64,000 bases of DNA from Williamsia limnetica (lineage in GTDB: Bacteria; Actinomycetota; Actinomycetes; Mycobacteriales; Mycobacteriaceae), in contig NZ_QJSP01000004.1 of assembly GCF_003217475.1 (NCBI RefSeq), forward strand, positions 310,001 through 374,000, in the 5' to 3' direction. A program made the translations under genes and the position numbers. Under the pieces are notes generated by a model. The model searched no databases and was not told the origin of the DNA. It saw only the letters and a list, made by a program, of their open reading frames with translations. This document shows positions 1-64,000 of this stretch, one piece after another; the stretch's first letter is position 1, and every line of letters begins with the position of its first letter.

Positions 1-693
1 GTCGACGGGCCGGATTGAATCGGCGCGTACGGCGAGGAATCCGACGCCGCGGGGTCCGGCCAGCCACTTGCGGCTTGTCCCGTAGACCACGTCTGCCCCG
101 GACGCGCAGTCGCGCTGACCGAGAGCCTGCGCGGCGTCGACGACAACCGGGACACCCGCTGCGCGGGCGAGATCGACGATCTTCGAGACCGGTTGCACCA
201 CACCGCTGTGCGATCCGATGTGGCAGATGTGGATGAAGTCGGGTTGCTCGAACTGCAGCATGTTCTCGAGCGCGTCGGTGTCGACGTGGCCGTAGACGTC
301 CGCCGACGGAATGGTGTGCACGGCGTAACCGCGACGCTCGAACTCGTCGAGGTTGGGCCCGAACTCGTTCTTGGCCACCCACACCGATGCGGAGATGGGC
401 AGATTCCAGTGGGTCAGCAGAGCCCGCAGCGCGGCCTTGGCGGACTCCCGGAACGCGAGCTCACTCGCCTGGTGCCCGACCAGCGCCGCGATGTCGCTGC
501 GGCACCTGTCGAGCGATTCGGCGATCTGTTCCTCGGCGACGTACGCACCGCGCTCCGCCTCGCGCCACAGATGCGAAGTGATGGTTTCGATGACCCGCTT
601 CGACGATCGGGACGCCGACGCCGAATCCAGGTGGATGCTCACCGGCTCGGTACGGGCGCGATGCCAGAGTTCACCGAGCTCGCTCACGTACAT
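1..693 (-). CDS. EgtE-like class V PLP enzyme (C-terminus cut by window edge)
   Basis: The 231 visible residues are the N-terminal part of a class V aminotransferase / cysteine desulfurase fold. The segment VVVDAAQALG carries the PLP-contacting Asp, HICHIGSHSG lies upstream, and TSRKWLAGPRG holds the Lys that would form the Schiff base. The sequence style (HLDSASASR near the N-terminus, then DAAQALGQRDC) matches what I know of EgtE, the hercynylcysteine sulfoxide lyase of ergothioneine synthesis. The ATG is preceded by an AGGAGG ribosome site at 702-707, which fixes the start. No other egt gene is visible, so the pathway role is inferred; another PLP lyase is possible. The frame is open to base 1 without a stop. 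Confidence 0.65.
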   Translation of the reverse strand, partial: MYVSELGELWHRARTEPVSIHLDSASASRSSKRVIETITSHLWREAERGAYVAEEQIAESLDRCRSDIAALVGHQASELAFRESAKAALRALLTHWNLPISASVWVAKNEFGPNLDEFERRGYAVHTIPSADVYGHVDTDALENMLQFEQPDFIHICHIGSHSGVVQPVSKIVDLARAAGVPVVVDAAQALGQRDCASGADVVYGTSRKWLAGPRGVGFLAVRADSIRPVD

Positions 694-802
694 CCGTAGA
701 ACCTCCTGGGCTGGGGGACCGGCGATGGGTGGTTGTCGGCTCTCACGCTACCGCGACGCACCCGATGGAACCGAGACACCCGGTGGCGCCGTCATATCCG
801 GC

Positions 803-1384
803 ATGGAGCCGACAATCGAGTACGTCTTCGGACCGGGTGACGGCACGACACAGTCGTGGGCGTCTCCGGCCGCCCTGACCCTGGGTTCGGGCGGGCCCGA
901 CGCGGTCCGCATCGACTTCGACGGCGACGGCCGCTTCGACGATGCAATGTGGGACCGCGACCGGGACGGGCGCGCCGATTGCAGCGTCCTGGACCTCGAC
1001 GACGACGGCCGACCGGACGCCTGGTTCACCGACGACGGCTCCGGGGTGTGGGGTCAGGGGCTCGACCACTCGGACCCGGTGCCTCGCGGGGACGAGGAAG
1101 TGCGCTGGAGCGATCCGACGGGGGAGCGGCACACGAGTCCTGCCATCACGGACCCACAGGGCGCCTGCGCAGAGGTGGACGTCGTCGGAGACAACGGCAC
1201 CGACGACGTGGTGTGCGACCGGGATTCCGATGGACTTGCCGAGATCGTCCTGATGCGGTCCGGTGGGAGGCTGTACCTCGACACCGACGCGGACTCGCAA
1301 CTCGACCAGGTACTCGTCGACAGCGATCGCGACGGCACCGCCGACGCTGCGTTCTCCGTCGGACAGCCAGGATTCAAGGTGTAG
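803..1384 (+). CDS. Acidic protein with DxDxDG calcium-binding-like repeats
   Basis: A protein of 193 residues, rich in Asp and Gly, with at least five loops of the DxDxDG type (for example DFDGDGRFDD, DRDRDGRADC, DLDDDGRPDA, DRDSDGLAEI and DSDRDGTADA). These resemble EF-hand or dockerin-type calcium loops spaced by about 11-30 residues. No signal peptide or membrane segment is visible, so it looks cytosolic or is exported some other way. The frame stays open upstream into the divergent EgtE-like gene; I chose ATG 803 because it follows that gene's promoter region, but ATG 725 is an alternative. An imperfect hairpin follows the stop. Function unknown. Confidence 0.65.
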   Translation: MEPTIEYVFGPGDGTTQSWASPAALTLGSGGPDAVRIDFDGDGRFDDAMWDRDRDGRADCSVLDLDDDGRPDAWFTDDGSGVWGQGLDHSDPVPRGDEEVRWSDPTGERHTSPAITDPQGACAEVDVVGDNGTDDVVCDRDSDGLAEIVLMRSGGRLYLDTDADSQLDQVLVDSDRDGTADAAFSVGQPGFKV

Positions 1385-1391
1385 GCGAGGA

Positions 1392-1435
1392 TTCTCAGGG
1401 CGGTTGCCGTCCCCTGTCGGCAGCCACCCTGAGAA
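1392..1435. terminator. Hairpin terminator between convergent genes
   Basis: Two 18-nt arms (1392-1409 and 1418-1435) pair with one mismatch and one G-U pair around an 8-nt loop. The hairpin begins 8 nt after the stop of the DxDxDG gene and lies downstream of the converging 7-TM operon, so it could serve either side. There is no T-run. Confidence 0.6.
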
Positions 1436-1528
1436 CCACCCCTCGCGCCTTCATCGTGACCGTGAAGATCACAAAGCGAAGTAGGGCCCAGTCAACCATG
1501 AGGCCCTGGTCAGCGCAACACTTGGCGG

Positions 1529-2338
1529 TCAGGCCGCTTCTTCTCCGGTGCGGTGTCGCAGGCGCCGATCCTCCAGTGCCCGTGCGGTGCGATAGGTGCG
1601 ACCGGCGCGCCATACCCGGAAGGCGGCCTCCAGGCCGAGCAGCAGTGTTCCCACCATGCAGAAGCTGAGCGCGAGCAATCCCAGGGCGACACTGACCGGA
1701 CTGTTCTCGGCGATGTGAACATCGGCCGCCCAGACGAGACCGGTGCCGATGATCTTCCACACGGACCAGGCGACGGCAAAGATGCCACCAATTCCGACGA
1801 TGAATCGCAGCTTTCCGAGCTCAGACCGTACGACGGTCCAGGCGAGGAAACCCGCAGGCAATCCGATCCAGATGGAGAACACGGCCTCGTAGAGAACGAC
1901 GTTGAAGATGTTCCCGTAGTCCGCGAGAAAATCGGTGCTCGGAGCAAAAGTCGAATGCACCAGGGTCAGGTTGATGATCGCGACCGAGCCGGCGGCCCCG
2001 AGCACCAGCATCATCAGGCGCTGATGCAGGTCGGGATCGGTCCATTCGTCGCCGTCGGGATCGCGACTCTTACGGCGGATCGCCATCAAGGCGCCCATGA
2101 GGGCACACCCGGCAATGACGGCCGAGGTGGCGCCCCAGATGCGCTCCGAGGTGTTGAGGGGATCGCGGACGCCGTCGACGGGGATCAGGCTGATGTAGTT
2201 CTCACCGGTGAGGGAGTAAAACGCCATGCAGACGCCGAAGGAAATGGTGGTTGCGTGGCGATACCACCCTCCACGCAGCGCGACCAGCACCGCCAGGACA
2301 ACGCCGATCCAGGCAAGTGCGCCGAGCGCATCTCTCAT
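1529..2338 (-). CDS. Seven-helix membrane protein of an HTH-peptidase operon
   Basis: A 269-residue integral membrane protein with seven predicted helices (around residues 8-25, 30-46, 70-88, 110-130, 148-168, 176-198 and 212-235) and a charged basic C-terminal tail. It is the third gene of a minus-strand operon: its ATG overlaps the stop of the HEXXH peptidase gene by 4 nt, which implies translational coupling. The arrangement regulator / ImmA-IrrE-like peptidase / polytopic membrane protein recalls cassettes in mycobacteria and streptomycetes whose membrane component has been called a putative transporter; I see no transporter signature, so substrate and activity are unknown. Confidence 0.75.
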   Translation of the reverse strand: MRDALGALAWIGVVLAVLVALRGGWYRHATTISFGVCMAFYSLTGENYISLIPVDGVRDPLNTSERIWGATSAVIAGCALMGALMAIRRKSRDPDGDEWTDPDLHQRLMMLVLGAAGSVAIINLTLVHSTFAPSTDFLADYGNIFNVVLYEAVFSIWIGLPAGFLAWTVVRSELGKLRFIVGIGGIFAVAWSVWKIIGTGLVWAADVHIAENSPVSVALGLLALSFCMVGTLLLGLEAAFRVWRAGRTYRTARALEDRRLRHRTGEEAA

Positions 2339-2751
2339 GCCACGATGCCAACAGCTCCGAACGCAGCAGTCAAGGCGCGGTTGTTACGGGGCTGGTTGCC
2401 GCGGCCCTCGGCGAGGGTGCCGACCGTGGTCGCGAACGCCTCCGACTGCGCTTCCCGCCGGGAGTTCTGATCGCAACCCTCGTGACCGGCGAGTAGGTGC
2501 CAGGCCTCGTGCGCCGCGATGTGAATTCGATGCGCCTCGGACACGTTTGCCGGGATGACGATGACGGCGGTTCCGCGACTGGTGCGCAACGCCGCGCCGG
2601 TGACCTCACCTGAGACGAGGCTGTCAGAAGTGATGCATCGGACCGGGCAGCCGAGTTCCTTGGCCAACCGGTTCTCGAACGCCTCCCACGACCAGTCACC
2701 CTCGGGTGAGATCGCGGCGGCGAGCCGAAACATCTTCTGGCGGGTCATCAT
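2335..2751 (-). CDS. ImmA/IrrE-like HEXXH metallopeptidase
   Basis: A protein of 138 residues with the zinc-peptidase motif HEAWH at residues 81-85, preceded by IHIAA and followed by an EAQSEAFAT segment (residues 100-108) that fits the downstream Glu ligand region of ImmA/IrrE-type (DUF955) peptidases. Such peptidases typically cleave a partner HTH repressor; the obvious candidate is the HTH protein encoded just upstream. Its ATG overlaps the upstream stop by 4 nt and its stop overlaps the next ATG by 4 nt, so all three genes are likely co-translated. Cleavage of the neighbour is inference from family knowledge. Confidence 0.8.
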   Translation of the reverse strand: MMTRQKMFRLAAAISPEGDWSWEAFENRLAKELGCPVRCITSDSLVSGEVTGAALRTSRGTAVIVIPANVSEAHRIHIAAHEAWHLLAGHEGCDQNSRREAQSEAFATTVGTLAEGRGNQPRNNRALTAAFGAVGIVA

Positions 2752-3170
2752 TGCCCGACGCTCTTTTCGGCCTCGAGTACCCGGCTCACCTCGCGGAGCA
2801 AGGTGACCAGTTCGGCCCGCCCGGTCGAGGACAGTTGATCGGCGCGGAGACCCGCAACCTGCAACCCGGTTTCTTCGATCGCTGCCTGGACCTCTTCACC
2901 GAGGGTCCGAGGACTGGAGGAGAAGTGGTCCTTCGAGACACCGAAGAACGAGCAGATGGCGTCACGTACGGCGCCGTCGACCTTCATCACGCGGCCCTTG
3001 CGAATCCGCCACACGAACTGCCGATCGATGGTCCGGCCGGTTTCGGCCGTGACCCAATCGGCGATCTCTGCGTTTGCCGTCCGAGAGCCACCTGGCCAGC
3101 GGGACGCACAGAGCCTATTGAGCTCTATTGCGAACTCAGACACCTCATCACGATTGCGCATGCGCACCAT
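2748..3170 (-). CDS. Helix-turn-helix regulator (EspR/XRE-like)
   Basis: A protein of 140 residues. The first 80 residues look like an EspR-type Xre DNA-binding domain (an ELNRLCASRWPGG entry, then AEIADWV, then FVWRIRKG as the likely recognition region, then a FFGVSKDHF end helix), followed by a short helical C-terminal part that could dimerise. It leads the three-gene operon with the peptidase and the 7-TM protein and is divergent from the EthD gene. Two starts are possible: ATG 3170, or ATG 3161 preceded by CACTAT and 7 nt, which would give a leaderless message. It probably autoregulates the operon; that is inferred from the arrangement only. Confidence 0.75.
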   Translation of the reverse strand: MVRMRNRDEVSEFAIELNRLCASRWPGGSRTANAEIADWVTAETGRTIDRQFVWRIRKGRVMKVDGAVRDAICSFFGVSKDHFSSSPRTLGEEVQAAIEETGLQVAGLRADQLSSTGRAELVTLLREVSRVLEAEKSVGQ

Positions 3171-3223
3171 AGTGCCAGGTGAATAGCCCTTTTGTCGCTA
3201 TGTCAGAGGCTAAGGTCACTCAG

Positions 3224-3913
3224 ATGGAGAAGGTCATGCTTGCCGTGAGGGGTCCGGTGCCGAGTGCGAAATGGTGCTCTGACCTGCGCGAACAGGGTGC
3301 GAAGATCGGTTTCGGTGGCGTCGCGATCAACGTTCGAGACAATCTGGTATCGGGTTCTAAAATGACTCTGACAACGCTCGATCCACCGATTGTGGCGGTG
3401 GTGAGTGTCTGGACGGAACAGTCCTACGGGCAGTCGGTCGCAGAACTCATCGACCTTCTCGACAGCTCATTTGGTCTCATTTCGGCGTATCTGGTGACGG
3501 AATCGGTACCGCTGCCAGTGCCCCGCGTCGACCCCGGTGAGCGGACCCCGGGGCTCGCGAACATCGCGTTTCTCCGTAGACCTGTCGACCTCGACGAGGC
3601 GACATGGCGACGGCGCTGGCATCTCGACCACACTCCCGTTGCGATCGAGACCCAGGCGACGTTCGGCTACGTGCAGAACACCGTCGTCCGGTCATTGACT
3701 CCTGACGCACCGACGGTCGACGCGATCGTCGAGGAGTTCTTTCCCATCGAGGCGGTCCACGACGTCCATGCCTTCTTCGGCGCCGCGGACGACGAAGAAC
3801 TGACCGACCGGATGACCCGGATGCTTGCGAGCACCGGCGCCTTCGGAGCGGACCAGAACATCGACACCGTGCCGACGAGTCACTACCTCTATCGGGACCC
3901 GTTCGTCCGTTGA
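3224..3913 (+). CDS. EthD-domain protein
   Basis: A protein of 229 residues in the EthD / dimeric alpha-beta barrel class. The segment FLRRPVDLDEATWRRRWHLDH resembles the EthD domain entry, with the catalytic-type His-Asp-His cluster RWHLDHTP, and the C-terminal part ends in a SHYLYRDPF strand. EthD-like proteins act in ring or sterol-side degradations or as small dehydratases/decarboxylases; the substrate here is unknown. ATG 3224 is chosen over upstream in-frame ATGs because an AAGG site lies 8 nt before it and the upstream codons fall in the promoter region of the divergent HTH operon. Confidence 0.65.
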   Translation: MEKVMLAVRGPVPSAKWCSDLREQGAKIGFGGVAINVRDNLVSGSKMTLTTLDPPIVAVVSVWTEQSYGQSVAELIDLLDSSFGLISAYLVTESVPLPVPRVDPGERTPGLANIAFLRRPVDLDEATWRRRWHLDHTPVAIETQATFGYVQNTVVRSLTPDAPTVDAIVEEFFPIEAVHDVHAFFGAADDEELTDRMTRMLASTGAFGADQNIDTVPTSHYLYRDPFVR

Positions 3914-3922
3914 CTTCCGCGG

Positions 3923-4771
3923 TCAGAACGTGGGAGGCCCGGCCTTGATGCGCTCGAGTTGGTACGCGATCGGATCTGCCGGCTGTGCCGCCCAGTCGGA
4001 ATCGAGCCACCAGGTGATGCCGGCATCGGCGAGTTGCGCGGCCTTGCGACGCTCTGAGTCGCGATCGGTGAGATCAGAGGTGCCCTCGAACACGATGTCG
4101 TAGTTTCCCGTGAAACCGAGCTCGTCCCGCAGTCGACGGATCTCCGTCGCGATGGCCGCCCACTGCTCCACCCCGACCGTAACCGGGCCGTCCGGCATCG
4201 AGCCGTCCGTCTTACGGAAGTTGGGCAGCAGTCCATCGCATCGCGCCGCCCTCGCCATGGACGTGCGCGCACCCTGTAGCCCCACACACCACGTGGTGAT
4301 CCGCGGCGTGGAGACGATGGGGTCGGGGAGTTCGAAATCGGTCGGTTGTACCTGGTAGTGCTTGCCCGAGTACTCGAAAGGCTGTCCGCCCCAGAGTCCG
4401 AACAGTACGTCCAGACCTTCGTCGAACAACTCGGCACGGGTCTTGCGACCCTGATCTCGCTCGAACGCCAGCCACCCGGGGTGCAGCGCTCCCATCCCGA
4501 CGCCGAGGATCACCCGGCCGCCGCTGAGTCGGTCGAGAGTCGCCGTGGTGGACGCGAGGTCCCACGGTTTGCGTCGGGGGAGGGGAGTCAGCATGGTCCC
4601 GAGCCCGATGCGTTCGGTACGCATCGCCGCAGCGGTCAGTGAGATCCACGGGTCGTTGCCCCAGAGGGCCTCCCAGCCGAACACCGCATCCCAGCCTGCG
4701 TCCTCGGCCGCAACCGCCATCGCCGCAAAATCCGCGGCGTCACCTTTGGGAAAGACGATTCCGTATCGCAT
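3923..4771 (-). CDS. Luciferase-like (LLM) flavin-dependent oxidoreductase
   Basis: A protein of 282 residues with the bacterial-luciferase TIM-barrel pattern: an MRYGIVFPKGDAADF start strand, AEDAGWDAVFGWE, TERIGLGTML, and the GGRVILGVGMG phosphate-contacting segment. Members use F420 or FMN; the cofactor cannot be told from sequence here. An AGGAG site precedes the ATG. The start lies 32 nt inside the end of the upstream MFS gene on the same strand, so the two are likely co-expressed, perhaps with the exporter handling its substrate or product. It converges on the EthD gene. Confidence 0.85.
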   Translation of the reverse strand: MRYGIVFPKGDAADFAAMAVAAEDAGWDAVFGWEALWGNDPWISLTAAAMRTERIGLGTMLTPLPRRKPWDLASTTATLDRLSGGRVILGVGMGALHPGWLAFERDQGRKTRAELFDEGLDVLFGLWGGQPFEYSGKHYQVQPTDFELPDPIVSTPRITTWCVGLQGARTSMARAARCDGLLPNFRKTDGSMPDGPVTVGVEQWAAIATEIRRLRDELGFTGNYDIVFEGTSDLTDRDSERRKAAQLADAGITWWLDSDWAAQPADPIAYQLERIKAGPPTF

Positions 4772-6146
4772 GTCGGTCTCCTGGATGTTCGGCCCCGGGG
4801 ATGGTTGCGTTCTCCCGATTGTGGATCAGGCCTACGACAACGATCGCGATCGCGTAGATGGCGGCGCCGGCCACGACGAGGCTCGGCGAGCGGCCATCCT
4901 CGGCGATGGTCAGGGCGCCGACCGTGATGGCGCCGACGAATGCGAAGTTGAACAGGGCGTCCTGGAACGAGAACGCCTGCCCGCGCCGGGCGTCTGCCAC
5001 ATCCATCTGCATCGCGGCATCACCGCACAGCTTGCACACCTGTCCGATCAGTCCGAGTACCGCGGCGGCGACGCAGATCACGATCCCGTTGAAGCTCCAC
5101 AGGGTGAGCTGGGCGACGACGCCGACCGCCAAGGCGGAGACCACTGCTCGGCGGCGTCCGAACCGCGCGACCAGGAACGGGGTGAGCAGCGCCGCGAACA
5201 ACATTCCGACGGCGGTCATGGCCGCGACAAGACCGAATCCGGACAGACCTCCACCGAGCGTCGAGTTCTTGGTCAAGACCAACAACATCAGGGTGTTGAA
5301 GCCGAACACCAGCCGGTGCGCACCGACCCCGGCCAGCGCGGCAGCGACGGGTGGGGCCTGCCACACGGCGCGGGCACCGTGGCCGAGACCTACTGTGACC
5401 GCACGAAAGGCGGATCCGCTCGGATGCTGCGGGGTGACCTTGCCGACGACGTCGGGATGATCCGGACCGAGTTGCAGGGGTTCGAACCGGTGCGCGATCG
5501 CCGCGGCGGCCAACGCGACGACCACGGCTCCCATGACCGTCGCCGCGCTACCGGAGTTGTCGGATCCGAAGATCTCTCGCAATGCCAGGGCGCCACCTGC
5601 ACCAAGAGCGAGCGCGCCTGCCCCGATGGTGGTGAAGAAAGAGTTCATCCCGACCAGCAGGTCCCGTTCGATGACATGGGGCAGACCTGCGGACAGACCT
5701 GATGCCACGAACCGGCTCGCGCCGGTGACGGCCAGTGCCGCGATCAGGACGCCGGTGTCGTTGGCGCCGGTTGCGATCACCAGGGCGACCAGTGACACCA
5801 GCACCGCACGCAGCACGTTGGCCCAGACGAGGACCGTGCGGCGATCCCAGTGATCGAGCAGGGCACCGGCGAACGGACCGATCACCGAATAGGGCAACAG
5901 CAGTACCGCCATACCTCCGGCCACGGCCATGGGATCGGCGTGACGTTCGGGGTTGAACAGAATGGCTCCACCGAGCGCGGCCTGGAAGAGGCCATCGGTG
6001 AACTGACTGCCCAGTCGCACCGAGAGCAAGCGAAAAAGTCCAGGTGAATCGCGGAATGACCGCACGAACTGCCGCAGCGGCAGGCGATGGCTACCGGAGC
6101 AGGAGGGCGGCCCACAGGCCGCCGCGGTCGGTTCGACGTTCACCAT
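4740..6146 (-). CDS. MFS transporter (Rv0037c-like)
   Basis: A polytopic permease of 468 residues with about twelve hydrophobic segments, a central loop near residues 185-215, and an MFS-type basic loop ARFGRRR in the second half. The frame is open back to 6251, but that would overlap the divergent yqgE-like gene; ATG 6146 or the next codon GTG 6143 (7 nt after a TACGCT box on the minus strand) is more likely. The 3' end overlaps the luciferase-like gene by 32 nt. Together with the divergent YqgE gene this matches the Rv0037c-Rv0038 order of M. tuberculosis. The substrate is unknown. Confidence 0.8.
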   Translation of the reverse strand: MVNVEPTAAACGPPSCSGSHRLPLRQFVRSFRDSPGLFRLLSVRLGSQFTDGLFQAALGGAILFNPERHADPMAVAGGMAVLLLPYSVIGPFAGALLDHWDRRTVLVWANVLRAVLVSLVALVIATGANDTGVLIAALAVTGASRFVASGLSAGLPHVIERDLLVGMNSFFTTIGAGALALGAGGALALREIFGSDNSGSAATVMGAVVVALAAAAIAHRFEPLQLGPDHPDVVGKVTPQHPSGSAFRAVTVGLGHGARAVWQAPPVAAALAGVGAHRLVFGFNTLMLLVLTKNSTLGGGLSGFGLVAAMTAVGMLFAALLTPFLVARFGRRRAVVSALAVGVVAQLTLWSFNGIVICVAAAVLGLIGQVCKLCGDAAMQMDVADARRGQAFSFQDALFNFAFVGAITVGALTIAEDGRSPSLVVAGAAIYAIAIVVVGLIHNRENATIPGAEHPGDRHAIRNRLSQR

Positions 6147-6235
6147 CACCAGCGTACAAACCTTGGCGCCCCGGTGTGCTGCCGCAGCCGAAGTGCGCCC
6201 GCGAAAACCGACCTTCGCCGTGACATGATGAAGCG

Positions 6236-6811
6236 ATGTCACCCAGTTCAACCGAGGTGTCTGCAGGCAGCTTGCTCATGGCCTCGACGGATCTGGCCGA
6301 GCCGACCTTTCGGCGCACGGTGATCTACATCATCGAGCACAACGACGCGGGCAGTCTCGGGGTCGTCCTCAACCGCATGAGCCAGACGGCCGTCCACAAT
6401 CTGTTGCCGGCATGGACCGACACCGCTGCCCGGCCCAAGGCGATCTTCGTGGGCGGTCCGGTGAAGCAGGATTCGGCCTTGTGTCTGGGAGTGGTCCGGC
6501 CCGGCGTGAGCATCGATCATCTCCCGGCGCTGCGACATGTCGAAGGCCGCGTGGTGCTCGTCGATCTCGACGCCGACGCCGAGGAGTTAGCGGCCGCTCT
6601 CTCCGGCGTGCGGATCTTTGCGGGTTACGCAGGCTGGGGAATTGGACAACTGGGTGACGAACTGAGAACCGGCAGCTGGATCGTGGCGCCGTCGCTGCCG
6701 GACGACGTCCTCGCCCCGGCGGAGACGGACCTGTGGTCGCAGGTGCTCCGCCGCCAACCCTGGCCGCTGCCGCTGCTGTCGACCCACCCGATCGAACTCG
6801 AGAAAAACTGA
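6236..6811 (+). CDS. YqgE/AlgH family protein (DUF179)
   Basis: A protein of 191 residues, the usual size for the family. It shows the hallmark blocks GSLLMASTDLAEPTFRRTV, SLGVVLNR, VGGPVKQDSALCLG and FAGYAGWGIGQL. The biochemical role of YqgE/AlgH is not established. The ATG is preceded by CATGAT and 6 nt rather than by a ribosome site, so it may be leaderless. It is divergent from the MFS gene and corresponds in position to Rv0038 of M. tuberculosis. Confidence 0.93.
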   Translation: MSPSSTEVSAGSLLMASTDLAEPTFRRTVIYIIEHNDAGSLGVVLNRMSQTAVHNLLPAWTDTAARPKAIFVGGPVKQDSALCLGVVRPGVSIDHLPALRHVEGRVVLVDLDADAEELAAALSGVRIFAGYAGWGIGQLGDELRTGSWIVAPSLPDDVLAPAETDLWSQVLRRQPWPLPLLSTHPIELEKN

Positions 6812-6915
6812 CGCCCCGTTCACACCTTGTTGTGAGCCTGTTACTCTTCCTCAGCAGTTGTGAGCGTCGTCTCATCGGCGGTGCTTGGGGTCGGGGTGCA
6901 TCAGAGGGGGAGCCG

Positions 6916-8949
6916 ATGAGGCTTTCGGTACGGTTCGTGGGGATTGTCGCAGGGGCGATGTCACTGGCGTTGACAGCAGGACTGGTCAATCCTGTTGCCG
7001 CAGTGGCGCATCCGAGCGGAGGCGCGGACGGCAAGCGCTGGACTGCAGAGCACGACACAAATTTGCAGTACCCGGGAACTCACGTGCAGTGGGATGTCCC
7101 GATCACGATGAGCGACGGCACCGTGCTCAAGGCGAACGTCTACCGGCCCGCTGATGCGGCCGGTCGTCCGGTCGACACCAAGACGCCGGTGATCCTGAAT
7201 ATGACGCCGTACACCAAATTGGTCTCCGCGGTCGCCGAGGCCGCGCTGTCCAACCCGGTGCTCGGACCGCTGGCCCTGCAGCTCGCTGACCTGCTGAACT
7301 TCTCGGGTACCCCGATCGATGGTCTCGCCGATCTCATCCAGGCGCTCAAAGGCGGCGGAGTACAGGCCTTCTCGGTCGATTCGAAACTCGTCCGCTCCGG
7401 CTACACCCAGGTCGTCGTGGACGTTCGCGGCACCGGCTTCTCCCAAGGCGTCTGGGATGTCTTCCGCGCGCGAGAACAGCAGGACACCCTCGAGGTCATC
7501 GACTGGGCCGCGAACCAGAAGTGGTCCGACGGCAAGTTGGGGATGAGCGGTATCTCGTACTCGGCGATCAACCAGATCCACGCCGCGAACAAGAACCCGG
7601 CGGCCCTGAAGGCGATCTTCCCGGTGGAGCCAGGCGGTGACCTGATCCGCGACATCGTCGCTCCCGGTGGCGCACTCGGCTTCGGATTCCTGCCGCTGTG
7701 GCTCACGCTGGTCAACGGTCTGAAGTTCGTGCCCGACGTGGGTTCGATGCTCGACGGCACCTTCGACTGGAAGTGGCTGTCGTCGCGATTGTCCGACCCC
7801 GCGGTGTTCGCACCCCAGCTGCTCGACGCGTTGACCGCACCCAGCATCGGTGAACTCCCGCCCCGCACGATGAATCTGCTCGACGAGAGTTCGGCCGAAC
7901 GTACCGGGTGGCAGGACTACGCCCAGAACATCAAGGTCCCGACGATGATCTACGGCGGCTGGCACGACCTGTTCACCAACAGTGAGTGGCGGATGTTCGA
8001 CAACATCCCGCTCTCGGGCGGCAAGAAGCAGCTGATCATGGGTCCGACCTACCACATCAATCCGGGTACCAGATTCGGTGAACCGGGCTACCCGCCTCGT
8101 CTGGATGTGTTGCAGCAGGCCTGGTTCGACAAGTGGCTCAAGGGAATCGACAACGGAATCGAGAACTACGGCCCGGCTACGCTCTATCAGCAGGGCAACG
8201 GGTGGACCACCGCCCCTGACTTCCCGCAGCCGGGGATGGAGAACCAGCGGCTGTACCTGTCCGACCGGCCGAGTGGCACGGCGCCGCACGCGGTCCGCGA
8301 TGGATCTCTGTCCACGGCGCCGCCGACCGGTCGTGGCCGGTTGACGATCGCACCGGGCCTGACGACCCTGTGTTCCAGGGACGCCGCGCAGCAGACCGCA
8401 GGGATCGTCGGAGTGTTCTCCTTCTGCGCCGACGACGCCCGGATAGCGGAGACCAACGCTCTCACCTTCACCACTGCGCCGGTCACGACGGCGACGACGC
8501 TCAGCGGGCCGGTGAATCTGCACCTGAACACGATCATGGACGCCACGGACGGCTATTGGACGGCGACACTCAACGATGTCGCACCGGACGGCACCTCGAC
8601 GGTGCTGACCTCCGGTCAGGTGATGGCGTCCCTGCGCGCTCTCGATGAGGAGAAGACCGGGTACGCGCCGAACGGCGATGTGATCGACCCGGTGAACACA
8701 CTGACCCTGGAAACCCGTCAGCCCGTGGTCCCCGGTCGGCCGGTGCAACTCGATGTCGGTCTGCTGGCCACTGACGCGCTGATCAAGCCCGGGCATCGGC
8801 TGCGCATCGATGTGTTCGCGATGAACTTCCCGAAGGGACTGCCGCTGCGGCCGCTCCTGAACGAATCCGAACTGAAGCCGGAACACATCCAGCTGGACCC
8901 GAACGCGCCGAGCTATGTCAATGTGCCGGTGTCACGATTGGTTCCCTGA
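6916..8949 (+). CDS. Secreted CocE/NonD-type alpha/beta hydrolase (peptidase S15-like)
   Basis: A protein of 677 residues with a Sec signal peptide (basic MRLSVR, a hydrophobic run to about residue 25, and an AVAHP cleavage-like end). The CocE/X-Pro dipeptidyl-peptidase fold is shown by VVVDVRGTGFSQGVWD, the nucleophile motif GMSGISYSA (Ser214), the acid-bearing YGGWHDLF and the His in GPTYHINPG, and a C-terminal jelly-roll domain ending in the LRIDVFAMNFP pattern. Members cleave esters or acyl-proline bonds; the substrate is unknown. ATG 6916 has an AGAGGGGGA site 5 nt upstream. Upstream open codons lie within or just after the YqgE gene and are not used. Confidence 0.88.
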   Translation: MRLSVRFVGIVAGAMSLALTAGLVNPVAAVAHPSGGADGKRWTAEHDTNLQYPGTHVQWDVPITMSDGTVLKANVYRPADAAGRPVDTKTPVILNMTPYTKLVSAVAEAALSNPVLGPLALQLADLLNFSGTPIDGLADLIQALKGGGVQAFSVDSKLVRSGYTQVVVDVRGTGFSQGVWDVFRAREQQDTLEVIDWAANQKWSDGKLGMSGISYSAINQIHAANKNPAALKAIFPVEPGGDLIRDIVAPGGALGFGFLPLWLTLVNGLKFVPDVGSMLDGTFDWKWLSSRLSDPAVFAPQLLDALTAPSIGELPPRTMNLLDESSAERTGWQDYAQNIKVPTMIYGGWHDLFTNSEWRMFDNIPLSGGKKQLIMGPTYHINPGTRFGEPGYPPRLDVLQQAWFDKWLKGIDNGIENYGPATLYQQGNGWTTAPDFPQPGMENQRLYLSDRPSGTAPHAVRDGSLSTAPPTGRGRLTIAPGLTTLCSRDAAQQTAGIVGVFSFCADDARIAETNALTFTTAPVTTATTLSGPVNLHLNTIMDATDGYWTATLNDVAPDGTSTVLTSGQVMASLRALDEEKTGYAPNGDVIDPVNTLTLETRQPVVPGRPVQLDVGLLATDALIKPGHRLRIDVFAMNFPKGLPLRPLLNESELKPEHIQLDPNAPSYVNVPVSRLVP

Positions 8950-8970
8950 ACTTCTGGGTAGCCGGGGGTT

Positions 8971-9228
8971 ATGACATCGAACAAAGATTCGGAGAACGCC
9001 AGCTCCTCGGACGCTGATACGGGCGAGGTCCTGGGCGCGGGCGCGGGCAACACCACGGAAAAGGATCCCGACGATTGGGTGACCGGGGATGAGCCGATGA
9101 CCGGGGCTCAGCGCAGTTACCTGGACACGTTGGCCCGCGACGCGGGCGAGACGATCACGGCAGACCTGACCAAAGCCGAGGCGTCCGAGCACATCGAACG
9201 ACTACGCAAGGCCACCGACCGGGAGTGA
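8971..9228 (+). CDS. DUF3072 small protein
   Basis: An acidic protein of 85 residues with a disordered Ser/Asp/Gly-rich N-terminal half and the DUF3072 core: DPDDWVTGDEPMTGAQRSYL followed by DLTKAEASEHIERLR. The family is common in actinobacteria and has no assigned function. It starts 21 nt after the hydrolase gene and may be co-transcribed; a GGGGG run just before the ATG could act as a poor ribosome site. Confidence 0.85.
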   Translation: MTSNKDSENASSSDADTGEVLGAGAGNTTEKDPDDWVTGDEPMTGAQRSYLDTLARDAGETITADLTKAEASEHIERLRKATDRE

Positions 9229-9249
9229 GGATGCGGTGAGGTCGGCGCC

Positions 9250-9693
9250 TCAGGCCTTCGGGCCCGCGGCGCTGTCCTCGGTCACGCACATGCTCTGCAG
9301 CGAGCAACTGGTGCATCCACCGGACACGCCGCAGTCGGATGCCGGGTCGGGCGCTGCTGCGGCGGCGGCGCGGATGGCCAGAGAGCCGACGACACCGGCG
9401 ATGCCGATACCGACGGTGATCGCCGCGAGGGCAACGATCAGGCCGACTCCACCGCCGAGCGCTGCGGCCAGAGCCGCGCCCATGGTCAGCACCACTCCGG
9501 CGCAGATCACGCCGGGTCCGGCGACGCGGTTGGCGAGGACAAACGCTTCATCACTCTGCAGTGTTTCGGCCGAGCGAACCCCTAGCCAGCGATTGCGCGG
9601 CAGTCGGGACACGGTTCCGAGGACGCCTGCGGTCAGACAGACCAGCGCCAGCACCAGCGCGAGAGCAGCGAAGATCAGGGCAGCAACGGTCAC
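9250..9693 (-). CDS. SdpI-like membrane protein with four-cysteine tail
   Basis: A protein of 147 residues: a first helix (about 1-27), the SdpI-family loop [22 protein letters not shown] and NRVAGPG, two more helices (about 60-110), then a C-terminal tail with four Cys in the pattern C-x5-C-x2-C-x5-C (residues 121-136). SdpI proteins in Bacillus protect against the SDP toxin and sense it; here no toxin gene is seen. The Cys tail looks like a metal or Fe-S site and is not part of the SdpI domain as I know it. The second GTG (9693) sits 6 nt after a TATCCT box. It occupies the position of Rv0039c next to leuS. Confidence 0.78.
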
Positions 9694-9699
9694 CACAAC

Positions 9700-9705
9700 A
9701 GGATA
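9700..9705 (-). promoter_or_regulatory. Minus-10 box for a leaderless SdpI-like gene
   Basis: TATCCT on the minus strand lies exactly 6 nt before GTG 9693, with no ribosome site; this supports the second of two adjacent GTG codons as the start. Confidence 0.5.
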
Positions 9706-9764
9706 CGAGCCCGGTGCAAATCAGCACTGCGCAGGCCGCGGTGAGCTGCGCGCGAGCAACGCTT

Positions 9765-9770
9765 TACGCT
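9765..9770 (+). promoter_or_regulatory. Minus-10 box for leaderless leuS
   Basis: TACGCT lies exactly 6 nt before GTG 9777. No Shine-Dalgarno-like sequence is present, so transcription and translation probably begin at the same base. Confidence 0.55.
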
Positions 9771-9776
9771 GGTCAA

Positions 9777-12623
<2,847 letters not shown>

Positions 12624-12624
12624 C

Positions 12625-12639
12625 CCCCGAAAGGCGGGG
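12625..12639. terminator. Short hairpin between leuS and SRPBCC gene
   Basis: CCCCG and CGGGG pair around a 5-nt loop in the 17 bases separating two convergent stops. It is short and lacks a T-run, so it is a weak candidate. Confidence 0.35.
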
Positions 12640-12640
12640 C

Positions 12641-13081
12641 TCAGGCGGACGCGTCCAGTTTCGCTTTGAGCGTCGAGTCGGTGTGCCGGATGACCTGTCC
12701 TGCAAAGGGTTCGATCATCGCACCCAACGCGCGTCCGGCGATGCCCCCGGGCAGCTCGTAGGAGAACTCCACGGACACGTTCGTGCCGCTCTCGGCGTCG
12801 TCGAAACGCCAGACGGTCGCCGCTGTGAAGCCTTTGATCGACTCGAGACGAATCAACTCGTTCTCGACGAACTCGGTGACCTCGACCGTCGCGGACAACG
12901 CCTTCGGACCCACATTCATCACGACGTCGAATGAGGAACCGAGCCCGTAGGTGACCTCGGAGACCGGCTCGAACTTCTTCACCCCGAACATCCATTCCGG
13001 AACGTGCTCGTGGTCGTTGACGTAGGCGAACGCGCGTTCCCGCGGCGCGCTGACCTGCGAGCTGTGCCGAACTGTTCCCAT
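12641..13081 (-). CDS. SRPBCC (START/polyketide-cyclase-like) protein
   Basis: A protein of 146 residues with the helix-grip pattern of SRPBCC proteins: an HSSQVSAPRERAFAYVND start, the YGLGSSFD strand, and a long C-terminal helix with AGQVIRHTDSTLKAKL. Such proteins bind a hydrophobic ligand in a cavity; the ligand is unknown. A GAGGGGAAG ribosome site precedes the ATG. It is convergent with leuS and divergent from the small secreted protein. Confidence 0.8.
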   Translation of the reverse strand: MGTVRHSSQVSAPRERAFAYVNDHEHVPEWMFGVKKFEPVSEVTYGLGSSFDVVMNVGPKALSATVEVTEFVENELIRLESIKGFTAATVWRFDDAESGTNVSVEFSYELPGGIAGRALGAMIEPFAGQVIRHTDSTLKAKLDASA

Positions 13082-13156
13082 GCCCGAACTTCCCCTCGTG
13101 TGTACTACCTGCCGAGTAACCTACCCAGGCAAAAGGTCACTGTGGGGAGGAATCCG

Positions 13157-13534
13157 ATGACAGTACGACGACGGCTCGGGGCCGGGCTGGGGATCATTGC
13201 GGGCCTGGCCATCGCGGCGGCCGGTGCGGGCACCGCCGGCGCGGCACCGTGGGGGAGTACAGGGGTGCCCGACGTCGGCATCGAGCGCGCCCAGGGGGAG
13301 GGACTCAACGCCTGCACCGTCCGGGTGACCAACCGTGGCGATCGACCAGCGACAGATGTGACGGTACAGGTCTTGCCAGGGTGGGGGCCCTACGCCTTCG
13401 GCACCCTTGATCCCGGCGAGTCGTCCGTTGCCAGCACCTTCGACTGCGGTTTCTCCCGCAGGCTCCTGCACGTCGTCACCACCTCGAACGGCGATGCGAA
13501 CTGGTCCGACAACGTCCTCTATTTCGAGCTCTAG
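13157..13534 (+). CDS. Small secreted protein with CARDB-like beta domain
   Basis: A protein of 125 residues. A signal peptide (MTVRRRLGAG, hydrophobic to about residue 26, AGAA/PW cleavage-like) leads to a roughly 95-residue beta domain with CTVRVTNRGDRPATDVTVQV, which resembles CARDB/DUF11-type adhesion or cell-surface modules. Two Cys (in NACTV and FDCGF) could form a disulfide after export. GGGGAGGA 5 nt before ATG 13157 fixes the start and rules out the upstream open codons. Function unknown. Confidence 0.72.
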   Translation: MTVRRRLGAGLGIIAGLAIAAAGAGTAGAAPWGSTGVPDVGIERAQGEGLNACTVRVTNRGDRPATDVTVQVLPGWGPYAFGTLDPGESSVASTFDCGFSRRLLHVVTTSNGDANWSDNVLYFEL

Positions 13535-13608
13535 CCGATACACTCACCGCCAGGACCGGCGCCTGTTCACGGCCGCCGAATGGTGAAAGATCGCAGAGGG
13601 GCGGCGAA

Positions 13609-14445
13609 GTGGCGCAGACCGGTAAACGACCAACATGGCTGAGGGGTTTGGCGATTGTCGTCGGGCTGTTGATCGTCTACATCGCTGTGCTGGTGGCCTA
13701 CGCCGCAGGAAACACGGACGACGATGCGGACTCGCGGGAGCCGTCAGCGAATGGGGTGCTGATCTACCTGGACGTCGATGCCGTCAATGGAGCCGACTTC
13801 TCGGTGGGCGGCCACGTATCGGTTTACCCGGGCCCGGATCTCCTCGACGCGAGAGGGGATCTGAAAGAAGATCTGATCATCGACGTGTCCCCGATGGTCT
13901 CCACGTCCGCCCTCGAGTTCTCGAGCGGGTCGCGCCCGGGCACAGTGCCGGTGACGTTGTACAGCGACGGCGACATACGGCACTGGCCTTTCGACACCTA
14001 CACGTCGGAATCGGTGGCGGTGCAGGCATATGGTCCGAACGACGCGGAGTTGCCCACCGAAGTCGCGATCACCGATTCCCTCATCGGCTGGGACGTCGAA
14101 GCCGGGGACACCGACCCCACCGAGGGCCAGGTGTTCTCGATCACCTCGTCCAGGACGGCCGGATCCCTGACATTCGACCTCGCCCTGTGCGTGATGCTCA
14201 TCATCCTGCCCATCTGCACCCTGTTCGTTTCGATCCAGACCGTGCGTCGGCGCAAGGCATTTCAACCCCCGATGGTCACCTGGTTCGCGGTGATGCTGTT
14301 CGCCGTGCTCCCCCTGCGCAACATCTTCCCGGGTGCACCCCCGTTCGGATCATGGGTCGACTATTCGGTGGTGCTCTGGGTTCTCGGCGGGCTCGTAGCG
14401 TCGCTGGCACTGTACGTGGTCGCCTGGTGGAAGCAGGCCCCGTGA
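13609..14445 (+). CDS. DUF4436 membrane protein
   Basis: A protein of 278 residues with one N-terminal helix (about 14-35), an extracytoplasmic beta domain of about 150 residues with the DUF4436 pattern SDGDIRHWPFDTYTSE, and three C-terminal helices (about 184-208, 218-236 and 246-270) separated by a basic loop RRRKAF. The start is GTG 13609 with an AGAGGGG site upstream. Function unknown. It follows the small secreted protein on the same strand with 74 nt between. Confidence 0.8.
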   Translation: MAQTGKRPTWLRGLAIVVGLLIVYIAVLVAYAAGNTDDDADSREPSANGVLIYLDVDAVNGADFSVGGHVSVYPGPDLLDARGDLKEDLIIDVSPMVSTSALEFSSGSRPGTVPVTLYSDGDIRHWPFDTYTSESVAVQAYGPNDAELPTEVAITDSLIGWDVEAGDTDPTEGQVFSITSSRTAGSLTFDLALCVMLIILPICTLFVSIQTVRRRKAFQPPMVTWFAVMLFAVLPLRNIFPGAPPFGSWVDYSVVLWVLGGLVASLALYVVAWWKQAP

Positions 14446-14483
14446 CGCTTGTGGTCGGCTGACCTCAGATGCACGGCTGACCC

Positions 14484-15167
14484 TCAGAGCAAACCGAGTT
14501 CGATCGCCCGCACGACAGCGCAGACCCGGTTGGCGGCCCCGAGTTTGGCCAGGATGTGTTCGACGTGCGAGTTCACAGTGCTCCGGGAAATGAACAGGGC
14601 CGCCGCGATTTCTGCATTGGACATGCCTCGTGCCATCAGCGGCAGCACTTCGCCCTCACGGGTGCTCAGGGCCACTTCTCGTTGCCCGCGCACCATGGTC
14701 ACGGTGTCGGCGGCCACGGGACGGACCTCGGCCAGTAGCGCTTTGACCCAGTGCGGCACCGAATGCTGAGCGACACTCACATGGACGGCACCGATCATCT
14801 CGCCCTGTTCGCCGGTGAGCGCGATCGAGGTGCCCTCGTCGAATCCGGCGGGTTGCAGAATGTCCTGCACCGTGTGCCCGGTGCGGTAGTCGGGAATGTC
14901 CCGCCACGTCAGGATCCCGGTGGGCTCGCGCTGAACCACCTTCATGCCGGGGTCGGACTCGACGAACTCGGTGAGCAGGTAGTCGATGACCGGCGGCCTG
15001 TACCCGGAGCTGGCGACGAGCCGATGCCTGCCATGGTCGACACAGGTGACCGCCGCGGCGGAATCGGCGAGGTGACCGGTCACAAACCGCGTCAGGCCGC
15101 TCATCCGTTCCTCGGGGGTGCCACGGGTCATCACCCCGAGTAGGCCCTCGAACACCAGCGGAGACAT
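14484..15167 (-). CDS. LuxR-type transcription regulator
   Basis: A protein of 227 residues. The C-terminal 60 residues are a GerE/LuxR DNA-binding domain: LSTREGEVLPLMARGMSNAEIA, then FISRSTVNSHVEHILAKLGAANR. The N-terminal 160 residues look like a GAF-type sensor, with no receiver Asp pattern. It lies downstream of the amidase gene on the same strand and may control that amide-use block. The ATG is 6 nt after a TATCGT box on the minus strand, so it probably also has its own leaderless promoter. Ligand unknown. Confidence 0.88.
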   Translation of the reverse strand: MSPLVFEGLLGVMTRGTPEERMSGLTRFVTGHLADSAAAVTCVDHGRHRLVASSGYRPPVIDYLLTEFVESDPGMKVVQREPTGILTWRDIPDYRTGHTVQDILQPAGFDEGTSIALTGEQGEMIGAVHVSVAQHSVPHWVKALLAEVRPVAADTVTMVRGQREVALSTREGEVLPLMARGMSNAEIAAALFISRSTVNSHVEHILAKLGAANRVCAVVRAIELGLL

Positions 15168-15173
15168 AGGTCG

Positions 15174-15179
15174 ACGATA
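15174..15179 (-). promoter_or_regulatory. Minus-10 box for leaderless luxR-type gene
   Basis: TATCGT on the minus strand sits 6 nt before ATG 15167, with no ribosome site in between. Confidence 0.5.
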
Positions 15180-15255
15180 GTCTCCACCGGTGCTCGAGAT
15201 GGCCGAATTCTGTTACGGGGATGGAAATTTCGGAACGACTGTGCACGCTTCCGGA

Positions 15256-16671
15256 TCACAGGGATGGAATCTTGTCGGCCCAGGGCCGCACCCTCTCGAG
15301 CGCGGCGCCGGCGCGCAGGACGGCGGCGTCGTCGTGCAGTCGGCCGGCGATCTGCAGACCGACCGGCCGACCGTCTGAGGTGAATCCGGCCGGCACCGTG
15401 ATCGCAGGGGTTGTCATCATGTTGAAGGGATAGGTCATCAACCATCCGAGCAACTGCGAACGCAGCGATGCGCCGTCGAGCCGTGTCGGCGCGAACTGGT
15501 CGAGGGTGAACGTCGCCTCGCACAGTGTGGGCGAGACCAGGAGGTCGTAATCGCGCATGAACGTCGAGAAGCTGTCCCACATCTGACCACGGAACAGATC
15601 TGCCCGGCCCACGTCGACACCGGTGAGCCGTTCCCCTTCACGCATCAGCTCGATCAGGTTCTCGTCGACCTGCCCGTGGAGCTGATCCCACTCGACCATG
15701 TCGTGTTCGGCGGCGAAACCAGGTACCCAGATGCCGTTCCACATCGCTTCTTCCGGGTCGCCCCATGCCGGGGTGGCCTCCTCGACGTGAGCACCGAGTT
15801 CCTCGAAGGTTTGGACCGCCGAGGCGCAGATGTCCCGGACTTCCGGATCCACCTGTGCGAACCCGAGGTCGGGTGACCACGCGATGCGCCATCCGGTGAT
15901 GCCCTTTTTCGTCTCGGCCACCCAATCGATGTCCGAGGAGGGAAGGCTGAGCGGATCTGCGGAGTCGGGGCCTGCGATGACACTGAGCATGAGCGCGTTG
16001 TCTTCGACTGTTCGGGTGATCGGTCCGTGGTAGGCCCAGCTGTAGTAGCGGCCGGCCAGAATTGTCTGTGGCACACGCCCGGTCGACGGTTTCAAGCCGA
16101 CCACTCCGCAGAGTGAGGCCGGAATGCGGACCGATCCTGCACCGTCGCTGCCCTCGGCGAGGGGACCGAGCCCCGCTGCGACGGCAGCCGCGGCTCCACC
16201 GCTCGAACCACCGGCGCTGTGCCCTGGCTTCCACGGGTTGTGGGTCGGACCGAACAGGTGATTGTCGGTCCCGCCGTAGTAGCCACTCTCCGGAGTGTTC
16301 GTCTTCCCGAGGAACAGCCCGCCGGCGGCCTTCAAACGCTGCACGATGACCGCGTCGTGTTCTGCGATGTTGTCTTTGAGTGGGACCATTCCGAAGGTCA
16401 ACGGTCGCCCGGCCACCGCGGTCAGATCCTTGATGGTGAAGGGCACCCCGTGCAGCGGGCCCAGTGGTGTGCCGTCGGAAATACTCTCGGTCAGCTGTTT
16501 CGCGTCGGCGCGCACCTGCGCGCGGTCGAAGTCGACGATGGCGTTGATGCCGGGGTTGACCGCGTCGACACGCTCGATCATCTCCTCGGCGATATCGGCT
16601 GGGGTGGTGCTCCCAGCGCGGACGGACTCGGCGAGTTCTGTTGCAGTGAGCCAGGAAACGGATTCGGTCAT
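15256..16671 (-). CDS. Amidase-signature enzyme
   Basis: A protein of 471 residues of the amidase signature family, hydrolysing amides to acid plus ammonia or amine. The catalytic triad is visible: Lys81 in FTIKDL, the cis-Ser in GGSSGGA (156-157) and the nucleophile Ser180 in DGAGSVRIPAS. An ATG at 16671 with a GGAG site is preferred over the upstream in-frame ATG at 16698. It follows IclR and APC permease genes on the same strand, which suggests a transport / regulation / hydrolysis unit for an amide or acylated amine. Confidence 0.9.
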   Translation of the reverse strand: MTESVSWLTATELAESVRAGSTTPADIAEEMIERVDAVNPGINAIVDFDRAQVRADAKQLTESISDGTPLGPLHGVPFTIKDLTAVAGRPLTFGMVPLKDNIAEHDAVIVQRLKAAGGLFLGKTNTPESGYYGGTDNHLFGPTHNPWKPGHSAGGSSGGAAAAVAAGLGPLAEGSDGAGSVRIPASLCGVVGLKPSTGRVPQTILAGRYYSWAYHGPITRTVEDNALMLSVIAGPDSADPLSLPSSDIDWVAETKKGITGWRIAWSPDLGFAQVDPEVRDICASAVQTFEELGAHVEEATPAWGDPEEAMWNGIWVPGFAAEHDMVEWDQLHGQVDENLIELMREGERLTGVDVGRADLFRGQMWDSFSTFMRDYDLLVSPTLCEATFTLDQFAPTRLDGASLRSQLLGWLMTYPFNMMTTPAITVPAGFTSDGRPVGLQIAGRLHDDAAVLRAGAALERVRPWADKIPSL

Positions 16672-16771
16672 GGTGACTCCAGGTGTCGGGAGGGCCACAG
16701 ATCGTGGACTGTCACGACCGTACGACGCCCTCGGGTGAGGTGACCATCGGTCATCTCACCCATTTCTGGTC

Positions 16772-17527
16772 TCAGGCGAGGAGCCGGGACAGCTGCACGA
16801 CCACGGGCGCAATCGCATCGACCTGCCGCTGCATGATCTGCTCGTGCTCGGCGCGACCCGAGATCTCGACGGCGCCGACGAGTGCGTCGCGGGACGAACG
16901 GATCGGGACTGCGACGCACGCGGCGTCCTCGATCAGTTCGCCGATCTCGACCGCGTATCCACGTCCGACGGTCAGCGCGAGATGGGCCTGCAGATCGGGG
17001 ATCGCCGTGATGGTCCGGGGTGTCAGGCGGCGCAGTCGTTCCTGACCCAGAAGAGTTGTCGGGTCGTCTTTTTCCGCGATCAGCAGTTTGCCCACGGCAC
17101 TGGCGTGCAGATTGCGGTTGATGGTCTGCTCGTCGGCGGGCGGGGCGTACTCGTGGTCGATATCGGCCGCCCGGACCGCAGTGTTGGTGAAGAGATAGAG
17201 ATGCACCCCGAACCGAACGGTCAGCCGTAGCTCCGTCAAGATGTCCCGCGCGGCCTCACACACCACCGGGGCCACCGAGGCGTCCACCAGCACGCCGACC
17301 TTGCGGCCGAGTGCAAAGCCGGACAGGTCGGGTAGCCGAACCAGATAGCCCTCGCCGACAAGCAGGTTCAGTAGGCGGTACGTGGTGGCCGTGGGCATGC
17401 CGAGTCGGGTCGTGATCTCCTTGGCCGTGACGCCGGCACCCGCGCGGGCGACTTCTTCGAGGACGTGGAGCGCACTCTGCACGGCTCGTGGCTGTCGCCC
17501 GGACAACGTCATCTCGGGAGGTGTCAT
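16772..17527 (-). CDS. IclR-family transcription regulator
   Basis: A protein of 251 residues. The N-terminal winged helix is seen in RAVQSALHVLEEVA, VTAKEITTRLGMPTATTYRLLN and EGYLVR, followed by the IclR effector domain with SAVGKLLIA and a GYAVEIGELIEDAACVAVPI pattern. The ATG overlaps the stop of the APC permease gene by 4 nt, so the two are translationally coupled; IclR proteins usually control adjacent catabolic genes, here permease and amidase. Confidence 0.92.
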   Translation of the reverse strand: MTPPEMTLSGRQPRAVQSALHVLEEVARAGAGVTAKEITTRLGMPTATTYRLLNLLVGEGYLVRLPDLSGFALGRKVGVLVDASVAPVVCEAARDILTELRLTVRFGVHLYLFTNTAVRAADIDHEYAPPADEQTINRNLHASAVGKLLIAEKDDPTTLLGQERLRRLTPRTITAIPDLQAHLALTVGRGYAVEIGELIEDAACVAVPIRSSRDALVGAVEISGRAEHEQIMQRQVDAIAPVVVQLSRLLA

Positions 17528-18978
17528 CGCCTGACCTCCCACGGGCGGTAGTTGTCGACGATGTCACGGCCTACGGGCTCGTCGTAGAGACCGACCCGTG
17601 TACGCACCCCGGGATCGCGTTTCACCCGCCACAGGTAGACGACAAGACCGAGGATGAGAAGCGCGGCGAACACCGCTGTCGTCGTGCCCGCCACGAAGGT
17701 CTGGGCAAAGGCCGCCCACGTGATCAGCGCAACCAGGATCGCGGCGGTGAGCCCTCCGATCACGACCGGGATCGGCGTCAGTTCCCCGATCCGGTTCAGG
17801 AACGCAGGGGTCGCCACGCAGAGCAGCACGTACGCGAGGACGTAGCCGTGTGCGGACGCGGTCAGCAGCGCGAGCAGCGCAGACCGCGGTGAGGATGCCA
17901 CCAGGAACGTGATGGTCACGGCGACCATTATCGGCATCGCGGTGAGCAATGCGACGTGGGGTGTCCGGAACCGGGGGTGGGTGTGGCCGAGAACCTTGGG
18001 CACAACACCTTCGCGGCCCATGGCGAACAGCGTCCGGGACAGGGCTGTCGTCGAACCGACGATGCAGGCCAACCAGGATGCGGTGATGCCGATTTCGAGC
18101 AACACCGACAAGGTGGTCGAGGCCGCGCCTGACGAGTTCGGGAGGTTTAGCACGAAGGGCAGGTGATCATTGCCGTCACCGAGCAGTGCGGGCGTCTGCA
18201 TGGACGAGGCGAACAGGTAGAGCGCACCGAGCACCAGTGGCGTCCACCGAACGGCGCGGGACACCGCGACGAACGGATTCCGCGCCTCGCGGGCCAGCGT
18301 GCCGGCACTTTCGAATCCCACGAAGGCCACAATCGACAGCAGCAAGGTGAACGCCAATGTGGAACCGCTGATCTCCGGATCGGGCGGTGCGCGGACCCGG
18401 CCGCCGGCGTGTACGAATGCCACTACGAGGACGACCGCGGCGATCGTGATGGCGAAGAACTCCACCACCAACGTGATCCGGGCGGACAGGCGGACGCCGC
18501 GCACCATCAGGCCGACCGTGAGTACGCCGACCAGTACCGCGAGTAGACACACGGTGACCGTGCCGTTGGGGACGCCGATCCTCGACAGGAGGGCGGCAAG
18601 GTAACTCGAGGCGCCGAGCACACTCGCCATTGCGGCAGCGGCATAGCCGATGACGACGGACCACCCGGCGATGACGCCACCGACGGGACCGAGGCCTTTG
18701 ACCACGTAACTGTAGAGCCCGCTGACCGCGGCCATGCGGGTGCTGAACTGGCCGACGCAGTAGCCGACGGCGGTCATCAGCAGCGTCGCCACGCCGAAGA
18801 TGGCGATGGCCAGATTCCCGACGTCGGCGATCACCAGGGCCGGCACCGTCACCATGACGGCGGAGGGAGCCACCGCCGCCACCGACTGGCCGAGAACCTG
18901 CGCGAAGGACAATTGGGCGCGATCGAGCCCGGCCAGCGGCGACGTCTGGACCGCCAGGACCCTGTTCGATTGCGACAC
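17524..18978 (-). CDS. APC-family amino acid/amine permease
   Basis: A protein of 484 residues with about twelve helices. The first helix pair has the APC signature (QVLGQSVAAVAPSAVMV) and the middle holds FVGFESAGTLAREARNP, typical of the superfamily. The frame is open upstream to 19242, but those codons are low-hydrophobicity and lie in the divergent regulatory region. GTG 18978 is the best start although its ribosome site is weak (GGAAG 11 nt away). It is the first gene of the permease-IclR-amidase run and diverges from a second APC permease. Confidence 0.82.
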   Translation of the reverse strand: MSQSNRVLAVQTSPLAGLDRAQLSFAQVLGQSVAAVAPSAVMVTVPALVIADVGNLAIAIFGVATLLMTAVGYCVGQFSTRMAAVSGLYSYVVKGLGPVGGVIAGWSVVIGYAAAAMASVLGASSYLAALLSRIGVPNGTVTVCLLAVLVGVLTVGLMVRGVRLSARITLVVEFFAITIAAVVLVVAFVHAGGRVRAPPDPEISGSTLAFTLLLSIVAFVGFESAGTLAREARNPFVAVSRAVRWTPLVLGALYLFASSMQTPALLGDGNDHLPFVLNLPNSSGAASTTLSVLLEIGITASWLACIVGSTTALSRTLFAMGREGVVPKVLGHTHPRFRTPHVALLTAMPIMVAVTITFLVASSPRSALLALLTASAHGYVLAYVLLCVATPAFLNRIGELTPIPVVIGGLTAAILVALITWAAFAQTFVAGTTTAVFAALLILGLVVYLWRVKRDPGVRTRVGLYDEPVGRDIVDNYRPWEVRR

Positions 18979-19490
18979 CGAGCACCCACTTCCGTTCTGT
19001 GGGGAGACGTTAGTCCGGAAACGGCGGTCGCGAGGCGCTCCCCGGTCAATTTCGAGTGATTTCAAATGAGAATCGGCCGGCCGGGAGAGATCCAGGTCCG
19101 TCTCAGCCGGCCCTGGAAACGCACGGTACTGCGAGAACAACCAGAAGTGGAATGGGAATCCCCCACAAGATCCGCGCCGAAAGCCGAATGAGAAAGAGAA
19201 ACAGGCGAATTCCCACTCGGAGAAAGGGGTGACACAGGACACATGCGTGAACTAACGTCCGAACCAGAGCAACCCGATGAGCTCGACAACGGCGGTGAAA
19301 AATGATTCACCGCAACAGATTTGGTACCCGGGTGGGTGGCGTATCGGCCGAATGAGAACCGATCACCGCCGCCTTCTCGTTCAGAGCACAGCAGAACGTG
19401 ACCGACGCGCAACGGTGCCGACAATCTGTCGCACCACGATGACCACATTCTCTTTCCGAACCTTCCCGACGCGAACCAGAAAGCCGAAAC
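18979..19490. promoter_or_regulatory. Long divergent regulatory region with three AATGAGAA repeats
   Basis: These 512 bases separate two divergent APC permease genes and hold no convincing gene. The octamer AATGAGAA occurs three times in the same orientation, at 19065-19072, 19187-19194 and 19351-19358; the latter two extend to the 11-mer CCGAATGAGAA. The stretch is lower in GC than its surroundings. It probably carries promoters for both transporter blocks and operator sites for IclR, Lrp or LuxR proteins encoded nearby. Confidence 0.5.
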
Positions 19491-20960
19491 ATGACCCTCA
19501 ACGCACAGGTACCGCCCGGTACCGCCGCGAGTACTCCACCGCGACGATTGGCGGGCACCCTCGGACCCGCCGCCATCGTCTTCATGGTTGTCGCCGCAGC
19601 GGCGCCGCTGACCGTGATCGCAGGTACCGTGCCGCTCGGCATCGCCGCCGGCAACGGGCCGGCCTTCCCGGCCTCCTACATCGTGTGCACGGTGGTCCTG
19701 ATGTTCTTCGCGGTCGGGTTCACCGCGATGAGCAGGTACATCCCCGGCGCCGGTGCCTTCTACACCTATGTCACAGAGGGGATCGGCCGTCACGCCGGAC
19801 TCGGCACCGCGTTCCTCGCCCTGATCTCCTATACAGCGGTGCAGGGCGCCGTCTACGGGTACATCGGTGCTGCGATCAACGACCTCGTCACCTCGCACGG
19901 CGGACCGTCGGTCCCGTGGTGGCTGTGGGCATTGCTGTCGATGGCGGTGGTCGGTGTGCTGGGATATCGGCACATCAATCTGTCCGGTCGGGTGCTGGCT
20001 GTCCTCCTCGTCTGTGAGGTCGGCATCGTGCTGGTCATCGATGCAGCGGTGATCGGTCAGGGTGGCGGCGACACCGGTATGTCCACCGCGATGTTCCAGC
20101 CGTCCGAATTCTTCTCCGGTGCACCGGGTATCGCGCTCATCTTCGCGATCGCCGGATTCATCGGTTTCGAGGCCACCGCTGTCTTCCGCGATGAGGCCAG
20201 GGACCCGGAGCGGACGATTCCCAGGGCCACCTACCTCGCCCTACTCGTGATCGGAGGGTTCTATGCCCTCTCGAGCTGGGCGATGGTCAGTGCCTGGGGT
20301 GACGAAGGCGCCGTCGAACTCGCCGGCACCAACCCGGAAGGGATGATCACCGAGACCGCCACCGAGTACGTCGGGTCCGTTGCGGGTGACCTGGTTCAGA
20401 TCCTGCTGATCACCAGCCTGTTCGCCGCTCTGCTCTCGTTCCACAATGTCTTGTCTCGGTACATGTTCTCGCTGGGCAACAGCAAGGCGTTGCCACGTCA
20501 GTGCGGGCTGGCCCATTCGAAGCACGAATCCCCGCACATCGCCTCTGTCGTCCAGACCGTGACGGCCGCGATCCTGGTCGGCGTATCGGCGCTCGCTGGT
20601 CTCGATCCTGTGACCGAGGTGTTCGCCTGGTACGCCGGCGTCGCTGCGGTCGGGGTGGTGGCGCTGATGGTCCTCACGTCGATTGCCGTGTTGGTGTACT
20701 TCCGCCGCACCCGTGCCGACACCAGGATCTGGAACACCGTGATCGCACCGGCCATCGGACTGATCGGACTGCTTGCGCTGCTGTACATGACAATTCGAAA
20801 TCTTCCGCTGCTGGTAGGCGGATCGACAACCCTTGCCGCGATCATCGGAGTGATCCTGCTCGCCACCTTTGCCGGCGGAGTGGCCGTCGCGGTGATGCGC
20901 CCTCACGCTGCCCGTATCGACACCACCACCGACAACACCCTCGAGAAGGAGAACATCTGA
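19491..20960 (+). CDS. APC-family permease of the amine oxidase operon
   Basis: A protein of 489 residues with about twelve helices. APC features include LGPAAIVFMVVAAAAPLTVIAG in helix 1 (unwound-helix Gly residues) and FIGFEATAVFRDEARDPERTIPRAT in the middle. Its stop and the ATG of the copper amine oxidase overlap by one base, so it very likely imports the amine (phenylethylamine, tyramine or histamine class) that the oxidase degrades. The substrate is inferred from context. Confidence 0.88.
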   Translation: MTLNAQVPPGTAASTPPRRLAGTLGPAAIVFMVVAAAAPLTVIAGTVPLGIAAGNGPAFPASYIVCTVVLMFFAVGFTAMSRYIPGAGAFYTYVTEGIGRHAGLGTAFLALISYTAVQGAVYGYIGAAINDLVTSHGGPSVPWWLWALLSMAVVGVLGYRHINLSGRVLAVLLVCEVGIVLVIDAAVIGQGGGDTGMSTAMFQPSEFFSGAPGIALIFAIAGFIGFEATAVFRDEARDPERTIPRATYLALLVIGGFYALSSWAMVSAWGDEGAVELAGTNPEGMITETATEYVGSVAGDLVQILLITSLFAALLSFHNVLSRYMFSLGNSKALPRQCGLAHSKHESPHIASVVQTVTAAILVGVSALAGLDPVTEVFAWYAGVAAVGVVALMVLTSIAVLVYFRRTRADTRIWNTVIAPAIGLIGLLALLYMTIRNLPLLVGGSTTLAAIIGVILLATFAGGVAVAVMRPHAARIDTTTDNTLEKENI

Positions 20961-22879
20961 TGAGTACCGCACTCGTACGCACCACCCATCCACTCGCGCC
21001 GCTCACGGCAGACGAGATCGACACCGCCCGTGAGGTCCTCGCCGGTGAGGGTCTGGTCAACGACAGCACCCGCTTCGTATACGTCGGACTCGAAGAGCCC
21101 GCCAAGGCAGCAGTGCTGGGCCACAAAGACGGTGACGATGTCGAGCGGCGACTGCGCGTTCTGCTCCTCGATCGCGCGACCGGGCTCGGCACCGACACCG
21201 TCGTCTCGGTGACGCAGCGTAGCGTGGTCACGAGCACCGAGGTCGACTCCACCGCCGACGGCCACGTCCCGATCCTCGACGTGGAGTTCGAAGACATCGA
21301 GTCGTTCCTGCTCGAGAGCCCGGACTGGCTGGCGGCCATGGAGAAGCGTTCGATCGATCCCTCGAAGGTGCGTGCGGTTCCGCTGTCGGCCGGCGTGTTC
21401 GGCCACGAAGACGAGGTGGGGCAGCGGATTGTCCGGGTACTGGCCTTCTTTCAGGAGGACTGCGCTGATCTACCGTGGGCTCACCCGATCGACGGTGTCG
21501 TCGCCTACGTGAATCTGACCGAACGCCGGATCGCCAAGGTGGTCGATGAGATCGAGCTGCCCGTGCCGGCCGAGCGCGGCGAGTGGAATGCCGCACCGCA
21601 CGCGAGCGCCCCGCGAACGGACCTCAAGCCCATCGAGATCACCCAACCCGACGGGGCGAGCTTCAGTGTCCACGGCAACCAGATCACCTGGGCCGACTGG
21701 AAGTTCCGGTTCGGGTTCGACGTGCGCGAGGGGTTGACCTTGCACCAGCTGTCGTTCGCCGATGGGGGCGTCGACCGGTCGGTCATCTACCGGGCCTCGA
21801 TCGCGGAAATGGTTGTTCCCTACGCCGACCCGTCACCGGTTCGGTATTGGCAGAACTACTTCGATCAGGGCGAGTACCTGTTCGGCCGCTACACGAACTC
21901 GCTCGAACTCGGCTGCGACTGCCTCGGTGAGATCCAGTATTTCGACGTCACCATCGCCGATGAATCCGGCAAGCCGCGAGCGATGAAGAATGCCATCTGC
22001 CTGCACGAAGAGGACTACGGCGTGCTCTGGAAGCACACCGACATGTTCAACGGCATGACCGAGACCCGGAGGTCGCGCCGGCTGGTCATCTCCTTCTTCC
22101 TGACCATCGGTAACTACGACTACGGCTTCTACTGGTACCTGTACCTCGACGGCACCATCGAGTTCGAGGCGAAGGCCACCGGAATCGTCTTCACGTCGGC
22201 CTACCGCGGGGAAGACGGCTATTCGACCGAGATGGCGCCCGGCCTCGGAGCCCCGTTCCACCAGCATCTGTTCTCCGCGCGACTCGACATGGCCGTCGAC
22301 GGGTCGGTCAACGCCGTCGACGAAGTGGACGCGGTCCCGGTGCCGATGGGTCCGGAGAACCCGTGGGGCAACGCGTTCCGCGCGCAGAAGACGCGCCTGA
22401 GCAAAGAGTCCGACGCCCAACGTCTGGCCGACAACCTCAAGGCCCGCGTCTGGCACGTCACGAATCCGACCAAACAAAACCGGCTCGGGCAGGATGTCGG
22501 ATACGCTCTGCATCCCGAGGGCCAGCCAGTGTTGCTCGCAGACCCGGCCAGTTCCATCGCGGGGCGTGCGGCGTTCGCGACCAAGCATCTGTGGGTCACC
22601 CGCTACGCGGACGACGAGCGTTACCCGGCAGGAGATTTCGTGAACCAGCATCCCGGCCAGGCGGGTCTCCCGGCCTTCGTGGCGCAAGACCGCAGTGTCG
22701 ATGGTGAAGACGTGGTCCTCTGGCACACCTTCGGGTTGACGCACTTTCCGCGTCCCGAGGATTGGCCGGTCATGCCGGTCGACTATGCGGGGTTCAAGCT
22801 CAAGCCGGTGAACTTCTTCGATCGCAACCCGTCCCTGGATCTGCCGGCGTCCCCGACGAAGCACTGCTGCGCGGACTGA
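20960..22879 (+). CDS. Copper-containing primary amine oxidase
   Basis: A protein of 639 residues, almost exactly the size of Arthrobacter phenylethylamine oxidase. It oxidises primary amines to aldehydes with release of ammonia and peroxide. The topaquinone precursor is Tyr386 in NYDYG; copper ligands are His434 and His436 (HQH) and His595 (THFP). An Asp in YRASIAEMVVPYADP matches the catalytic base region. Translation is coupled to the permease gene (TGATG). No signal peptide is present, as in the Arthrobacter enzyme. The AMINE class is not resolvable by eye. The aldehyde dehydrogenase at 45.9 kb could take the next step but is unlinked. Confidence 0.95.
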   Translation: MSTALVRTTHPLAPLTADEIDTAREVLAGEGLVNDSTRFVYVGLEEPAKAAVLGHKDGDDVERRLRVLLLDRATGLGTDTVVSVTQRSVVTSTEVDSTADGHVPILDVEFEDIESFLLESPDWLAAMEKRSIDPSKVRAVPLSAGVFGHEDEVGQRIVRVLAFFQEDCADLPWAHPIDGVVAYVNLTERRIAKVVDEIELPVPAERGEWNAAPHASAPRTDLKPIEITQPDGASFSVHGNQITWADWKFRFGFDVREGLTLHQLSFADGGVDRSVIYRASIAEMVVPYADPSPVRYWQNYFDQGEYLFGRYTNSLELGCDCLGEIQYFDVTIADESGKPRAMKNAICLHEEDYGVLWKHTDMFNGMTETRRSRRLVISFFLTIGNYDYGFYWYLYLDGTIEFEAKATGIVFTSAYRGEDGYSTEMAPGLGAPFHQHLFSARLDMAVDGSVNAVDEVDAVPVPMGPENPWGNAFRAQKTRLSKESDAQRLADNLKARVWHVTNPTKQNRLGQDVGYALHPEGQPVLLADPASSIAGRAAFATKHLWVTRYADDERYPAGDFVNQHPGQAGLPAFVAQDRSVDGEDVVLWHTFGLTHFPRPEDWPVMPVDYAGFKLKPVNFFDRNPSLDLPASPTKHCCAD

Positions 22880-22881
22880 TC

Positions 22882-23340
22882 GTGGCCGCACCGGTTGTTG
22901 TCGTACGGCGCGGGGTGGCGATGCTCGGTGCCACCTCGGCCGTGCTCCATCTGTTGGTGCTCGGCGGGCACGGGTCGTCGCCGGCCATGATGGGCGTCAT
23001 GGCGGCGATGGCCGCGGGTTGTGTGTATTGCGCCTGGCATCTGTGGGGTCCGGCATCGGTCCGGGACTGGGGCCTGGTGGCCGTCATGAACCTCGGGATG
23101 GTCGGGCTTCACCTGTTCTTGATGGGCGGTGGCACGCACGTCCACGGTGCCCAGCCCGCCATGGACATGTCGTCTCACTCCGGGAGCACGGTCGCCGCGA
23201 TCGCGGCGGGAGCGGCCGTGGTGGAGGCGACGATCGCCACCGCCGTGGTGTTCGTGAGGACCAGAGCGGGCACTTCCCCGATCAGGTCGGGCGCAGCGCA
23301 ATCCGCGTCTGCGTCTGCGCTGCACCCGCTTCGGACTTGA
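22882..23340 (+). CDS. His/Met-rich four-helix membrane protein
   Basis: A protein of 152 residues with four predicted helices and His or Met in or beside each (VLHLLVLGGHG, CAWHLW, GLHLFLMGGGTHVHG). The loop between helices 3 and 4 carries THVHG and AMDMSSHS. GTG 22882 lies 2 nt after the stop of the copper amine oxidase gene, so they form one operon. The His/Met pattern suggests a role in copper supply to the oxidase, which is inference. The last 59 nt overlap the 3' end of the convergent Lrp gene. I recognise no named family. Confidence 0.7.
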   Translation: MAAPVVVVRRGVAMLGATSAVLHLLVLGGHGSSPAMMGVMAAMAAGCVYCAWHLWGPASVRDWGLVAVMNLGMVGLHLFLMGGGTHVHGAQPAMDMSSHSGSTVAAIAAGAAVVEATIATAVVFVRTRAGTSPIRSGAAQSASASALHPLRT

Positions 23341-23707
23341 GCGCTCGCAGGAATCGATCGAGGTGTGCGGTGTCGACGACCTGAATGTGCAGTAGGTAGT
23401 CGTAGGGTCCGGTCATGTGGACCGCGTCCCTGATCTCACGAAGGTGCTCGATGCGGCCCAGGAAAGCGTCGTAGGTGGTGTCGGCGCCTAGCCGGACATC
23501 GATGAAAGCCTCCAGTCCACCGGGCGCACGACTGCTGTGGTCGGCGATCACCGCCCGATATCCGACGATCGTCCCGTCCGACTCGAGTTTGTGTACGCGG
23601 GCGGCCGCGGCACTGGTGCTCAGGCCCACGGATTCACCGAGGGCGCGAAACGAAATCCGCGCATCCCCGCGCAAGATCGCTAGAATTGCGCCGTCAATCG
23701 CGTCCAT
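23282..23707 (-). CDS. Lrp/AsnC-family regulator
   Basis: A protein of 141 residues. The N-terminal HTH reads LDxxDGAILAILRGDARISFRALGESVGLS-type, with AAARVHKLESDGTIVGYRAVI, and the C-terminal RAM domain has TGPYDYLLHIQV. It is divergent from a LysE exporter gene; such regulator/exporter pairs usually let an amino acid induce its own export. ATG 23707 sits 6 nt after a TATTGT box, so it is probably leaderless, which also rejects the upstream in-frame ATG at 23734. Confidence 0.9.
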   Translation of the reverse strand: MDAIDGAILAILRGDARISFRALGESVGLSTSAAAARVHKLESDGTIVGYRAVIADHSSRAPGGLEAFIDVRLGADTTYDAFLGRIEHLREIRDAVHMTGPYDYLLHIQVVDTAHLDRFLRALKSEAGAAQTQTRIALRPT

Positions 23708-23713
23708 ACGAGA

Positions 23714-23719
23714 ACAATA
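23714..23719 (-). promoter_or_regulatory. Minus-10 box for leaderless Lrp gene
   Basis: TATTGT on the minus strand, 6 nt before ATG 23707. The 68-nt space to the divergent LysE start should also carry the Lrp operator. Confidence 0.5.
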
Positions 23720-23775
23720 ACGGTCCCGCCGCACATCGTTCGGTCACTCACCCAGCCACGCGCCAAACTTTGTCC

Positions 23776-24384
23776 ATGTCGATCGCCAGCGCATTCGGAA
23801 CCGGGATGCTCGCCGGACTGGGCGTCGCCGTGCCTCTCGGCGCCATCGGAATCCTCATCGTCCGACAGAGCGCTGTCTCGGGCCTTCGGTCGGGTGCAGT
23901 GGCCGCTTCGGCGGTGGCGATGGTCGATACGGCTTACTGCGTTGCGGCGCTCGTGCTCGGCGGATTGATCGCGCGGTGGCTCGAGGCGGCGGGTGGGGCG
24001 CCCACGGCTGTTGCCGCCTTGGTGCTGATCGCTGTGGGAGCGTGGGGGATGTTCCGGACGCGCGGCGAGGTGACCGGCGCCCGTTCTCCATTCGCGGCGC
24101 CGTCACATCCGCGTACGTTCGCGCTCTTTGTCGCTCTGACAGCAGTGAATCCAGTGACCCTGCTCTACTTCACCGCACTGGCCGCCACGTTGCCGCGAGG
24201 AGAGATCACCACCGGGACGATGTTCGTGCTGGGTGTGTCGGCAGCGTCGCTCATGTGGCAACTCCTGTTGGCAGGAGCCGGCTTCCGGCTCGGGGCACGC
24301 ATCAGTTCCGGATCCCACACGATTGTGAGCTTCGCCGGCTACGGCATCGTCATCGCGCTCGGGTTGCTGATGCTCGGACGGTGA
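23776..24384 (+). CDS. LysE-family amino acid exporter
   Basis: A protein of 202 residues with six hydrophobic segments and the LysE/RhtB pattern: GMLAGLGVAVPLGAIGILIVRQ at the start and LTAVNPVTLLYFTAL in helix 4. It exports an amino acid or related compound across the cytoplasmic membrane. It is divergent from the Lrp-type regulator, its probable controller. CAAACT lies 6 nt before the ATG, hinting at a leaderless start. Confidence 0.9.
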   Translation: MSIASAFGTGMLAGLGVAVPLGAIGILIVRQSAVSGLRSGAVAASAVAMVDTAYCVAALVLGGLIARWLEAAGGAPTAVAALVLIAVGAWGMFRTRGEVTGARSPFAAPSHPRTFALFVALTAVNPVTLLYFTALAATLPRGEITTGTMFVLGVSAASLMWQLLLAGAGFRLGARISSGSHTIVSFAGYGIVIALGLLMLGR

Positions 24385-24421
24385 CGACGTTGTCCTTTGA
24401 CAGCGTTGTCCTCGGTGGCGC

Positions 24422-24748
24422 TCAGGTCGCGAGCCGGGCCTGTTCGACACCACGCGCAACCCAGGTCTGCAGCTGCCGCTTGGTCTTGAAGCCGCCTGCA
24501 TCGACGCGGAGCCATCCACGGGTTTCCGTGTTGCGCATCATCATCGGTGACACGAACGTGCGGGTGAGCAGCGTTTCGTATTCGTCTCGGCTCACGCGGA
24601 CCATGAGTCCACCCTGCCCGCTGGCGGCGACGGCCATATGACCGTTGACCAGGAATGCGAGGCCACCGAACATGCGCTTCTCGGACAGTCCCGGCTCAGG
24701 ACCGAGCAGTTCACGGATCCGGTTCGCGAGGTCGTCGTCGTACGCCAT
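24422..24748 (-). CDS. TfoX N-terminal domain protein
   Basis: A protein of 108 residues covering only the TfoX/Sxy N-terminal domain: a DDLANRIRELLG start, EKRMFGGLAFLVNGHMA, and an LMVRVSRDEYE strand. In actinobacteria these single-domain forms are common and are not linked to competence. A GAGGAG run directly abuts the ATG, while CAGACT lies 6 nt before it. It converges with the LysE gene. Confidence 0.88.
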   Translation of the reverse strand: MAYDDDLANRIRELLGPEPGLSEKRMFGGLAFLVNGHMAVAASGQGGLMVRVSRDEYETLLTRTFVSPMMMRNTETRGWLRVDAGGFKTKRQLQTWVARGVEQARLAT

Positions 24749-24817
24749 CTCCTCAGTCTGCGATACACAGCCCAGGCGCGCCGCTTATTTGCGCCAGGTA
24801 CCGGATGTTCGGAGAAC

Positions 24818-25513
24818 TCAGATGGTCATCGCCTCGCGGACACTTGCCTCTGCCCCAGAACCACCTTCGCCGGTCGAGGTGATCCGGCCGCTCTCGAGAA
24901 TGTAATAGCGACCGGCGGCTTCCAGAGCGAAGCCGATCTGCTGTTCGACCAGCAATACGCCCATACCGCCGCGTTGGGTCAGAGTGCTGATGGTGTTCTC
25001 GATTTCCGCGACGACGGACGGCTGGATGCCCTCTGTCGGTTCGTCGAGGATCAGCATGGTGGGCTCGGTGATCAGCGCACGGGCGATGGCCAGCTGCTGC
25101 CGTTGACCACCGGAGAGCAAGCCGGCGCGACGGGTGAGGAGGTCCTTGAGCGCAGGGAACAGATCCAGCATCTCGTCGATGAGCTGTTTCCCGCGCTTGC
25201 GGCCATCGGCGACCACCTGGAGGTTCTCCGCGGTGGTCAAGTAGCCGAAGCTCTGCTGACCTTGCGGGACGTAGGCCAGACCCATCTTGACGCGGGCACT
25301 GGGACGCATCGAGGTGATGTCGGCGCCGTCGAACATAACCGTTCCCTGGGTGACCTTCAGCAGTCCGACTGCTGCGCGCAGCAGGGTGGTCTTGCCGGCT
25401 CCGTTGTGTCCCATGACCGCTGCGACACCATCGGCCGGAACTTCGATACTCGCGCCGTGGATGACTTCGGAGCGACCGTAACCGGTTCGTACGTCGATCA
25501 ATTCGAGCATCAT
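24818..25513 (-). CDS. urtE: Urea ABC transporter ATP-binding subunit UrtE
   Basis: An ABC ATPase of 231 residues: Walker A GHNGAGKTTLL, signature LSGGQRQQLAIARAL, Walker B TMLILDEPTEG. The GIQPSVVAEIE continuation is typical of UrtE/LivF. It is the last gene of urtABCDE; its ATG overlaps the stop of urtD. With UrtD it powers urea uptake through UrtB-UrtC. Confidence 0.92.
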   Translation of the reverse strand: MMLELIDVRTGYGRSEVIHGASIEVPADGVAAVMGHNGAGKTTLLRAAVGLLKVTQGTVMFDGADITSMRPSARVKMGLAYVPQGQQSFGYLTTAENLQVVADGRKRGKQLIDEMLDLFPALKDLLTRRAGLLSGGQRQQLAIARALITEPTMLILDEPTEGIQPSVVAEIENTISTLTQRGGMGVLLVEQQIGFALEAAGRYYILESGRITSTGEGGSGAEASVREAMTI

Positions 25514-26352
25514 GCGGTCCCTTCGGCTTCGGCGGCGACTTCTTCGAGTTCGGCGCCGCCTGCAGCGGTGCCGAGGTAGACCTCCTGTACCTGGGGATTC
25601 GCCTGCACTTCGGCCACCGATCCCTCGGCGATCACCTTGCCGCGGGCCAAGACGGTCACGGAGGTCGCGAAGGCTCTCATGAAGTCCATGTCGTGTTCGA
25701 CCACCACGACTGTGCGTTCGCCACCGATGCGGCGCAGCAGGTTTCCGGTCTCTTCACGTTCTTCATGGCTCATTCCGGCCACCGGTTCGTCGAGCAGCAG
25801 CACCGACGCGTTCTGGACCAGCAGCATGCCGATCTCGAGCCACTGCTTCTGTCCGTGTGCCAGTACCCCTGCCGGTTTGTCGCGGAGGCCCTGCAGTCCG
25901 ATGGTTTCCAGTGCCTCCTCGATCTCAGGGAGGATGCCGGATCGACGTCGCAGCAATGTCATGGGCGAGCGGCCCGCACCTGCGGCGATGTCCAGGTTCT
26001 GTAGGACGGTGAGCTGCTCGAACACACTGGCCGTCTGGAACGTACGTCCGACACCGAGGCGCGCGATCCGGTGCACTTTCTTGCCGACGAGTTCGACGCC
26101 GGACTTCTGGATCGACCCCGTTGCCGGGACGAGTCCGGTGATGGCGTCGATGATGGTTGTCTTGCCTGCGCCGTTGGGCCCGATGAGGAACCGTAGATCG
26201 CCTTGCAAGAGAGTCAGATCGACGTCGGTCACCGCCTTGAAGCCGTCGAAGCTGACCGATAGCCCGCGGACCTGGAGGTAGTCGCTGGACATGCCGGCGT
26301 TGCCGCCGAGGACGGGAGCCTTGTCGATGACGGGTGATTCGTTCGGATTCAT
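25510..26352 (-). CDS. urtD: Urea ABC transporter ATP-binding subunit UrtD
   Basis: An ABC ATPase of 280 residues: Walker A GPNGAGKTTIID, the UrtD-type FDGFKAVTDVDLTL, a signature segment degenerate as LAHGQKQWLEIGMLL (no LSGGQ, as usual in UrtD), and Walker B SVLLLDEPVAGM. It overlaps urtC and urtE by 4 nt on each side. A stretch of Glu/Ala-rich residues ends the protein. Confidence 0.92.
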   Translation of the reverse strand: MNPNESPVIDKAPVLGGNAGMSSDYLQVRGLSVSFDGFKAVTDVDLTLLQGDLRFLIGPNGAGKTTIIDAITGLVPATGSIQKSGVELVGKKVHRIARLGVGRTFQTASVFEQLTVLQNLDIAAGAGRSPMTLLRRRSGILPEIEEALETIGLQGLRDKPAGVLAHGQKQWLEIGMLLVQNASVLLLDEPVAGMSHEEREETGNLLRRIGGERTVVVVEHDMDFMRAFATSVTVLARGKVIAEGSVAEVQANPQVQEVYLGTAAGGAELEEVAAEAEGTA

Positions 26353-27461
26353 GAGGATGCTCCCACCGGCGTCGCTTCGGCCTTGTCCGGCTCAGGGTCG
26401 GGCGGATCGGGTTCGGCTCGTTTTCGGCGCCATCTCGCCAGCGCGCCGAGGCCTGCCAGGCCGGCAGGGAAGAACCCGACGACGACGATGAAGAGCAGGC
26501 CCTGGGCGTAGACCCATCCCGAAGGGAAGCTTTCCGACAGGTTGGTCTGAGCCCATGCGACACCGATGGCGCCCAGGACCGGCCCGAGCAGAGTGGTGCG
26601 GCCACCGATGGCGACGCCGATGAGGAAGGCGATCGACGGGACGATGCCCACGTCGGCGGGTGAGATGATTCCGACGACCGGAACGAACAGTGCGCCTGCG
26701 ATACTCGCGAACAGTGCCGCGACAGTGTAGGCAACCAGCTTGATGTTGGCGGGGTCGTAGCCGAGAAAGCGAACGCGCTCTTCCTGGTCGCGGACCGCGA
26801 CCAGCAGCTCACCGTAGCGGCTGTACATCAACTGCCGCGTGACGGCGACGACGATCAGCAACGCGGCGGCCGCGATGAAGAACAAAAGTCGTTTGTTGGC
26901 CGGGTCATTGAGCGCCAACCCGAAGAAGCTCCGAAAGCGGTTGAGCCCGTTGCTACCCCCGGTCGTTTGCTGACCGACCAGCAGGATGGCGAACGCGGCG
27001 GCCAACGCCTGCGACAGGATCGCGAAGTAGGCGCCTTTGACCCGGCGCTTGAAGATGCCGAGACCGAGGACCACCGCGACCCCGGTGGGGATGAAGATGA
27101 TGCCGAGGATGGTGACGACCGGCGAGGTGAACGGTTGCCAGTATCCGGGCAGATCGGCGATCCCGGCGATCTGCATGAAGTCGGGCACGGTGTCGCCGCG
27201 GAGTTCGGCATCGGAGATCTTGAGGTGCATCGCCATGATGTAGGCGCCGAGACCGAAGAACACGCCCTGGCCGAGGACGAGCATTCCCCCTCGGCCCCAT
27301 GCCAATCCGATGCCGACCGCAACGATACCGAAGCAGAGGAACTTGCCGAGCAGGTTGAGCCGGAAGTCGCTGAGAACGGCAGGGGCGACGGCAAAGAGCA
27401 GCACCGCTGCGATCGCGAAACCTGCGTAGACCTGCCAGCGAGTCGATACGAATTGTTTCAC
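26349..27461 (-). CDS. urtC: Urea ABC transporter permease UrtC
   Basis: A permease of 370 residues of the LivM type with about ten helices; GRGGMLVLGQGVFFGLGAY and FLGYDPANIKLVAYTVAALFA-type segments are UrtC hallmarks. The start is GTG 27461, overlapping the urtB stop by 4 nt (GTGA); a much longer open frame exists upstream in the same phase but lies within urtB and is rejected. The C-terminus is a charged Asp/Pro/Glu-rich tail. Confidence 0.92.
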   Translation of the reverse strand: MKQFVSTRWQVYAGFAIAAVLLFAVAPAVLSDFRLNLLGKFLCFGIVAVGIGLAWGRGGMLVLGQGVFFGLGAYIMAMHLKISDAELRGDTVPDFMQIAGIADLPGYWQPFTSPVVTILGIIFIPTGVAVVLGLGIFKRRVKGAYFAILSQALAAAFAILLVGQQTTGGSNGLNRFRSFFGLALNDPANKRLLFFIAAAALLIVVAVTRQLMYSRYGELLVAVRDQEERVRFLGYDPANIKLVAYTVAALFASIAGALFVPVVGIISPADVGIVPSIAFLIGVAIGGRTTLLGPVLGAIGVAWAQTNLSESFPSGWVYAQGLLFIVVVGFFPAGLAGLGALARWRRKRAEPDPPDPEPDKAEATPVGASS

Positions 27462-28345
27462 ACCAGGCTCCTCGTCTTGACGGTGAAGAGTCCCTGCGGG
27501 CGAATCTGCAGGAAGATCACGATGAGCACGAACACGACGACTTTCGCAGCGGAGGCGGTGGTGTTGTATTCGATGAAGGAGTTCAGCAATCCGAGCGCGA
27601 GGGCCGCGATGACGGCGCCCTTGATCTGTCCGAGGCCGCCGATGACCACGACCAGGAAGGCATCGATCAGATAGGTGGTTCCGGTATTGGAACTGGTCGA
27701 GCCGATCAGGGTCAGCGCGACGCCCGCGATGCCTGCGAGGCCGGAGCCGATGAAAAAGGTGGTGATATCGGTTTTGCGGCTGGAGATGCCGCTGGTCTCC
27801 GCCAATTCGCGATGCTGGACGACCGCTCGGATCCGGCGTCCCATGGAGGTGTACTTCATCGTCGCGGCGAGGGCGGTCACGCAGACCACCGCGAGGATCA
27901 TGATGAAGATCCGGCTCTTGGGGACGACAGCGCCCAGTATCTCGACACCTCCGCTGAGCCATTCCGGGCCGGCGACGTTGACTGCGGGTGCGCCGAAGAT
28001 GTCGCGGGCGGCCTGTTGCAGCACCAACCCGACACCGAAGGTGACCAGCAAGGTGTCGAGTGGTCGGTGATACATGCGTTTGATGAGGGTGACTTCGAGC
28101 GCCACCCCCATCAGGCCACCCACGAGGAAGCCGACAAAGAGCGAGACGATCAGGGAAACACCGGTATTGGAGATCACGTACTCCTGCACCACATAAGCGG
28201 TGTATGACCCGGTCATGATGAACGCACCATGGGCCATGTTGATGACGCCCATCTGACCGAAGGTCAGTGAGAGTCCCAACGCCGCCAGTAGCAGGATCGA
28301 CCCCAGGCTGAGCCCGGTGAACGTCTGTCCGATCAGCACATCCAC
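27458..28345 (-). CDS. urtB: Urea ABC transporter permease UrtB
   Basis: A permease of 295 residues of the LivH type: SLGSILLLAALGLSLTFGQMGVINMAHG at the N-terminus is the UrtB signature. It starts at GTG 28345 with a GGGAAGGGA ribosome site. It lies 65 nt after urtA, leaving room for a processing or attenuation hairpin, and is coupled to urtC by a GTGA overlap. Confidence 0.92.
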   Translation of the reverse strand: MDVLIGQTFTGLSLGSILLLAALGLSLTFGQMGVINMAHGAFIMTGSYTAYVVQEYVISNTGVSLIVSLFVGFLVGGLMGVALEVTLIKRMYHRPLDTLLVTFGVGLVLQQAARDIFGAPAVNVAGPEWLSGGVEILGAVVPKSRIFIMILAVVCVTALAATMKYTSMGRRIRAVVQHRELAETSGISSRKTDITTFFIGSGLAGIAGVALTLIGSTSSNTGTTYLIDAFLVVVIGGLGQIKGAVIAALALGLLNSFIEYNTTASAAKVVVFVLIVIFLQIRPQGLFTVKTRSLV

Positions 28346-28410
28346 GATGGCTGTCCCTTCCCGATCACAACTTGCCGGCTTCCTCGTGAGTTGATGTCAG
28401 AACCGATTGC

Positions 28411-29688
28411 TCAGCCGCCCAGACCTTCCGCCCAGGGGTATCCCTTGAGGTAGGGATCCGGCTGGATCGGCTGCGGTGATTCCCAGATGGTGTAGATCAA
28501 ACCGTCTGGACGAATCTCGCCGATGCGTGCGGTCTTCGTGATGTGGTTGTTCGCACCGTCGATGGTGACCAGGCCTTCGGGAGCATCGAATGTCACGCCG
28601 CCAGCGGCTTCTTGGATTTCGGGCACTCCGAATGACTGTGCCTTTTCGACGGTGTTCTTCCACAGGTACACCGAGACGTAGGCAGCTTCCATCGGATCCG
28701 AGGTCGGCTTGTTCGCACCGTATTTCGCCTTGTACGCGGCGACGAAGGCATTGTTCACCGGTGTGTCGATCGTCTGGTAGTAGTTCCATGCGGTGAGCTG
28801 TCCATCGATGTTCTGTACGCCGATGCCACCGATTTCCTCTTCGGCGATGGACACCGACACGACGGGCATGTCTGCGGCCGTCAGGCCCACGTTGTTGTAC
28901 TCGCGGAAGAACGCCACGTTCGAGTCGCCGTTGAGGGTGTTGAACACTGCATCTGCGTCAGCGGTGCGGACCTTGTTCACGATGGTGGAGAAGTCGGTGG
29001 ATCCGAGCGGGGTGTAGTCCTCGCCCTTGATCTCCATGCCGTTTGCTTCGGCGTAGGCCTTGATGATCCGGTTGGCGGTCTGCGGGAACACGTAGTCACT
29101 GCCCACCAGATAGAGCGACTTGACGCCCTTCTCCTTCAGGTAGTCCAGGGCTGGGACGATCTGCTGATTCGTGGTTGCGCCGGTGTAGAAGATGTTCTTC
29201 GACGACTCGAGACCCTCGTACTGCACGGGGTAGTACAGCAGTGCGTTGTTGTCCTCGAACACCGGGAGCATCGCCTTGCGGCTCGATGAGGTCCAGCCAC
29301 CGAATACCGTTGCGACGCAGTCGCTGCTGATCAGCTTTTCGGCCTTTTCGGCGAAGATGGTGGGTTCGGAGGCGCCGTCTTCTCCGATGATCTCCACCTG
29401 CTTGCCCATGACGCCACCTGCGGCGTTGATCTCCTCGACCGCGAGGGCGATCGAATCACGCACGGTGACTTCGGAAATCGCCATGGTTCCCGACAAGGAA
29501 TTGAGCGAACCGACCTTGACCGTGCTGCCCGAGGTGTCCACGCATGACGTTGCCGAACTGCTGGTCTCCTCACTCGCCGAGCTGCCGCAGGCAGTGAGGA
29601 CAAGGGCCACCGCGGTGAGCGCGGCGGGGGCGATGAGAGCCGACCGGCGGAAACGAGGCCTCGGTGGTGAAGCGTCAGATTGCGGCAT
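28411..29688 (-). CDS. urtA: Urea ABC transporter substrate-binding lipoprotein UrtA
   Basis: A protein of 425 residues. A basic N-terminus and hydrophobic stretch end in the lipobox LTAC (Cys34), so it is anchored outside the membrane. UrtA hallmarks follow: [60 protein letters not shown] and [13 protein letters not shown]. It is first in urtABCDE. No urease or nickel gene is in this window, so urea metabolism must be encoded elsewhere. The upstream 180 bases are AT-rich and should hold a nitrogen-controlled promoter. Confidence 0.94.
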
Positions 29689-29865
29689 GTGCCGACCTTT
29701 CGATTGTCGTGCGCAAACAGGGGAGAGATGCGGAACGGTGAACCCGAGATGTCCGAAACATGAATACGATTACTTGTACGCGCATAAAAATAGGGATGGA
29801 TTGTTGCGGCAGTGTGACGGCCGGTGTCCGTTTCGTTTCGTAATGTTGTGTTTACCTCGGAAACG
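29689..29865 (-). promoter_or_regulatory. AT-rich urtA upstream region
   Basis: About 177 bases before urtA hold no gene and include an AT-rich patch (around 29761-29800). GAAAC-like words recur on the minus strand at 29828-29840, but I could not fit a GlnR or AmtR consensus with its correct spacing. Confidence 0.4.
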
Positions 29866-29900
29866 CAGCAAGCCCACCCGCGACGCGGGTGGGCTTGCTG
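29866..29900 (-). terminator. Strong hairpin terminator after lon
   Basis: A perfect 16-bp GC-rich stem (29866-29881 with 29885-29900) closes a 3-nt loop 48 nt beyond the lon stop. It is placed to end lon transcription and insulate the urt operon downstream. No long T-run follows, as is common in actinobacteria. Confidence 0.8.
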
Positions 29901-29947
29901 ATGCTGAATGAAATTGTCTGATGCTCAGCGACTTTCGCTACCGAGAA

Positions 29948-32272
29948 TCATGCTGCGGTGACGGCAACCTCGCCGATCGGCTCGAGGGCCTGGGCGATGA
30001 TGTCCGCGACATCGGTCATTGGATGCACGGTCAGTGCTTCCAAGACCTCGGCCGGAACATCATCGAGATCCGGCTCGTTGCGGCTCGGGATGAATACAGT
30101 GGTCATTCCCGATCGCGCCGCTGCAAGGAGCTTCTGCTTGACGCCACCGATCGGCAGAACCCGGCCGTTGAGGGTGACCTCGCCCGTCATCGCGACGTCG
30201 GCCCGCACCTTGCGGCCTGTCGCCATCGACACCAGGGCGGTGACCATGGTGACACCGGCGGAGGGTCCGTCCTTCGGTGTCGCTCCGGCCGGGACGTGCA
30301 CGTGGATGCTGCGTTCGAGCGACTTCGGCTCGATACCGAAGTCCGCGGCGTGCGAGCGAACGTAGCTCAACGCGATCTGCGCCGATTCCTTCATCACGTC
30401 GCCGAGCTGCCCGGTCAGGACCAGCCCTTCACCCTCGGTCGAGCCGGCCTCGATGTAGAGGACGTCGCCGCCGAGCCCTGTGACCGCGAGTCCGGTCGCC
30501 ACGCCCGGCACTGCCGTACGTTCTTCCGAATCGGGGGTGAACCGGGGCTTGCCGAGGTAGCCGACGAGGTCGGGTTCATCAACCGTGATCTTTGTACCCT
30601 CTGCCGCACCGCTCAGCGATGTCGTCACCTTGCGCATCAGCTTGGCAAGGAAACGCTCGAACTGGCGAACGCCGGGCTCACGGGTGTAGTCGGCCGCGAT
30701 CTTGCGGAGCGCGTCGTCGGTGACCTCGACTTCGTCGGCGGTGATGGCGGCGCGTTCCTGTTGCCGGGGCAGCAGGTAGTTGCGGGCGATGACCACTTTG
30801 TCGTCCTCGGTGTAGCCGTCGATCGTGACGAGCTCCATGCGGTCGAGCAAAGCCGACGGGATCTGTTCGATCACGTTGGCAGTCGCCAGGAAAACCACAT
30901 CCGACAGGTCGAGATCAAGGTCGAGGTAGTGGTCGCGGAACGTGTGGTTCTGCGCCGGGTCGAGGACCTCGAGCAGTGCCGCGCTGGGATCGCCGCGATA
31001 ATCGGCGCCCACCTTGTCGATCTCGTCCAGCAGGACGACGGGGTTCATCGAACCCGCCTCGCCGATGGCCCGCACGATACGACCCGGAAGCGCTCCTACG
31101 TATGTGCGTCGGTGTCCGCGCATCTCGGCTTCGTCGCGGACGCCGCCGAGGGCGACGCGGACGAACTTGCGACCCAGGGCCCGAGCGACGCTCTCACCGA
31201 GCGACGTCTTGCCGACGCCGGGAGGCCCGGCCAGCACCATGACGGCACCGGAGCCACGTCCGCCGACCACCTGCAGGCCGCGTTCGGCCCGGCGGGCGCG
31301 AACGGCGAGGTACTCGACGATGCGATCCTTCACATCGTCCAGACCGTGGTGATCGGCGTCGAGGATCGCACGGGCACCCTTGATGTCGGTGGAGTCGGTG
31401 GTGGTGACGTTCCACGGCAGATCCAGAACGGTGTCCAACCAGGTTCGGATCCAGCCGCTTTCGGGGCTCTGATCGCTGGCGCGTTCCAGTTTGCCGACCT
31501 CGCGCATCGCTGCTTCGCGGACGTTGTCGGGCAGTGTGGCCGACTCGACACGGGCTCGGTAGTCGTCGCTGCCGTCGGGTTCGTCTTCGCCGAGTTCCTT
31601 GCGGATGGCGGCGAGTTGCTGGCGCAGCAGGAACTCCTTCTGCGTCTTCTCCATGCCGTCGCGGACGTCGCCGGCAATCTTGTCGTTGACCTCCACCTCG
31701 GCCAGGTGGTCGCGGGTCCAGGTGATCAGGGTGCGCAGGCGGTCGCCCACGTCGGGGGTCTCCAGCAGGTCGCGCTTCTGGATGTCGGTCAGGTATGACG
31801 CGTAGCCGGCGGTGTCGGCCAACGCCGAAGGATCGGTCAGCTTGTTCACCGAGTCGATGACCTGCCATGCCTCGCGGCGCTGCAGCATGGCCAGCACCAG
31901 CTGTTTGTACTCGCTCGCGAGCTCCCGGATCTCGTCGGTGAGTTCGGGTTCTGTGACGGCTTCGATCTCGACCCACAGCGCCGCGCCGGGACCGGTTGTC
32001 CCGGAGCCGATGTGCGCGCGGGACTCGCCCTTGAGCACAGCGCCTGACTGGCCGCCGGCCATCCGGCCGAGCTGCACGATCGACGCGACGACGCCGTAGG
32101 CGGGATAACGGTCGTCCAGGCGTGGAGCGACCAAGAGTTTGCCGGCGTCGGACGCCTTGGCGGCGTCGACGGCGGCGCGTGCGGCATCATCCAGCTCGAC
32201 CGGAACCACCATGCCGGGAAGCAGGACAGGATCGGTCAGGAACAACACCGGCAGGCGGTTGAGTTCGGTCAT
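29948..32272 (-). CDS. lon: ATP-dependent protease Lon
   Basis: A protein of 774 residues of the LonA type: an N-terminal substrate domain, Walker A GPPGVGKT (349-356), Walker B VVLLDEIDKVG, and a protease domain with the Ser in DGPSAG (Ser671) and Lys in GGVKQK (Lys714), the expected 43-residue spacing. It degrades misfolded and regulatory proteins in the cytosol. A GGAGGAAAC site precedes the ATG. A HAIR-like inverted repeat just upstream suggests HspR control of heat induction. Many mycobacteria keep Lon, though M. tuberculosis lacks it. Confidence 0.97.
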   Translation of the reverse strand: MTELNRLPVLFLTDPVLLPGMVVPVELDDAARAAVDAAKASDAGKLLVAPRLDDRYPAYGVVASIVQLGRMAGGQSGAVLKGESRAHIGSGTTGPGAALWVEIEAVTEPELTDEIRELASEYKQLVLAMLQRREAWQVIDSVNKLTDPSALADTAGYASYLTDIQKRDLLETPDVGDRLRTLITWTRDHLAEVEVNDKIAGDVRDGMEKTQKEFLLRQQLAAIRKELGEDEPDGSDDYRARVESATLPDNVREAAMREVGKLERASDQSPESGWIRTWLDTVLDLPWNVTTTDSTDIKGARAILDADHHGLDDVKDRIVEYLAVRARRAERGLQVVGGRGSGAVMVLAGPPGVGKTSLGESVARALGRKFVRVALGGVRDEAEMRGHRRTYVGALPGRIVRAIGEAGSMNPVVLLDEIDKVGADYRGDPSAALLEVLDPAQNHTFRDHYLDLDLDLSDVVFLATANVIEQIPSALLDRMELVTIDGYTEDDKVVIARNYLLPRQQERAAITADEVEVTDDALRKIAADYTREPGVRQFERFLAKLMRKVTTSLSGAAEGTKITVDEPDLVGYLGKPRFTPDSEERTAVPGVATGLAVTGLGGDVLYIEAGSTEGEGLVLTGQLGDVMKESAQIALSYVRSHAADFGIEPKSLERSIHVHVPAGATPKDGPSAGVTMVTALVSMATGRKVRADVAMTGEVTLNGRVLPIGGVKQKLLAAARSGMTTVFIPSRNEPDLDDVPAEVLEALTVHPMTDVADIIAQALEPIGEVAVTAA

Positions 32273-32284
32273 GTTTCCTCCAAA

Positions 32285-32305
32285 GTTAAGTACTTCGGAC
32301 TCAAC
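32285..32305 (-). promoter_or_regulatory. HAIR-like HspR operator upstream of lon
   Basis: Arms GTTAAGT (32285-32291) and ACTCAAC (32299-32305) flank a 7-nt spacer, the exact geometry of the HspR HAIR element (CTTGAGT-N7-ACTCAAG), matching 11 of 14 arm positions when read on the lon strand. It ends 12 nt before the lon start codon. HspR control of lon is known in Streptomyces. Confidence 0.65.
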
Positions 32306-32369
32306 TTCTGGAATCGAAGCTTTGTTCCATCACGTGGTCGTGTTCATCGAGGGCGAACAAGCCGCCCGA

Positions 32370-33308
32370 TCACGAGGTAAATGATGTGGTGAGTCGCTCG
32401 GAGATCTGCCAGATCCGCGTGGCGGCCTCGGGGTCACGAAGCCGGGAGTACAGCTTCTGCTCCCCGGGACCGCCGCCCACATGCCCGAGCCCGCGTGGTC
32501 CGTAGAACTTTCCCCGTTCGGCATCGGAAGAGGTCGCGGCGTACAGGGCCGGCAGTTGGGCAGTGTCGACGGTCCCGACCAGAATGCCTCGTTCGGAGAG
32601 GGTCCTGATCACCTTGCGGCCGAGAGTTTCTCTGTCGCGACCGAGTTCAGCGCGCGCGGCGAGGAGATTGGTCGGAGCAATTCCTGGATGGGAGAGGTTG
32701 CTGGTGATGTTCCAGCCGTTCACCTGACTACGTCGGTCGAGTTCCAAGCCGAACAGCCCGAACGCGATCTTCGATTGGCTGTAGGCCTTCATGCCGTCGT
32801 ACGAGCGCTCCCACTGTAGGTCATCCCAGTTGATGGATCCGCTGTTGGCCGCGACGCTGATCTGCGATGTCACCCGCGCATGCCCGGCGATGAGCAGCGG
32901 CAACAGCTCAGCGACGAGCGCGAAGTGGCCGAGATGATTCGTCCCGAACTGGAGCTCGAAGCCGTCGGCCGTGGTTTGCCGGTCAGGCGGGGTCATGACA
33001 CCGGCGTTGTTCACGAGGATGCGAATCGGCATGTCCTCCTCCCTGAGGGTTTCGCCGAGAGCAGCGACGGAGGCGAGTGAGGAAAGGTCGAGCGCGCGCA
33101 ATGAGACGTCTGCGGTGGGGTGCTCACGAAGTATCGCAGCGATCGCGGCCTCGCCTTTGGCCGTATTCCGAACCGGCAGCAGCACTTCGGCTCCCGCGGC
33201 CGCGAGCTTGCTGGCGATACCGAGCCCGATACCGTCGCTGGCGCCGGTGACCACAGCGCGTTGACCGGACAGATCGGGGATGGTGGTGTCGATGGGTGAG
33301 CGTGGCAT
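32370..33308 (-). CDS. Short-chain dehydrogenase/reductase
   Basis: A protein of 312 residues with a classical Rossmann SDR pattern: [12 protein letters not shown] cofactor loop, NNAGVM, the catalytic Ser region SQISVAAN, and YSQSK (Tyr-x3-Lys). The layout resembles the retinol-dehydrogenase-like group, substrate unknown. AGGAGAT precedes the ATG. It is divergent from an MmyB-type regulator, an arrangement seen often in actinobacteria in which the regulator controls the SDR. Confidence 0.9.
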
Positions 33309-33419
33309 CGGTATCTCCTGGGGTTGTGAGTGGTGTCTTCACTGTCACCGGTGGTGGCCGAGTTGGGCAGGGCTCGTTCATCCACTGATTCGCAGGTCGT
33401 GGATAAGCGGTGTCCCGCG

Positions 33420-33431
33420 AGGTAGGAAGAA
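33420..33431 (+). repeat. 12-mer direct repeat, copy 1
   Basis: AGGTAGGAAGAA, in the divergent SDR/regulator interval. An identical copy lies at 34311-34322 before the next gene. It may be a shared operator for the MmyB-type regulator or a common promoter element. Confidence 0.45.
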
Positions 33432-33451
33432 GGACGAACACTGGAGGCGCG

Positions 33452-34285
33452 ATGGTCATCGATCGGATCGGACTGGCGGATTTCCTGCGACGCCGCAGGG
33501 AGGCGCTGCAGCCTGAGGACGTCGGGCTCCCGCGTGGTGCGCGTCGAAGGACCAGTGGATTACGGCGAGAAGAAGTGGCATTGCTCTGCCACATGTCGAC
33601 CGACTACTACGCGCGCATCGAGCGTCAGACCGGACCGCAGCCGTCCGAGCAGATGATCGCCGCCATCGCACAGGGCCTGCACCTGTCGGTCGATGAGCGC
33701 GACCACCTGTTCCGCCTCGCCGGCCATCACCCACCGTCACGGGGCCCTGCGAGTGAACACATCAGCCCCGGTCTGCAACGCATCCTCGACCGCCTGCACG
33801 ACACCCCCGCAGAGATCGTCACCGAACTCGGCGAGACGTTGCGGCAGACCGCACTCGGTGTTGCGCTCACCGGTGACCTGACCGCGTACAGCGGCCCTGC
33901 CCGCAGCATCGGCTACCGGTGGTTCACCGATCCCGAGAGTCGATCGCTCTACGCGCCTGAAGAGCATCCGTTTCTCACCCGTATGTGGGTATCGGGCCTG
34001 CGTGGGGTGGTCACCCTGCGAGGGCCGGAGTCCCATGCGGCACACCTGGTCGAACTTCTTCACGCGCGCAGCGAGGAGTTCCGTCAGGTCTGGGACACAC
34101 ACGAAGTCGGGATTCGCCCTCATGAGGTGAAGAAGTTCATGCACCCTGAGCTCGGCGAGTTGGAACTCACCTGCCAAACACTGCTCGACCCGGTGCAGTC
34201 GCACGCGTTATTGGTCTACACGGCTGTCCCGGGAACCGAGAGTTACGAGAAGCTGCAGCTGCTCTCCGTGCTCGGAACCCGGTGA
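33452..34285 (+). CDS. XRE regulator with MmyB-like ligand domain
   Basis: A protein of 277 residues. The N-terminal HTH reads LADFLRRRREALQPEDVGLP then RTSGLRREEVALL and STDYYARIERQ; the rest is the MmyB-like domain, a PAS-type fold described as binding fatty acids (for example SIGYRWFTDPESRSLY and a VGIRPHEVKKFMHPELGELEL end). A GGAGG at 33443-33447 supports ATG 33452. It is divergent from the SDR gene, its probable target. Confidence 0.9.
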   Translation: MVIDRIGLADFLRRRREALQPEDVGLPRGARRRTSGLRREEVALLCHMSTDYYARIERQTGPQPSEQMIAAIAQGLHLSVDERDHLFRLAGHHPPSRGPASEHISPGLQRILDRLHDTPAEIVTELGETLRQTALGVALTGDLTAYSGPARSIGYRWFTDPESRSLYAPEEHPFLTRMWVSGLRGVVTLRGPESHAAHLVELLHARSEEFRQVWDTHEVGIRPHEVKKFMHPELGELELTCQTLLDPVQSHALLVYTAVPGTESYEKLQLLSVLGTR

Positions 34286-34310
34286 TCCGGTCGGGGAACC
34301 CGGTTTTGTC

Positions 34311-34322
34311 AGGTAGGAAGAA
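34311..34322 (+). repeat. 12-mer direct repeat, copy 2
   Basis: AGGTAGGAAGAA again, ending 3 nt before ATG 34326, where its AGGAAG could also act as ribosome site. Confidence 0.45.
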
Positions 34323-34325
34323 CGG

Positions 34326-35210
34326 ATGACATTCAAGTACTCGGCATCCGACCGCGCGCTCGCCCGCGTGGCGTACGAGACCCTCGAGCCGTTCCACGTC
34401 CTCGCCTACTTCAGTCCCGAGATCAAGGGCGCCTGCGCCGACACCGGATTGGACTTTCACGGCTGGTACGTCGGGGCCCGAGGGGCGCCGCTGGGAGAGT
34501 GTGACGCGTCGGTCGTCGCAGCCGCGTTCTTCAACTTCAGTCCGACCGTGGTCACCCCTGGCTGGGATGCGGCAAAAGCTGTCGGCCTCGACGTCGTGAA
34601 CGCTCGCCGCTATCAAATGCTCGACGAGACCCTCCGTCCGATACTCGGCGACCGGATCGGTGACCCCGTCTTGGATGAGCTGGCCGACCGCTACGCCGAA
34701 AAGGCGTCGACTCTGCCCATGGGCGGACGACCACTGGCCGCAGCGTGGGCGGCGTCGACACCGCCGCCCCAGCCGCATGTGCGGCTGTGGCATTCGATCG
34801 CGATCATCCGCGAATGGCGTGGCGATGCCCACATCGCGGCATTGGTGATCGCGGGTCTGGACCGGCTCGAGGCCTTGGTGCTACACGAATCGCCGCACCC
34901 CGATCCGACCCTGCGGCGTCGCGCGCTCGGTAAAAAGCTGGTGATGATCACTCGTGGCTGGAGCGAAGACGATTGGGAAGCTGCAGTCGATCGCCTCGTT
35001 GCACGCGGACTACTCGAACGGACGGACAGCGGGGAGGCCATGACGGCTGCGGGCGGCGAACTATACGACCACATCGAAGAACTCACCGACGATGCCGCGG
35101 GTGCCGCGTGGGCCGGCGATCCGAAGTCGGAGGAATTGCTCTCTGCCACGAAGCCTTTCGTGAAAGCAGTCATCGACTCGGGTGTGCTTCCGGGAACCAA
35201 GAAGAAGTAG
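34326..35210 (+). CDS. SCO6745-family protein
   Basis: A protein of 294 residues with the pattern of the SCO6745 family common in mycobacteria and streptomycetes: AYETLEPFHVLAYFSPE at the start, FHGWYVGARGAPLG, FFNFSPTVV, and a C-terminal winged-helix-like half (WSEDDWEAAVDRLVARGLL). Function is unknown; a MarR-like DNA-binding role has been suggested for the C-terminal half by fold only. It follows the MmyB-type gene on the same strand and shares its upstream 12-mer. Confidence 0.78.
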   Translation: MTFKYSASDRALARVAYETLEPFHVLAYFSPEIKGACADTGLDFHGWYVGARGAPLGECDASVVAAAFFNFSPTVVTPGWDAAKAVGLDVVNARRYQMLDETLRPILGDRIGDPVLDELADRYAEKASTLPMGGRPLAAAWAASTPPPQPHVRLWHSIAIIREWRGDAHIAALVIAGLDRLEALVLHESPHPDPTLRRRALGKKLVMITRGWSEDDWEAAVDRLVARGLLERTDSGEAMTAAGGELYDHIEELTDDAAGAAWAGDPKSEELLSATKPFVKAVIDSGVLPGTKKK

Positions 35211-35223
35211 ATCGGCTTCCCGG

Positions 35224-35925
35224 TCAGTCGACAGCTTCGATCCGCACATCCAGGTCGACTCGTGGGACTTCGTATTGGTGAACGATGTGAACACAGATCC
35301 CGGTCTCGCAGTCGAGTCGAACCAGTGCCGGTGGTGCGATCACCCACTCATCGGTGACGTCATCGAAGTGACCGTCCAGTAGGGGGCAGCACGAACACCG
35401 CGGATCGTAGGCAGTCGTCGATCGTGCAGTGGCCTGCCAGCTTTTGCGGCCGTGATGCACGCCGACACTGATACCGGTGAACTCCACCGACGGCGCGGAC
35501 ACGTCGTCGATGACGTTGGAATGCGCGCTGCCGGCAAGTTCTGCCGGATCAAGCATCGCCACCCAGTGATAGTTCTCGAAGAAGGTTCCGTGTCCGTAGT
35601 CGATGCGCGAGTCATTCGGGCGAGCGATGACCAGACCATCGTGATCTACGGTAGGGGCTGTCGCGGCCGGCCACGACCCCTCGACGGGTAGCCATGGTCC
35701 ATCGCCGCGGCGGTGCATCTGACCATCGAATGGCCGCAAGGCCTGTTGCGTCGTCAGTACCTCACGCGAGGCATCTTCTACGCGGACGGAGCCGGGTCGC
35801 CGTACAACAGCGCGGCGCCATGGTCCCGATGCCGCTGTTGTCCAACGGAACTCGATGCCTGACCAACGCCATGGCGATGATTGGGCGAGGCGACGGAACT
35901 GCGTCGATGTCGGTTGGATGGGCAT
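35224..35925 (-). CDS. Unrecognised protein with CxCC motif
   Basis: A protein of 233 residues I cannot place. It starts with a Trp/Arg-rich segment (SSPWRWSGIEFRWTT), continues with beta-type sequence, and has a DPRCSCCPLLDG motif and a further Cys in CETGIC near the C-terminus, so it may bind metal. No signal peptide or membrane helix. It converges with the SCO6745-type gene and sits next to the HNH/RNA-repair block. Start uncertain: a GAGAG run precedes ATG 35925, but an internal start is possible. Confidence 0.6.
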   Translation of the reverse strand: MPIQPTSTQFRRLAQSSPWRWSGIEFRWTTAASGPWRRAVVRRPGSVRVEDASREVLTTQQALRPFDGQMHRRGDGPWLPVEGSWPAATAPTVDHDGLVIARPNDSRIDYGHGTFFENYHWVAMLDPAELAGSAHSNVIDDVSAPSVEFTGISVGVHHGRKSWQATARSTTAYDPRCSCCPLLDGHFDDVTDEWVIAPPALVRLDCETGICVHIVHQYEVPRVDLDVRIEAVD

Positions 35926-35987
35926 TGACCCACACTCTCACGAACACGGCGCAATAGCTCCTGGGTTTAAGCGCTCGTTCGAGACCG

Positions 35988-36006
35988 GGCAGGCCGCAAG
36001 CCTGCC
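35988..36006. other. Hairpin in the gap before the HNH gene
   Basis: GGCAGGC and GCCTGCC pair around 5 nt. It lies in a 245-nt stretch (35926-36170) that otherwise shows no gene; it may mark an old insertion boundary or be fortuitous. Confidence 0.3.
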
Positions 36007-36157
36007 AAGCCGTCACGCATGGCGATCATCGACTCGGAATTACCGCCGGACGAGAAATTGAAGTCGCGAACAGGGCGGTTTGTCATCTGAATGAATGAAT
36101 CCTGCTCTGATGTCGCGGCTGGCCTGTTTGGGTCGTTTCTGTGTCAGACCCCTGCCG

Positions 36158-36163
36158 TACATT
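36158..36163 (+). promoter_or_regulatory. Minus-10 box for leaderless HNH gene
   Basis: TACATT lies 7 nt before ATG 36171, with no ribosome site. Confidence 0.5.
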
Positions 36164-36170
36164 AGCAAGT

Positions 36171-37994
36171 ATGTTCGAGCCGTGGCCGAGTCTGGACCCT
36201 TCCATCACCGGGATAGCGCCGGCAAACGCGTTGCGGGCCAATGACTTGTTGGCCTCGATCGAGCGGGCGTTGACCGGGCAGGGTTATCTGGAATGGGCCC
36301 GCTACGCCTATGCCGCGGAATTGCACCGCCAGCTCGAGGCCGAAAGCGTTGCCTCCCACGACTTCCTGCAGGACGCATACGTCCAGGCCGCAGCTCGCTT
36401 GGCTTTGGCGAACCGTCTATCCCAGACGGCAGCCGAAAGTCATCTCACCTGCGCGCTCGCATTGCGAGACAGGTTGCCCAACGTTGCACTGGCCCTCAAA
36501 GACGGGCTGGTGGCCGCGCATCACATCTCGAAGATCGTGTCGCGAACCGACCTGATCGAAGGTACCGACCATGCCGCCGACATAGACCGAGACATAGCGG
36601 AGAATCTGCGCAACAAGGGTTCGTGGTCGACCCGCGCCATGCGGGACATGATCGATGCCGCCATCTTTCGGCGCGACCCCGATCTGATACGCGAAGACCG
36701 TAAGGACGCCAAAGACAAGCGTGGAGTCTGGAGCGAGGGTGAGCAGAACGGGATGGGCACCCTGACCGCGACTTTGTCGGCTGAATACACGGCGATGATC
36801 ATGAAACGCTTGGAAATGCTCGCGAAGTCCACCTGCCGACGCGATCCGCGCAAGAAGCCCCAGCGGATGTCTGATGCACTGTTCGCGATCACGATGGGCC
36901 GCGAGTTCGAGTGCCTGTGCGACGAGGACGAAGAGTATCCTTGCTTGGCGGAGATCTGGCCGCTGCCGAGGACGCAGGGGATCGGTGGGGTCGACGTGAA
37001 AATTGTCCTCCATGCCATCGCGAACCAGTCCACGCTCGACGGTGAGGACGACGAGCCGGGCTACCTCGAAGGCCACGGCGTCATCTCCGCCGAACACGCT
37101 CGCGACCTCGCCAAGCAAGACACGACAAAAGTGCGGCCGACGGGCAACAGAACACGACCCAAGCCGGAACCAGAACCTCAGCGGCAGACGGATCCGCAAC
37201 CGGCTGCGGGCTCTGAGCCTGAAAGCCGAGCTGCGCAGACGCATTCGGATTCGCCTCCCAGTACCGACCCCGCCGGTGACGTCACCGACGAACCCGAAGT
37301 GTCGCCCGGCCCAAGCGAGACCAAGGCCGAGACCGAACGCGCCGGTAACCGCAAAGCCCGCCGTGCGGCGAAGAAGGCTGCCACCACGACAATGAACATG
37401 CCGGCACCGCCACGGAGTTCGCGTATCGGAGATCTCGGCAACGTCGACTGGGATGCAATCAAACCGCCCGATTTCGAGGTCATTCCGCTTCCTCCGGTCA
37501 AGCCCGGTGATCACTACCGACCGTCCGCGGTTCTCGATGCCCACCTTCGCATGCGTGACCTGTATTGCATGTGGCCCGGCTGCAACCAGTCCGCCTGGAC
37601 CGCCGATCTCGATCACAGCACCGAATACAACCACAAGGACCCCGCCGCCGGTGGCCATACGCACCCGACGGGGATGAAAGCGCTCTGTCGTTTCCATCAT
37701 CTGCTCAAGACGCACGCGGACTGGGTAGATGACCAGTACGTCGACCGTCAGGGGCGTACCCGAACGGTGGTCATCACACCCGAAGGACGCACCTACGACG
37801 GTCCCGCCTGGACCGGCGACGACCTCTTTCCCGCGCTGCGCCGCATCGTGTGGGAGGACACAGCTCCGGCGCCGCCGCGGAGACGCCCACCGGATCAACC
37901 AGCCCGGACCCGGTCCCGAACCGAGGCCAAACACCAACGACGACAACAGGAACGCAATCGCAACCGGCTACGTCGTGAGTTGCTCGATGAATAA
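36171..37994 (+). CDS. DUF222 / HNH endonuclease (13E12 type)
   Basis: A protein of 607 residues. The N-terminal ~320 residues are the helical DUF222 domain (WARYAYAAELHRQLEAE, ALRDRLPNVALALKDGLV), followed by a ~90-residue Pro/Glu/Ser-rich linker and a C-terminal HNH domain with paired zinc residues YCMWPGCN, catalytic DLDHSTEYN, and ALCRFHHLLKTH. These genes are repeated in mycobacteria and relatives (REP13E12) and may be mobile. The basic tail could bind nucleic acid. Base composition looks less GC-biased than the neighbours. The next gene, hen1, begins 39 nt downstream on the same strand, so read-through is likely. Confidence 0.9.
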   Translation: MFEPWPSLDPSITGIAPANALRANDLLASIERALTGQGYLEWARYAYAAELHRQLEAESVASHDFLQDAYVQAAARLALANRLSQTAAESHLTCALALRDRLPNVALALKDGLVAAHHISKIVSRTDLIEGTDHAADIDRDIAENLRNKGSWSTRAMRDMIDAAIFRRDPDLIREDRKDAKDKRGVWSEGEQNGMGTLTATLSAEYTAMIMKRLEMLAKSTCRRDPRKKPQRMSDALFAITMGREFECLCDEDEEYPCLAEIWPLPRTQGIGGVDVKIVLHAIANQSTLDGEDDEPGYLEGHGVISAEHARDLAKQDTTKVRPTGNRTRPKPEPEPQRQTDPQPAAGSEPESRAAQTHSDSPPSTDPAGDVTDEPEVSPGPSETKAETERAGNRKARRAAKKAATTTMNMPAPPRSSRIGDLGNVDWDAIKPPDFEVIPLPPVKPGDHYRPSAVLDAHLRMRDLYCMWPGCNQSAWTADLDHSTEYNHKDPAAGGHTHPTGMKALCRFHHLLKTHADWVDDQYVDRQGRTRTVVITPEGRTYDGPAWTGDDLFPALRRIVWEDTAPAPPRRRPPDQPARTRSRTEAKHQRRQQERNRNRLRRELLDE

Positions 37995-38033
37995 CCGGTG
38001 TTCTGGCTGCGGCGCATACGTCAGACTGACCCG

Positions 38034-39446
38034 ATGCTGTTGACCATCTCCGTCGAACGCTCGGCGTCTCTTGCGGTGCCGAGCGACCTGGGCTTTCTCC
38101 TGCACAAGCATCCGGAAAAGGTGCAACTGTTCAGCGTCTACGGAGGCACTGCGCATGTTTTCTACCCCGAGGTCACCGACGACCGGTGCACGGTTGCGCT
38201 GGTCCTGGAGGTCGACCCGGTCGCGTTGGTTCGTGGCCGATCTGATGCGCACGACGGGTTCGCGCTCGGGCAATACGTGAACGATCGCGCGTACGTGGCG
38301 TCCTCGCTGTTGTCGGTTGCCATGGCGAAAGTGTTCCGGTCCGCGCTGAACGGTTATTGTTCGGCACGACCAGAACTGGTCGACACCGTGTTGCCGCTGA
38401 CCATCACGTTGCCTGCTGTCCCAGGCGACCCGGACCTGCTGGTCCGTCTGTTCGAGCCGATGGGATGGAACGTGCACGCGGAGCCGATAACGCTGGATGC
38501 GACCCGGCCGGAATGGGGTGATGCGCCACTGGTGTCGCTGACCCTCACGGGTTCGCTGCGGCTCGCAGACGCACTGAACCATCTCTACGTACTGCTACCG
38601 GTTCTCGACGATGCCAAACACTACTGGGTCGATGATGCCGAGGTGGACAAGCTGGTCAGGGCGGGATCGGGATGGCTGGCGACTCACCCGGAGCGGGAAC
38701 TGATCACGCACCGCTACCTTGCGCACCAGCGGGGACTGAAAGATGCAGCGACACTAAGGCTCATCCAACTCGACGATCGGCCCGTCGAGGAGGCGCTGGA
38801 CGACGACGAATCTGCGGCGTCGCGCCCGCTGGTTCACCTCCGCCACGAGGCGGTGCTCAGGGTTGTCGACGAACTGCGGCCGGCGTCGATCGCAGATCTG
38901 GGATGCGGTTCCGGCGCTCTGCTCGGGGCATTGCTGAAGGTGCAGGGCGTCGCACGAGTGATCGGTACGGAGGTATCCGACACCGGGCTGTCGAAGGCCG
39001 CGAAGCGACTGCACGTCGCGGACATGACCGAACGCCAATCCGGTCGGCTGTCGCTGCTGCTGTCGTCGCTGCAGTACGAAGACGAACGCCTCGGAGAACT
39101 CGACCTGGCCATCCTCATGGAGGTCATCGAGCACATTGATCCAGACCGTTTGCCGGCTGTGGTGGCCAACGTATTCGGCGCTATGCGGCCACGTCATGTG
39201 GTGGTGACGACCCCCAACTCCGAATACAACGTGCGCTACCCGGCGTTGGCGGGCGGAGGCTTTCGGCACCCCGACCACCGCTTCGAGTGGACCCGCCTCG
39301 AGTTCGCCGCTTGGGCCGGATCGGTGGGGGAGAGCTACGGCTATGACGTCGATCTGCGCCCGGTGGGCGACGTGGACGACGAAGTGGGATCACCGACACA
39401 GATGGCCATCTTCGGCCGACGAACGGAACTGGAGGAGAAGGCATGA
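38034..39446 (+). CDS. hen1: 3'-terminal RNA ribose 2'-O-methyltransferase Hen1
   Basis: A protein of 470 residues, the usual length of bacterial Hen1. Residues 1-240 form the N-terminal module that contacts Pnkp (it begins MLLTIS and has LGFLLHKHPEKVQ). The C-terminal methyltransferase has the SAM loop DLGCGSG (288-294) and the Hen1 metal site MEVIEH (Glu363, Glu366, His367) plus HPDHRFEWTR (His412/His415). It methylates the 2'-OH at the 3' end of broken RNA before ligation, protecting the repaired site from re-cleavage. Its stop overlaps pnkp by 4 nt. CAGACT lies 6 nt before the ATG. Confidence 0.96.
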   Translation: MLLTISVERSASLAVPSDLGFLLHKHPEKVQLFSVYGGTAHVFYPEVTDDRCTVALVLEVDPVALVRGRSDAHDGFALGQYVNDRAYVASSLLSVAMAKVFRSALNGYCSARPELVDTVLPLTITLPAVPGDPDLLVRLFEPMGWNVHAEPITLDATRPEWGDAPLVSLTLTGSLRLADALNHLYVLLPVLDDAKHYWVDDAEVDKLVRAGSGWLATHPERELITHRYLAHQRGLKDAATLRLIQLDDRPVEEALDDDESAASRPLVHLRHEAVLRVVDELRPASIADLGCGSGALLGALLKVQGVARVIGTEVSDTGLSKAAKRLHVADMTERQSGRLSLLLSSLQYEDERLGELDLAILMEVIEHIDPDRLPAVVANVFGAMRPRHVVVTTPNSEYNVRYPALAGGGFRHPDHRFEWTRLEFAAWAGSVGESYGYDVDLRPVGDVDDEVGSPTQMAIFGRRTELEEKA

Positions 39447-41938
39447 GCCAGTTGAGTATTCCCGAACTGTCGCTCGTCGTTCTCGTCGGCACCAGCGGGT
39501 CGGGCAAGTCGACCTTCGCAGCCACACACTTCGCACCGACGGAAGTGGTATCCAGCGACGCGTGCCGCGCGATGGTCTCGGATGATCCGAACGACCAAGC
39601 GGCAACGTCGGACGCCTTCGGCCTGCTCGAGTACATCGCGGGCAAGCGGCTAGACCGTGGTCGCCTGACGGTGATCGATGCAACCAACGTGCAACCCGCA
39701 TCCCGAAAATCGTTGCTCGCGTTGGCCAAGGACCACGATGTGCTGCCGGTGGCGATCGTCCTGGACCTGCCGACGTCGGTCGCGGCCGAGCGTAACGCGT
39801 CTCGACCGGACCGGGACTTCGGCGCCCACGTCATCAAACGTCAGCATGATCAACTGCGGCGGTCGTTGCGAAGCCTCAAACGCGAGGGATTTCGGACCAT
39901 CCATGTGCTGGACTCGGTCGAGGCCGTCGCCGACGCGTCGATCGTCCGAACCCGACTGTTCAACGATCAGCGTGACCAGCACGGTCCGTTCGATGTGATC
40001 GGTGACGTGCACGGGTGCCGAGAGGAACTCGAGTCGCTGCTCGCTCGCCTGGGCTACGTGTTGACCAGCGACGACCGTGGTCGCCCGGTCGACGCTTCCC
40101 ATCCTGCCGGTCGCCGGGCAGTCTTCGTCGGTGATCTGGTTGATCGTGGACCGGATTCAGCGGGCGTCCTGCGTCTGGTGATGGGCATGGTCCGGAGCGG
40201 CAGTGCACTGTGCGTCTCGGGGAACCACGAGGCGAAGCTCGTGCGCGCTCTGGGCCGCAAGGATGTCAAACCGACCCACGGACTGCAGGAGACGCTGGAT
40301 CAACTGGCGAACGAAGACGAGTCGTTCATCGCTGATGTGCGTCGGTTCTGCGACGGGCTCGTCGCCCACTATGTGCTCGACGACGGCAAACTCGTTGTCG
40401 CTCATGCGGGCCTGAAGGAGAAGTACCACGGCCGTGCATCGGGCCGCGTACGTGCGTTCGCCCTGTACGGCGACACCAGTGGTGAAACCGACGAGTTCGG
40501 CTTGCCGGTTCGTTACCCATGGGCCGATGACTACCGAGGTGCAGCGACGGTGTTGTACGGGCACACGCCGGTCCCGGAGACCGAGTGGATCAACAATACG
40601 ATGTGCCTTGACACCGGTTGTGTGTTCGGCGGCGAGCTGACCGCATTGCGCTATCCCGAGCGTGAGGTCGTCTCGGTGCCTGCCACCGCGACACATTACG
40701 AGCCGGTGCGCCCGCTCGCCCCGCCTCAACGCGATCCGGAAGTGTTCACCCTGACCGATGTTTTGGGTCACCGGGTGATCGAGACCGAACACATGGGGCG
40801 ACTGTCGCTCCGAGAAGAGAATGCGGCCGGTGCCCTGGAGGTGATGAGCAGGTTCGCCATCGCTCCTGCACAGCTGGTCTACCTTCCTCCGACCATGTCG
40901 CCTGTCGACAGTTCGACACGTGACGGTGTTCTCGAGCACCCGGATGAAGCGTTCGGTCACTACGCGAAGCGCTCGGTCGATCAGGTGATCTGCGAAGAGA
41001 AGCACATGGGCTCGCGTGCCATCGTGCGCGTGTCCGCCGACGGATCCGGTGTCATCCACTCCCGCACCGGACGGGCATTTTTCGACGCCGACCAGCAGGC
41101 GACGGTGTTGACGCGGATCGCTGATGCTCTTGCTGCAGCAAATATCTGGACCGAACTCGACGCCGGCTGGCTGCTACTCGACACCGAGATACTGCCGTGG
41201 ACCGCGAAGGCAGAGGCGATGGTCCGCAGTCAGTACGCGAGGGTCGGTGCTGCCGCGATGGCCTCGCTGCCCGCGGCGATCGGCGTACTGGAGGCTGCCG
41301 CAGCGCGCGGCGCCGACGTCGGAGACCTGCTCGCGAGAACACGGTCACGGGCGGGCAACGCCGAGCGCTTCATCGACTCGTACCGCCACTATGTGCAACC
41401 GATTGACAACCCACTGGGCGTTCAGGTGGCGCCGTTCCAGGTGCTCGCCAGCGACACAGGCACTTACGAGACACGCGATCATCAGTGGCACCTCGAGATC
41501 GCGGATCGGCTCGTGGGCGTCGATCCGGAGTTGTTCAGGTCAACAAGGCGTTTGGTGGTCGACACGACCGACGAGGCATCGCGTGCCGCGGGCGTCGCGT
41601 GGTGGGGGGACCTCACTGCCGACGGCGGTGAGGGCATGGTGGTCAAGCCGCTGCGCAACCTGGTTCGCGGGCCGAAGGGGCTGGTGCAGCCAGGACTCAA
41701 GGTCCGCGGACCCGAGTACTTACGCATCATCTACGGCGCCGATTACACCGACCAGTCGACGCTGTCGCGTCTCAAGCAGCGCAATCTCGGCCACAAACGG
41801 TCGATGGCGTTGCGTGAGTACGCCCTCGGTCTCGAATCGATCCGCCGCGCCGTTGCGGGTGAACCTGTGTTCAGGGTCCACCAGTGCGTCTTCGGTGTTC
41901 TCGCCATGGAGTCCGAGCCGGTGGATCCGCGGTTGTGA
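39443..41938 (+). CDS. pnkp: Polynucleotide kinase-phosphatase-ligase Pnkp
   Basis: A protein of 831 residues with three catalytic domains in the order of Clostridium thermocellum Pnkp: 5' kinase with P-loop GTSGSGKS (16-23); metallophosphoesterase with GDVHG (187-191), GDLVDRGP (230-237) and GNHE (260-263); ligase/adenylyltransferase with the nucleophile Lys520 in EEKHMGSR and motif IV EGMVVKP (730-736), then LKVRG (752-756). It heals 2',3'-cyclic phosphate and 5'-OH ends and seals them with Hen1. All catalytic motifs look intact. ATG overlaps the hen1 stop (ATGA). Confidence 0.97.
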   Translation: MSQLSIPELSLVVLVGTSGSGKSTFAATHFAPTEVVSSDACRAMVSDDPNDQAATSDAFGLLEYIAGKRLDRGRLTVIDATNVQPASRKSLLALAKDHDVLPVAIVLDLPTSVAAERNASRPDRDFGAHVIKRQHDQLRRSLRSLKREGFRTIHVLDSVEAVADASIVRTRLFNDQRDQHGPFDVIGDVHGCREELESLLARLGYVLTSDDRGRPVDASHPAGRRAVFVGDLVDRGPDSAGVLRLVMGMVRSGSALCVSGNHEAKLVRALGRKDVKPTHGLQETLDQLANEDESFIADVRRFCDGLVAHYVLDDGKLVVAHAGLKEKYHGRASGRVRAFALYGDTSGETDEFGLPVRYPWADDYRGAATVLYGHTPVPETEWINNTMCLDTGCVFGGELTALRYPEREVVSVPATATHYEPVRPLAPPQRDPEVFTLTDVLGHRVIETEHMGRLSLREENAAGALEVMSRFAIAPAQLVYLPPTMSPVDSSTRDGVLEHPDEAFGHYAKRSVDQVICEEKHMGSRAIVRVSADGSGVIHSRTGRAFFDADQQATVLTRIADALAAANIWTELDAGWLLLDTEILPWTAKAEAMVRSQYARVGAAAMASLPAAIGVLEAAAARGADVGDLLARTRSRAGNAERFIDSYRHYVQPIDNPLGVQVAPFQVLASDTGTYETRDHQWHLEIADRLVGVDPELFRSTRRLVVDTTDEASRAAGVAWWGDLTADGGEGMVVKPLRNLVRGPKGLVQPGLKVRGPEYLRIIYGADYTDQSTLSRLKQRNLGHKRSMALREYALGLESIRRAVAGEPVFRVHQCVFGVLAMESEPVDPRL

Positions 41939-41949
41939 GGCAGGCTCGC

Positions 41950-42951
41950 TCAGCCCTCTTCAGGCAACAGGTTCTTCCGGTCCAGCACATAGAGCAGACC
42001 GAGGGACGGCAGCACGATCAGTCCGGCCGCGACCGTGGCTACCAGTAGCGCGCCCAGCGTGCCCGACGGTGCTGCCGCCTCGGTCACCGTGACCGTCTCG
42101 GGCAGCAGGTAGGGCGTCTGCGCGACGCCGTACGCCACCAGCGCCGCCACCACGGCCGTACCCGACAGCCACTGTGAGAACCGGGTGTCGCGGCGGACGA
42201 TCAGCACCAGTGATGCGACACCGCAGAGCCCGGACAATATCATCAGGGGCAACGCCCTCGACGTCAGCCCGTCGAAGAGGTAGGGGGCGTATTCGCGGAG
42301 TATCAGAACGCCGGCAGCAAGCGTGATCCCGGCAACGACGGCCGCGCCGATGGCCCGTCGCCGAAAGTACTCGACCATCTCGTCGTCGCCGAGTCGGCGT
42401 GCATCGGCGATGAGGTTGACCGCTGCCAGGTAGGCGGCCACGACCACCGCGAGCACACCACCCAGGATCGATACAGGGTCCATCCAGCTCGCGAACGAGT
42501 CACCGGCTTTGCCCCCCGGCGGCACCTGCCCCGAGGCGATGGCGCCGATGACCGCGCCCAGGCAGTACGGGACGAGGACGGACGACGTCGCGAACACTGC
42601 GCCGAAGCGCCGACGGTCGCGGGTGCGCAGCACGGCCTTGCGGAAGGCAAAGCTGGCGCCTCGCAGCACTATCCCCAGCGCAGCGATGGTGAGGGGGACG
42701 AACAGGGTCAATGTGATCGACGCGTACACCTGTGGGAATGCCGTCCAGAGCACCACGAAACTGAAGATCAGCCACACGTGGTTCGCCTCCCACACGGGTC
42801 CGATGGAGCGATCTATCAGCTCGCGTGGTCGTGCCCCGGCTTCGGTCCCGCCGGCGACGAGGTCCCAGAAGCCCGCCCCGAAGTCGGCTCCTCCGAAAAC
42901 GGCATACGCGATGATGCCGATCATCAAGACGATCGCGATGATGTCGCTCAT
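41950..42951 (-). CDS. cydB: Cytochrome bd-type oxidase subunit II
   Basis: A protein of 333 residues with about eight helices and the CydB pattern: FGGADFGAGFWDL, GPVWEANHVWLIF and FPQVYASI. With subunit I it forms a quinol oxidase of the cytoplasmic membrane. Its ATG overlaps the cydA stop by 4 nt. It converges on pnkp with only 11 nt between stops. Confidence 0.95.
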   Translation of the reverse strand: MSDIIAIVLMIGIIAYAVFGGADFGAGFWDLVAGGTEAGARPRELIDRSIGPVWEANHVWLIFSFVVLWTAFPQVYASITLTLFVPLTIAALGIVLRGASFAFRKAVLRTRDRRRFGAVFATSSVLVPYCLGAVIGAIASGQVPPGGKAGDSFASWMDPVSILGGVLAVVVAAYLAAVNLIADARRLGDDEMVEYFRRRAIGAAVVAGITLAAGVLILREYAPYLFDGLTSRALPLMILSGLCGVASLVLIVRRDTRFSQWLSGTAVVAALVAYGVAQTPYLLPETVTVTEAAAPSGTLGALLVATVAAGLIVLPSLGLLYVLDRKNLLPEEG

Positions 42952-44384
42952 GGATCCGACCCCGATGGGACAGGCTCGGGGTCATCGGTCGGGCCGTACG
43001 GAACGCCGACATCGTCGTCGGACCGCTCTGCCGCGTCGGCTGCACGGAACCGCCGGCTCATGTGTCGCAGAACCAGGACCGTGGTCACCCCGAGCGCGAG
43101 GTAGATCAGCACGACGACGATGAAAGTGATCCAGACGCTGGTGTTTCCGGTGGCTGCGTCCTCTACCCTCATGTAGTTGTAGACGATCCATGGTTGTCGG
43201 CCGACCTCGGAGACGATCCAGCCCGCCTCCATCGTGATCACCGCCAGCACCCCGCAGCACGCAGCGACTCGAAGGAACAGTTTGCTCTGCGGCATGTCCT
43301 TGCGGAAGATCCAGCACAGGCCGTACCAGAGGGCGATCACCATCAGGAACGACCCGAGGCCCACCATCACATCCCAGGCGAGGTGGACGGTGTTGGCCTG
43401 AGAGTAGGTGGGGCGGTCGGCCTCGGGGAAGCTGTTGAGTCCCCGCACCACCGTGGATGTACCGGAGGAGGGATCGGACAGGATGGACGCCATTCCGGGA
43501 ATGGGTATGCCGCCGCTGACCGTGCCGTCCTCGTTGATCCGGCCGAGGAGGGTCTCGGGCACGTCGCTGCTGGTCTCGGGAACGATCTCCATCGCAGCGA
43601 ACTTCATGGGCTGGTTCTGATACACCCAGCGCGCCAACGCATCCCCGATCGCCATCTGCGGGATCATGGCCACGCTCGCGACCGAGAACGGGATGACGAA
43701 CCCGAGACGGTGGTAGCGGTCGCGTCTGCCGCGCAGCATGCCAACCGCATAGACCGAGGCGACGAGGAACCCGCCGACGACGTACGCCGCGACGATCATG
43801 TGCGCGGACTGCAGCGGCATCGACTTGTTGAAGATGACCTCCAGCGGGTCGACCTCGACAACCTTGCCCGCCTCGTCGAGGGTGAACCCGGAGGGCGTGT
43901 TCATCCACGCGTTGGCGGCGATGACCGATGCGCTGCCGAGGATGCCGGCGAGAACGATCGGGATACCGGTGATGAAATGCGTCCACGGTGTGAGCCGTTT
44001 CCATCCGTAGATGTAGATGGCCACGAAGATCGCCTCGGTGAAGAAGAACAATCCCTCGAACGCGAACGGGATCCCGAACGCCTCACCCCACTGACTCATG
44101 AATTCGGGCCAGAGCAAACCGAATTCGAACGACAGCACGGTCCCGGTCACTGCTCCGACCGCAAAAGTGACCGCCATGTACTTCGACCAGCGCTGCGCGA
44201 GGCGCATCGCGTCGGCATCGCCGTGACGTATCCCCCGGTAGTTCGCGATGAGCGTCATGAACGCCCACGAGACCCCGAGTGGAACCAAGATGATGTGAAA
44301 AGCGAGGGTGAACGCCATCTGCGAGCGGGCCCAGGGCAGCGGATCGACCTCGGGCATGGCCAGGACGAGCTGCGTAGCGCTCAC
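42948..44384 (-). CDS. cydA: Cytochrome bd-type oxidase subunit I (cyanide-insensitive-like)
   Basis: A protein of 478 residues. Haem-ligand and quinol regions are visible: ARSQMAFTLAFHIILVPLG (His of haem b595 region), an EGLFFFTEAIFVAIYIYGW helix, and the GRQPWIVYNYMRVEDA segment. The N-terminus and short Q-loop resemble the cyanide-insensitive CIO branch rather than mycobacterial CydA (which begins with a WQFGITT-type helix). No cydDC is nearby, in line with the CIO type. The start is GTG inside the palindrome TCACGTGA (44381-44388). It was probably acquired or kept as a second oxidase. Confidence 0.92.
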   Translation of the reverse strand: MSATQLVLAMPEVDPLPWARSQMAFTLAFHIILVPLGVSWAFMTLIANYRGIRHGDADAMRLAQRWSKYMAVTFAVGAVTGTVLSFEFGLLWPEFMSQWGEAFGIPFAFEGLFFFTEAIFVAIYIYGWKRLTPWTHFITGIPIVLAGILGSASVIAANAWMNTPSGFTLDEAGKVVEVDPLEVIFNKSMPLQSAHMIVAAYVVGGFLVASVYAVGMLRGRRDRYHRLGFVIPFSVASVAMIPQMAIGDALARWVYQNQPMKFAAMEIVPETSSDVPETLLGRINEDGTVSGGIPIPGMASILSDPSSGTSTVVRGLNSFPEADRPTYSQANTVHLAWDVMVGLGSFLMVIALWYGLCWIFRKDMPQSKLFLRVAACCGVLAVITMEAGWIVSEVGRQPWIVYNYMRVEDAATGNTSVWITFIVVVLIYLALGVTTVLVLRHMSRRFRAADAAERSDDDVGVPYGPTDDPEPVPSGSDP

Positions 44385-44441
44385 GTGACGTTTTTAACAT
44401 GAACCCGTTGTTCGCGCCGGGTGTCGCGGTTTTCGGCCGAA

Positions 44442-45305
44442 CTACGGAGTGAAACCACGTTCGGCCAGGGCGTCCAGTACCTTGACCGAGCCTCGGAACG
44501 GATCGCCGTCGCGCGGCCAGTGGATGATCACGTCGGTGAAGCCGAGGTCGCCCGCGCGCCCCACCAGTTCGTCGAACGAATCCAGACTCGCCAACGAGAA
44601 CTGGGGCGATGCATCGACGTTGAGGTAGCGGTCGAACGTCAACGGGTCGCGGCCCGTGCGGTCCAGTGATTCTTCGAGTACGTCGCAGCTTCGGGCGACC
44701 CCCGCGAACCACTCGTCGAGGGTCTCGGACTTCACGCCGGTCGTCATCCAGGCGTCGCCGTGTTCGACAGCGAAACGAACTGACCGGGGACCGTTGCCCG
44801 CCAGGATGAACGGAACACGGTTGCGGACCGAGCCGCCGACGAGTCGCATGTTGCGGGCTTGGTAGTACTCGCCGTCAGCGCTCACATGGTCTTCGTCGAG
44901 GAGCCGATCGAGGAGCAGGGTGAACTCCTGAAAGCGGTCCACCTTCTGCTTCGGCGACATCGGGGGCTCGCCCTGCAGACCGTCGTCCGGGGTGCCACCT
45001 GCACCGAGACCCAGCAGTAGTCGGTCGCCGGCGATGTCGAGAAGGGTCTCGACCTCACGCGAGAACGACACCGGATGCCGAAAGTTGGGGGACACCACGA
45101 ACGAGCCGAGCTTGAGCTCTGACGTCACCAACGCCAGGGCGGTCATCGTCGGAACGCTGGAAAACCACCGCGCTTCGGGTAGACCGCCCCAGACGAGGTG
45201 ATCGAACACCCAGCCGTGGTCGAAACCCATCTCTTCGACGCGCTCCCACTTCGGGCGCGCCTCGTGCCACGACTGGTCCGGCAGAATCGAGATCCCGTAG
45301 CGCAT
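44442..45305 (-). CDS. Luciferase-like (LLM) flavin-dependent oxidoreductase
   Basis: A protein of 287 residues with the luciferase-like barrel: MRYGISILPDQSW start, EEMGFDHGWVFDHL, GDRLLLGLGAGG and a FILAGNGPRSVRFA strand, which favours F420 use though FMN is possible. The ATG is 6 nt after a TACAGT box on the minus strand, indicating a leaderless transcript. The cydAB operon begins 57 nt beyond the stop. Substrate unknown. Confidence 0.87.
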   Translation of the reverse strand: MRYGISILPDQSWHEARPKWERVEEMGFDHGWVFDHLVWGGLPEARWFSSVPTMTALALVTSELKLGSFVVSPNFRHPVSFSREVETLLDIAGDRLLLGLGAGGTPDDGLQGEPPMSPKQKVDRFQEFTLLLDRLLDEDHVSADGEYYQARNMRLVGGSVRNRVPFILAGNGPRSVRFAVEHGDAWMTTGVKSETLDEWFAGVARSCDVLEESLDRTGRDPLTFDRYLNVDASPQFSLASLDSFDELVGRAGDLGFTDVIIHWPRDGDPFRGSVKVLDALAERGFTP

Positions 45306-45311
45306 GAGGGA

Positions 45312-45317
45312 ACTGTA
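45312..45317 (-). promoter_or_regulatory. Minus-10 box for leaderless LLM gene
   Basis: TACAGT on the minus strand, 6 nt before ATG 45305. Confidence 0.5.
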
Positions 45318-45335
45318 GCGCCGACCGCCGACAGG

Positions 45336-45845
45336 TCAGTGCGGTGCGTGCCGCCCCGGCTGACCGTCCTGGCGCGGCGTTTGTCCGTTCGGGTCCAGGT
45401 TGACTCCACCACCCCGGTTGCCGCCGCCCTGAACACCGGGAGGCGTCTGGTTGCCGCGCGGTGCGTTCACGTCGTGCACATCACCTTCGTGATGGCCTGA
45501 ACGGGGCACGTCCGGGTCGAGCTTGTCGGCACGCTGGAACTCGGCGTCCAGATCCTGGCGTGAGGACGCAGCCTGCCCCTGGTGTGACTGCGCTTCATGC
45601 TGAAGTCGCTTGGCCTCGGCCGCCTTGGCTTCGGCGTCGGCCTGCGCGCGACGGGCCTTTGCGGCGGATTCTTCGGCGATGGCTTCCCGGCGCTGCACAT
45701 CGTTCACACGGTGCGACGCCTCCTCGCGGATCTGACCGGCCTCGACCCGACGCTGCGCGCGCCGCTTCCGGGTCAACAGTGCAATGAGCGCGATCACGAG
45801 AAGTACCACGACAACGGCTATGACGATCCAAACTGCGGTGTTCAC
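45336..45845 (-). CDS. Membrane-anchored coiled-coil protein
   Basis: A protein of 169 residues: one N-terminal helix (about 5-25) with LLTRKRRAQRR stop-transfer, an Ala/Glu/Lys/Arg-rich coiled coil (about 32-90), then a low-complexity Gly/Asn/Pro/Gln tail. It starts at GTG 45845 with a GGAG site. It could act as a scaffold on the cytosolic face of the membrane. No family recognised. Confidence 0.7.
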   Translation of the reverse strand: MNTAVWIVIAVVVVLLVIALIALLTRKRRAQRRVEAGQIREEASHRVNDVQRREAIAEESAAKARRAQADAEAKAAEAKRLQHEAQSHQGQAASSRQDLDAEFQRADKLDPDVPRSGHHEGDVHDVNAPRGNQTPPGVQGGGNRGGGVNLDPNGQTPRQDGQPGRHAPH

Positions 45846-45935
45846 GATCAGCTCCAGACATGTTTGATGTTTCCGCCGGGTACCCGGCGGGGTGTGACGG
45901 CAAACACGCAGGTGTGGGGATCGAGCCGCGTGGGG

Positions 45936-47399
45936 TCAGATGGCGTAGGTCCGATCGGAGTGCTGCACGCTGATCCAGTGGTCGGTGGTGAACTCGGAGA
46001 TGGCCCAATCGCCCCCGAAACGTCCGATGCCCGAATTCTTCTCGCCTCCGAACGCGGTGTTCGGTTCGTCGTTGACGGTGGTGTCGTTGACGTGCGTCAT
46101 CCCCGCCTCCATGCGCAGGGCGAACTGGACACCGCGCTCGGTATCGGCGGTGATCACCCCGCTGGACAGGCCGTACTCCGTGTCATTCGCGATCGCCAAC
46201 GCATGGTCTTCGTCCGCCGCCTTGATCACGGTCGCAACGGGACCAAAGACTTCCTCCCGCGCGGTCGCAGTCCGGTTGTCACCGAGGATCACGTGGGGCG
46301 CGAGCACCAGACCGCTGGGGCCGCACGGTGAACCGGCAGCGAACACATCGGCGCCCTGCTTCTGTGCAGAATCGATCTTGTCGACCACGGAGTCGAACTG
46401 TTTCTGGTTGATCACCGGGCCGATGTCCGTGTCGGGATCCGAGGGGTCACCGAACGTCAGGCCGCTCGCGCGCTCGCGCAGTCGGTCGACGAACTCATCA
46501 TGCACACGTTCGTCGACGATGATCCGATTGGTTGCCATGCACACCTGTCCCTGATGAAAGTAGGAGCCGAAAACGGCAGCAGCGACGGCCCTTTCGATCG
46601 GTGCATCGTCGAGAACCACGAGTGGGCCGTTGCCGCCGAGTTCCAGGGACATCTTCTGGAGCGGTGCCTGTTGTGCGAGATGCCGACCGACTTCGGTCGA
46701 GCCGGTGAACGACGTCAGTCTCGCTGATGGGTGCGCTGCGAGGTGATCACCTATCTCGCTCGATTTCCCGACGACAACACTGAGGAGCCCCGGCGGCAGT
46801 CCGGCCTCTTCGTAGATCTTGGCCAGCAGCAGGCCACCGGTGACAGGGGTGTCGCCGGACGGTTTGAGAACCACCGCGTTGCCGACGGCCAAAGCGGGGG
46901 CCACCGATCGGTTCGACAGTTGCATCGGGAAGTTCCACGGGCTGATGACGGCGACTGTCCCCAACGGTCTCCGATAGACCCTGTTCTCCTTGCCCGGTAT
47001 GAGGTCGGCCGGCAAGATACGGCCGCTGACCCGGCTCGGATATGAGGCGGCCTCGAGCATCACTGCCCGGACTGCCATCCATTCCCACTCGGCTCGCGCC
47101 CTGATCGCGCCCGCCTCGCGGGTCAGCCAACCGACGATCTCGTCTTTGCGGCTCTCCATGATCCGAGCGGCCCGGTGGAACACCTCGGCACGGTCCTGCG
47201 CCGGGAGCGCCGCCCATTTGGGCTGCTGCTCTGCCGCAGCCGCGAATGCCCGGTCCACGTCGATAGTCGTGGCCAAGTGCATGCGTGAGAGCTGCTCACC
47301 GGTGTACGGGTCGTTGTTCTCGAGCGCTTTGGAGCTGCCGCCCACAACCCAGTTGCCCGCGATCGGTAGCAATTCCATTCCGCTGTAGTGCGATGTCAT
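45936..47399 (-). CDS. NAD(P)-dependent aldehyde dehydrogenase
   Basis: A protein of 487 residues with the ALDH pattern: SPWNFPMQLSNRS, VLKPSGDTPVTGG, FTGSTEVGR, the general-base Glu in LELGGNGPLVV, the nucleophile Cys in GQVCMATNR, and EEVFGPVATV. The group resembles aromatic (benzaldehyde/salicylaldehyde) dehydrogenases. It could oxidise an aldehyde from the amine oxidase but is not linked to it. AAAGGGC precedes the ATG. Confidence 0.93.
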   Translation of the reverse strand: MTSHYSGMELLPIAGNWVVGGSSKALENNDPYTGEQLSRMHLATTIDVDRAFAAAAEQQPKWAALPAQDRAEVFHRAARIMESRKDEIVGWLTREAGAIRARAEWEWMAVRAVMLEAASYPSRVSGRILPADLIPGKENRVYRRPLGTVAVISPWNFPMQLSNRSVAPALAVGNAVVLKPSGDTPVTGGLLLAKIYEEAGLPPGLLSVVVGKSSEIGDHLAAHPSARLTSFTGSTEVGRHLAQQAPLQKMSLELGGNGPLVVLDDAPIERAVAAAVFGSYFHQGQVCMATNRIIVDERVHDEFVDRLRERASGLTFGDPSDPDTDIGPVINQKQFDSVVDKIDSAQKQGADVFAAGSPCGPSGLVLAPHVILGDNRTATAREEVFGPVATVIKAADEDHALAIANDTEYGLSSGVITADTERGVQFALRMEAGMTHVNDTTVNDEPNTAFGGEKNSGIGRFGGDWAISEFTTDHWISVQHSDRTYAI

Positions 47400-47541
47400 C
47401 GGCAGCTGCCCTTTCGTCGTTCACCTCCCGAACCTTGGTTCGACCCGAGCTTGCTGACCTGTCGAATGCCCTCGTGGCGGGTCACCAAAACACGGTTCTC
47501 GGAGCTGCGGGCGCGGAGACGATCATGTCCGTGCATTCGCA

Positions 47542-47547
47542 TACAGT
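47542..47547 (+). promoter_or_regulatory. Minus-10 box for leaderless small gene
   Basis: TACAGT lies 7 nt before ATG 47555, with no ribosome site; it supports this ATG rather than 47525. Confidence 0.5.
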
Positions 47548-47554
47548 GCGGATC

Positions 47555-47836
47555 ATGAGCGACACCGACGGCTTTCCCGACGACTGCCCCACGTTGGCCC
47601 GAGACGGCCAGGTGATCGGTTTCTGCCCCTCGCCGAACGGAACTCATCTGTTGGTGTGGTGGCGCGCCGACAGCGAGATCATCGGCGGGTTCGAGACGTA
47701 CGAGGCAGGCGTGACCGCGGCTTTGCGGGCCATCGCCGCCGACGGACTGGACCCCGATCCGGATGAGGTCGAGCTCGAGGCGCGAGCGCTGGAGAGGGAC
47801 TTCGTCGCGACCGACTGGATGGGTCTCGGGTTCTGA
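47555..47836 (+). CDS. Small acidic hypothetical protein
   Basis: A protein of 93 residues, acidic, with one block of beta-type sequence (THLLVWWRADSEIIGGF) and an acidic helix (DPDPDEVELEARALERDF). I recognise no family. The leaderless geometry at the ATG supports it being real; its length and codon use also look coding. It converges with the mycolyltransferase-like gene, 3 nt apart. Confidence 0.6.
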   Translation: MSDTDGFPDDCPTLARDGQVIGFCPSPNGTHLLVWWRADSEIIGGFETYEAGVTAALRAIAADGLDPDPDEVELEARALERDFVATDWMGLGF

Positions 47837-47839
47837 GTG

Positions 47840-48904
47840 TCAGTTGATCGACTTCTCCAGCACCGGCCACGAGTTGCGGATGTCGTCGCGCCAGTAGTCC
47901 CAGGAGTGGGTGCCGCGGTCCTTCAGGTCGTAGGTCGCAGGGATGCCGAGCGAGTCGAGGCGATTCTTGAGGTTGTGGGTGCACTGATTGGTGGCGGCCT
48001 CGATCACCCCGCCGACGGTCAGCTGGGCGATCAACTGGCTGACTTCACCGTCGACGTTGTCGGCCTCGAGATGGTCGTACTCACCGGGCAGTCCGGATGC
48101 GTTGGCGATGTAGAGCGCCGTGCCGCGTAACCCGGCGGCGTGGATGTAGGGATCGTTGGCCTCCCAGGCCGGGTCATCCGGCTTGCCCCACATGTTCTCG
48201 GGGTTACCACCGAAGTTCGCGACTGTGATCCACACATAGGCCCGCCCCAACGGATCGCTCGTCTGCGCACATCCGCTGAACGACGCCACCCCCTCGTAGA
48301 GGTCTGGACTCTTGATCGACAGTGCCAAGACGGACGTCGCCGACATGGACAGGCCGACGATCGCGTTCTTGCCCGTCGTGTTCAGGGTCGAATCGACGAT
48401 CGGGGGCAGTTCCTCGGTGAGGAAGGTGGCCCACTTGTTGCGCCCGAGTTCAGGATCGTCTTTCTGCCAGTCGGTGAAGTAGCTGGAGTCGCCGCCGACC
48501 GTCGCGACCACGTTGACGTCTTTGGTCGCGTAGAACTCGGCGGCGTCGGCCCAGTCGAGTACCCCGTTCTCCGGCTCGGCGCCGCCCACGCCGTCGAGGA
48601 CGTACAGCGTCGGTCTCGGTTCGTCGCCAGGCGCGATGAGCAACTTCAGTGCGATGTTCTTGCCCATCGCAGCGGAGTAGACCTCGGCGTCCGCCGTGCG
48701 GCCCTCGCCGAGGGTCAGACTCACCAGATGTGAGCCGTCGGGGGCAGTGACCGCGGCACCGGGGTCGGCGTCGCCCGACGCGATCGCCGCGGGCGTGGTC
48801 GCGAGGATCAGAGCGGCGGCCAGGCCGCCGATGAGAAGTTTCGGACTGCGGCGCGTTCGAGTGGCTGGATTCTTCATGGGAGTCCCAAGTCGTCGGATGG
48901 TCAT
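47840..48904 (-). CDS. Antigen-85-like mycolyltransferase / secreted esterase
   Basis: A protein of 354 residues with a long signal peptide (hydrophobic around residues 23-43, ending in AIASG). The Ag85 pattern is clear: VGGDSSYFTDW, KWATFLTEELP, the nucleophile GLSMSAT (Ser186) and the His in RGTHSWDYW. Such enzymes transfer mycoloyl groups to trehalose or arabinogalactan outside the cell. ATG 48904 overlaps the upstream lipase stop by 4 nt; ATG 48877 is an alternative that gives a shorter signal. It supports a mycolic-acid-bearing host. Confidence 0.88.
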   Translation of the reverse strand: MTIRRLGTPMKNPATRTRRSPKLLIGGLAAALILATTPAAIASGDADPGAAVTAPDGSHLVSLTLGEGRTADAEVYSAAMGKNIALKLLIAPGDEPRPTLYVLDGVGGAEPENGVLDWADAAEFYATKDVNVVATVGGDSSYFTDWQKDDPELGRNKWATFLTEELPPIVDSTLNTTGKNAIVGLSMSATSVLALSIKSPDLYEGVASFSGCAQTSDPLGRAYVWITVANFGGNPENMWGKPDDPAWEANDPYIHAAGLRGTALYIANASGLPGEYDHLEADNVDGEVSQLIAQLTVGGVIEAATNQCTHNLKNRLDSLGIPATYDLKDRGTHSWDYWRDDIRNSWPVLEKSIN

Positions 48905-49791
48905 GGACACGGCGCCGGATGGAGCGTCGAATGGTCGGGATCGAGGCCGGTCAGGATGAGCCACAGAGCACGCGGCGACGTGGTCAGGGCCATGTGGTCG
49001 ACGGACAGGTGCGGGCAACCGTCTTGGACCCACACATTGCGAACCGCCGGGCCAGGGGTCAGGAAGGCGGAGTCGGCGGGCGTGATGATCTCGTCGCCGC
49101 GCGTTGCGATCGCCAGGTAATCGATGCCCGGGAGGGTGTCGCCGCCGGCGTTGAGTTGCTGCAGGAACGGTGAACCCGCCATCTGCTGCGCGTACGCCGG
49201 ACCGACAACAGCAGCAATGGCCTCATTTGCAGGCAAACCCATGGCGGCGGCGTCGTCGCGCAGTACCTTGTTGTTCCCGAACGTTGTTCCCTGATTGGTT
49301 CCACCCACGGTGACGAGGGTGTGCACCGCGTTGTTCGACGGATCGGACACGTCCGTACCGCCGTCGAAGCGGAGATACTGGCGTGCGGTGAGGGCACCCA
49401 TCGAGTGGCCGACGATGTCGACCTGCTCGGCACCAGTGGCCGTGCGCACCCGGTCGACGAACACGGATAGGACGCGCGATGACGTCTCGATGTCTGTCCC
49501 GCCTGCGACATCCAGCAGATTCTCCGAACTGCCGGGCCGGTGCTTGCCGTAGTCGAGGGCGAATACGCAGTACCCCTGGCCTGTCAACGTCTCCGTGAGC
49601 GTCTCCCAGGTGGCTGACATCCCAGCGCCGTTGCCATGGACCAGTACCACCGGACGGGGATGGCTGTCGGACGGCTGACACGACCAGTCATTGATGCCGG
49701 ACGGGGCCGCGGCTGCGCTCGCGCACATCAGCCAGCACACGGCGATGACCGGCAGTACCACCGCCGGCACGGCACCGCGCGAGAACCTCAT
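48901..49791 (-). CDS. Secreted class 2 lipase
   Basis: A protein of 296 residues with a signal peptide (residues 1-28, ending in AAAAP), the oxyanion region VVLVHGNGAG, the nucleophile motif GHSMGA, and DEIITP plus DHMAL near the end for the acid and base. It hydrolyses lipid esters outside the cell. AAGGGG supports ATG 49791. Coupled by ATGA to the mycolyltransferase-like gene, so the two probably act on cell-surface lipids together. Confidence 0.9.
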   Translation of the reverse strand: MRFSRGAVPAVVLPVIAVCWLMCASAAAAPSGINDWSCQPSDSHPRPVVLVHGNGAGMSATWETLTETLTGQGYCVFALDYGKHRPGSSENLLDVAGGTDIETSSRVLSVFVDRVRTATGAEQVDIVGHSMGALTARQYLRFDGGTDVSDPSNNAVHTLVTVGGTNQGTTFGNNKVLRDDAAAMGLPANEAIAAVVGPAYAQQMAGSPFLQQLNAGGDTLPGIDYLAIATRGDEIITPADSAFLTPGPAVRNVWVQDGCPHLSVDHMALTTSPRALWLILTGLDPDHSTLHPAPCP

Positions 49792-49948
49792 CAATTGCCC
49801 CTTGGTCCACCCCGACTGCCGCATCCGCATCCGCGCGGCGTACGTGAAGGAATATCACAGGTCCGTGATCCATGGGCCATCTCCAGACCTTTCTGGGAGA
49901 CTTCAGGCACCGGTGGGCGCTGCATTGCCCACCACCAGGAGGCACTTC

Positions 49949-51355
49949 GTGAACATCCAGGCGGCTCACCTCGACCGATTGGCAGCAGAGGTGCCCGGGT
50001 CGGTCCATCTGCCGGACACGGCGGTCTATACCGAAACCCTTGGGCGCGTGTTTTTTCCGGATGCCTCGCGAAGGCATCCCGCGTGTGTGGTGACACCGGC
50101 GACAACCGCTGACGTCGTCGCCGTGATGCGCGTGGCGGATGAATGCGGCTTACGTGTCACTGCCCGCGGTGGCGGGTTGAGCTCGAATTGCGTTGCCGAC
50201 GGCGCGGTTCTGCTCGACCTGTCGAGGCACATGAATTCGGCACGTCGAGAGGATGACCAGGTGGTGGTCGCGGGCGGCGCCACGGTGGGAGCCATGCTGG
50301 AGGCACTCGACCCTGTCGGCCGGGTCGTTCCCGTCGGGATCGCCGAGCATGCCGGCTTCGGTCTGATCGCCAGGGGCGGCGTCGGATACTTCACCCGTGA
50401 CCTCGGGCTTACCCTCGACCACCTCGTCGAGGTCGAGATGGTGCTTACCTCGGGCCGTGTTGTTCGTTTGTCTAACAACAGTACTGGCGACGAAGCCGAC
50501 CTGTGGTGGGCCGTACGCGGATGTGCGCCCCCGTTCGGCGTCATCACCTCTGCGACGCTGCGTACCCACGAGGCCGGCCCCATGTGGGTGGACCGGATGG
50601 TGATCGGGCTCGACGCGCTGCCGACATACTTCCGGGTTGCTCCCGCGGTGCCGCGGAACACCATGATGGGCGCCGTCCTGGGGTACAGCGATCTGGTACC
50701 CGGCGTGCCGATATTCTTCGTCTACACAACCTGTTCCAGCCAGGATCCGTCCGATATCGCGATAAGCCGTTCGGCAGCAACGCAAGTGGAATCGGCTTCC
50801 CGATCGCACCACTACCGGTCCGAGATGACGGGCCGGTATCTCGCCGGACTACCGCAATACACTCCGCCTGGCTCGGGTGGCGCCGAACCTGCGCCGCTCG
50901 CACTACCGCAGCCCGGGGACCCGCGGGGGTCCTTCTTCGGCAAAGCAGTGTTCGTCGGACCCACCCTGGACGACGACGTCGCCGAGGCGCTGACGAAACA
51001 GGTCGAGGCGGCGCCTACACCGTTCTGCCGCATCGACTTCCAGCAAACTGGCGGTGCACTCGCCGATATCGGCGACACCGACACCGCGTTCTGGGGCAGG
51101 GGCAGTGAGTGGAACATCCCCCTGAACGCCATCTGGGACGATCCGGCAGACGGGCCCGCGTGTATGGCGTGGGCCAGAGACACCCTGGCGGTGCTGACCG
51201 ACCACACGACCGGGGTGTACAGCGTGGAAGTACGACCAGGTTTCGCGGAAACCGAGTCCGAACTCGTGGCAGCGTTCGGCGGAAATCTGCAGCGGCTGCG
51301 AGCGCTGCGTGCCATCCACGATCCGACCGGGGTGCTCTCGACGTACCCGCTTTAG
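49949..51355 (+). CDS. FAD-binding (PCMH-type) oxidoreductase
   Basis: A protein of 468 residues of the berberine-bridge / GlcD class. PP-loop-type FAD binding is seen in PACVVTPATTADVVAVMRVA, ARGGGLSSNC, and GLIARGGVGYFTRDLGLTLDHLVEVEMV; WWAVRG follows. The C-terminal segment ends DPTGVLSTYPL. It starts at GTG 49949 with AGGAGG 6 nt upstream, which fixes the start. The electron donor is unknown. Confidence 0.88.
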   Translation: MNIQAAHLDRLAAEVPGSVHLPDTAVYTETLGRVFFPDASRRHPACVVTPATTADVVAVMRVADECGLRVTARGGGLSSNCVADGAVLLDLSRHMNSARREDDQVVVAGGATVGAMLEALDPVGRVVPVGIAEHAGFGLIARGGVGYFTRDLGLTLDHLVEVEMVLTSGRVVRLSNNSTGDEADLWWAVRGCAPPFGVITSATLRTHEAGPMWVDRMVIGLDALPTYFRVAPAVPRNTMMGAVLGYSDLVPGVPIFFVYTTCSSQDPSDIAISRSAATQVESASRSHHYRSEMTGRYLAGLPQYTPPGSGGAEPAPLALPQPGDPRGSFFGKAVFVGPTLDDDVAEALTKQVEAAPTPFCRIDFQQTGGALADIGDTDTAFWGRGSEWNIPLNAIWDDPADGPACMAWARDTLAVLTDHTTGVYSVEVRPGFAETESELVAAFGGNLQRLRALRAIHDPTGVLSTYPL

Positions 51356-51362
51356 CCCGGCC

Positions 51363-53291
51363 TCAACCGATGTGGACCCGCGGCCTGTTCGCAACCGTCG
51401 GTTCGGCCCGGCGCAACACCTCACGGGTCACCGGTGCCACCTCGCCCATCCCGATGAACAGAAACCGCAGCAGGTTCAGCAGCGGATTACCTTCGGACCA
51501 CTCGAAATACACATTCGGGTTGGTGCCGGTCTCATCACGGATGCGCAGCATGATCGCCGCAATCGAGTTCGCGACGGCCGGACTGTCCACCCACAGCACC
51601 CGGTGACGTCCACGTAGGCGGCCGTGCACGAGCAGATCGGTGGCGAACTCTGACGAATCGGTCACGTTGACCTCGAGAAAGATGATGTGGGCCTCGGGGC
51701 CGAGCCTGCTGTCCGCCCGCTGTTGCGCCGCCTTGTCGGCATACTCCTCTATGTCGAAGGGATGCGGGTCGTGCGCGACGATCTCGACCGGGCCCCACGT
51801 TGCTGCCTCGTTGATGAATTCCGTTGCTGTCTCGTCGAACTGGAGCGAGGTGGCGCGCAATTCGAAAGCTCGGTTGATCCTCGACAGCAGGGACACCACC
51901 AGGATGGCGCCGATGAAGAACGAGGCGACCTGGACGCCTTCGGGACGTTCGACGATGTTGACGATGGTGGTGTACGCGAAAATCGCGGCGACGACACCGA
52001 ACATCCACGTTCTCGACCGGTGATGGTGGGCGTGCGCAGACATGGTGACCGCGATGGTGGCCGAGGTGATGAGGACCAGGACGCCGGTGGCGTAGGCGCT
52101 GCTCTGGGCGTCCACGCTCGCCTTGAAGTAGACGGTGACGAAGACGGCGATCAGACCGAACACCAGGACCAGCGGTCGCACCGCGCGCGCCCACTCCGGG
52201 GCCATTCCGAAGCGGGGCAGGTAGCGGGGCACGAGATTGAGCAGTCCGGCCAGTGCAGATGCGCCTGCGAACCAGAGGATCGCGATGGTGCTCAGGTCGT
52301 AGATCGTGCCGAACACATTGCCGAGGTTCTCGTGGGCCAGGTACGCCAGGGCCCGCCCGTTGGCTTCGCCGCCCGCCTCGAACTCCTTCTGCGGAATCAA
52401 GATCGTGGTCACGATCGACGAGGTGATGAGGAAGCCGCACATGATCAGCGCCGCGGTTGTCAGGAGGCGGCGCACCCCGCGGATCCGGCCGCGGGGGTTC
52501 TCTTCGGTGTCACCGGGATCGCCCTCGATCTGGGGCATCACCGCGACTCCGGTCTCGAATCCGGACAAACCCAGCGCCAGCTTGGGAAACACGATGAGCG
52601 CGATGGCGATCATCATCCAAGGGTTGCTGTGTTCGGTGGTGAGGGCTGATCGCCACTCGGTGATCAGGTGGGTGTTCTGGGCGATCTCCCAGAAGCTGTC
52701 GAGGATCACGACGAAGTTGAGGGTCAGGAACACCGTGACCAGGCCGACCGCGATGCCGATCGCATCGGTGAAACCTTTGAGGAACACCGCGGTGAGCAAA
52801 ATCAACAGCACGATGGTGACGATCACCTGCTTGCCCGAGAGAAACGAGGGCGCAAAGGGATTGGCGATCACATGGGCAGATGCGTCGGCGGTCGACAGCG
52901 TCATCGTGATCAAGAAGTCGGTGGCGGCGAACCCCAGCAACACCAGGATGAACAGCTTGCCGCCCCACTTCGGGAGATGGCTGGCCAGCATGGCGATCGA
53001 ACCCTCGCCGTGTGGGCTCTCCCTGGCCACCCGGCGATAGACCGGCAGCGCCCCGAACAGGGTCAGCAGGACAAGGACGAGGGTCGCCAGCGGCGCGAGC
53101 AACCCGGCGGCAAGGGCCGCGATGGCGGGCTGATAGCCGAGCGTGGAGAAATAGTCGACGCCCGTGAGGCACATGACCTTCCACCAGGAGTGTTTGTGCT
53201 CCTCGCGAGTGGGCTTGCGTAGCGGTCCGAGCTGGCCGGCCGGCTCTTCCGTGATGTCACTCAGGAGCCAGGCCTTCAGTCTGTGCCGCAT
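51363..53291 (-). CDS. APC-superfamily permease with large cytosolic C-terminal domain
   Basis: A protein of 642 residues: about twelve helices in the first 450 residues, with APC hallmarks [20 protein letters not shown] and [17 protein letters not shown], then a ~190-residue soluble tail with short Cys-free beta/alpha segments. I do not recognise the tail. ATG 53291 is 6 nt after TAGATT, which overlaps the lldD stop, so it may be leaderless or read through from lldD. Lying 9 nt after lldD, it could carry lactate or a 2-hydroxy acid, which is inference. Confidence 0.83.
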
Positions 53292-53297
53292 GAGCAC

Positions 53298-53303
53298 AAT
53301 CTA
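53298..53303 (-). promoter_or_regulatory. Minus-10-like box before the permease
   Basis: TAGATT on the minus strand, 6 nt before ATG 53291. Its TAG is the lldD stop, so it may be fortuitous. Confidence 0.35.
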
Positions 53304-54557
53304 TGGGGTCGGCGACAACGACGTGTGAATTCGCGGCGCCAGCCGTACCAGCTGGGTGACGTGTTGCGGGCCCAGCTCTTCGAGGGCGTTGACCCCGAGC
53401 AGGCGCATGGTCCGCGCGACCTGCTCGCCGACGATCTCGATCATGCGGTTCACGCCGTCCTCACCGCCGGCCATCAATCCGTACAGATAGGCGCGGCCGA
53501 GCAGGGTGAAGCGGGCGCCGAGGGCGATGGCGGCGACGATGTCGGCGCCGGACATGATGCCGGTGTCGAGGTGCACCTCGTACTCGCTGCCCACCTCGCG
53601 GACGATCTCGGGCAGCAGATGGAACGGGATGGGTGCCCGGTCGAGTTGGCGTCCACCATGATTGGACAGGATGATCCCGTCCACGCCCACCTCGGCGACC
53701 TTCTTCGCATCGTCGAGGCTCTGGATGCCCTTGACCACCACCTTGCCGGGCCACTGATCGCGGATCCAGCGCAGGTCGTCGAAGTCGACGGTGGGGTCGA
53801 ACATCGTGTCCAGCAGTTCGCCGACGGTCCCGGACCAGCGGTCCAGCGAGGCGAAGGAGAGCGGTTCGGTGGTCAAGAAGTCGTACCACCACCAGGGGCG
53901 CGGGATCGCGTTGGCGACGGTGGCCAGCGTCAGTTGCGGTGGTATCGAGAAGCCGTTTCGCTTGTCGCGCAGACGGGCCCCGGCGACCGGGACATCGACG
54001 GTCACCAACAGTGTGTCGAAGCCGGCTTTTGCGGCGCGGTCGACGAGAGCCATGGACCGATCGCGGTCCTTCCACATGTAGAGCTGAAACCAGTTGCGAC
54101 CATCGGGGTTCGCGGCCTTGACGTCCTCGATGCCGGTCGTGCCCATCGTCGACAGCGAGAACGGGATCCCGTGTGCGGCAGCCGCGTGGGCTCCCGCGAT
54201 CTCGCCCTCGGTCTGCATCATCCGCGTGAACCCGGTCGGGGCGATCCCGAACGGCAGAGCGACCGGCGCGCCGAGGACGTCCCAGCCGGTCGACACCTCG
54301 GCGACATTCCGCAGGATCGACGGATTGAACTGGATGTCCTCGAACGCCTGCCGCGCGCGGCCGAGTGAGATCTCCGCCTCGGCGGCACCCTCGGTGTAGT
54401 CGAAGGCGGCCTTCGGGGTCCGGCGTCGGGCGATGCGGCGCAGGTCGTACACGGTCTGCGCCTTCGCGAGCCGGTTCGCCTTGAAGTCGAGGCTCGGCTT
54501 CTTGAACTGCATGAGCGGCGCGAGATCGTGGACTTTGGGGAGTCGGCGCTGGGGCAT
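53301..54557 (-). CDS. lldD: FMN-dependent L-lactate dehydrogenase (LldD2 type)
   Basis: A protein of 418 residues of the 2-hydroxy-acid dehydrogenase family. It matches the LldD2 style of M. tuberculosis closely: [79 protein letters not shown], and the catalytic His in [12 protein letters not shown]. It oxidises L-lactate to pyruvate with electrons to quinone. AAGGAAA precedes ATG 54557. The permease follows 9 nt later. Confidence 0.95.
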
Positions 54558-54620
54558 CGCGTTTCCTTCGATCGGGTGTGGTCTGATCACACTAGTTTTC
54601 GCGTCGAAGGAGTCGCAGGC

Positions 54621-55166
54621 TCATGCGGGCAGCACAGCGCGGACCGTCTCCTCTATCGCGCGGAGGGTGACGGCGTCCGTGATCAACCCGTCCGGCCCGA
54701 TCAGCTCACTGGTCACCGGAATATGGCGGCAGGCATCGTCGACGACGACGGCCTGGACATAGCCGAGGACCGTGGCGAGCGTGGCGTGGGCACCCTCGCC
54801 CCTGCGTGCATCCGGGGCGACTTTCACCCACGCGACGGGTTTGCCGGTCAGTTCGTTCCCGCCCACCGTCCAGTCGAGCAAGTTCTTGAACGACCCCGGC
54901 AGTGTTCCCGCGTACTCCGGGCTGCAGAACAGCACAGCATCGGCGGCAGCGATCGCGGAGCGGAGCGCACTGACGGTTGCAGGGAGTGGCTCGTGATCGT
55001 CGTCTGGATTGAAGTGCGGCAGCATCGCGACGTCGAGTACGCCATCGACGATGAGTTCGCCCGATGCAAAGGACATGACAGTGCGGCAGAGCGCCGAGTT
55101 GGCCGATTCCGAACGCGTACTTCCGGAGATGACCAGTAGGCGTCCCGCCGCAGAGTCAGTGAGCAT
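54621..55166 (-). CDS. NAD(P)H-dependent FMN reductase
   Basis: A protein of 181 residues of the flavodoxin-like reductase class: VISGSTRSESANSALCR binds the FMN phosphate, and FCSPEYAGTLPGSFKNLLDWTVGG is the family signature. It starts 6 nt after the msrA stop and is probably co-transcribed with msrB-msrA, where it could supply reduced flavin or quench quinones during oxidative stress. Confidence 0.88.
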   Translation of the reverse strand: MLTDSAAGRLLVISGSTRSESANSALCRTVMSFASGELIVDGVLDVAMLPHFNPDDDHEPLPATVSALRSAIAAADAVLFCSPEYAGTLPGSFKNLLDWTVGGNELTGKPVAWVKVAPDARRGEGAHATLATVLGYVQAVVVDDACRHIPVTSELIGPDGLITDAVTLRAIEETVRAVLPA

Positions 55167-55172
55167 TGAGTT

Positions 55173-55688
55173 CTAGCTGGTGGCGGCATCCGCGCGGTGC
55201 GGGAGCTTCCAGCCCGGGCGCACGAAGTGGCAGGTGTAGCCGTTCGGGATGCGCTGCAGGTAGTCCTGGTGCTCGGGCTCCGCCTCCCAGAAGGGGCCTT
55301 CCGGGACAACCTCGGTCACGACCTTGCCGGGCCACAGACCCGACGCATCGACGTCGGCGATGGTGTCGAGAGCGATCTGCTTCTGCTCGTCGTCGGTGTA
55401 GAAGATCGCCGAGCGGTAGCTGGCCCCGCGGTCGTTGCCCTGCCGGTTCTTGGTCGACGGGTCGTGGATCTGGAAGAAGAACTCGAGGAGATCGCGGAAA
55501 CTGGTCTGCTCCGGATCGAACTCGATCTCCAGGGCTTCGGCGTGGTTGCCGTGATCGCGGTAGGTGGCGTTCGGCTTGCTGTCGTCACCGGTGTACCCGA
55601 CGCGGGTGGAGACGACACCGGGTTGCTTGCGAACGAGATCCTGGACGCCCCAGAAACAGCCGCCCGCGAGGATTGCCTTGTCGGTCAT
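55173..55688 (-). CDS. msrA: Peptide methionine-S-sulfoxide reductase MsrA
   Basis: A protein of 171 residues with the catalytic GCFWG near the N-terminus, [16 protein letters not shown] and [16 protein letters not shown]. It reduces S-methionine sulfoxide. Its ATG directly follows the msrB stop without a gap. The C-terminal Cys of some three-Cys enzymes is represented only by [11 protein letters not shown]. Confidence 0.96.
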
Positions 55689-56147
55689 CTACTTTGCCTC
55701 CTGGGTGTTGAAAAGCTCGACGTAGTCGCCGTAACCCTCGGCCTCGAGGTCGGCGACCTGGATGAACCGCAGGGCTGCGGAGTTGATGCAGTAACGCAGA
55801 CCGCCCTGATCGACGGGTCCGTCGTTGAACACGTGACCGAGGTGGCTGTCGCCATGAGCGGACCGCACCTCGGTGCGGATCATCCCGAACCCCTTGTCGG
55901 ATTTCTCGACGACGTTCGCCGGGTCGATGGGGTGGGTGAAGCTCGGCCAGCCACATCCGCTGTCGAACTTCTTCGTCGACGTGAACAGGGGCTCTCCGGA
56001 CACGATGTCGACGTAGAGACCGGCCTCGTGGTTGTCCCAGAACTCGTTACGGAAGGCGGGCTCGGTGGCCGACTTCTGGGTGACGGCGAACTGGTCCGGG
56101 GTCAGCCGGGCGATGGCGTCCGGGTCTTTACGGTATTGCTGCGACAC
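55689..56147 (-). CDS. msrB: Peptide methionine-R-sulfoxide reductase MsrB
   Basis: A protein of 152 residues of the zinc-free Bacillus type: [35 protein letters not shown] and the catalytic Cys in [12 protein letters not shown]. The CxxC zinc pairs of E. coli MsrB are absent. It starts at GTG 56147 with a strong AGGAGG and leads the msrB-msrA-FMN reductase unit. It reduces R-methionine sulfoxide, complementing MsrA. Confidence 0.96.
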
Positions 56148-56233
56148 GTGGGTCCTCCTCAGGATTCGTCACCGCTGGCTGCGGGACGCATTCGATGTGT
56201 ACAACGACTCCCGGCGCTCTGGTGTTCCACAGC

Positions 56234-56620
56234 TCATCGAGACTGCAGACCCAGGATCGCGGCGAGCACGGAGAACACCGTGAGCAGCGAGATCAGGGCC
56301 CAGATGGGGAGCGGTCCCGGCATCGGTCCGCCGTCGCGCAGCGCGTTGGTGGTCTGGCGCCACCGCAATCCGCCTGCGATCGCCGTTGCCGTCCCGAAGG
56401 CGACGAGGCAGATGCCGAGAAGGTCGCGGGAGGTCTGCGTCGAGTAGTCGGGCAGCACGTGCATCACGGCCAGGCCGGCGGCGACCAGACCGAGCGCGGT
56501 TCGGAACCACGACAGCACGGTACGTTCGGCGGCGAGCGTGAAGCGCGCATCGACCGAGCCCGGAAGGGTGGTCGCGGGATCTGGCGCATCGTCCGAGGCA
56601 GGCACCCGCCAATCATCCAC
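56234..56620 (-). CDS. DUF202 membrane protein
   Basis: A protein of 128 residues with a soluble N-terminus, the DUF202 signature DARFTLAAERTVLSWFRTALGLVAAGLAV, and three helices (about 41-60, 70-86 and 103-124). Function unknown. GTG 56620 is divergent from the MFS gene, 37 nt apart. Confidence 0.82.
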   Translation of the reverse strand: MDDWRVPASDDAPDPATTLPGSVDARFTLAAERTVLSWFRTALGLVAAGLAVMHVLPDYSTQTSRDLLGICLVAFGTATAIAGGLRWRQTTNALRDGGPMPGPLPIWALISLLTVFSVLAAILGLQSR

Positions 56621-56645
56621 GTCCGCGACCCGTTGGTCGACCCCC

Positions 56646-56651
56646 TACGAT
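56646..56651 (+). promoter_or_regulatory. Minus-10 box for leaderless MFS gene
   Basis: TACGAT lies 6 nt before GTG 56658, with no ribosome site. Confidence 0.5.
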
Positions 56652-56657
56652 TGGTGT

Positions 56658-57902
56658 GTGCGCGCCTGGGTCGTCTGGACAACGGGAGTGTTCGTCTACA
56701 TCGTCGCCGTCCTCGATCGCACCACACTCGGGGTCTCCGGCCTCGACGCCGCAGATCGCTTCTCCGCATCCCCCAGCGTGCTGTCCTCTTTTGTGGTGCT
56801 GCAGGTCATCGTCTACGCGGCGATGCAGATCCCGGCGGGGCTGTTGCTCGATCGATTCGGTTCTCGGGCCATGATCGTTGCCGGTGCGCTGATCATGGCG
56901 TCCGGGCAGATGACCCTCGCGTTGACGGAGGAACTGCCACTCGCCATCGCGGCGCGGGCGCTCGTCGGGGTCGGCGACGCGTTCACGTTCATCTCGGTGC
57001 TGCGCCTCGTCCCTCGATGGTTCACCCCGAAGCGGGTGCCGCTGATCACCCAGCTGACCGGGATCACCGGTCAGCTCGGTCAGGTGTTGTCGGCCGTACC
57101 GTTCCTGGCGCTGCTGGACGCACGCGGCTGGACCACCGCATTCATCTCGGCTGCCGCGCTCGGCGTCCTGTCGGCGGTGCTCACCCTGGCGCTGGTGCGC
57201 AACGCTCCGCGCGGGACCGCTGTCATCGCGCAGAAGGTGTCGGTGCGGGGTTCGCTCGGCAACGTCAAGGCGGTCGCGAAACGTCCCGGCACCCGACTCG
57301 GTTTCTTCGCGCACATGGGCACCCAGTTCTCGATCACGGTGTTCGCACTGATGTGGGGCATCCCGTATCTGACGACCGCTCAGGGCCTTTCGCCCGGTCT
57401 GGCCGGTGGGCTGCTGACGATCTCGGTGGTGGCAATCGTGCTGTCGGGCGTGGTCATCGGGCTGCTCACCGGCCGATTCCCCGCGCGCCGCTCGCGGTTG
57501 GTCCTGTTCATCATGGGTAGCAACGCGCTGATGTGGACGATCATCCTGCTGTTGCCGGGCCCGGCGCCGCTATGGCTGTTGATCATGTTGGTCGTCGTCG
57601 TCTCGATCGGTGGCCCCGGTTCGGTGATCGGCTTCGACTTCGCGCGCACCTTCAATCCCAGCAGCATGCTCGGAACCGCTCAGGGCATGGTCAACATGGG
57701 CGGCTTCATCGCCTCGCTGCTCGTGATGCAGGCGATGGGCGTCATCATCGATGCGATGGGCGGCTACTCGTTCGAGAGCTTCCGGGTCGCCTGGACGGTG
57801 CAATATGCCGTCTGGATCGTCGCGACCATCGGGATCCTGGTGAATCGCAAGCGTGCTCGCCGAGAGATGGCAGAGGTCCGGCCGGCCACGGTCACGTCGT
57901 GA
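56658..57902 (+). CDS. MFS transporter
   Basis: A permease of 414 residues with twelve helices and the MFS loop motif PAGLLLDRFGSRAMI after helix 2 (GxLaDrxGrr type). LDRTTLGVSGLDAA in helix 1 resembles nitrate/oxalate-type or sugar-acid MFS members, but the substrate cannot be named. GTG 56658 gives a normal N-terminus; upstream open codons overlap the DUF202 promoter region and gene. Confidence 0.85.
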   Translation: MRAWVVWTTGVFVYIVAVLDRTTLGVSGLDAADRFSASPSVLSSFVVLQVIVYAAMQIPAGLLLDRFGSRAMIVAGALIMASGQMTLALTEELPLAIAARALVGVGDAFTFISVLRLVPRWFTPKRVPLITQLTGITGQLGQVLSAVPFLALLDARGWTTAFISAAALGVLSAVLTLALVRNAPRGTAVIAQKVSVRGSLGNVKAVAKRPGTRLGFFAHMGTQFSITVFALMWGIPYLTTAQGLSPGLAGGLLTISVVAIVLSGVVIGLLTGRFPARRSRLVLFIMGSNALMWTIILLLPGPAPLWLLIMLVVVVSIGGPGSVIGFDFARTFNPSSMLGTAQGMVNMGGFIASLLVMQAMGVIIDAMGGYSFESFRVAWTVQYAVWIVATIGILVNRKRARREMAEVRPATVTS

Positions 57903-57917
57903 GTCACCTCGTGAGAG

Positions 57918-58838
57918 TCACCGGCGCGCGAGCGCAGCCGCGGTGGCGAGTGCGAACCGCGCCATCGCCGGTCCTCGCTCGGTCGCGGGGAGCTGTCGCC
58001 AGCCCAGCGAAGGCTCGACCGCCTCGAACTCCAGTAGCCGGGGACCGGACTCACCGGTGCCGAGGAGGTCGACCCTGGCATAGAGGAGACTGGCAGGCAT
58101 CACACCGACCGCCGCTGCGGCTGCGGTCAGGACGCTGTCGCCGAGTTCCCAGAGATCGTCCGAAGGCTTTGCCGGAGTCAGGGATTCGATCAGGTAGAGG
58201 CCGGACTCATCCAGTTGGCCCTCCTCGCCGGGCTCGGGCAGCATGGGTCCCTTGGTGAACGCGTGCGAGCGTTGGCCCGCGATATAGACCAGTGCGGTCT
58301 CGCCGTCGTTCACGGCAGCGTCGAAGGGTTGCACCAGCACGCGGTGGCCGGCCGCCTGCAGTCCGGCGGCGTGGTCGGCCGCGTGCCGGGGGTCGGTGAA
58401 TCGCGCCGCACCGCGTGAGCCTCCGGCGACGGCGGGCTTCACCACCACCTCGCCGTCCGGGATCGACACCGTTTCGTCCGGGGCGAACACCGCTGTCGGG
58501 ACGATCGGGATACCGGCGGCCTCGAGGTCGAGCATGTACCCCTTGTCGGAGTTCCACCGCACCATCGCCGCGCTGTTGATCAGCAGGTCGACACCGTCGG
58601 CCCAGGCCAGGAACTCGCTGAGCCGCTCCGGATAGTCCCAGGTGGCCCGCAGTACGACACCGTCGGCCGTGTTGATCTCCGGGTCGTCCCAGGCGAGCCA
58701 GCGGGCCGACAGCCCGGCCGCGGTGAGGGCGTCGATCAGTCCGTCGTCATCGCCATCGCCGGAGGGCAGCTGTGCGCACCCTGCGAGCACCACGGTCGGT
58801 GGAGAAGAGATGGGGCTTTTGCCGGGTTCTGCGCTCAC
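57918..58838 (-). CDS. ATP-grasp-like protein
   Basis: A protein of 306 residues with the ATP-grasp layout: an N-terminal Rossmann-like part (VVLRATWDYPERLSEFLAWAD), nucleotide-binding VVKPAVAGGSRGAARF, and a metal-site strand RLLEFEAVEPSLGW. Such enzymes ligate carboxylates to amines; the substrate is unknown. It starts at GTG 58838, 6 nt after TAGCCT, and 17 nt after the DUF2252 gene, so it can be read from its own promoter or the operon. Confidence 0.83.
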   Translation of the reverse strand: MSAEPGKSPISSPPTVVLAGCAQLPSGDGDDDGLIDALTAAGLSARWLAWDDPEINTADGVVLRATWDYPERLSEFLAWADGVDLLINSAAMVRWNSDKGYMLDLEAAGIPIVPTAVFAPDETVSIPDGEVVVKPAVAGGSRGAARFTDPRHAADHAAGLQAAGHRVLVQPFDAAVNDGETALVYIAGQRSHAFTKGPMLPEPGEEGQLDESGLYLIESLTPAKPSDDLWELGDSVLTAAAAAVGVMPASLLYARVDLLGTGESGPRLLEFEAVEPSLGWRQLPATERGPAMARFALATAAALARR

Positions 58839-58844
58839 GTTCTC

Positions 58845-58850
58845 AGGCTA
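58845..58850 (-). promoter_or_regulatory. Minus-10 box for leaderless ATP-grasp gene
   Basis: TAGCCT on the minus strand, 6 nt before GTG 58838. Confidence 0.45.
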
Positions 58851-58855
58851 GCCAG

Positions 58856-60238
58856 TCAGCCGTCGGCCGCTTCGATCGCGCCTGCCGCGACGGCGGCCAC
58901 GAGTTCGGAATGATCGCGTTCGGTTTGGTCCGCGTACCGCACCGCGAAGCTCCCGATGTCTCTGTCCAGTGCTTTGCCGTCCTCGAAATAACCTGCCAGC
59001 AGTCGCGGATCGAGCGAGCGGGCATGTGCCCGCGCCAGCAGAGCGCCGGCCAGCCGACCGTAGTCGTCGAGCAGACTCCGCTTCAGTGACGTCGGATCGA
59101 TGTCGCCCTTGAGGTTTCGGAACTGCCGAACGATGTAGGGCAGACCGTCGATGGTGGTCCAGCCGAGCAGGATGTCGGTCTCCGATTGCACCATCCGGGC
59201 GCCGCGGACGATGCGTTTGCCCTCGTGCCGTGGGGTCTCGGCCTGGACGTACGGAGCCAGGGCCGACTGCTTTGCCTGCTTGATCTGCAACACGAGATCT
59301 TCCGAACGGTTGCCGTGCAGCAGCGCCACATAGCTGCGTAGCCCGACGCTGCCCGTGCCGACGATACGAAAAGCTACATCGGACACGGCGAACCGCGAGA
59401 TCAGGTTGCGCCTCGACTCCCGCAAGGTGTCGACGTAGTCGTTGAGCCCTGCGGTGACTCGGTCGGCCGTGATTGCATCGACCCGGGTGAGAATGGGCGG
59501 ATCGGTGACGAACCGATGCCGCCGGATACCGGTCGTGTGGTCCTCGAGGTGCTCGGTCCACCTGGCGACGACCTTCTCGCTGGTGTTGCGAAGGGCTTTC
59601 TTCGAGGCTTCGTCGAAGTCGTCGAGCAGCGCGTCTGCCTTGACCTTGTCGAGGATCGAGGCATCGGACAGCGCTGACCATGACCGGAGGAAGGGCGCCT
59701 CGGCCAGCGTGCGCATCGTCTTGCGATATGACTTCACGGCGTCCTGGGCTGCATCGCGGCACCCCTGTTCGGACACCCCGCCGACGCGGCCGGCCAACAC
59801 GAGACTGGCCGACAACCGTTTCAGATCCCACTCCCAGGGGCCGGGAATCGTCTCGTCGAAGTCGTTGATGTCCATGACGATCTGGCCGTCGGGAGTGCCG
59901 TAGAGCCCGAAGTTCGCGGCGTGGGCGTCGCCGCAGAGTTGAGCCTGCAGCCCGCTGTCGGGTGTCCCGGCGAAGTCCGCGGCCATCAGACCGGCCGCGC
60001 CGCGAAAGAAGGCGAACGGAGACAACGTCATCCGCCCGATCCGCAGTGGTGTCAGATCGGCGAGCCTGCCGACGTTGCTGTCGGCGATGTAGTCGAGGAC
60101 ATCCGGGCGGTCGGGGCCGGCCGCGCGGTGGTCATGCGCGGACGCGGGCAGTTCGGAGCGGAGGGCACGACCGCGGGCCAGGACCTCGTCGGCGTCGACG
60201 TAGGTGCGCAGGTCGACCGGACCGGGGCGGGTGGCCAT
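58856..60238 (-). CDS. DUF2252 kinase-like protein
   Basis: A protein of 460 residues with the DUF2252 pattern, distantly like aminoglycoside-phosphotransferase kinases: FFRGAAGLMAADF, LCGDAHAANFG (the HGDLHxxN equivalent), VMDINDFDET (the metal Asp) and GTGSVGLRSYVALLHGN. Substrate unknown. ATG 60238 is 4 nt after the stop of the EAL-DICT gene, indicating an operon; an earlier in-frame ATG lies within that gene and is rejected. Confidence 0.88.
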   Translation of the reverse strand: MATRPGPVDLRTYVDADEVLARGRALRSELPASAHDHRAAGPDRPDVLDYIADSNVGRLADLTPLRIGRMTLSPFAFFRGAAGLMAADFAGTPDSGLQAQLCGDAHAANFGLYGTPDGQIVMDINDFDETIPGPWEWDLKRLSASLVLAGRVGGVSEQGCRDAAQDAVKSYRKTMRTLAEAPFLRSWSALSDASILDKVKADALLDDFDEASKKALRNTSEKVVARWTEHLEDHTTGIRRHRFVTDPPILTRVDAITADRVTAGLNDYVDTLRESRRNLISRFAVSDVAFRIVGTGSVGLRSYVALLHGNRSEDLVLQIKQAKQSALAPYVQAETPRHEGKRIVRGARMVQSETDILLGWTTIDGLPYIVRQFRNLKGDIDPTSLKRSLLDDYGRLAGALLARAHARSLDPRLLAGYFEDGKALDRDIGSFAVRYADQTERDHSELVAAVAAGAIEAADG

Positions 60239-60242
60239 GGTG

Positions 60243-61448
60243 TCAGTCGCTGACCGGGGACGTGAACCGGGTGAGGATGGAGTGAGCGGCGCGGGTGGCG
60301 AGGTCCCGGTCGTAGGTCTGCACCACGTCGAAGGTCCGGTCGAGGTCGGGTACGTCATCGTCGCGGTCGCGCGCCGCGAGCAGAGCCGCCGAGTGCGGTC
60401 CGAGCACGACGACCGTCCATTCGTTGACCAGGTCGTCGTTGGGGTCGAGTGGTGCGTGCTGAACGTTGCCGTCGATGATGTGGGACAACCCGACGCCGTA
60501 GACGCCGGCGAAGCCCGCTTTGTCGGCCAGTACCCGCCAGCGCTTCGCCGTCAGCGGAGTGAATTGTTTGGCCTCCTGGAAGGTCCCGAGGACCAGTACC
60601 CCGGGCCCTGCGTTCGACGCCTGCACCTCGAGCGCCTTGCTCATCTCGATCAGGAGTCGTTTGTCGCCGCGGCGCGACCTGTGTTCGGCGGACGCTATGA
60701 GGTACGGCGTCGTTGCGGCTTCGCTGGGGTGTCTGCGCGACCGCTGCAGCGGCAGCGGTTCCGATGGTTCGTTGGCCAACCGAGTCAGCTCGGTGGTCGG
60801 TGGGAACAGGGCACCGATGCCGTAGTCCGCACCGATCGTCTGCGCCGCGAGCCGCCTGGCCTCGGTGTCGACGCCTTCGGCTATGACGAGTGCACCACTG
60901 CGCTCCACGTGTGCGGTCAGACCGTGCGCGAGTTGTGCCGTCGCGGCATCGTCTCGGGCGAGCAGTTCGGCCGTCATGATGATGACGTCGGGGTCGATCA
61001 GCCACAACAAGGTCATGGCGCGGTTCGTGATGCCCAGCAGATCTACACAGATCAGGTGACCGGCCTCTCGTGCCCGCTCGACCGCGGCGAGCATGTCGTC
61101 GGGCCGCCGGAGGAACTCGTCGGGATCCACGGAGGCGAGTTGCCGACAGGGCCCTGGCGCCGCCGAGTGATCGATCGAACCGATATCGACGGTCAGGAGC
61201 AGAGGGAACTCGGTCTCGGTGGTGTTGTCCCCGGCGAGCGCCAGCTTCCGGCGATCCACGACGACGGATTCTTGCATGAGGCGCGCGGTGCGGCGCAGCG
61301 ATTCAGGGGTGGAGACAGCTGAGCCCGGATGGCCGGTGATCTGTAGTTCGGCAGCGACGAGCGCCCCGTCGGCAAGACGCCTTACGGGCGCGTACTGGTG
61401 CACGAGATCGAGTCCTCCGAAGACTCCCTCGCCGTCGGTTCGAGTCAC
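60243..61448 (-). CDS. Degenerate EAL domain plus DICT sensor protein
   Basis: A protein of 401 residues. Residues 1-225 look like an EAL phosphodiesterase fold but the EAL motif reads AELQI, the DDFG metal pair reads DLLG, and only IAEGVDTEA is preserved, so it should not hydrolyse cyclic-di-GMP. Residues about 240-395 fit the DICT sensory domain (LLIEMSKALE, VLVLGTFQEAKQFTPLTAKRW). It may bind cyclic-di-GMP or a partner. GTG 61448 is preferred over the TTG one codon upstream. Divergent from dps. Confidence 0.75.
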   Translation of the reverse strand: MTRTDGEGVFGGLDLVHQYAPVRRLADGALVAAELQITGHPGSAVSTPESLRRTARLMQESVVVDRRKLALAGDNTTETEFPLLLTVDIGSIDHSAAPGPCRQLASVDPDEFLRRPDDMLAAVERAREAGHLICVDLLGITNRAMTLLWLIDPDVIIMTAELLARDDAATAQLAHGLTAHVERSGALVIAEGVDTEARRLAAQTIGADYGIGALFPPTTELTRLANEPSEPLPLQRSRRHPSEAATTPYLIASAEHRSRRGDKRLLIEMSKALEVQASNAGPGVLVLGTFQEAKQFTPLTAKRWRVLADKAGFAGVYGVGLSHIIDGNVQHAPLDPNDDLVNEWTVVVLGPHSAALLAARDRDDDVPDLDRTFDVVQTYDRDLATRAAHSILTRFTSPVSD

Positions 61449-61606
61449 CAAGTGATTGCTCGCGCTACCGCCATAGGGCTAGACAACCACAGGCGACCAC
61501 CGTCTGCGAAGCCCGCCGTTATCATTCTGTTACCGGAAGGTCGCAATTCGGTCGCGGTGGGTCGACCCGAGGTTTGGGGTGCGGGTCGGCTGGGCACCCG
61601 GAAGTC

Positions 61607-62143
61607 ATGACTTTCACAGCACCCGGCCTCTCGGATGACGCCACCAAGAAATTGATCTCCGTCATGCAGGAACGTCTCAGCGCGTTCAACGATCTGCATC
61701 TGACCCTGAAGCACATCCACTGGAACGTCGTGGGTACCAACTTCATCGGCGTCCACGAGATGATCGATCCCCAGGTCGAGTTGGCGCGTGGCTATGCCGA
61801 CACCCTGGCCGAGCGCATTGCCACCCTCGGCGGATCGCCCCGCGGGACCGCTAAGGCGATCGAAGAAGATCGGTCGTGGAGTGACTACTCAGTGGGCCGG
61901 GACACCGTGCAGGCGCACCTGGGCGCACTCGACTTGGTGTACGTCGGCTTCATCACCTCCCACCGGGAAGCCATCGCTGTCGCAGGCGACATCGACCCGG
62001 TGACCGAGGACATCCTGATCGGTCAGACCGCCGAACTCGAGAAGTTCCAGTGGTTCGTTCGCGCACACCTCGAGAACCCGTCAGGCGAGTTGTCCAACGC
62101 CGGCGCCAACAGCGAAGCCGCTGCCGCAGACCAGGCCCGCTGA
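61607..62143 (+). CDS. dps: Dps, DNA-binding ferritin-like protein
   Basis: A protein of 178 residues that matches mycobacterial Dps very closely: LSAFNDLHLTLKHIHWNVVG and FIGVHEMIDPQVELARGYAD carry the ferroxidase residues, then DYSVGRDTVQAHLGALDLVY and LEKFQWFVRAHLE. It stores iron, consumes peroxide and protects DNA; the Ala-rich C-terminal tail may aid DNA binding. A GGAAG lies just before ATG 61607. A strong hairpin follows. Confidence 0.95.
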   Translation: MTFTAPGLSDDATKKLISVMQERLSAFNDLHLTLKHIHWNVVGTNFIGVHEMIDPQVELARGYADTLAERIATLGGSPRGTAKAIEEDRSWSDYSVGRDTVQAHLGALDLVYVGFITSHREAIAVAGDIDPVTEDILIGQTAELEKFQWFVRAHLENPSGELSNAGANSEAAAADQAR

Positions 62144-62176
62144 CCCGAAACTCCGGCCACACGCCAACAAAGCCAT

Positions 62177-62210
62177 CGTCGAGGCACCCACGGATGTGGG
62201 TGCCTCGACG
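62177..62210 (+). terminator. Hairpin terminator after dps
   Basis: A perfect 14-bp stem (62177-62190 with 62197-62210) around a 6-nt loop, 33 nt after the dps stop. No T-run follows. Confidence 0.8.
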
Positions 62211-62289
62211 GCTGTGCGAATGTTCCTATCCTGTTGTCGTACAGCGTTATTCATCCCGAATCAGCCTCGACCGATCCTGCGATGACCGG

Positions 62290-62295
62290 TAACGT
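62290..62295 (+). promoter_or_regulatory. Minus-10 box for leaderless VOC gene
   Basis: TAACGT lies 6 nt before ATG 62302, with no ribosome site. Confidence 0.5.
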
Positions 62296-62301
62296 CGTGT
62301 C

Positions 62302-62733
62302 ATGCCACTCATCACAAGCTCTGGATTCGCACACGTCCGTCTGACGGTCACCGACATCGCCCGCTCCAAGGCCTTCTACGACGAGTTGTTCGGCTGGCCG
62401 ATCGTCATCGATTCGTCGGAGTCGGTGGACGACAACGGGGTGCGTGAATCGCCCGACAAGTTCTACGGCGGCACCATCTACGCGACCCCGCAGGGCACTC
62501 TGTTCGGCCTACGTCCCGTCGGCTCCGACACCTTCGACTCCACCACGACCGGCCTCGATCACGTCAGCTTCGCCGTCGACTCGCGCGACGACCTGGAGGC
62601 TGCGGCGAAAGCGCTCGACGGCGCCGGTATCACTCGCGGTGAGATCACAGACCTCGACGGCGCCGGCTTCATCATGTCGTTCCAAGACCCCGACGACATC
62701 AACATCGAATTGACCGCGCCTCCCGCCAAGTGA
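62302..62733 (+). CDS. VOC (glyoxalase/dioxygenase-fold) protein
   Basis: A protein of 143 residues with two beta-alpha-beta-beta-beta modules: FAHVRLTVTDIARSKAFYDELFGW, then GLDHVSFAVDSRDDLEAAAKAL, ending FQDPDDINIELTAP. The metal-site pattern is His (AHVRL), His (DHVSF) and Glu (IELT). Substrate unknown. It ends 51 nt before the steroid-isomerase gene and may belong to the same catabolic region, but has its own leaderless start. Confidence 0.85.
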   Translation: MPLITSSGFAHVRLTVTDIARSKAFYDELFGWPIVIDSSESVDDNGVRESPDKFYGGTIYATPQGTLFGLRPVGSDTFDSTTTGLDHVSFAVDSRDDLEAAAKALDGAGITRGEITDLDGAGFIMSFQDPDDINIELTAPPAK

Positions 62734-62750
62734 GGGTAACGTCCTCGAAC

Positions 62751-62764
62751 TAGAACACGTTCTA
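62751..62764 (+). promoter_or_regulatory. KstR-type operator palindrome
   Basis: TAGAACACGTTCTA fits TNNAACNNGTTNNA, the operator of the cholesterol-catabolism repressor KstR, at every fixed position, with 6-bp perfect arms. It ends 20 nt before the ATG of the ketosteroid isomerase gene and overlaps the promoter position. Confidence 0.75.
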
Positions 62765-62784
62765 ATCCCCGAGGAGATGCTGAT

Positions 62785-63159
62785 ATGCCGAGTGCCGAAG
62801 AAATCAAGAAGGTTGTCGAGTCCTACGTGGACCTGGTCGCAAACGGCACCCCGGAGCAGGTCGCAGACCTGTACGCCGCCGACGCGACCGTCGAGGACCC
62901 CATCGGTGCCGACATCCGCAACACCCGTGAATCGCTGATCGAGTTCTACGGCGTGATCGCCGCGATGGACAAGGTCACCTCCGAACTCCACTGGTCGAAG
63001 ATCGCCGGCGACACCGCGGTCTTCGAGTTCACCCTGATCACCGAAGCCGGCGGCTCGGCATTCAAGATCACGCCGGTCGACATCATGGTCTTCGACGACG
63101 CGGGCAAGATCAAGACGATGCGGGCGGTCTGGAGTGCGGAAGATCTGCAGACCCTGTAG
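62785..63159 (+). CDS. Steroid delta-isomerase (ketosteroid isomerase)
   Basis: A protein of 124 residues, very close in length and layout to Comamonas ketosteroid isomerase. The three catalytic residues fall at the same numbers: Tyr14 (VVESYVD), Asp38 (ATVEDPIG) and Asp99 (TPVDIMVFDDAGKI). It should shift the delta-5 double bond of 3-keto steroids to delta-4. GAGGAG precedes the ATG. A KstR-type palindrome controls it. The next gene starts on the base after its stop. Confidence 0.9.
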   Translation: MPSAEEIKKVVESYVDLVANGTPEQVADLYAADATVEDPIGADIRNTRESLIEFYGVIAAMDKVTSELHWSKIAGDTAVFEFTLITEAGGSAFKITPVDIMVFDDAGKIKTMRAVWSAEDLQTL

Positions 63160-64000
63160 ATGCAGTACCGCCGGCTGACGGTCGACGGTTTCGGGTGGGC
63201 ATTCATCGACGAGGGCTCGGGGCCGGTGGTGCTGTTGTGCCACGGGTTCCCCGGTCTGGCGTACAGCTGGCGGCATCAGGTGCAGCCACTGGTCGCTGCG
63301 GGGTTCCGGGTCATCGCCCCGGACATGCCCGGGTACGGCGGCACCGATTCACCGGCGGCGGTAGCCGAGTACACGTACCTCTCTGCCACCGGTCGCCTTG
63401 ATGCCCTCCTCGAGTCGCTGGACGTCGAACGCGCCGTCGTTGTCGGACATGACTTCGGTGCACCGACTACGTGGACGCTCGCTTTGGAGTACCCGCAACG
63501 GGTGGTGGGTTTGGCTTTGCTGGCTATGCCATACGCACCGGATCGCATTCCGATCCGGCCCTCCGAAGCGTTCGGGTACCTGGCGCAGAAGCACTTCTTC
63601 CATTTCGACTACTTCATGCAACCCGCCCTGGCGGACGTCGAACTCGACGGACGGCCCAGAGAGTTCCTGGCGCGCATCTTCCATGCACTCTCGGGCGACT
63701 ACAGGTACCTCGATATCTGGGAGCACCCGAGTCAGCGGGACGGCCGCCGGCTCGGCTACCTCGACGTGCTACCCGAGGCGCCTGAGCTGCCCTGGTCGTG
63801 GCTGACATCGGGGGAGCTCGACGTGTACGACGCGGCGTTCCGGAGATCGGGTTTCACCGGGGGCCTCAATTGGTATCGGGCCGCCGACCTCAACTGGGCG
63901 CAGCAGAGCGTGGAACCGCGGCTACTCGATGTGCCCGCCTATTTTCTCTGCGGCGACCGGGACCCGGTGTCGACCATCGCCGGCCGCGACTCCATCGATC
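63160..64000 (+). CDS. Epoxide-hydrolase-type alpha/beta hydrolase (C-terminus cut)
   Basis: The visible 280 residues fit the soluble epoxide hydrolase group: oxyanion HGFPG, the nucleophile in VGHDFGAP (Asp), cap-domain Tyr candidates in GGLNWYRAADLNW, and CGDRDPVS approaching the acid. The catalytic His would lie beyond the window. ATG 63160 directly follows the isomerase stop (TAGATG), so they are coupled and share the KstR-type operator. A dehalogenase or ester hydrolase is less likely because of the paired HGFPG and GHDFGAP. Confidence 0.87.
   Translation, partial: MQYRRLTVDGFGWAFIDEGSGPVVLLCHGFPGLAYSWRHQVQPLVAAGFRVIAPDMPGYGGTDSPAAVAEYTYLSATGRLDALLESLDVERAVVVGHDFGAPTTWTLALEYPQRVVGLALLAMPYAPDRIPIRPSEAFGYLAQKHFFHFDYFMQPALADVELDGRPREFLARIFHALSGDYRYLDIWEHPSQRDGRRLGYLDVLPEAPELPWSWLTSGELDVYDAAFRRSGFTGGLNWYRAADLNWAQQSVEPRLLDVPAYFLCGDRDPVSTIAGRDSID

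Follow-up and report, generated by a model that had tools for sequence, protein, structure and literature searches.

A predicted Pnkp-Hen1 RNA-repair cassette, probably acquired horizontally, in Williamsia limnetica

A window of 64,000 nucleotides from Williamsia limnetica (the whole stretch of DNA that was analysed) lies on contig C4 of a host genome of 6.35 Mb in 52 contigs. Within it, two overlapping genes are predicted to encode both components of a bacterial RNA-repair system and are preceded by a DUF222 gene:

38034..39446, plus strand: hen1, predicted 3'-terminal RNA ribose 2'-O-methyltransferase of 470 aa, starting at the ATG at 38034
39443..41938, plus strand: pnkp, predicted 5'-kinase, 2',3'-cyclic phosphate phosphoesterase/phosphatase and RNA ligase in a single chain of 831 aa
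39443..39446, plus strand: ATGA stop/start overlap joining hen1 to pnkp, read directly from the sequence
36141..37994, plus strand: upstream DUF222 gene with a PF02720 match, part of the synteny, with no defined part in the cassette

The first-pass annotation had named the two genes as complete hen1 and pnkp, overlapping by ATGA and intact at their catalytic motifs, and each of these statements was borne out. Hen1 scored 611 bits over residues 3-461 against the NCBI equivalog TIGR04074 (cut-off 340), and Pnkp scored 1330 bits against the equivalog TIGR04075 (cut-off 750). Residues 1-243 of Hen1 correspond to Hen1_L (PF12623, 344 bits), the N-terminal ligase-associating module, and its C-terminal part is a SAM methyltransferase with a Glu363/Glu366/His367/His415 metal site. 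The Pnkp chain carries, in order, an AAA_33 kinase (PF13671), a Metallophos domain (PF00149) and a PNKP_ligase domain (PF16542). Every domain of the cassette has a solved relative: Hen1 matched the PDB structures 4dqz (E 1e-69) and 3jwg (E 1e-49), its metal site being aligned with the latter, and the Pnkp domains were matched by 4gp6, 4j6o and 4drf. At the level of sequence, the identity of these two full-length genes is thus confirmed, far beyond chance.

The mechanically called Hen1 reading frame begins at a GTG at 37998, and its 12 extra residues are poorly kept, being unconserved among the aligned relatives. The overlap of hen1 and pnkp points to a single-operon arrangement. Since only 39 bp separate the DUF222 stop from the hen1 ATG, co-transcription of the DUF222 gene with hen1 is also possible; the DUF222 protein ends in what we take to be an HNH-like motif. 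A promoter scan of 35900-42100 returned no sites (0.9 expected by chance) with a crude sigma-70 model that says little for an actinobacterium.

Conservation of the catalytic positions was assessed by reading the alignment columns at the window's motif residues across 129 sequences of Pnkp and 117 of Hen1, the window being counted in both. The Hen1 rows derive from 129 loci with a match, of which 13 were dropped as short, split or stop-containing, leaving 116 plus the window. In Hen1, the SAM loop (D288, G290, G292, G294), the metal site (E363, E366, H367, H415) and E418 are invariant in all 117 rows. The Pnkp columns covered the kinase (P-loop G16, G21, K22 and S23; D39, R121, R124), the phosphoesterase (D188, H190, D231, R235, N261, H262, H321, H374, D390) and the ligase (K520, R525, R541, R544, D580, E582, E730, K735, K753, R755). 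All are invariant except S23 (Thr in two rows), R121 (His in one), R124 (Ile in five, namely L131-L134 and L150), K753 (a gap in 1/129) and R755 (Leu in one row and a gap in another). The kinase motif residues agree with 4gp6 as well. The window departs from the majority only at the SAM acid of Hen1, which is Glu313; this column holds Asp in 106/117 rows and Glu in 11/117, the window included. The catalytic roles of these motif residues are taken from the literature, the alignment itself giving conservation only.

The locus itself is ordinary, being a member of a well-known two-gene system. The prototype species of that system, as represented in the PDB, are presumably Clostridium thermocellum and Anabaena variabilis. 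The window shares with the prototype system the two-gene order, the domain order, the motif residues, the Hen1_L module and the PDB domain matches, and differs from it in lineage detail only: the ATGA overlap, Glu313 at the SAM acid, and a ligase part that falls 28 residues short of the 4drf stretch aligned with it.

By analogy with systems characterized in other bacteria, repair would begin once a ribonuclease has cut an RNA, for example a tRNA, leaving 2',3'-cyclic phosphate and 5'-OH ends. The kinase of Pnkp would then phosphorylate the 5' end and the phosphoesterase would clear the 3' end, whereupon Hen1 would methylate the exposed 2'-OH. The Pnkp ligase, expected to be active only when the N-terminal module of Hen1 is bound, would rejoin the ends, and the 2'-O-methylated junction would block a repeat of the same cut. 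The order of reactions and the dependence of ligation on Hen1 are carried over here from those other bacteria; they are described in PMC4411300 and work cited there and echoed in a passage of PMC3973293, and the family biochemistry named in the first-pass annotation (tRNA repair and 2'-O-methylation) agrees with the former. PMC4411300 also places the Pnkp-Hen1 system in about 250 species, with the two genes always in one operon.

Two other RNA-repair systems invite comparison. The Pnkp1-Rnl-Hen1 heterohexamer of Capnocytophaga gingivalis, described in PMC4411300, works by the same chemistry as the window pair, to whose Hen1 and ligase its own are distantly related. Its kinase-phosphatase and its ligase are separate proteins and its hen1 is unlinked, whereas the window encodes a single chain in adjacent genes; assignment of the window to that type was ruled out by the single fused Pnkp adjoining hen1. 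T4 Pnkp and Rnl1 likewise heal and seal the ends of cut tRNA, but unlike the window pair they come without a methyltransferase.

The occurrence of the pair was surveyed in the genus and in even samples of genomes from the family and the order. Both genes score above cut-off in 8/9 genus genomes, the ninth (G001) giving only weak partial matches. In the family sample of 401 genomes, Pnkp is above cut-off in 110 and Hen1 in 111, so that Pnkp is missing at that level from 291. All 110 Pnkp-positive genomes also have Hen1 above cut-off. The sole Hen1-only genome (G097) corresponds by its match positions to W. herbipolensis, in which the Pnkp match at locus L024 is broken: it is split between two reading frames and ends before the ligase domain, far from a contig edge. 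In the order sample of 397 genomes, Pnkp is above cut-off in 131, and 41 of 86 genera have a Pnkp match at E 1e-150. A scan of genome contigs kept the best 80 of at least 565 confirmed relatives. The sporadic occurrence claimed in the first-pass annotation stands above the genus level.

The genus count of 8/9 conceals two different cassettes. The window type occurs in four genus genomes (G000, G004, G006 and G007, the window's own species included), where it adjoins cydAB amid conserved neighbours. The DUF222 gene stands immediately 5' of hen1 in three of these four; in G006, additional DNA separates the DUF222 gene from hen1 and pnkp from cydB. The other four pair-bearing genomes (G002, G003, G005 and G008) carry a distant pair, with Hen1 42-43% and Pnkp 53-54% identical to the window type. 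These pairs sit elsewhere: the 20 kb around each is free of the window's neighbours, bar cross-hits of two ABC-transporter ATPases.

A Pnkp tree was built from 68 rows, hand-picked for spread among 129 Pnkp of at least 700 aa, with the broken L024 copy excluded. The window type belongs to a group of 13 rows (support 100) shared with W. maris, Aeromicrobium ginsengisoli, Nocardioides jensenii and members of further genera in the family, and the distant type groups with G275 and G040 in another part of the tree. A joint clade of both types was rejected by 297 log-likelihood units (p-AU 5e-7) in a test that was run after inspection of the tree and took 7 genus rows, G005 and the duplicates of L021 and L022 being left out. 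The fine branching is not to be trusted, as this was a quick tree without a mixture model and with one long row (L138). The simplest reading of the tree and the positions is horizontal transfer, with no direction implied. The composition of the genes carries no signal of foreignness (GC 0.639 for hen1 and 0.644 for pnkp vs 0.649 for the window). A clean empty site was sought in the pair-less G001, which has cydAB but no other neighbour of the window in the 20 kb read, so that the insertion point is undefinable. Taken together, the window pair is very probably a canonical bacterial Pnkp-Hen1 RNA-repair cassette that was likely acquired horizontally.

A search for mobile relatives in 72,556 plasmid records gave 361 with a Pnkp match; in 18 of these, a single locus spans 80% or more of Pnkp. 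The best matches are full-length copies carried by two plasmids typed as conjugative, Rhodococcus aetherivorans pRaL13f (81.9% identical) and unnamed1 of R. ruber (81.3%), each with Hen1 adjacent. Among phage records, 131 matched the window Pnkp and none of these covers 80% of it in one place. On two Deinococcus plasmids, other genes intervene between hen1 and pnkp.

The surroundings of the plasmid cassettes were compared with control stretches in 13 of the 18 records (H17, H27 and three more were left out). Flanks were 5-12 kb, uneven and clipped at record ends; the controls, of similar size, were taken from the same plasmids at a distance of roughly half the plasmid, or the closest to it that the record permitted. 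Toxin or antitoxin genes were called from the plasmid records' own annotation, which is incomplete in the collection used. Such a gene is annotated in 7/13 cassette stretches (H13, H14, H19, H21, H22, H23 and H26, with H19 having an antitoxin-like gene only) and absent from the annotation of the remaining six (H15, H16, H18, H20, H24 and H25), vs 1/13 controls (Skermanella), giving a two-sided Fisher p of 0.030 and a paired sign test of 6 vs 0 (p 0.031). If the RHS gene of Leptospira is counted, the controls rise to 2/13, with a Fisher p of 0.097 and a sign test of 5 vs 0 (p 0.0625). Because the hypothesis was post hoc and Deinococcus contributes four of the 13 plasmids, the association is to be taken as a lead only.

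What the pair does for its host is a separate question. Pnkp-Hen1 is well understood biochemically, but at the time of PMC4411300, in 2015, neither its natural substrate nor its ecological role had been settled; that paper describes the in vivo substrates as unknown. A literature search that included later years found no paper settling the natural substrate of Pnkp-Hen1. The pair presumably works in this host, where it may guard against RNA-cutting toxins, be they the strain's own, those of rivals or those of phage-defence systems; such protection seems the most likely role. The stronger claim of the first-pass annotation, by which the strain or its rivals should make an RNA-cleaving toxin, found no backing: a Pfam scan of 26 window proteins, the pair included, revealed no recognisable toxin, and the substrate is called unknown in PMC4411300.

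Were the pair a housekeeping device for RNA maturation or turnover, acting on endogenous RNAs in normal growth and retained in the genus on that account, its presence above cut-off in eight of nine genus genomes and the synteny of the window-type locus in four of them would fit. Universality in the genus, which the first-pass annotation would have read as a sign of housekeeping, is indeed nearly reached by count. The count misleads, however, as it masks two unrelated cassettes at two sites, and the accessory reading survives it. Pnkp is moreover below cut-off in most of the family sample and in one genus genome, that of W. herbipolensis is broken, and kin are borne on plasmids, all of which makes a housekeeping role very unlikely. 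The two cassette types, the disrupted Pnkp and the kin on conjugative plasmids instead favour an accessory system that has been traded horizontally.

Among the toxins against which such an accessory system might act, the strain's own could be a toxin-antitoxin RNase or a secreted polymorphic toxin, whose collateral cuts the pair would mend. The host genome offers one PemK/MazF-like and one PIN-domain match above cut-off, and the plasmid association described above points the same way. Both matches, however, lie on other contigs than the window, in which no toxin was recognised, and the same searches were positive in 3/14 and 10/14 control genomes, respectively; the plasmid association is post hoc, small and sensitive to the Leptospira RHS gene. 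Self-protection is accordingly rather doubtful. A search for colicin E5 gave no matches in the host genome and none in the 14 control genomes, so that its negative outcome carries no weight. Another reading, proposed by the authors of PMC4411300, is that the pair counters RNases which rival bacteria deliver. It agrees with the horizontal spread indicated by the tree pattern and the conjugative plasmids; none of the genomes examined gave a direct sign of it, and it is best regarded as a real possibility that falls somewhat short of probable. It might also be suggested, tentatively, that Pnkp-Hen1 serves as a traded module for ribotoxin tolerance: sister species would have met one need with two unrelated cassettes at different sites, the window type would still be moving on conjugative plasmids of relatives, the plasmid pair would tend to sit among toxin-antitoxin genes, and the natural substrates would be the RNAs cut by such mobile RNases.

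The additions made here to a familiar system are the occurrence of two cassettes within a single genus, a broken copy, and relatives on conjugative plasmids. The contrasts within the genus (one cassette, an unrelated cassette, none above cut-off, and a broken one in a near relative) provide natural comparisons for establishing what the pair protects against, and the plasmid-borne copies point to transferable protection.

Some further observations concern the neighbourhood and other repair enzymes. Neighbour clustering for a conserved third gene was dominated by antisense ORFs of the cassette, and no count was drawn from it. A luciferase-like (LLM) gene was considered as a partner and rejected: a true orthologue lies upstream of hen1 in other actinobacteria, and none is found beside the window cassette. 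A PADLOC scan of six proteins, including the pair, gave one weak match, between the methyltransferase part of Hen1 and mads_2 (31 bits). RlaP gave no match in the host genome at E 0.001 (3/14 control genomes were positive), and RlaP nucleotidyltransferases stand beside the pair on some plasmids. The host genome also encodes RtcB, another RNA ligase, and RNA repair may therefore be shared.

On its 3' side, the Hen1-Pnkp cassette of Williamsia limnetica abuts genes encoded on the opposite strand, and a further gene of the window was recognized at some distance from it:

Window 41950-44384, strand opposite to the cassette: cydAB
Window 2335-2751: IrrE/M78 peptidase-like gene (weak match, 24 bits against a cut-off of 22), surrounded by small genes

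The same cydAB is retained in G001, a genome of the genus that lacks the cassette, and a second, distant relative of cydB (28% identical) is encoded elsewhere in the genome of W. limnetica.

In other actinobacteria, a gene for a luciferase-like (LLM) oxidoreductase recurs upstream of hen1. At 12 loci (L028, L035, L040, L044, L049, L051, L052, L062, L066, L068, L075, and L088), an orthologue precedes hen1 on the same strand, and a gap of at most about 180 bp separates its end from the Hen1 match that follows; the identity of these orthologues, with the L052 copy as reference, is 69-75%. These loci belong to genera of the Streptosporangiaceae. In Streptomyces (many loci) and Actinomadura (three loci), LLM genes with 56-65% identity were found approximately 0.1-5 kb upstream, in one case on the opposite strand.

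Some plasmid-borne pairs are accompanied by other genes. On the plasmids of Deinococcus ficus and D. gobiensis, hen1 and pnkp are separated by two nucleotidyltransferase genes, and on an Asticcacaulis plasmid two such genes are located just 3' of pnkp:

L157:7562-9294, D. ficus plasmid: nucleotidyltransferase gene pair
L160:8261-9966, D. gobiensis plasmid: nucleotidyltransferase gene pair
L161:12519-14308, Asticcacaulis plasmid: nucleotidyltransferase gene pair

The D. ficus and Asticcacaulis proteins match the Pfam family RlaP, and those of D. gobiensis are 71-77% identical to their D. ficus counterparts. BLAST matches to the plasmid nucleotidyltransferases also occur near the Hen1-Pnkp pair at four actinobacterial loci (L034, L040, L043, and L148). 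On Skermanella rosea plasmid pSR-1 (L158:8019-16560), an RtcB-prfH pair and Hen1-Pnkp are found within approximately 8 kb, an apparent RNA-repair island adjoined by a MazE-like antitoxin gene. Methylobacterium plasmid pAMS5b (L156:2903-12804) carries, within 6 kb of Hen1-Pnkp, both an Imm8 immunity gene and a gene annotated as encoding a ribonuclease-domain protein, which scored 22.8 bits against Pfam Ribonuclease, below the cut-off of 24.

Within Pnkp itself, the kinase-domain position equivalent to R124 of the window protein is Ile in L131-L134 and L150, which represent the genus's other cassette type and its relative, and Arg in the remaining 124 of 129 aligned rows. In W. herbipolensis, Pnkp is broken (L024:9410-10860), its match being split over two frames and the ligase domain absent; the Hen1 match at this locus is full length and free of stops.
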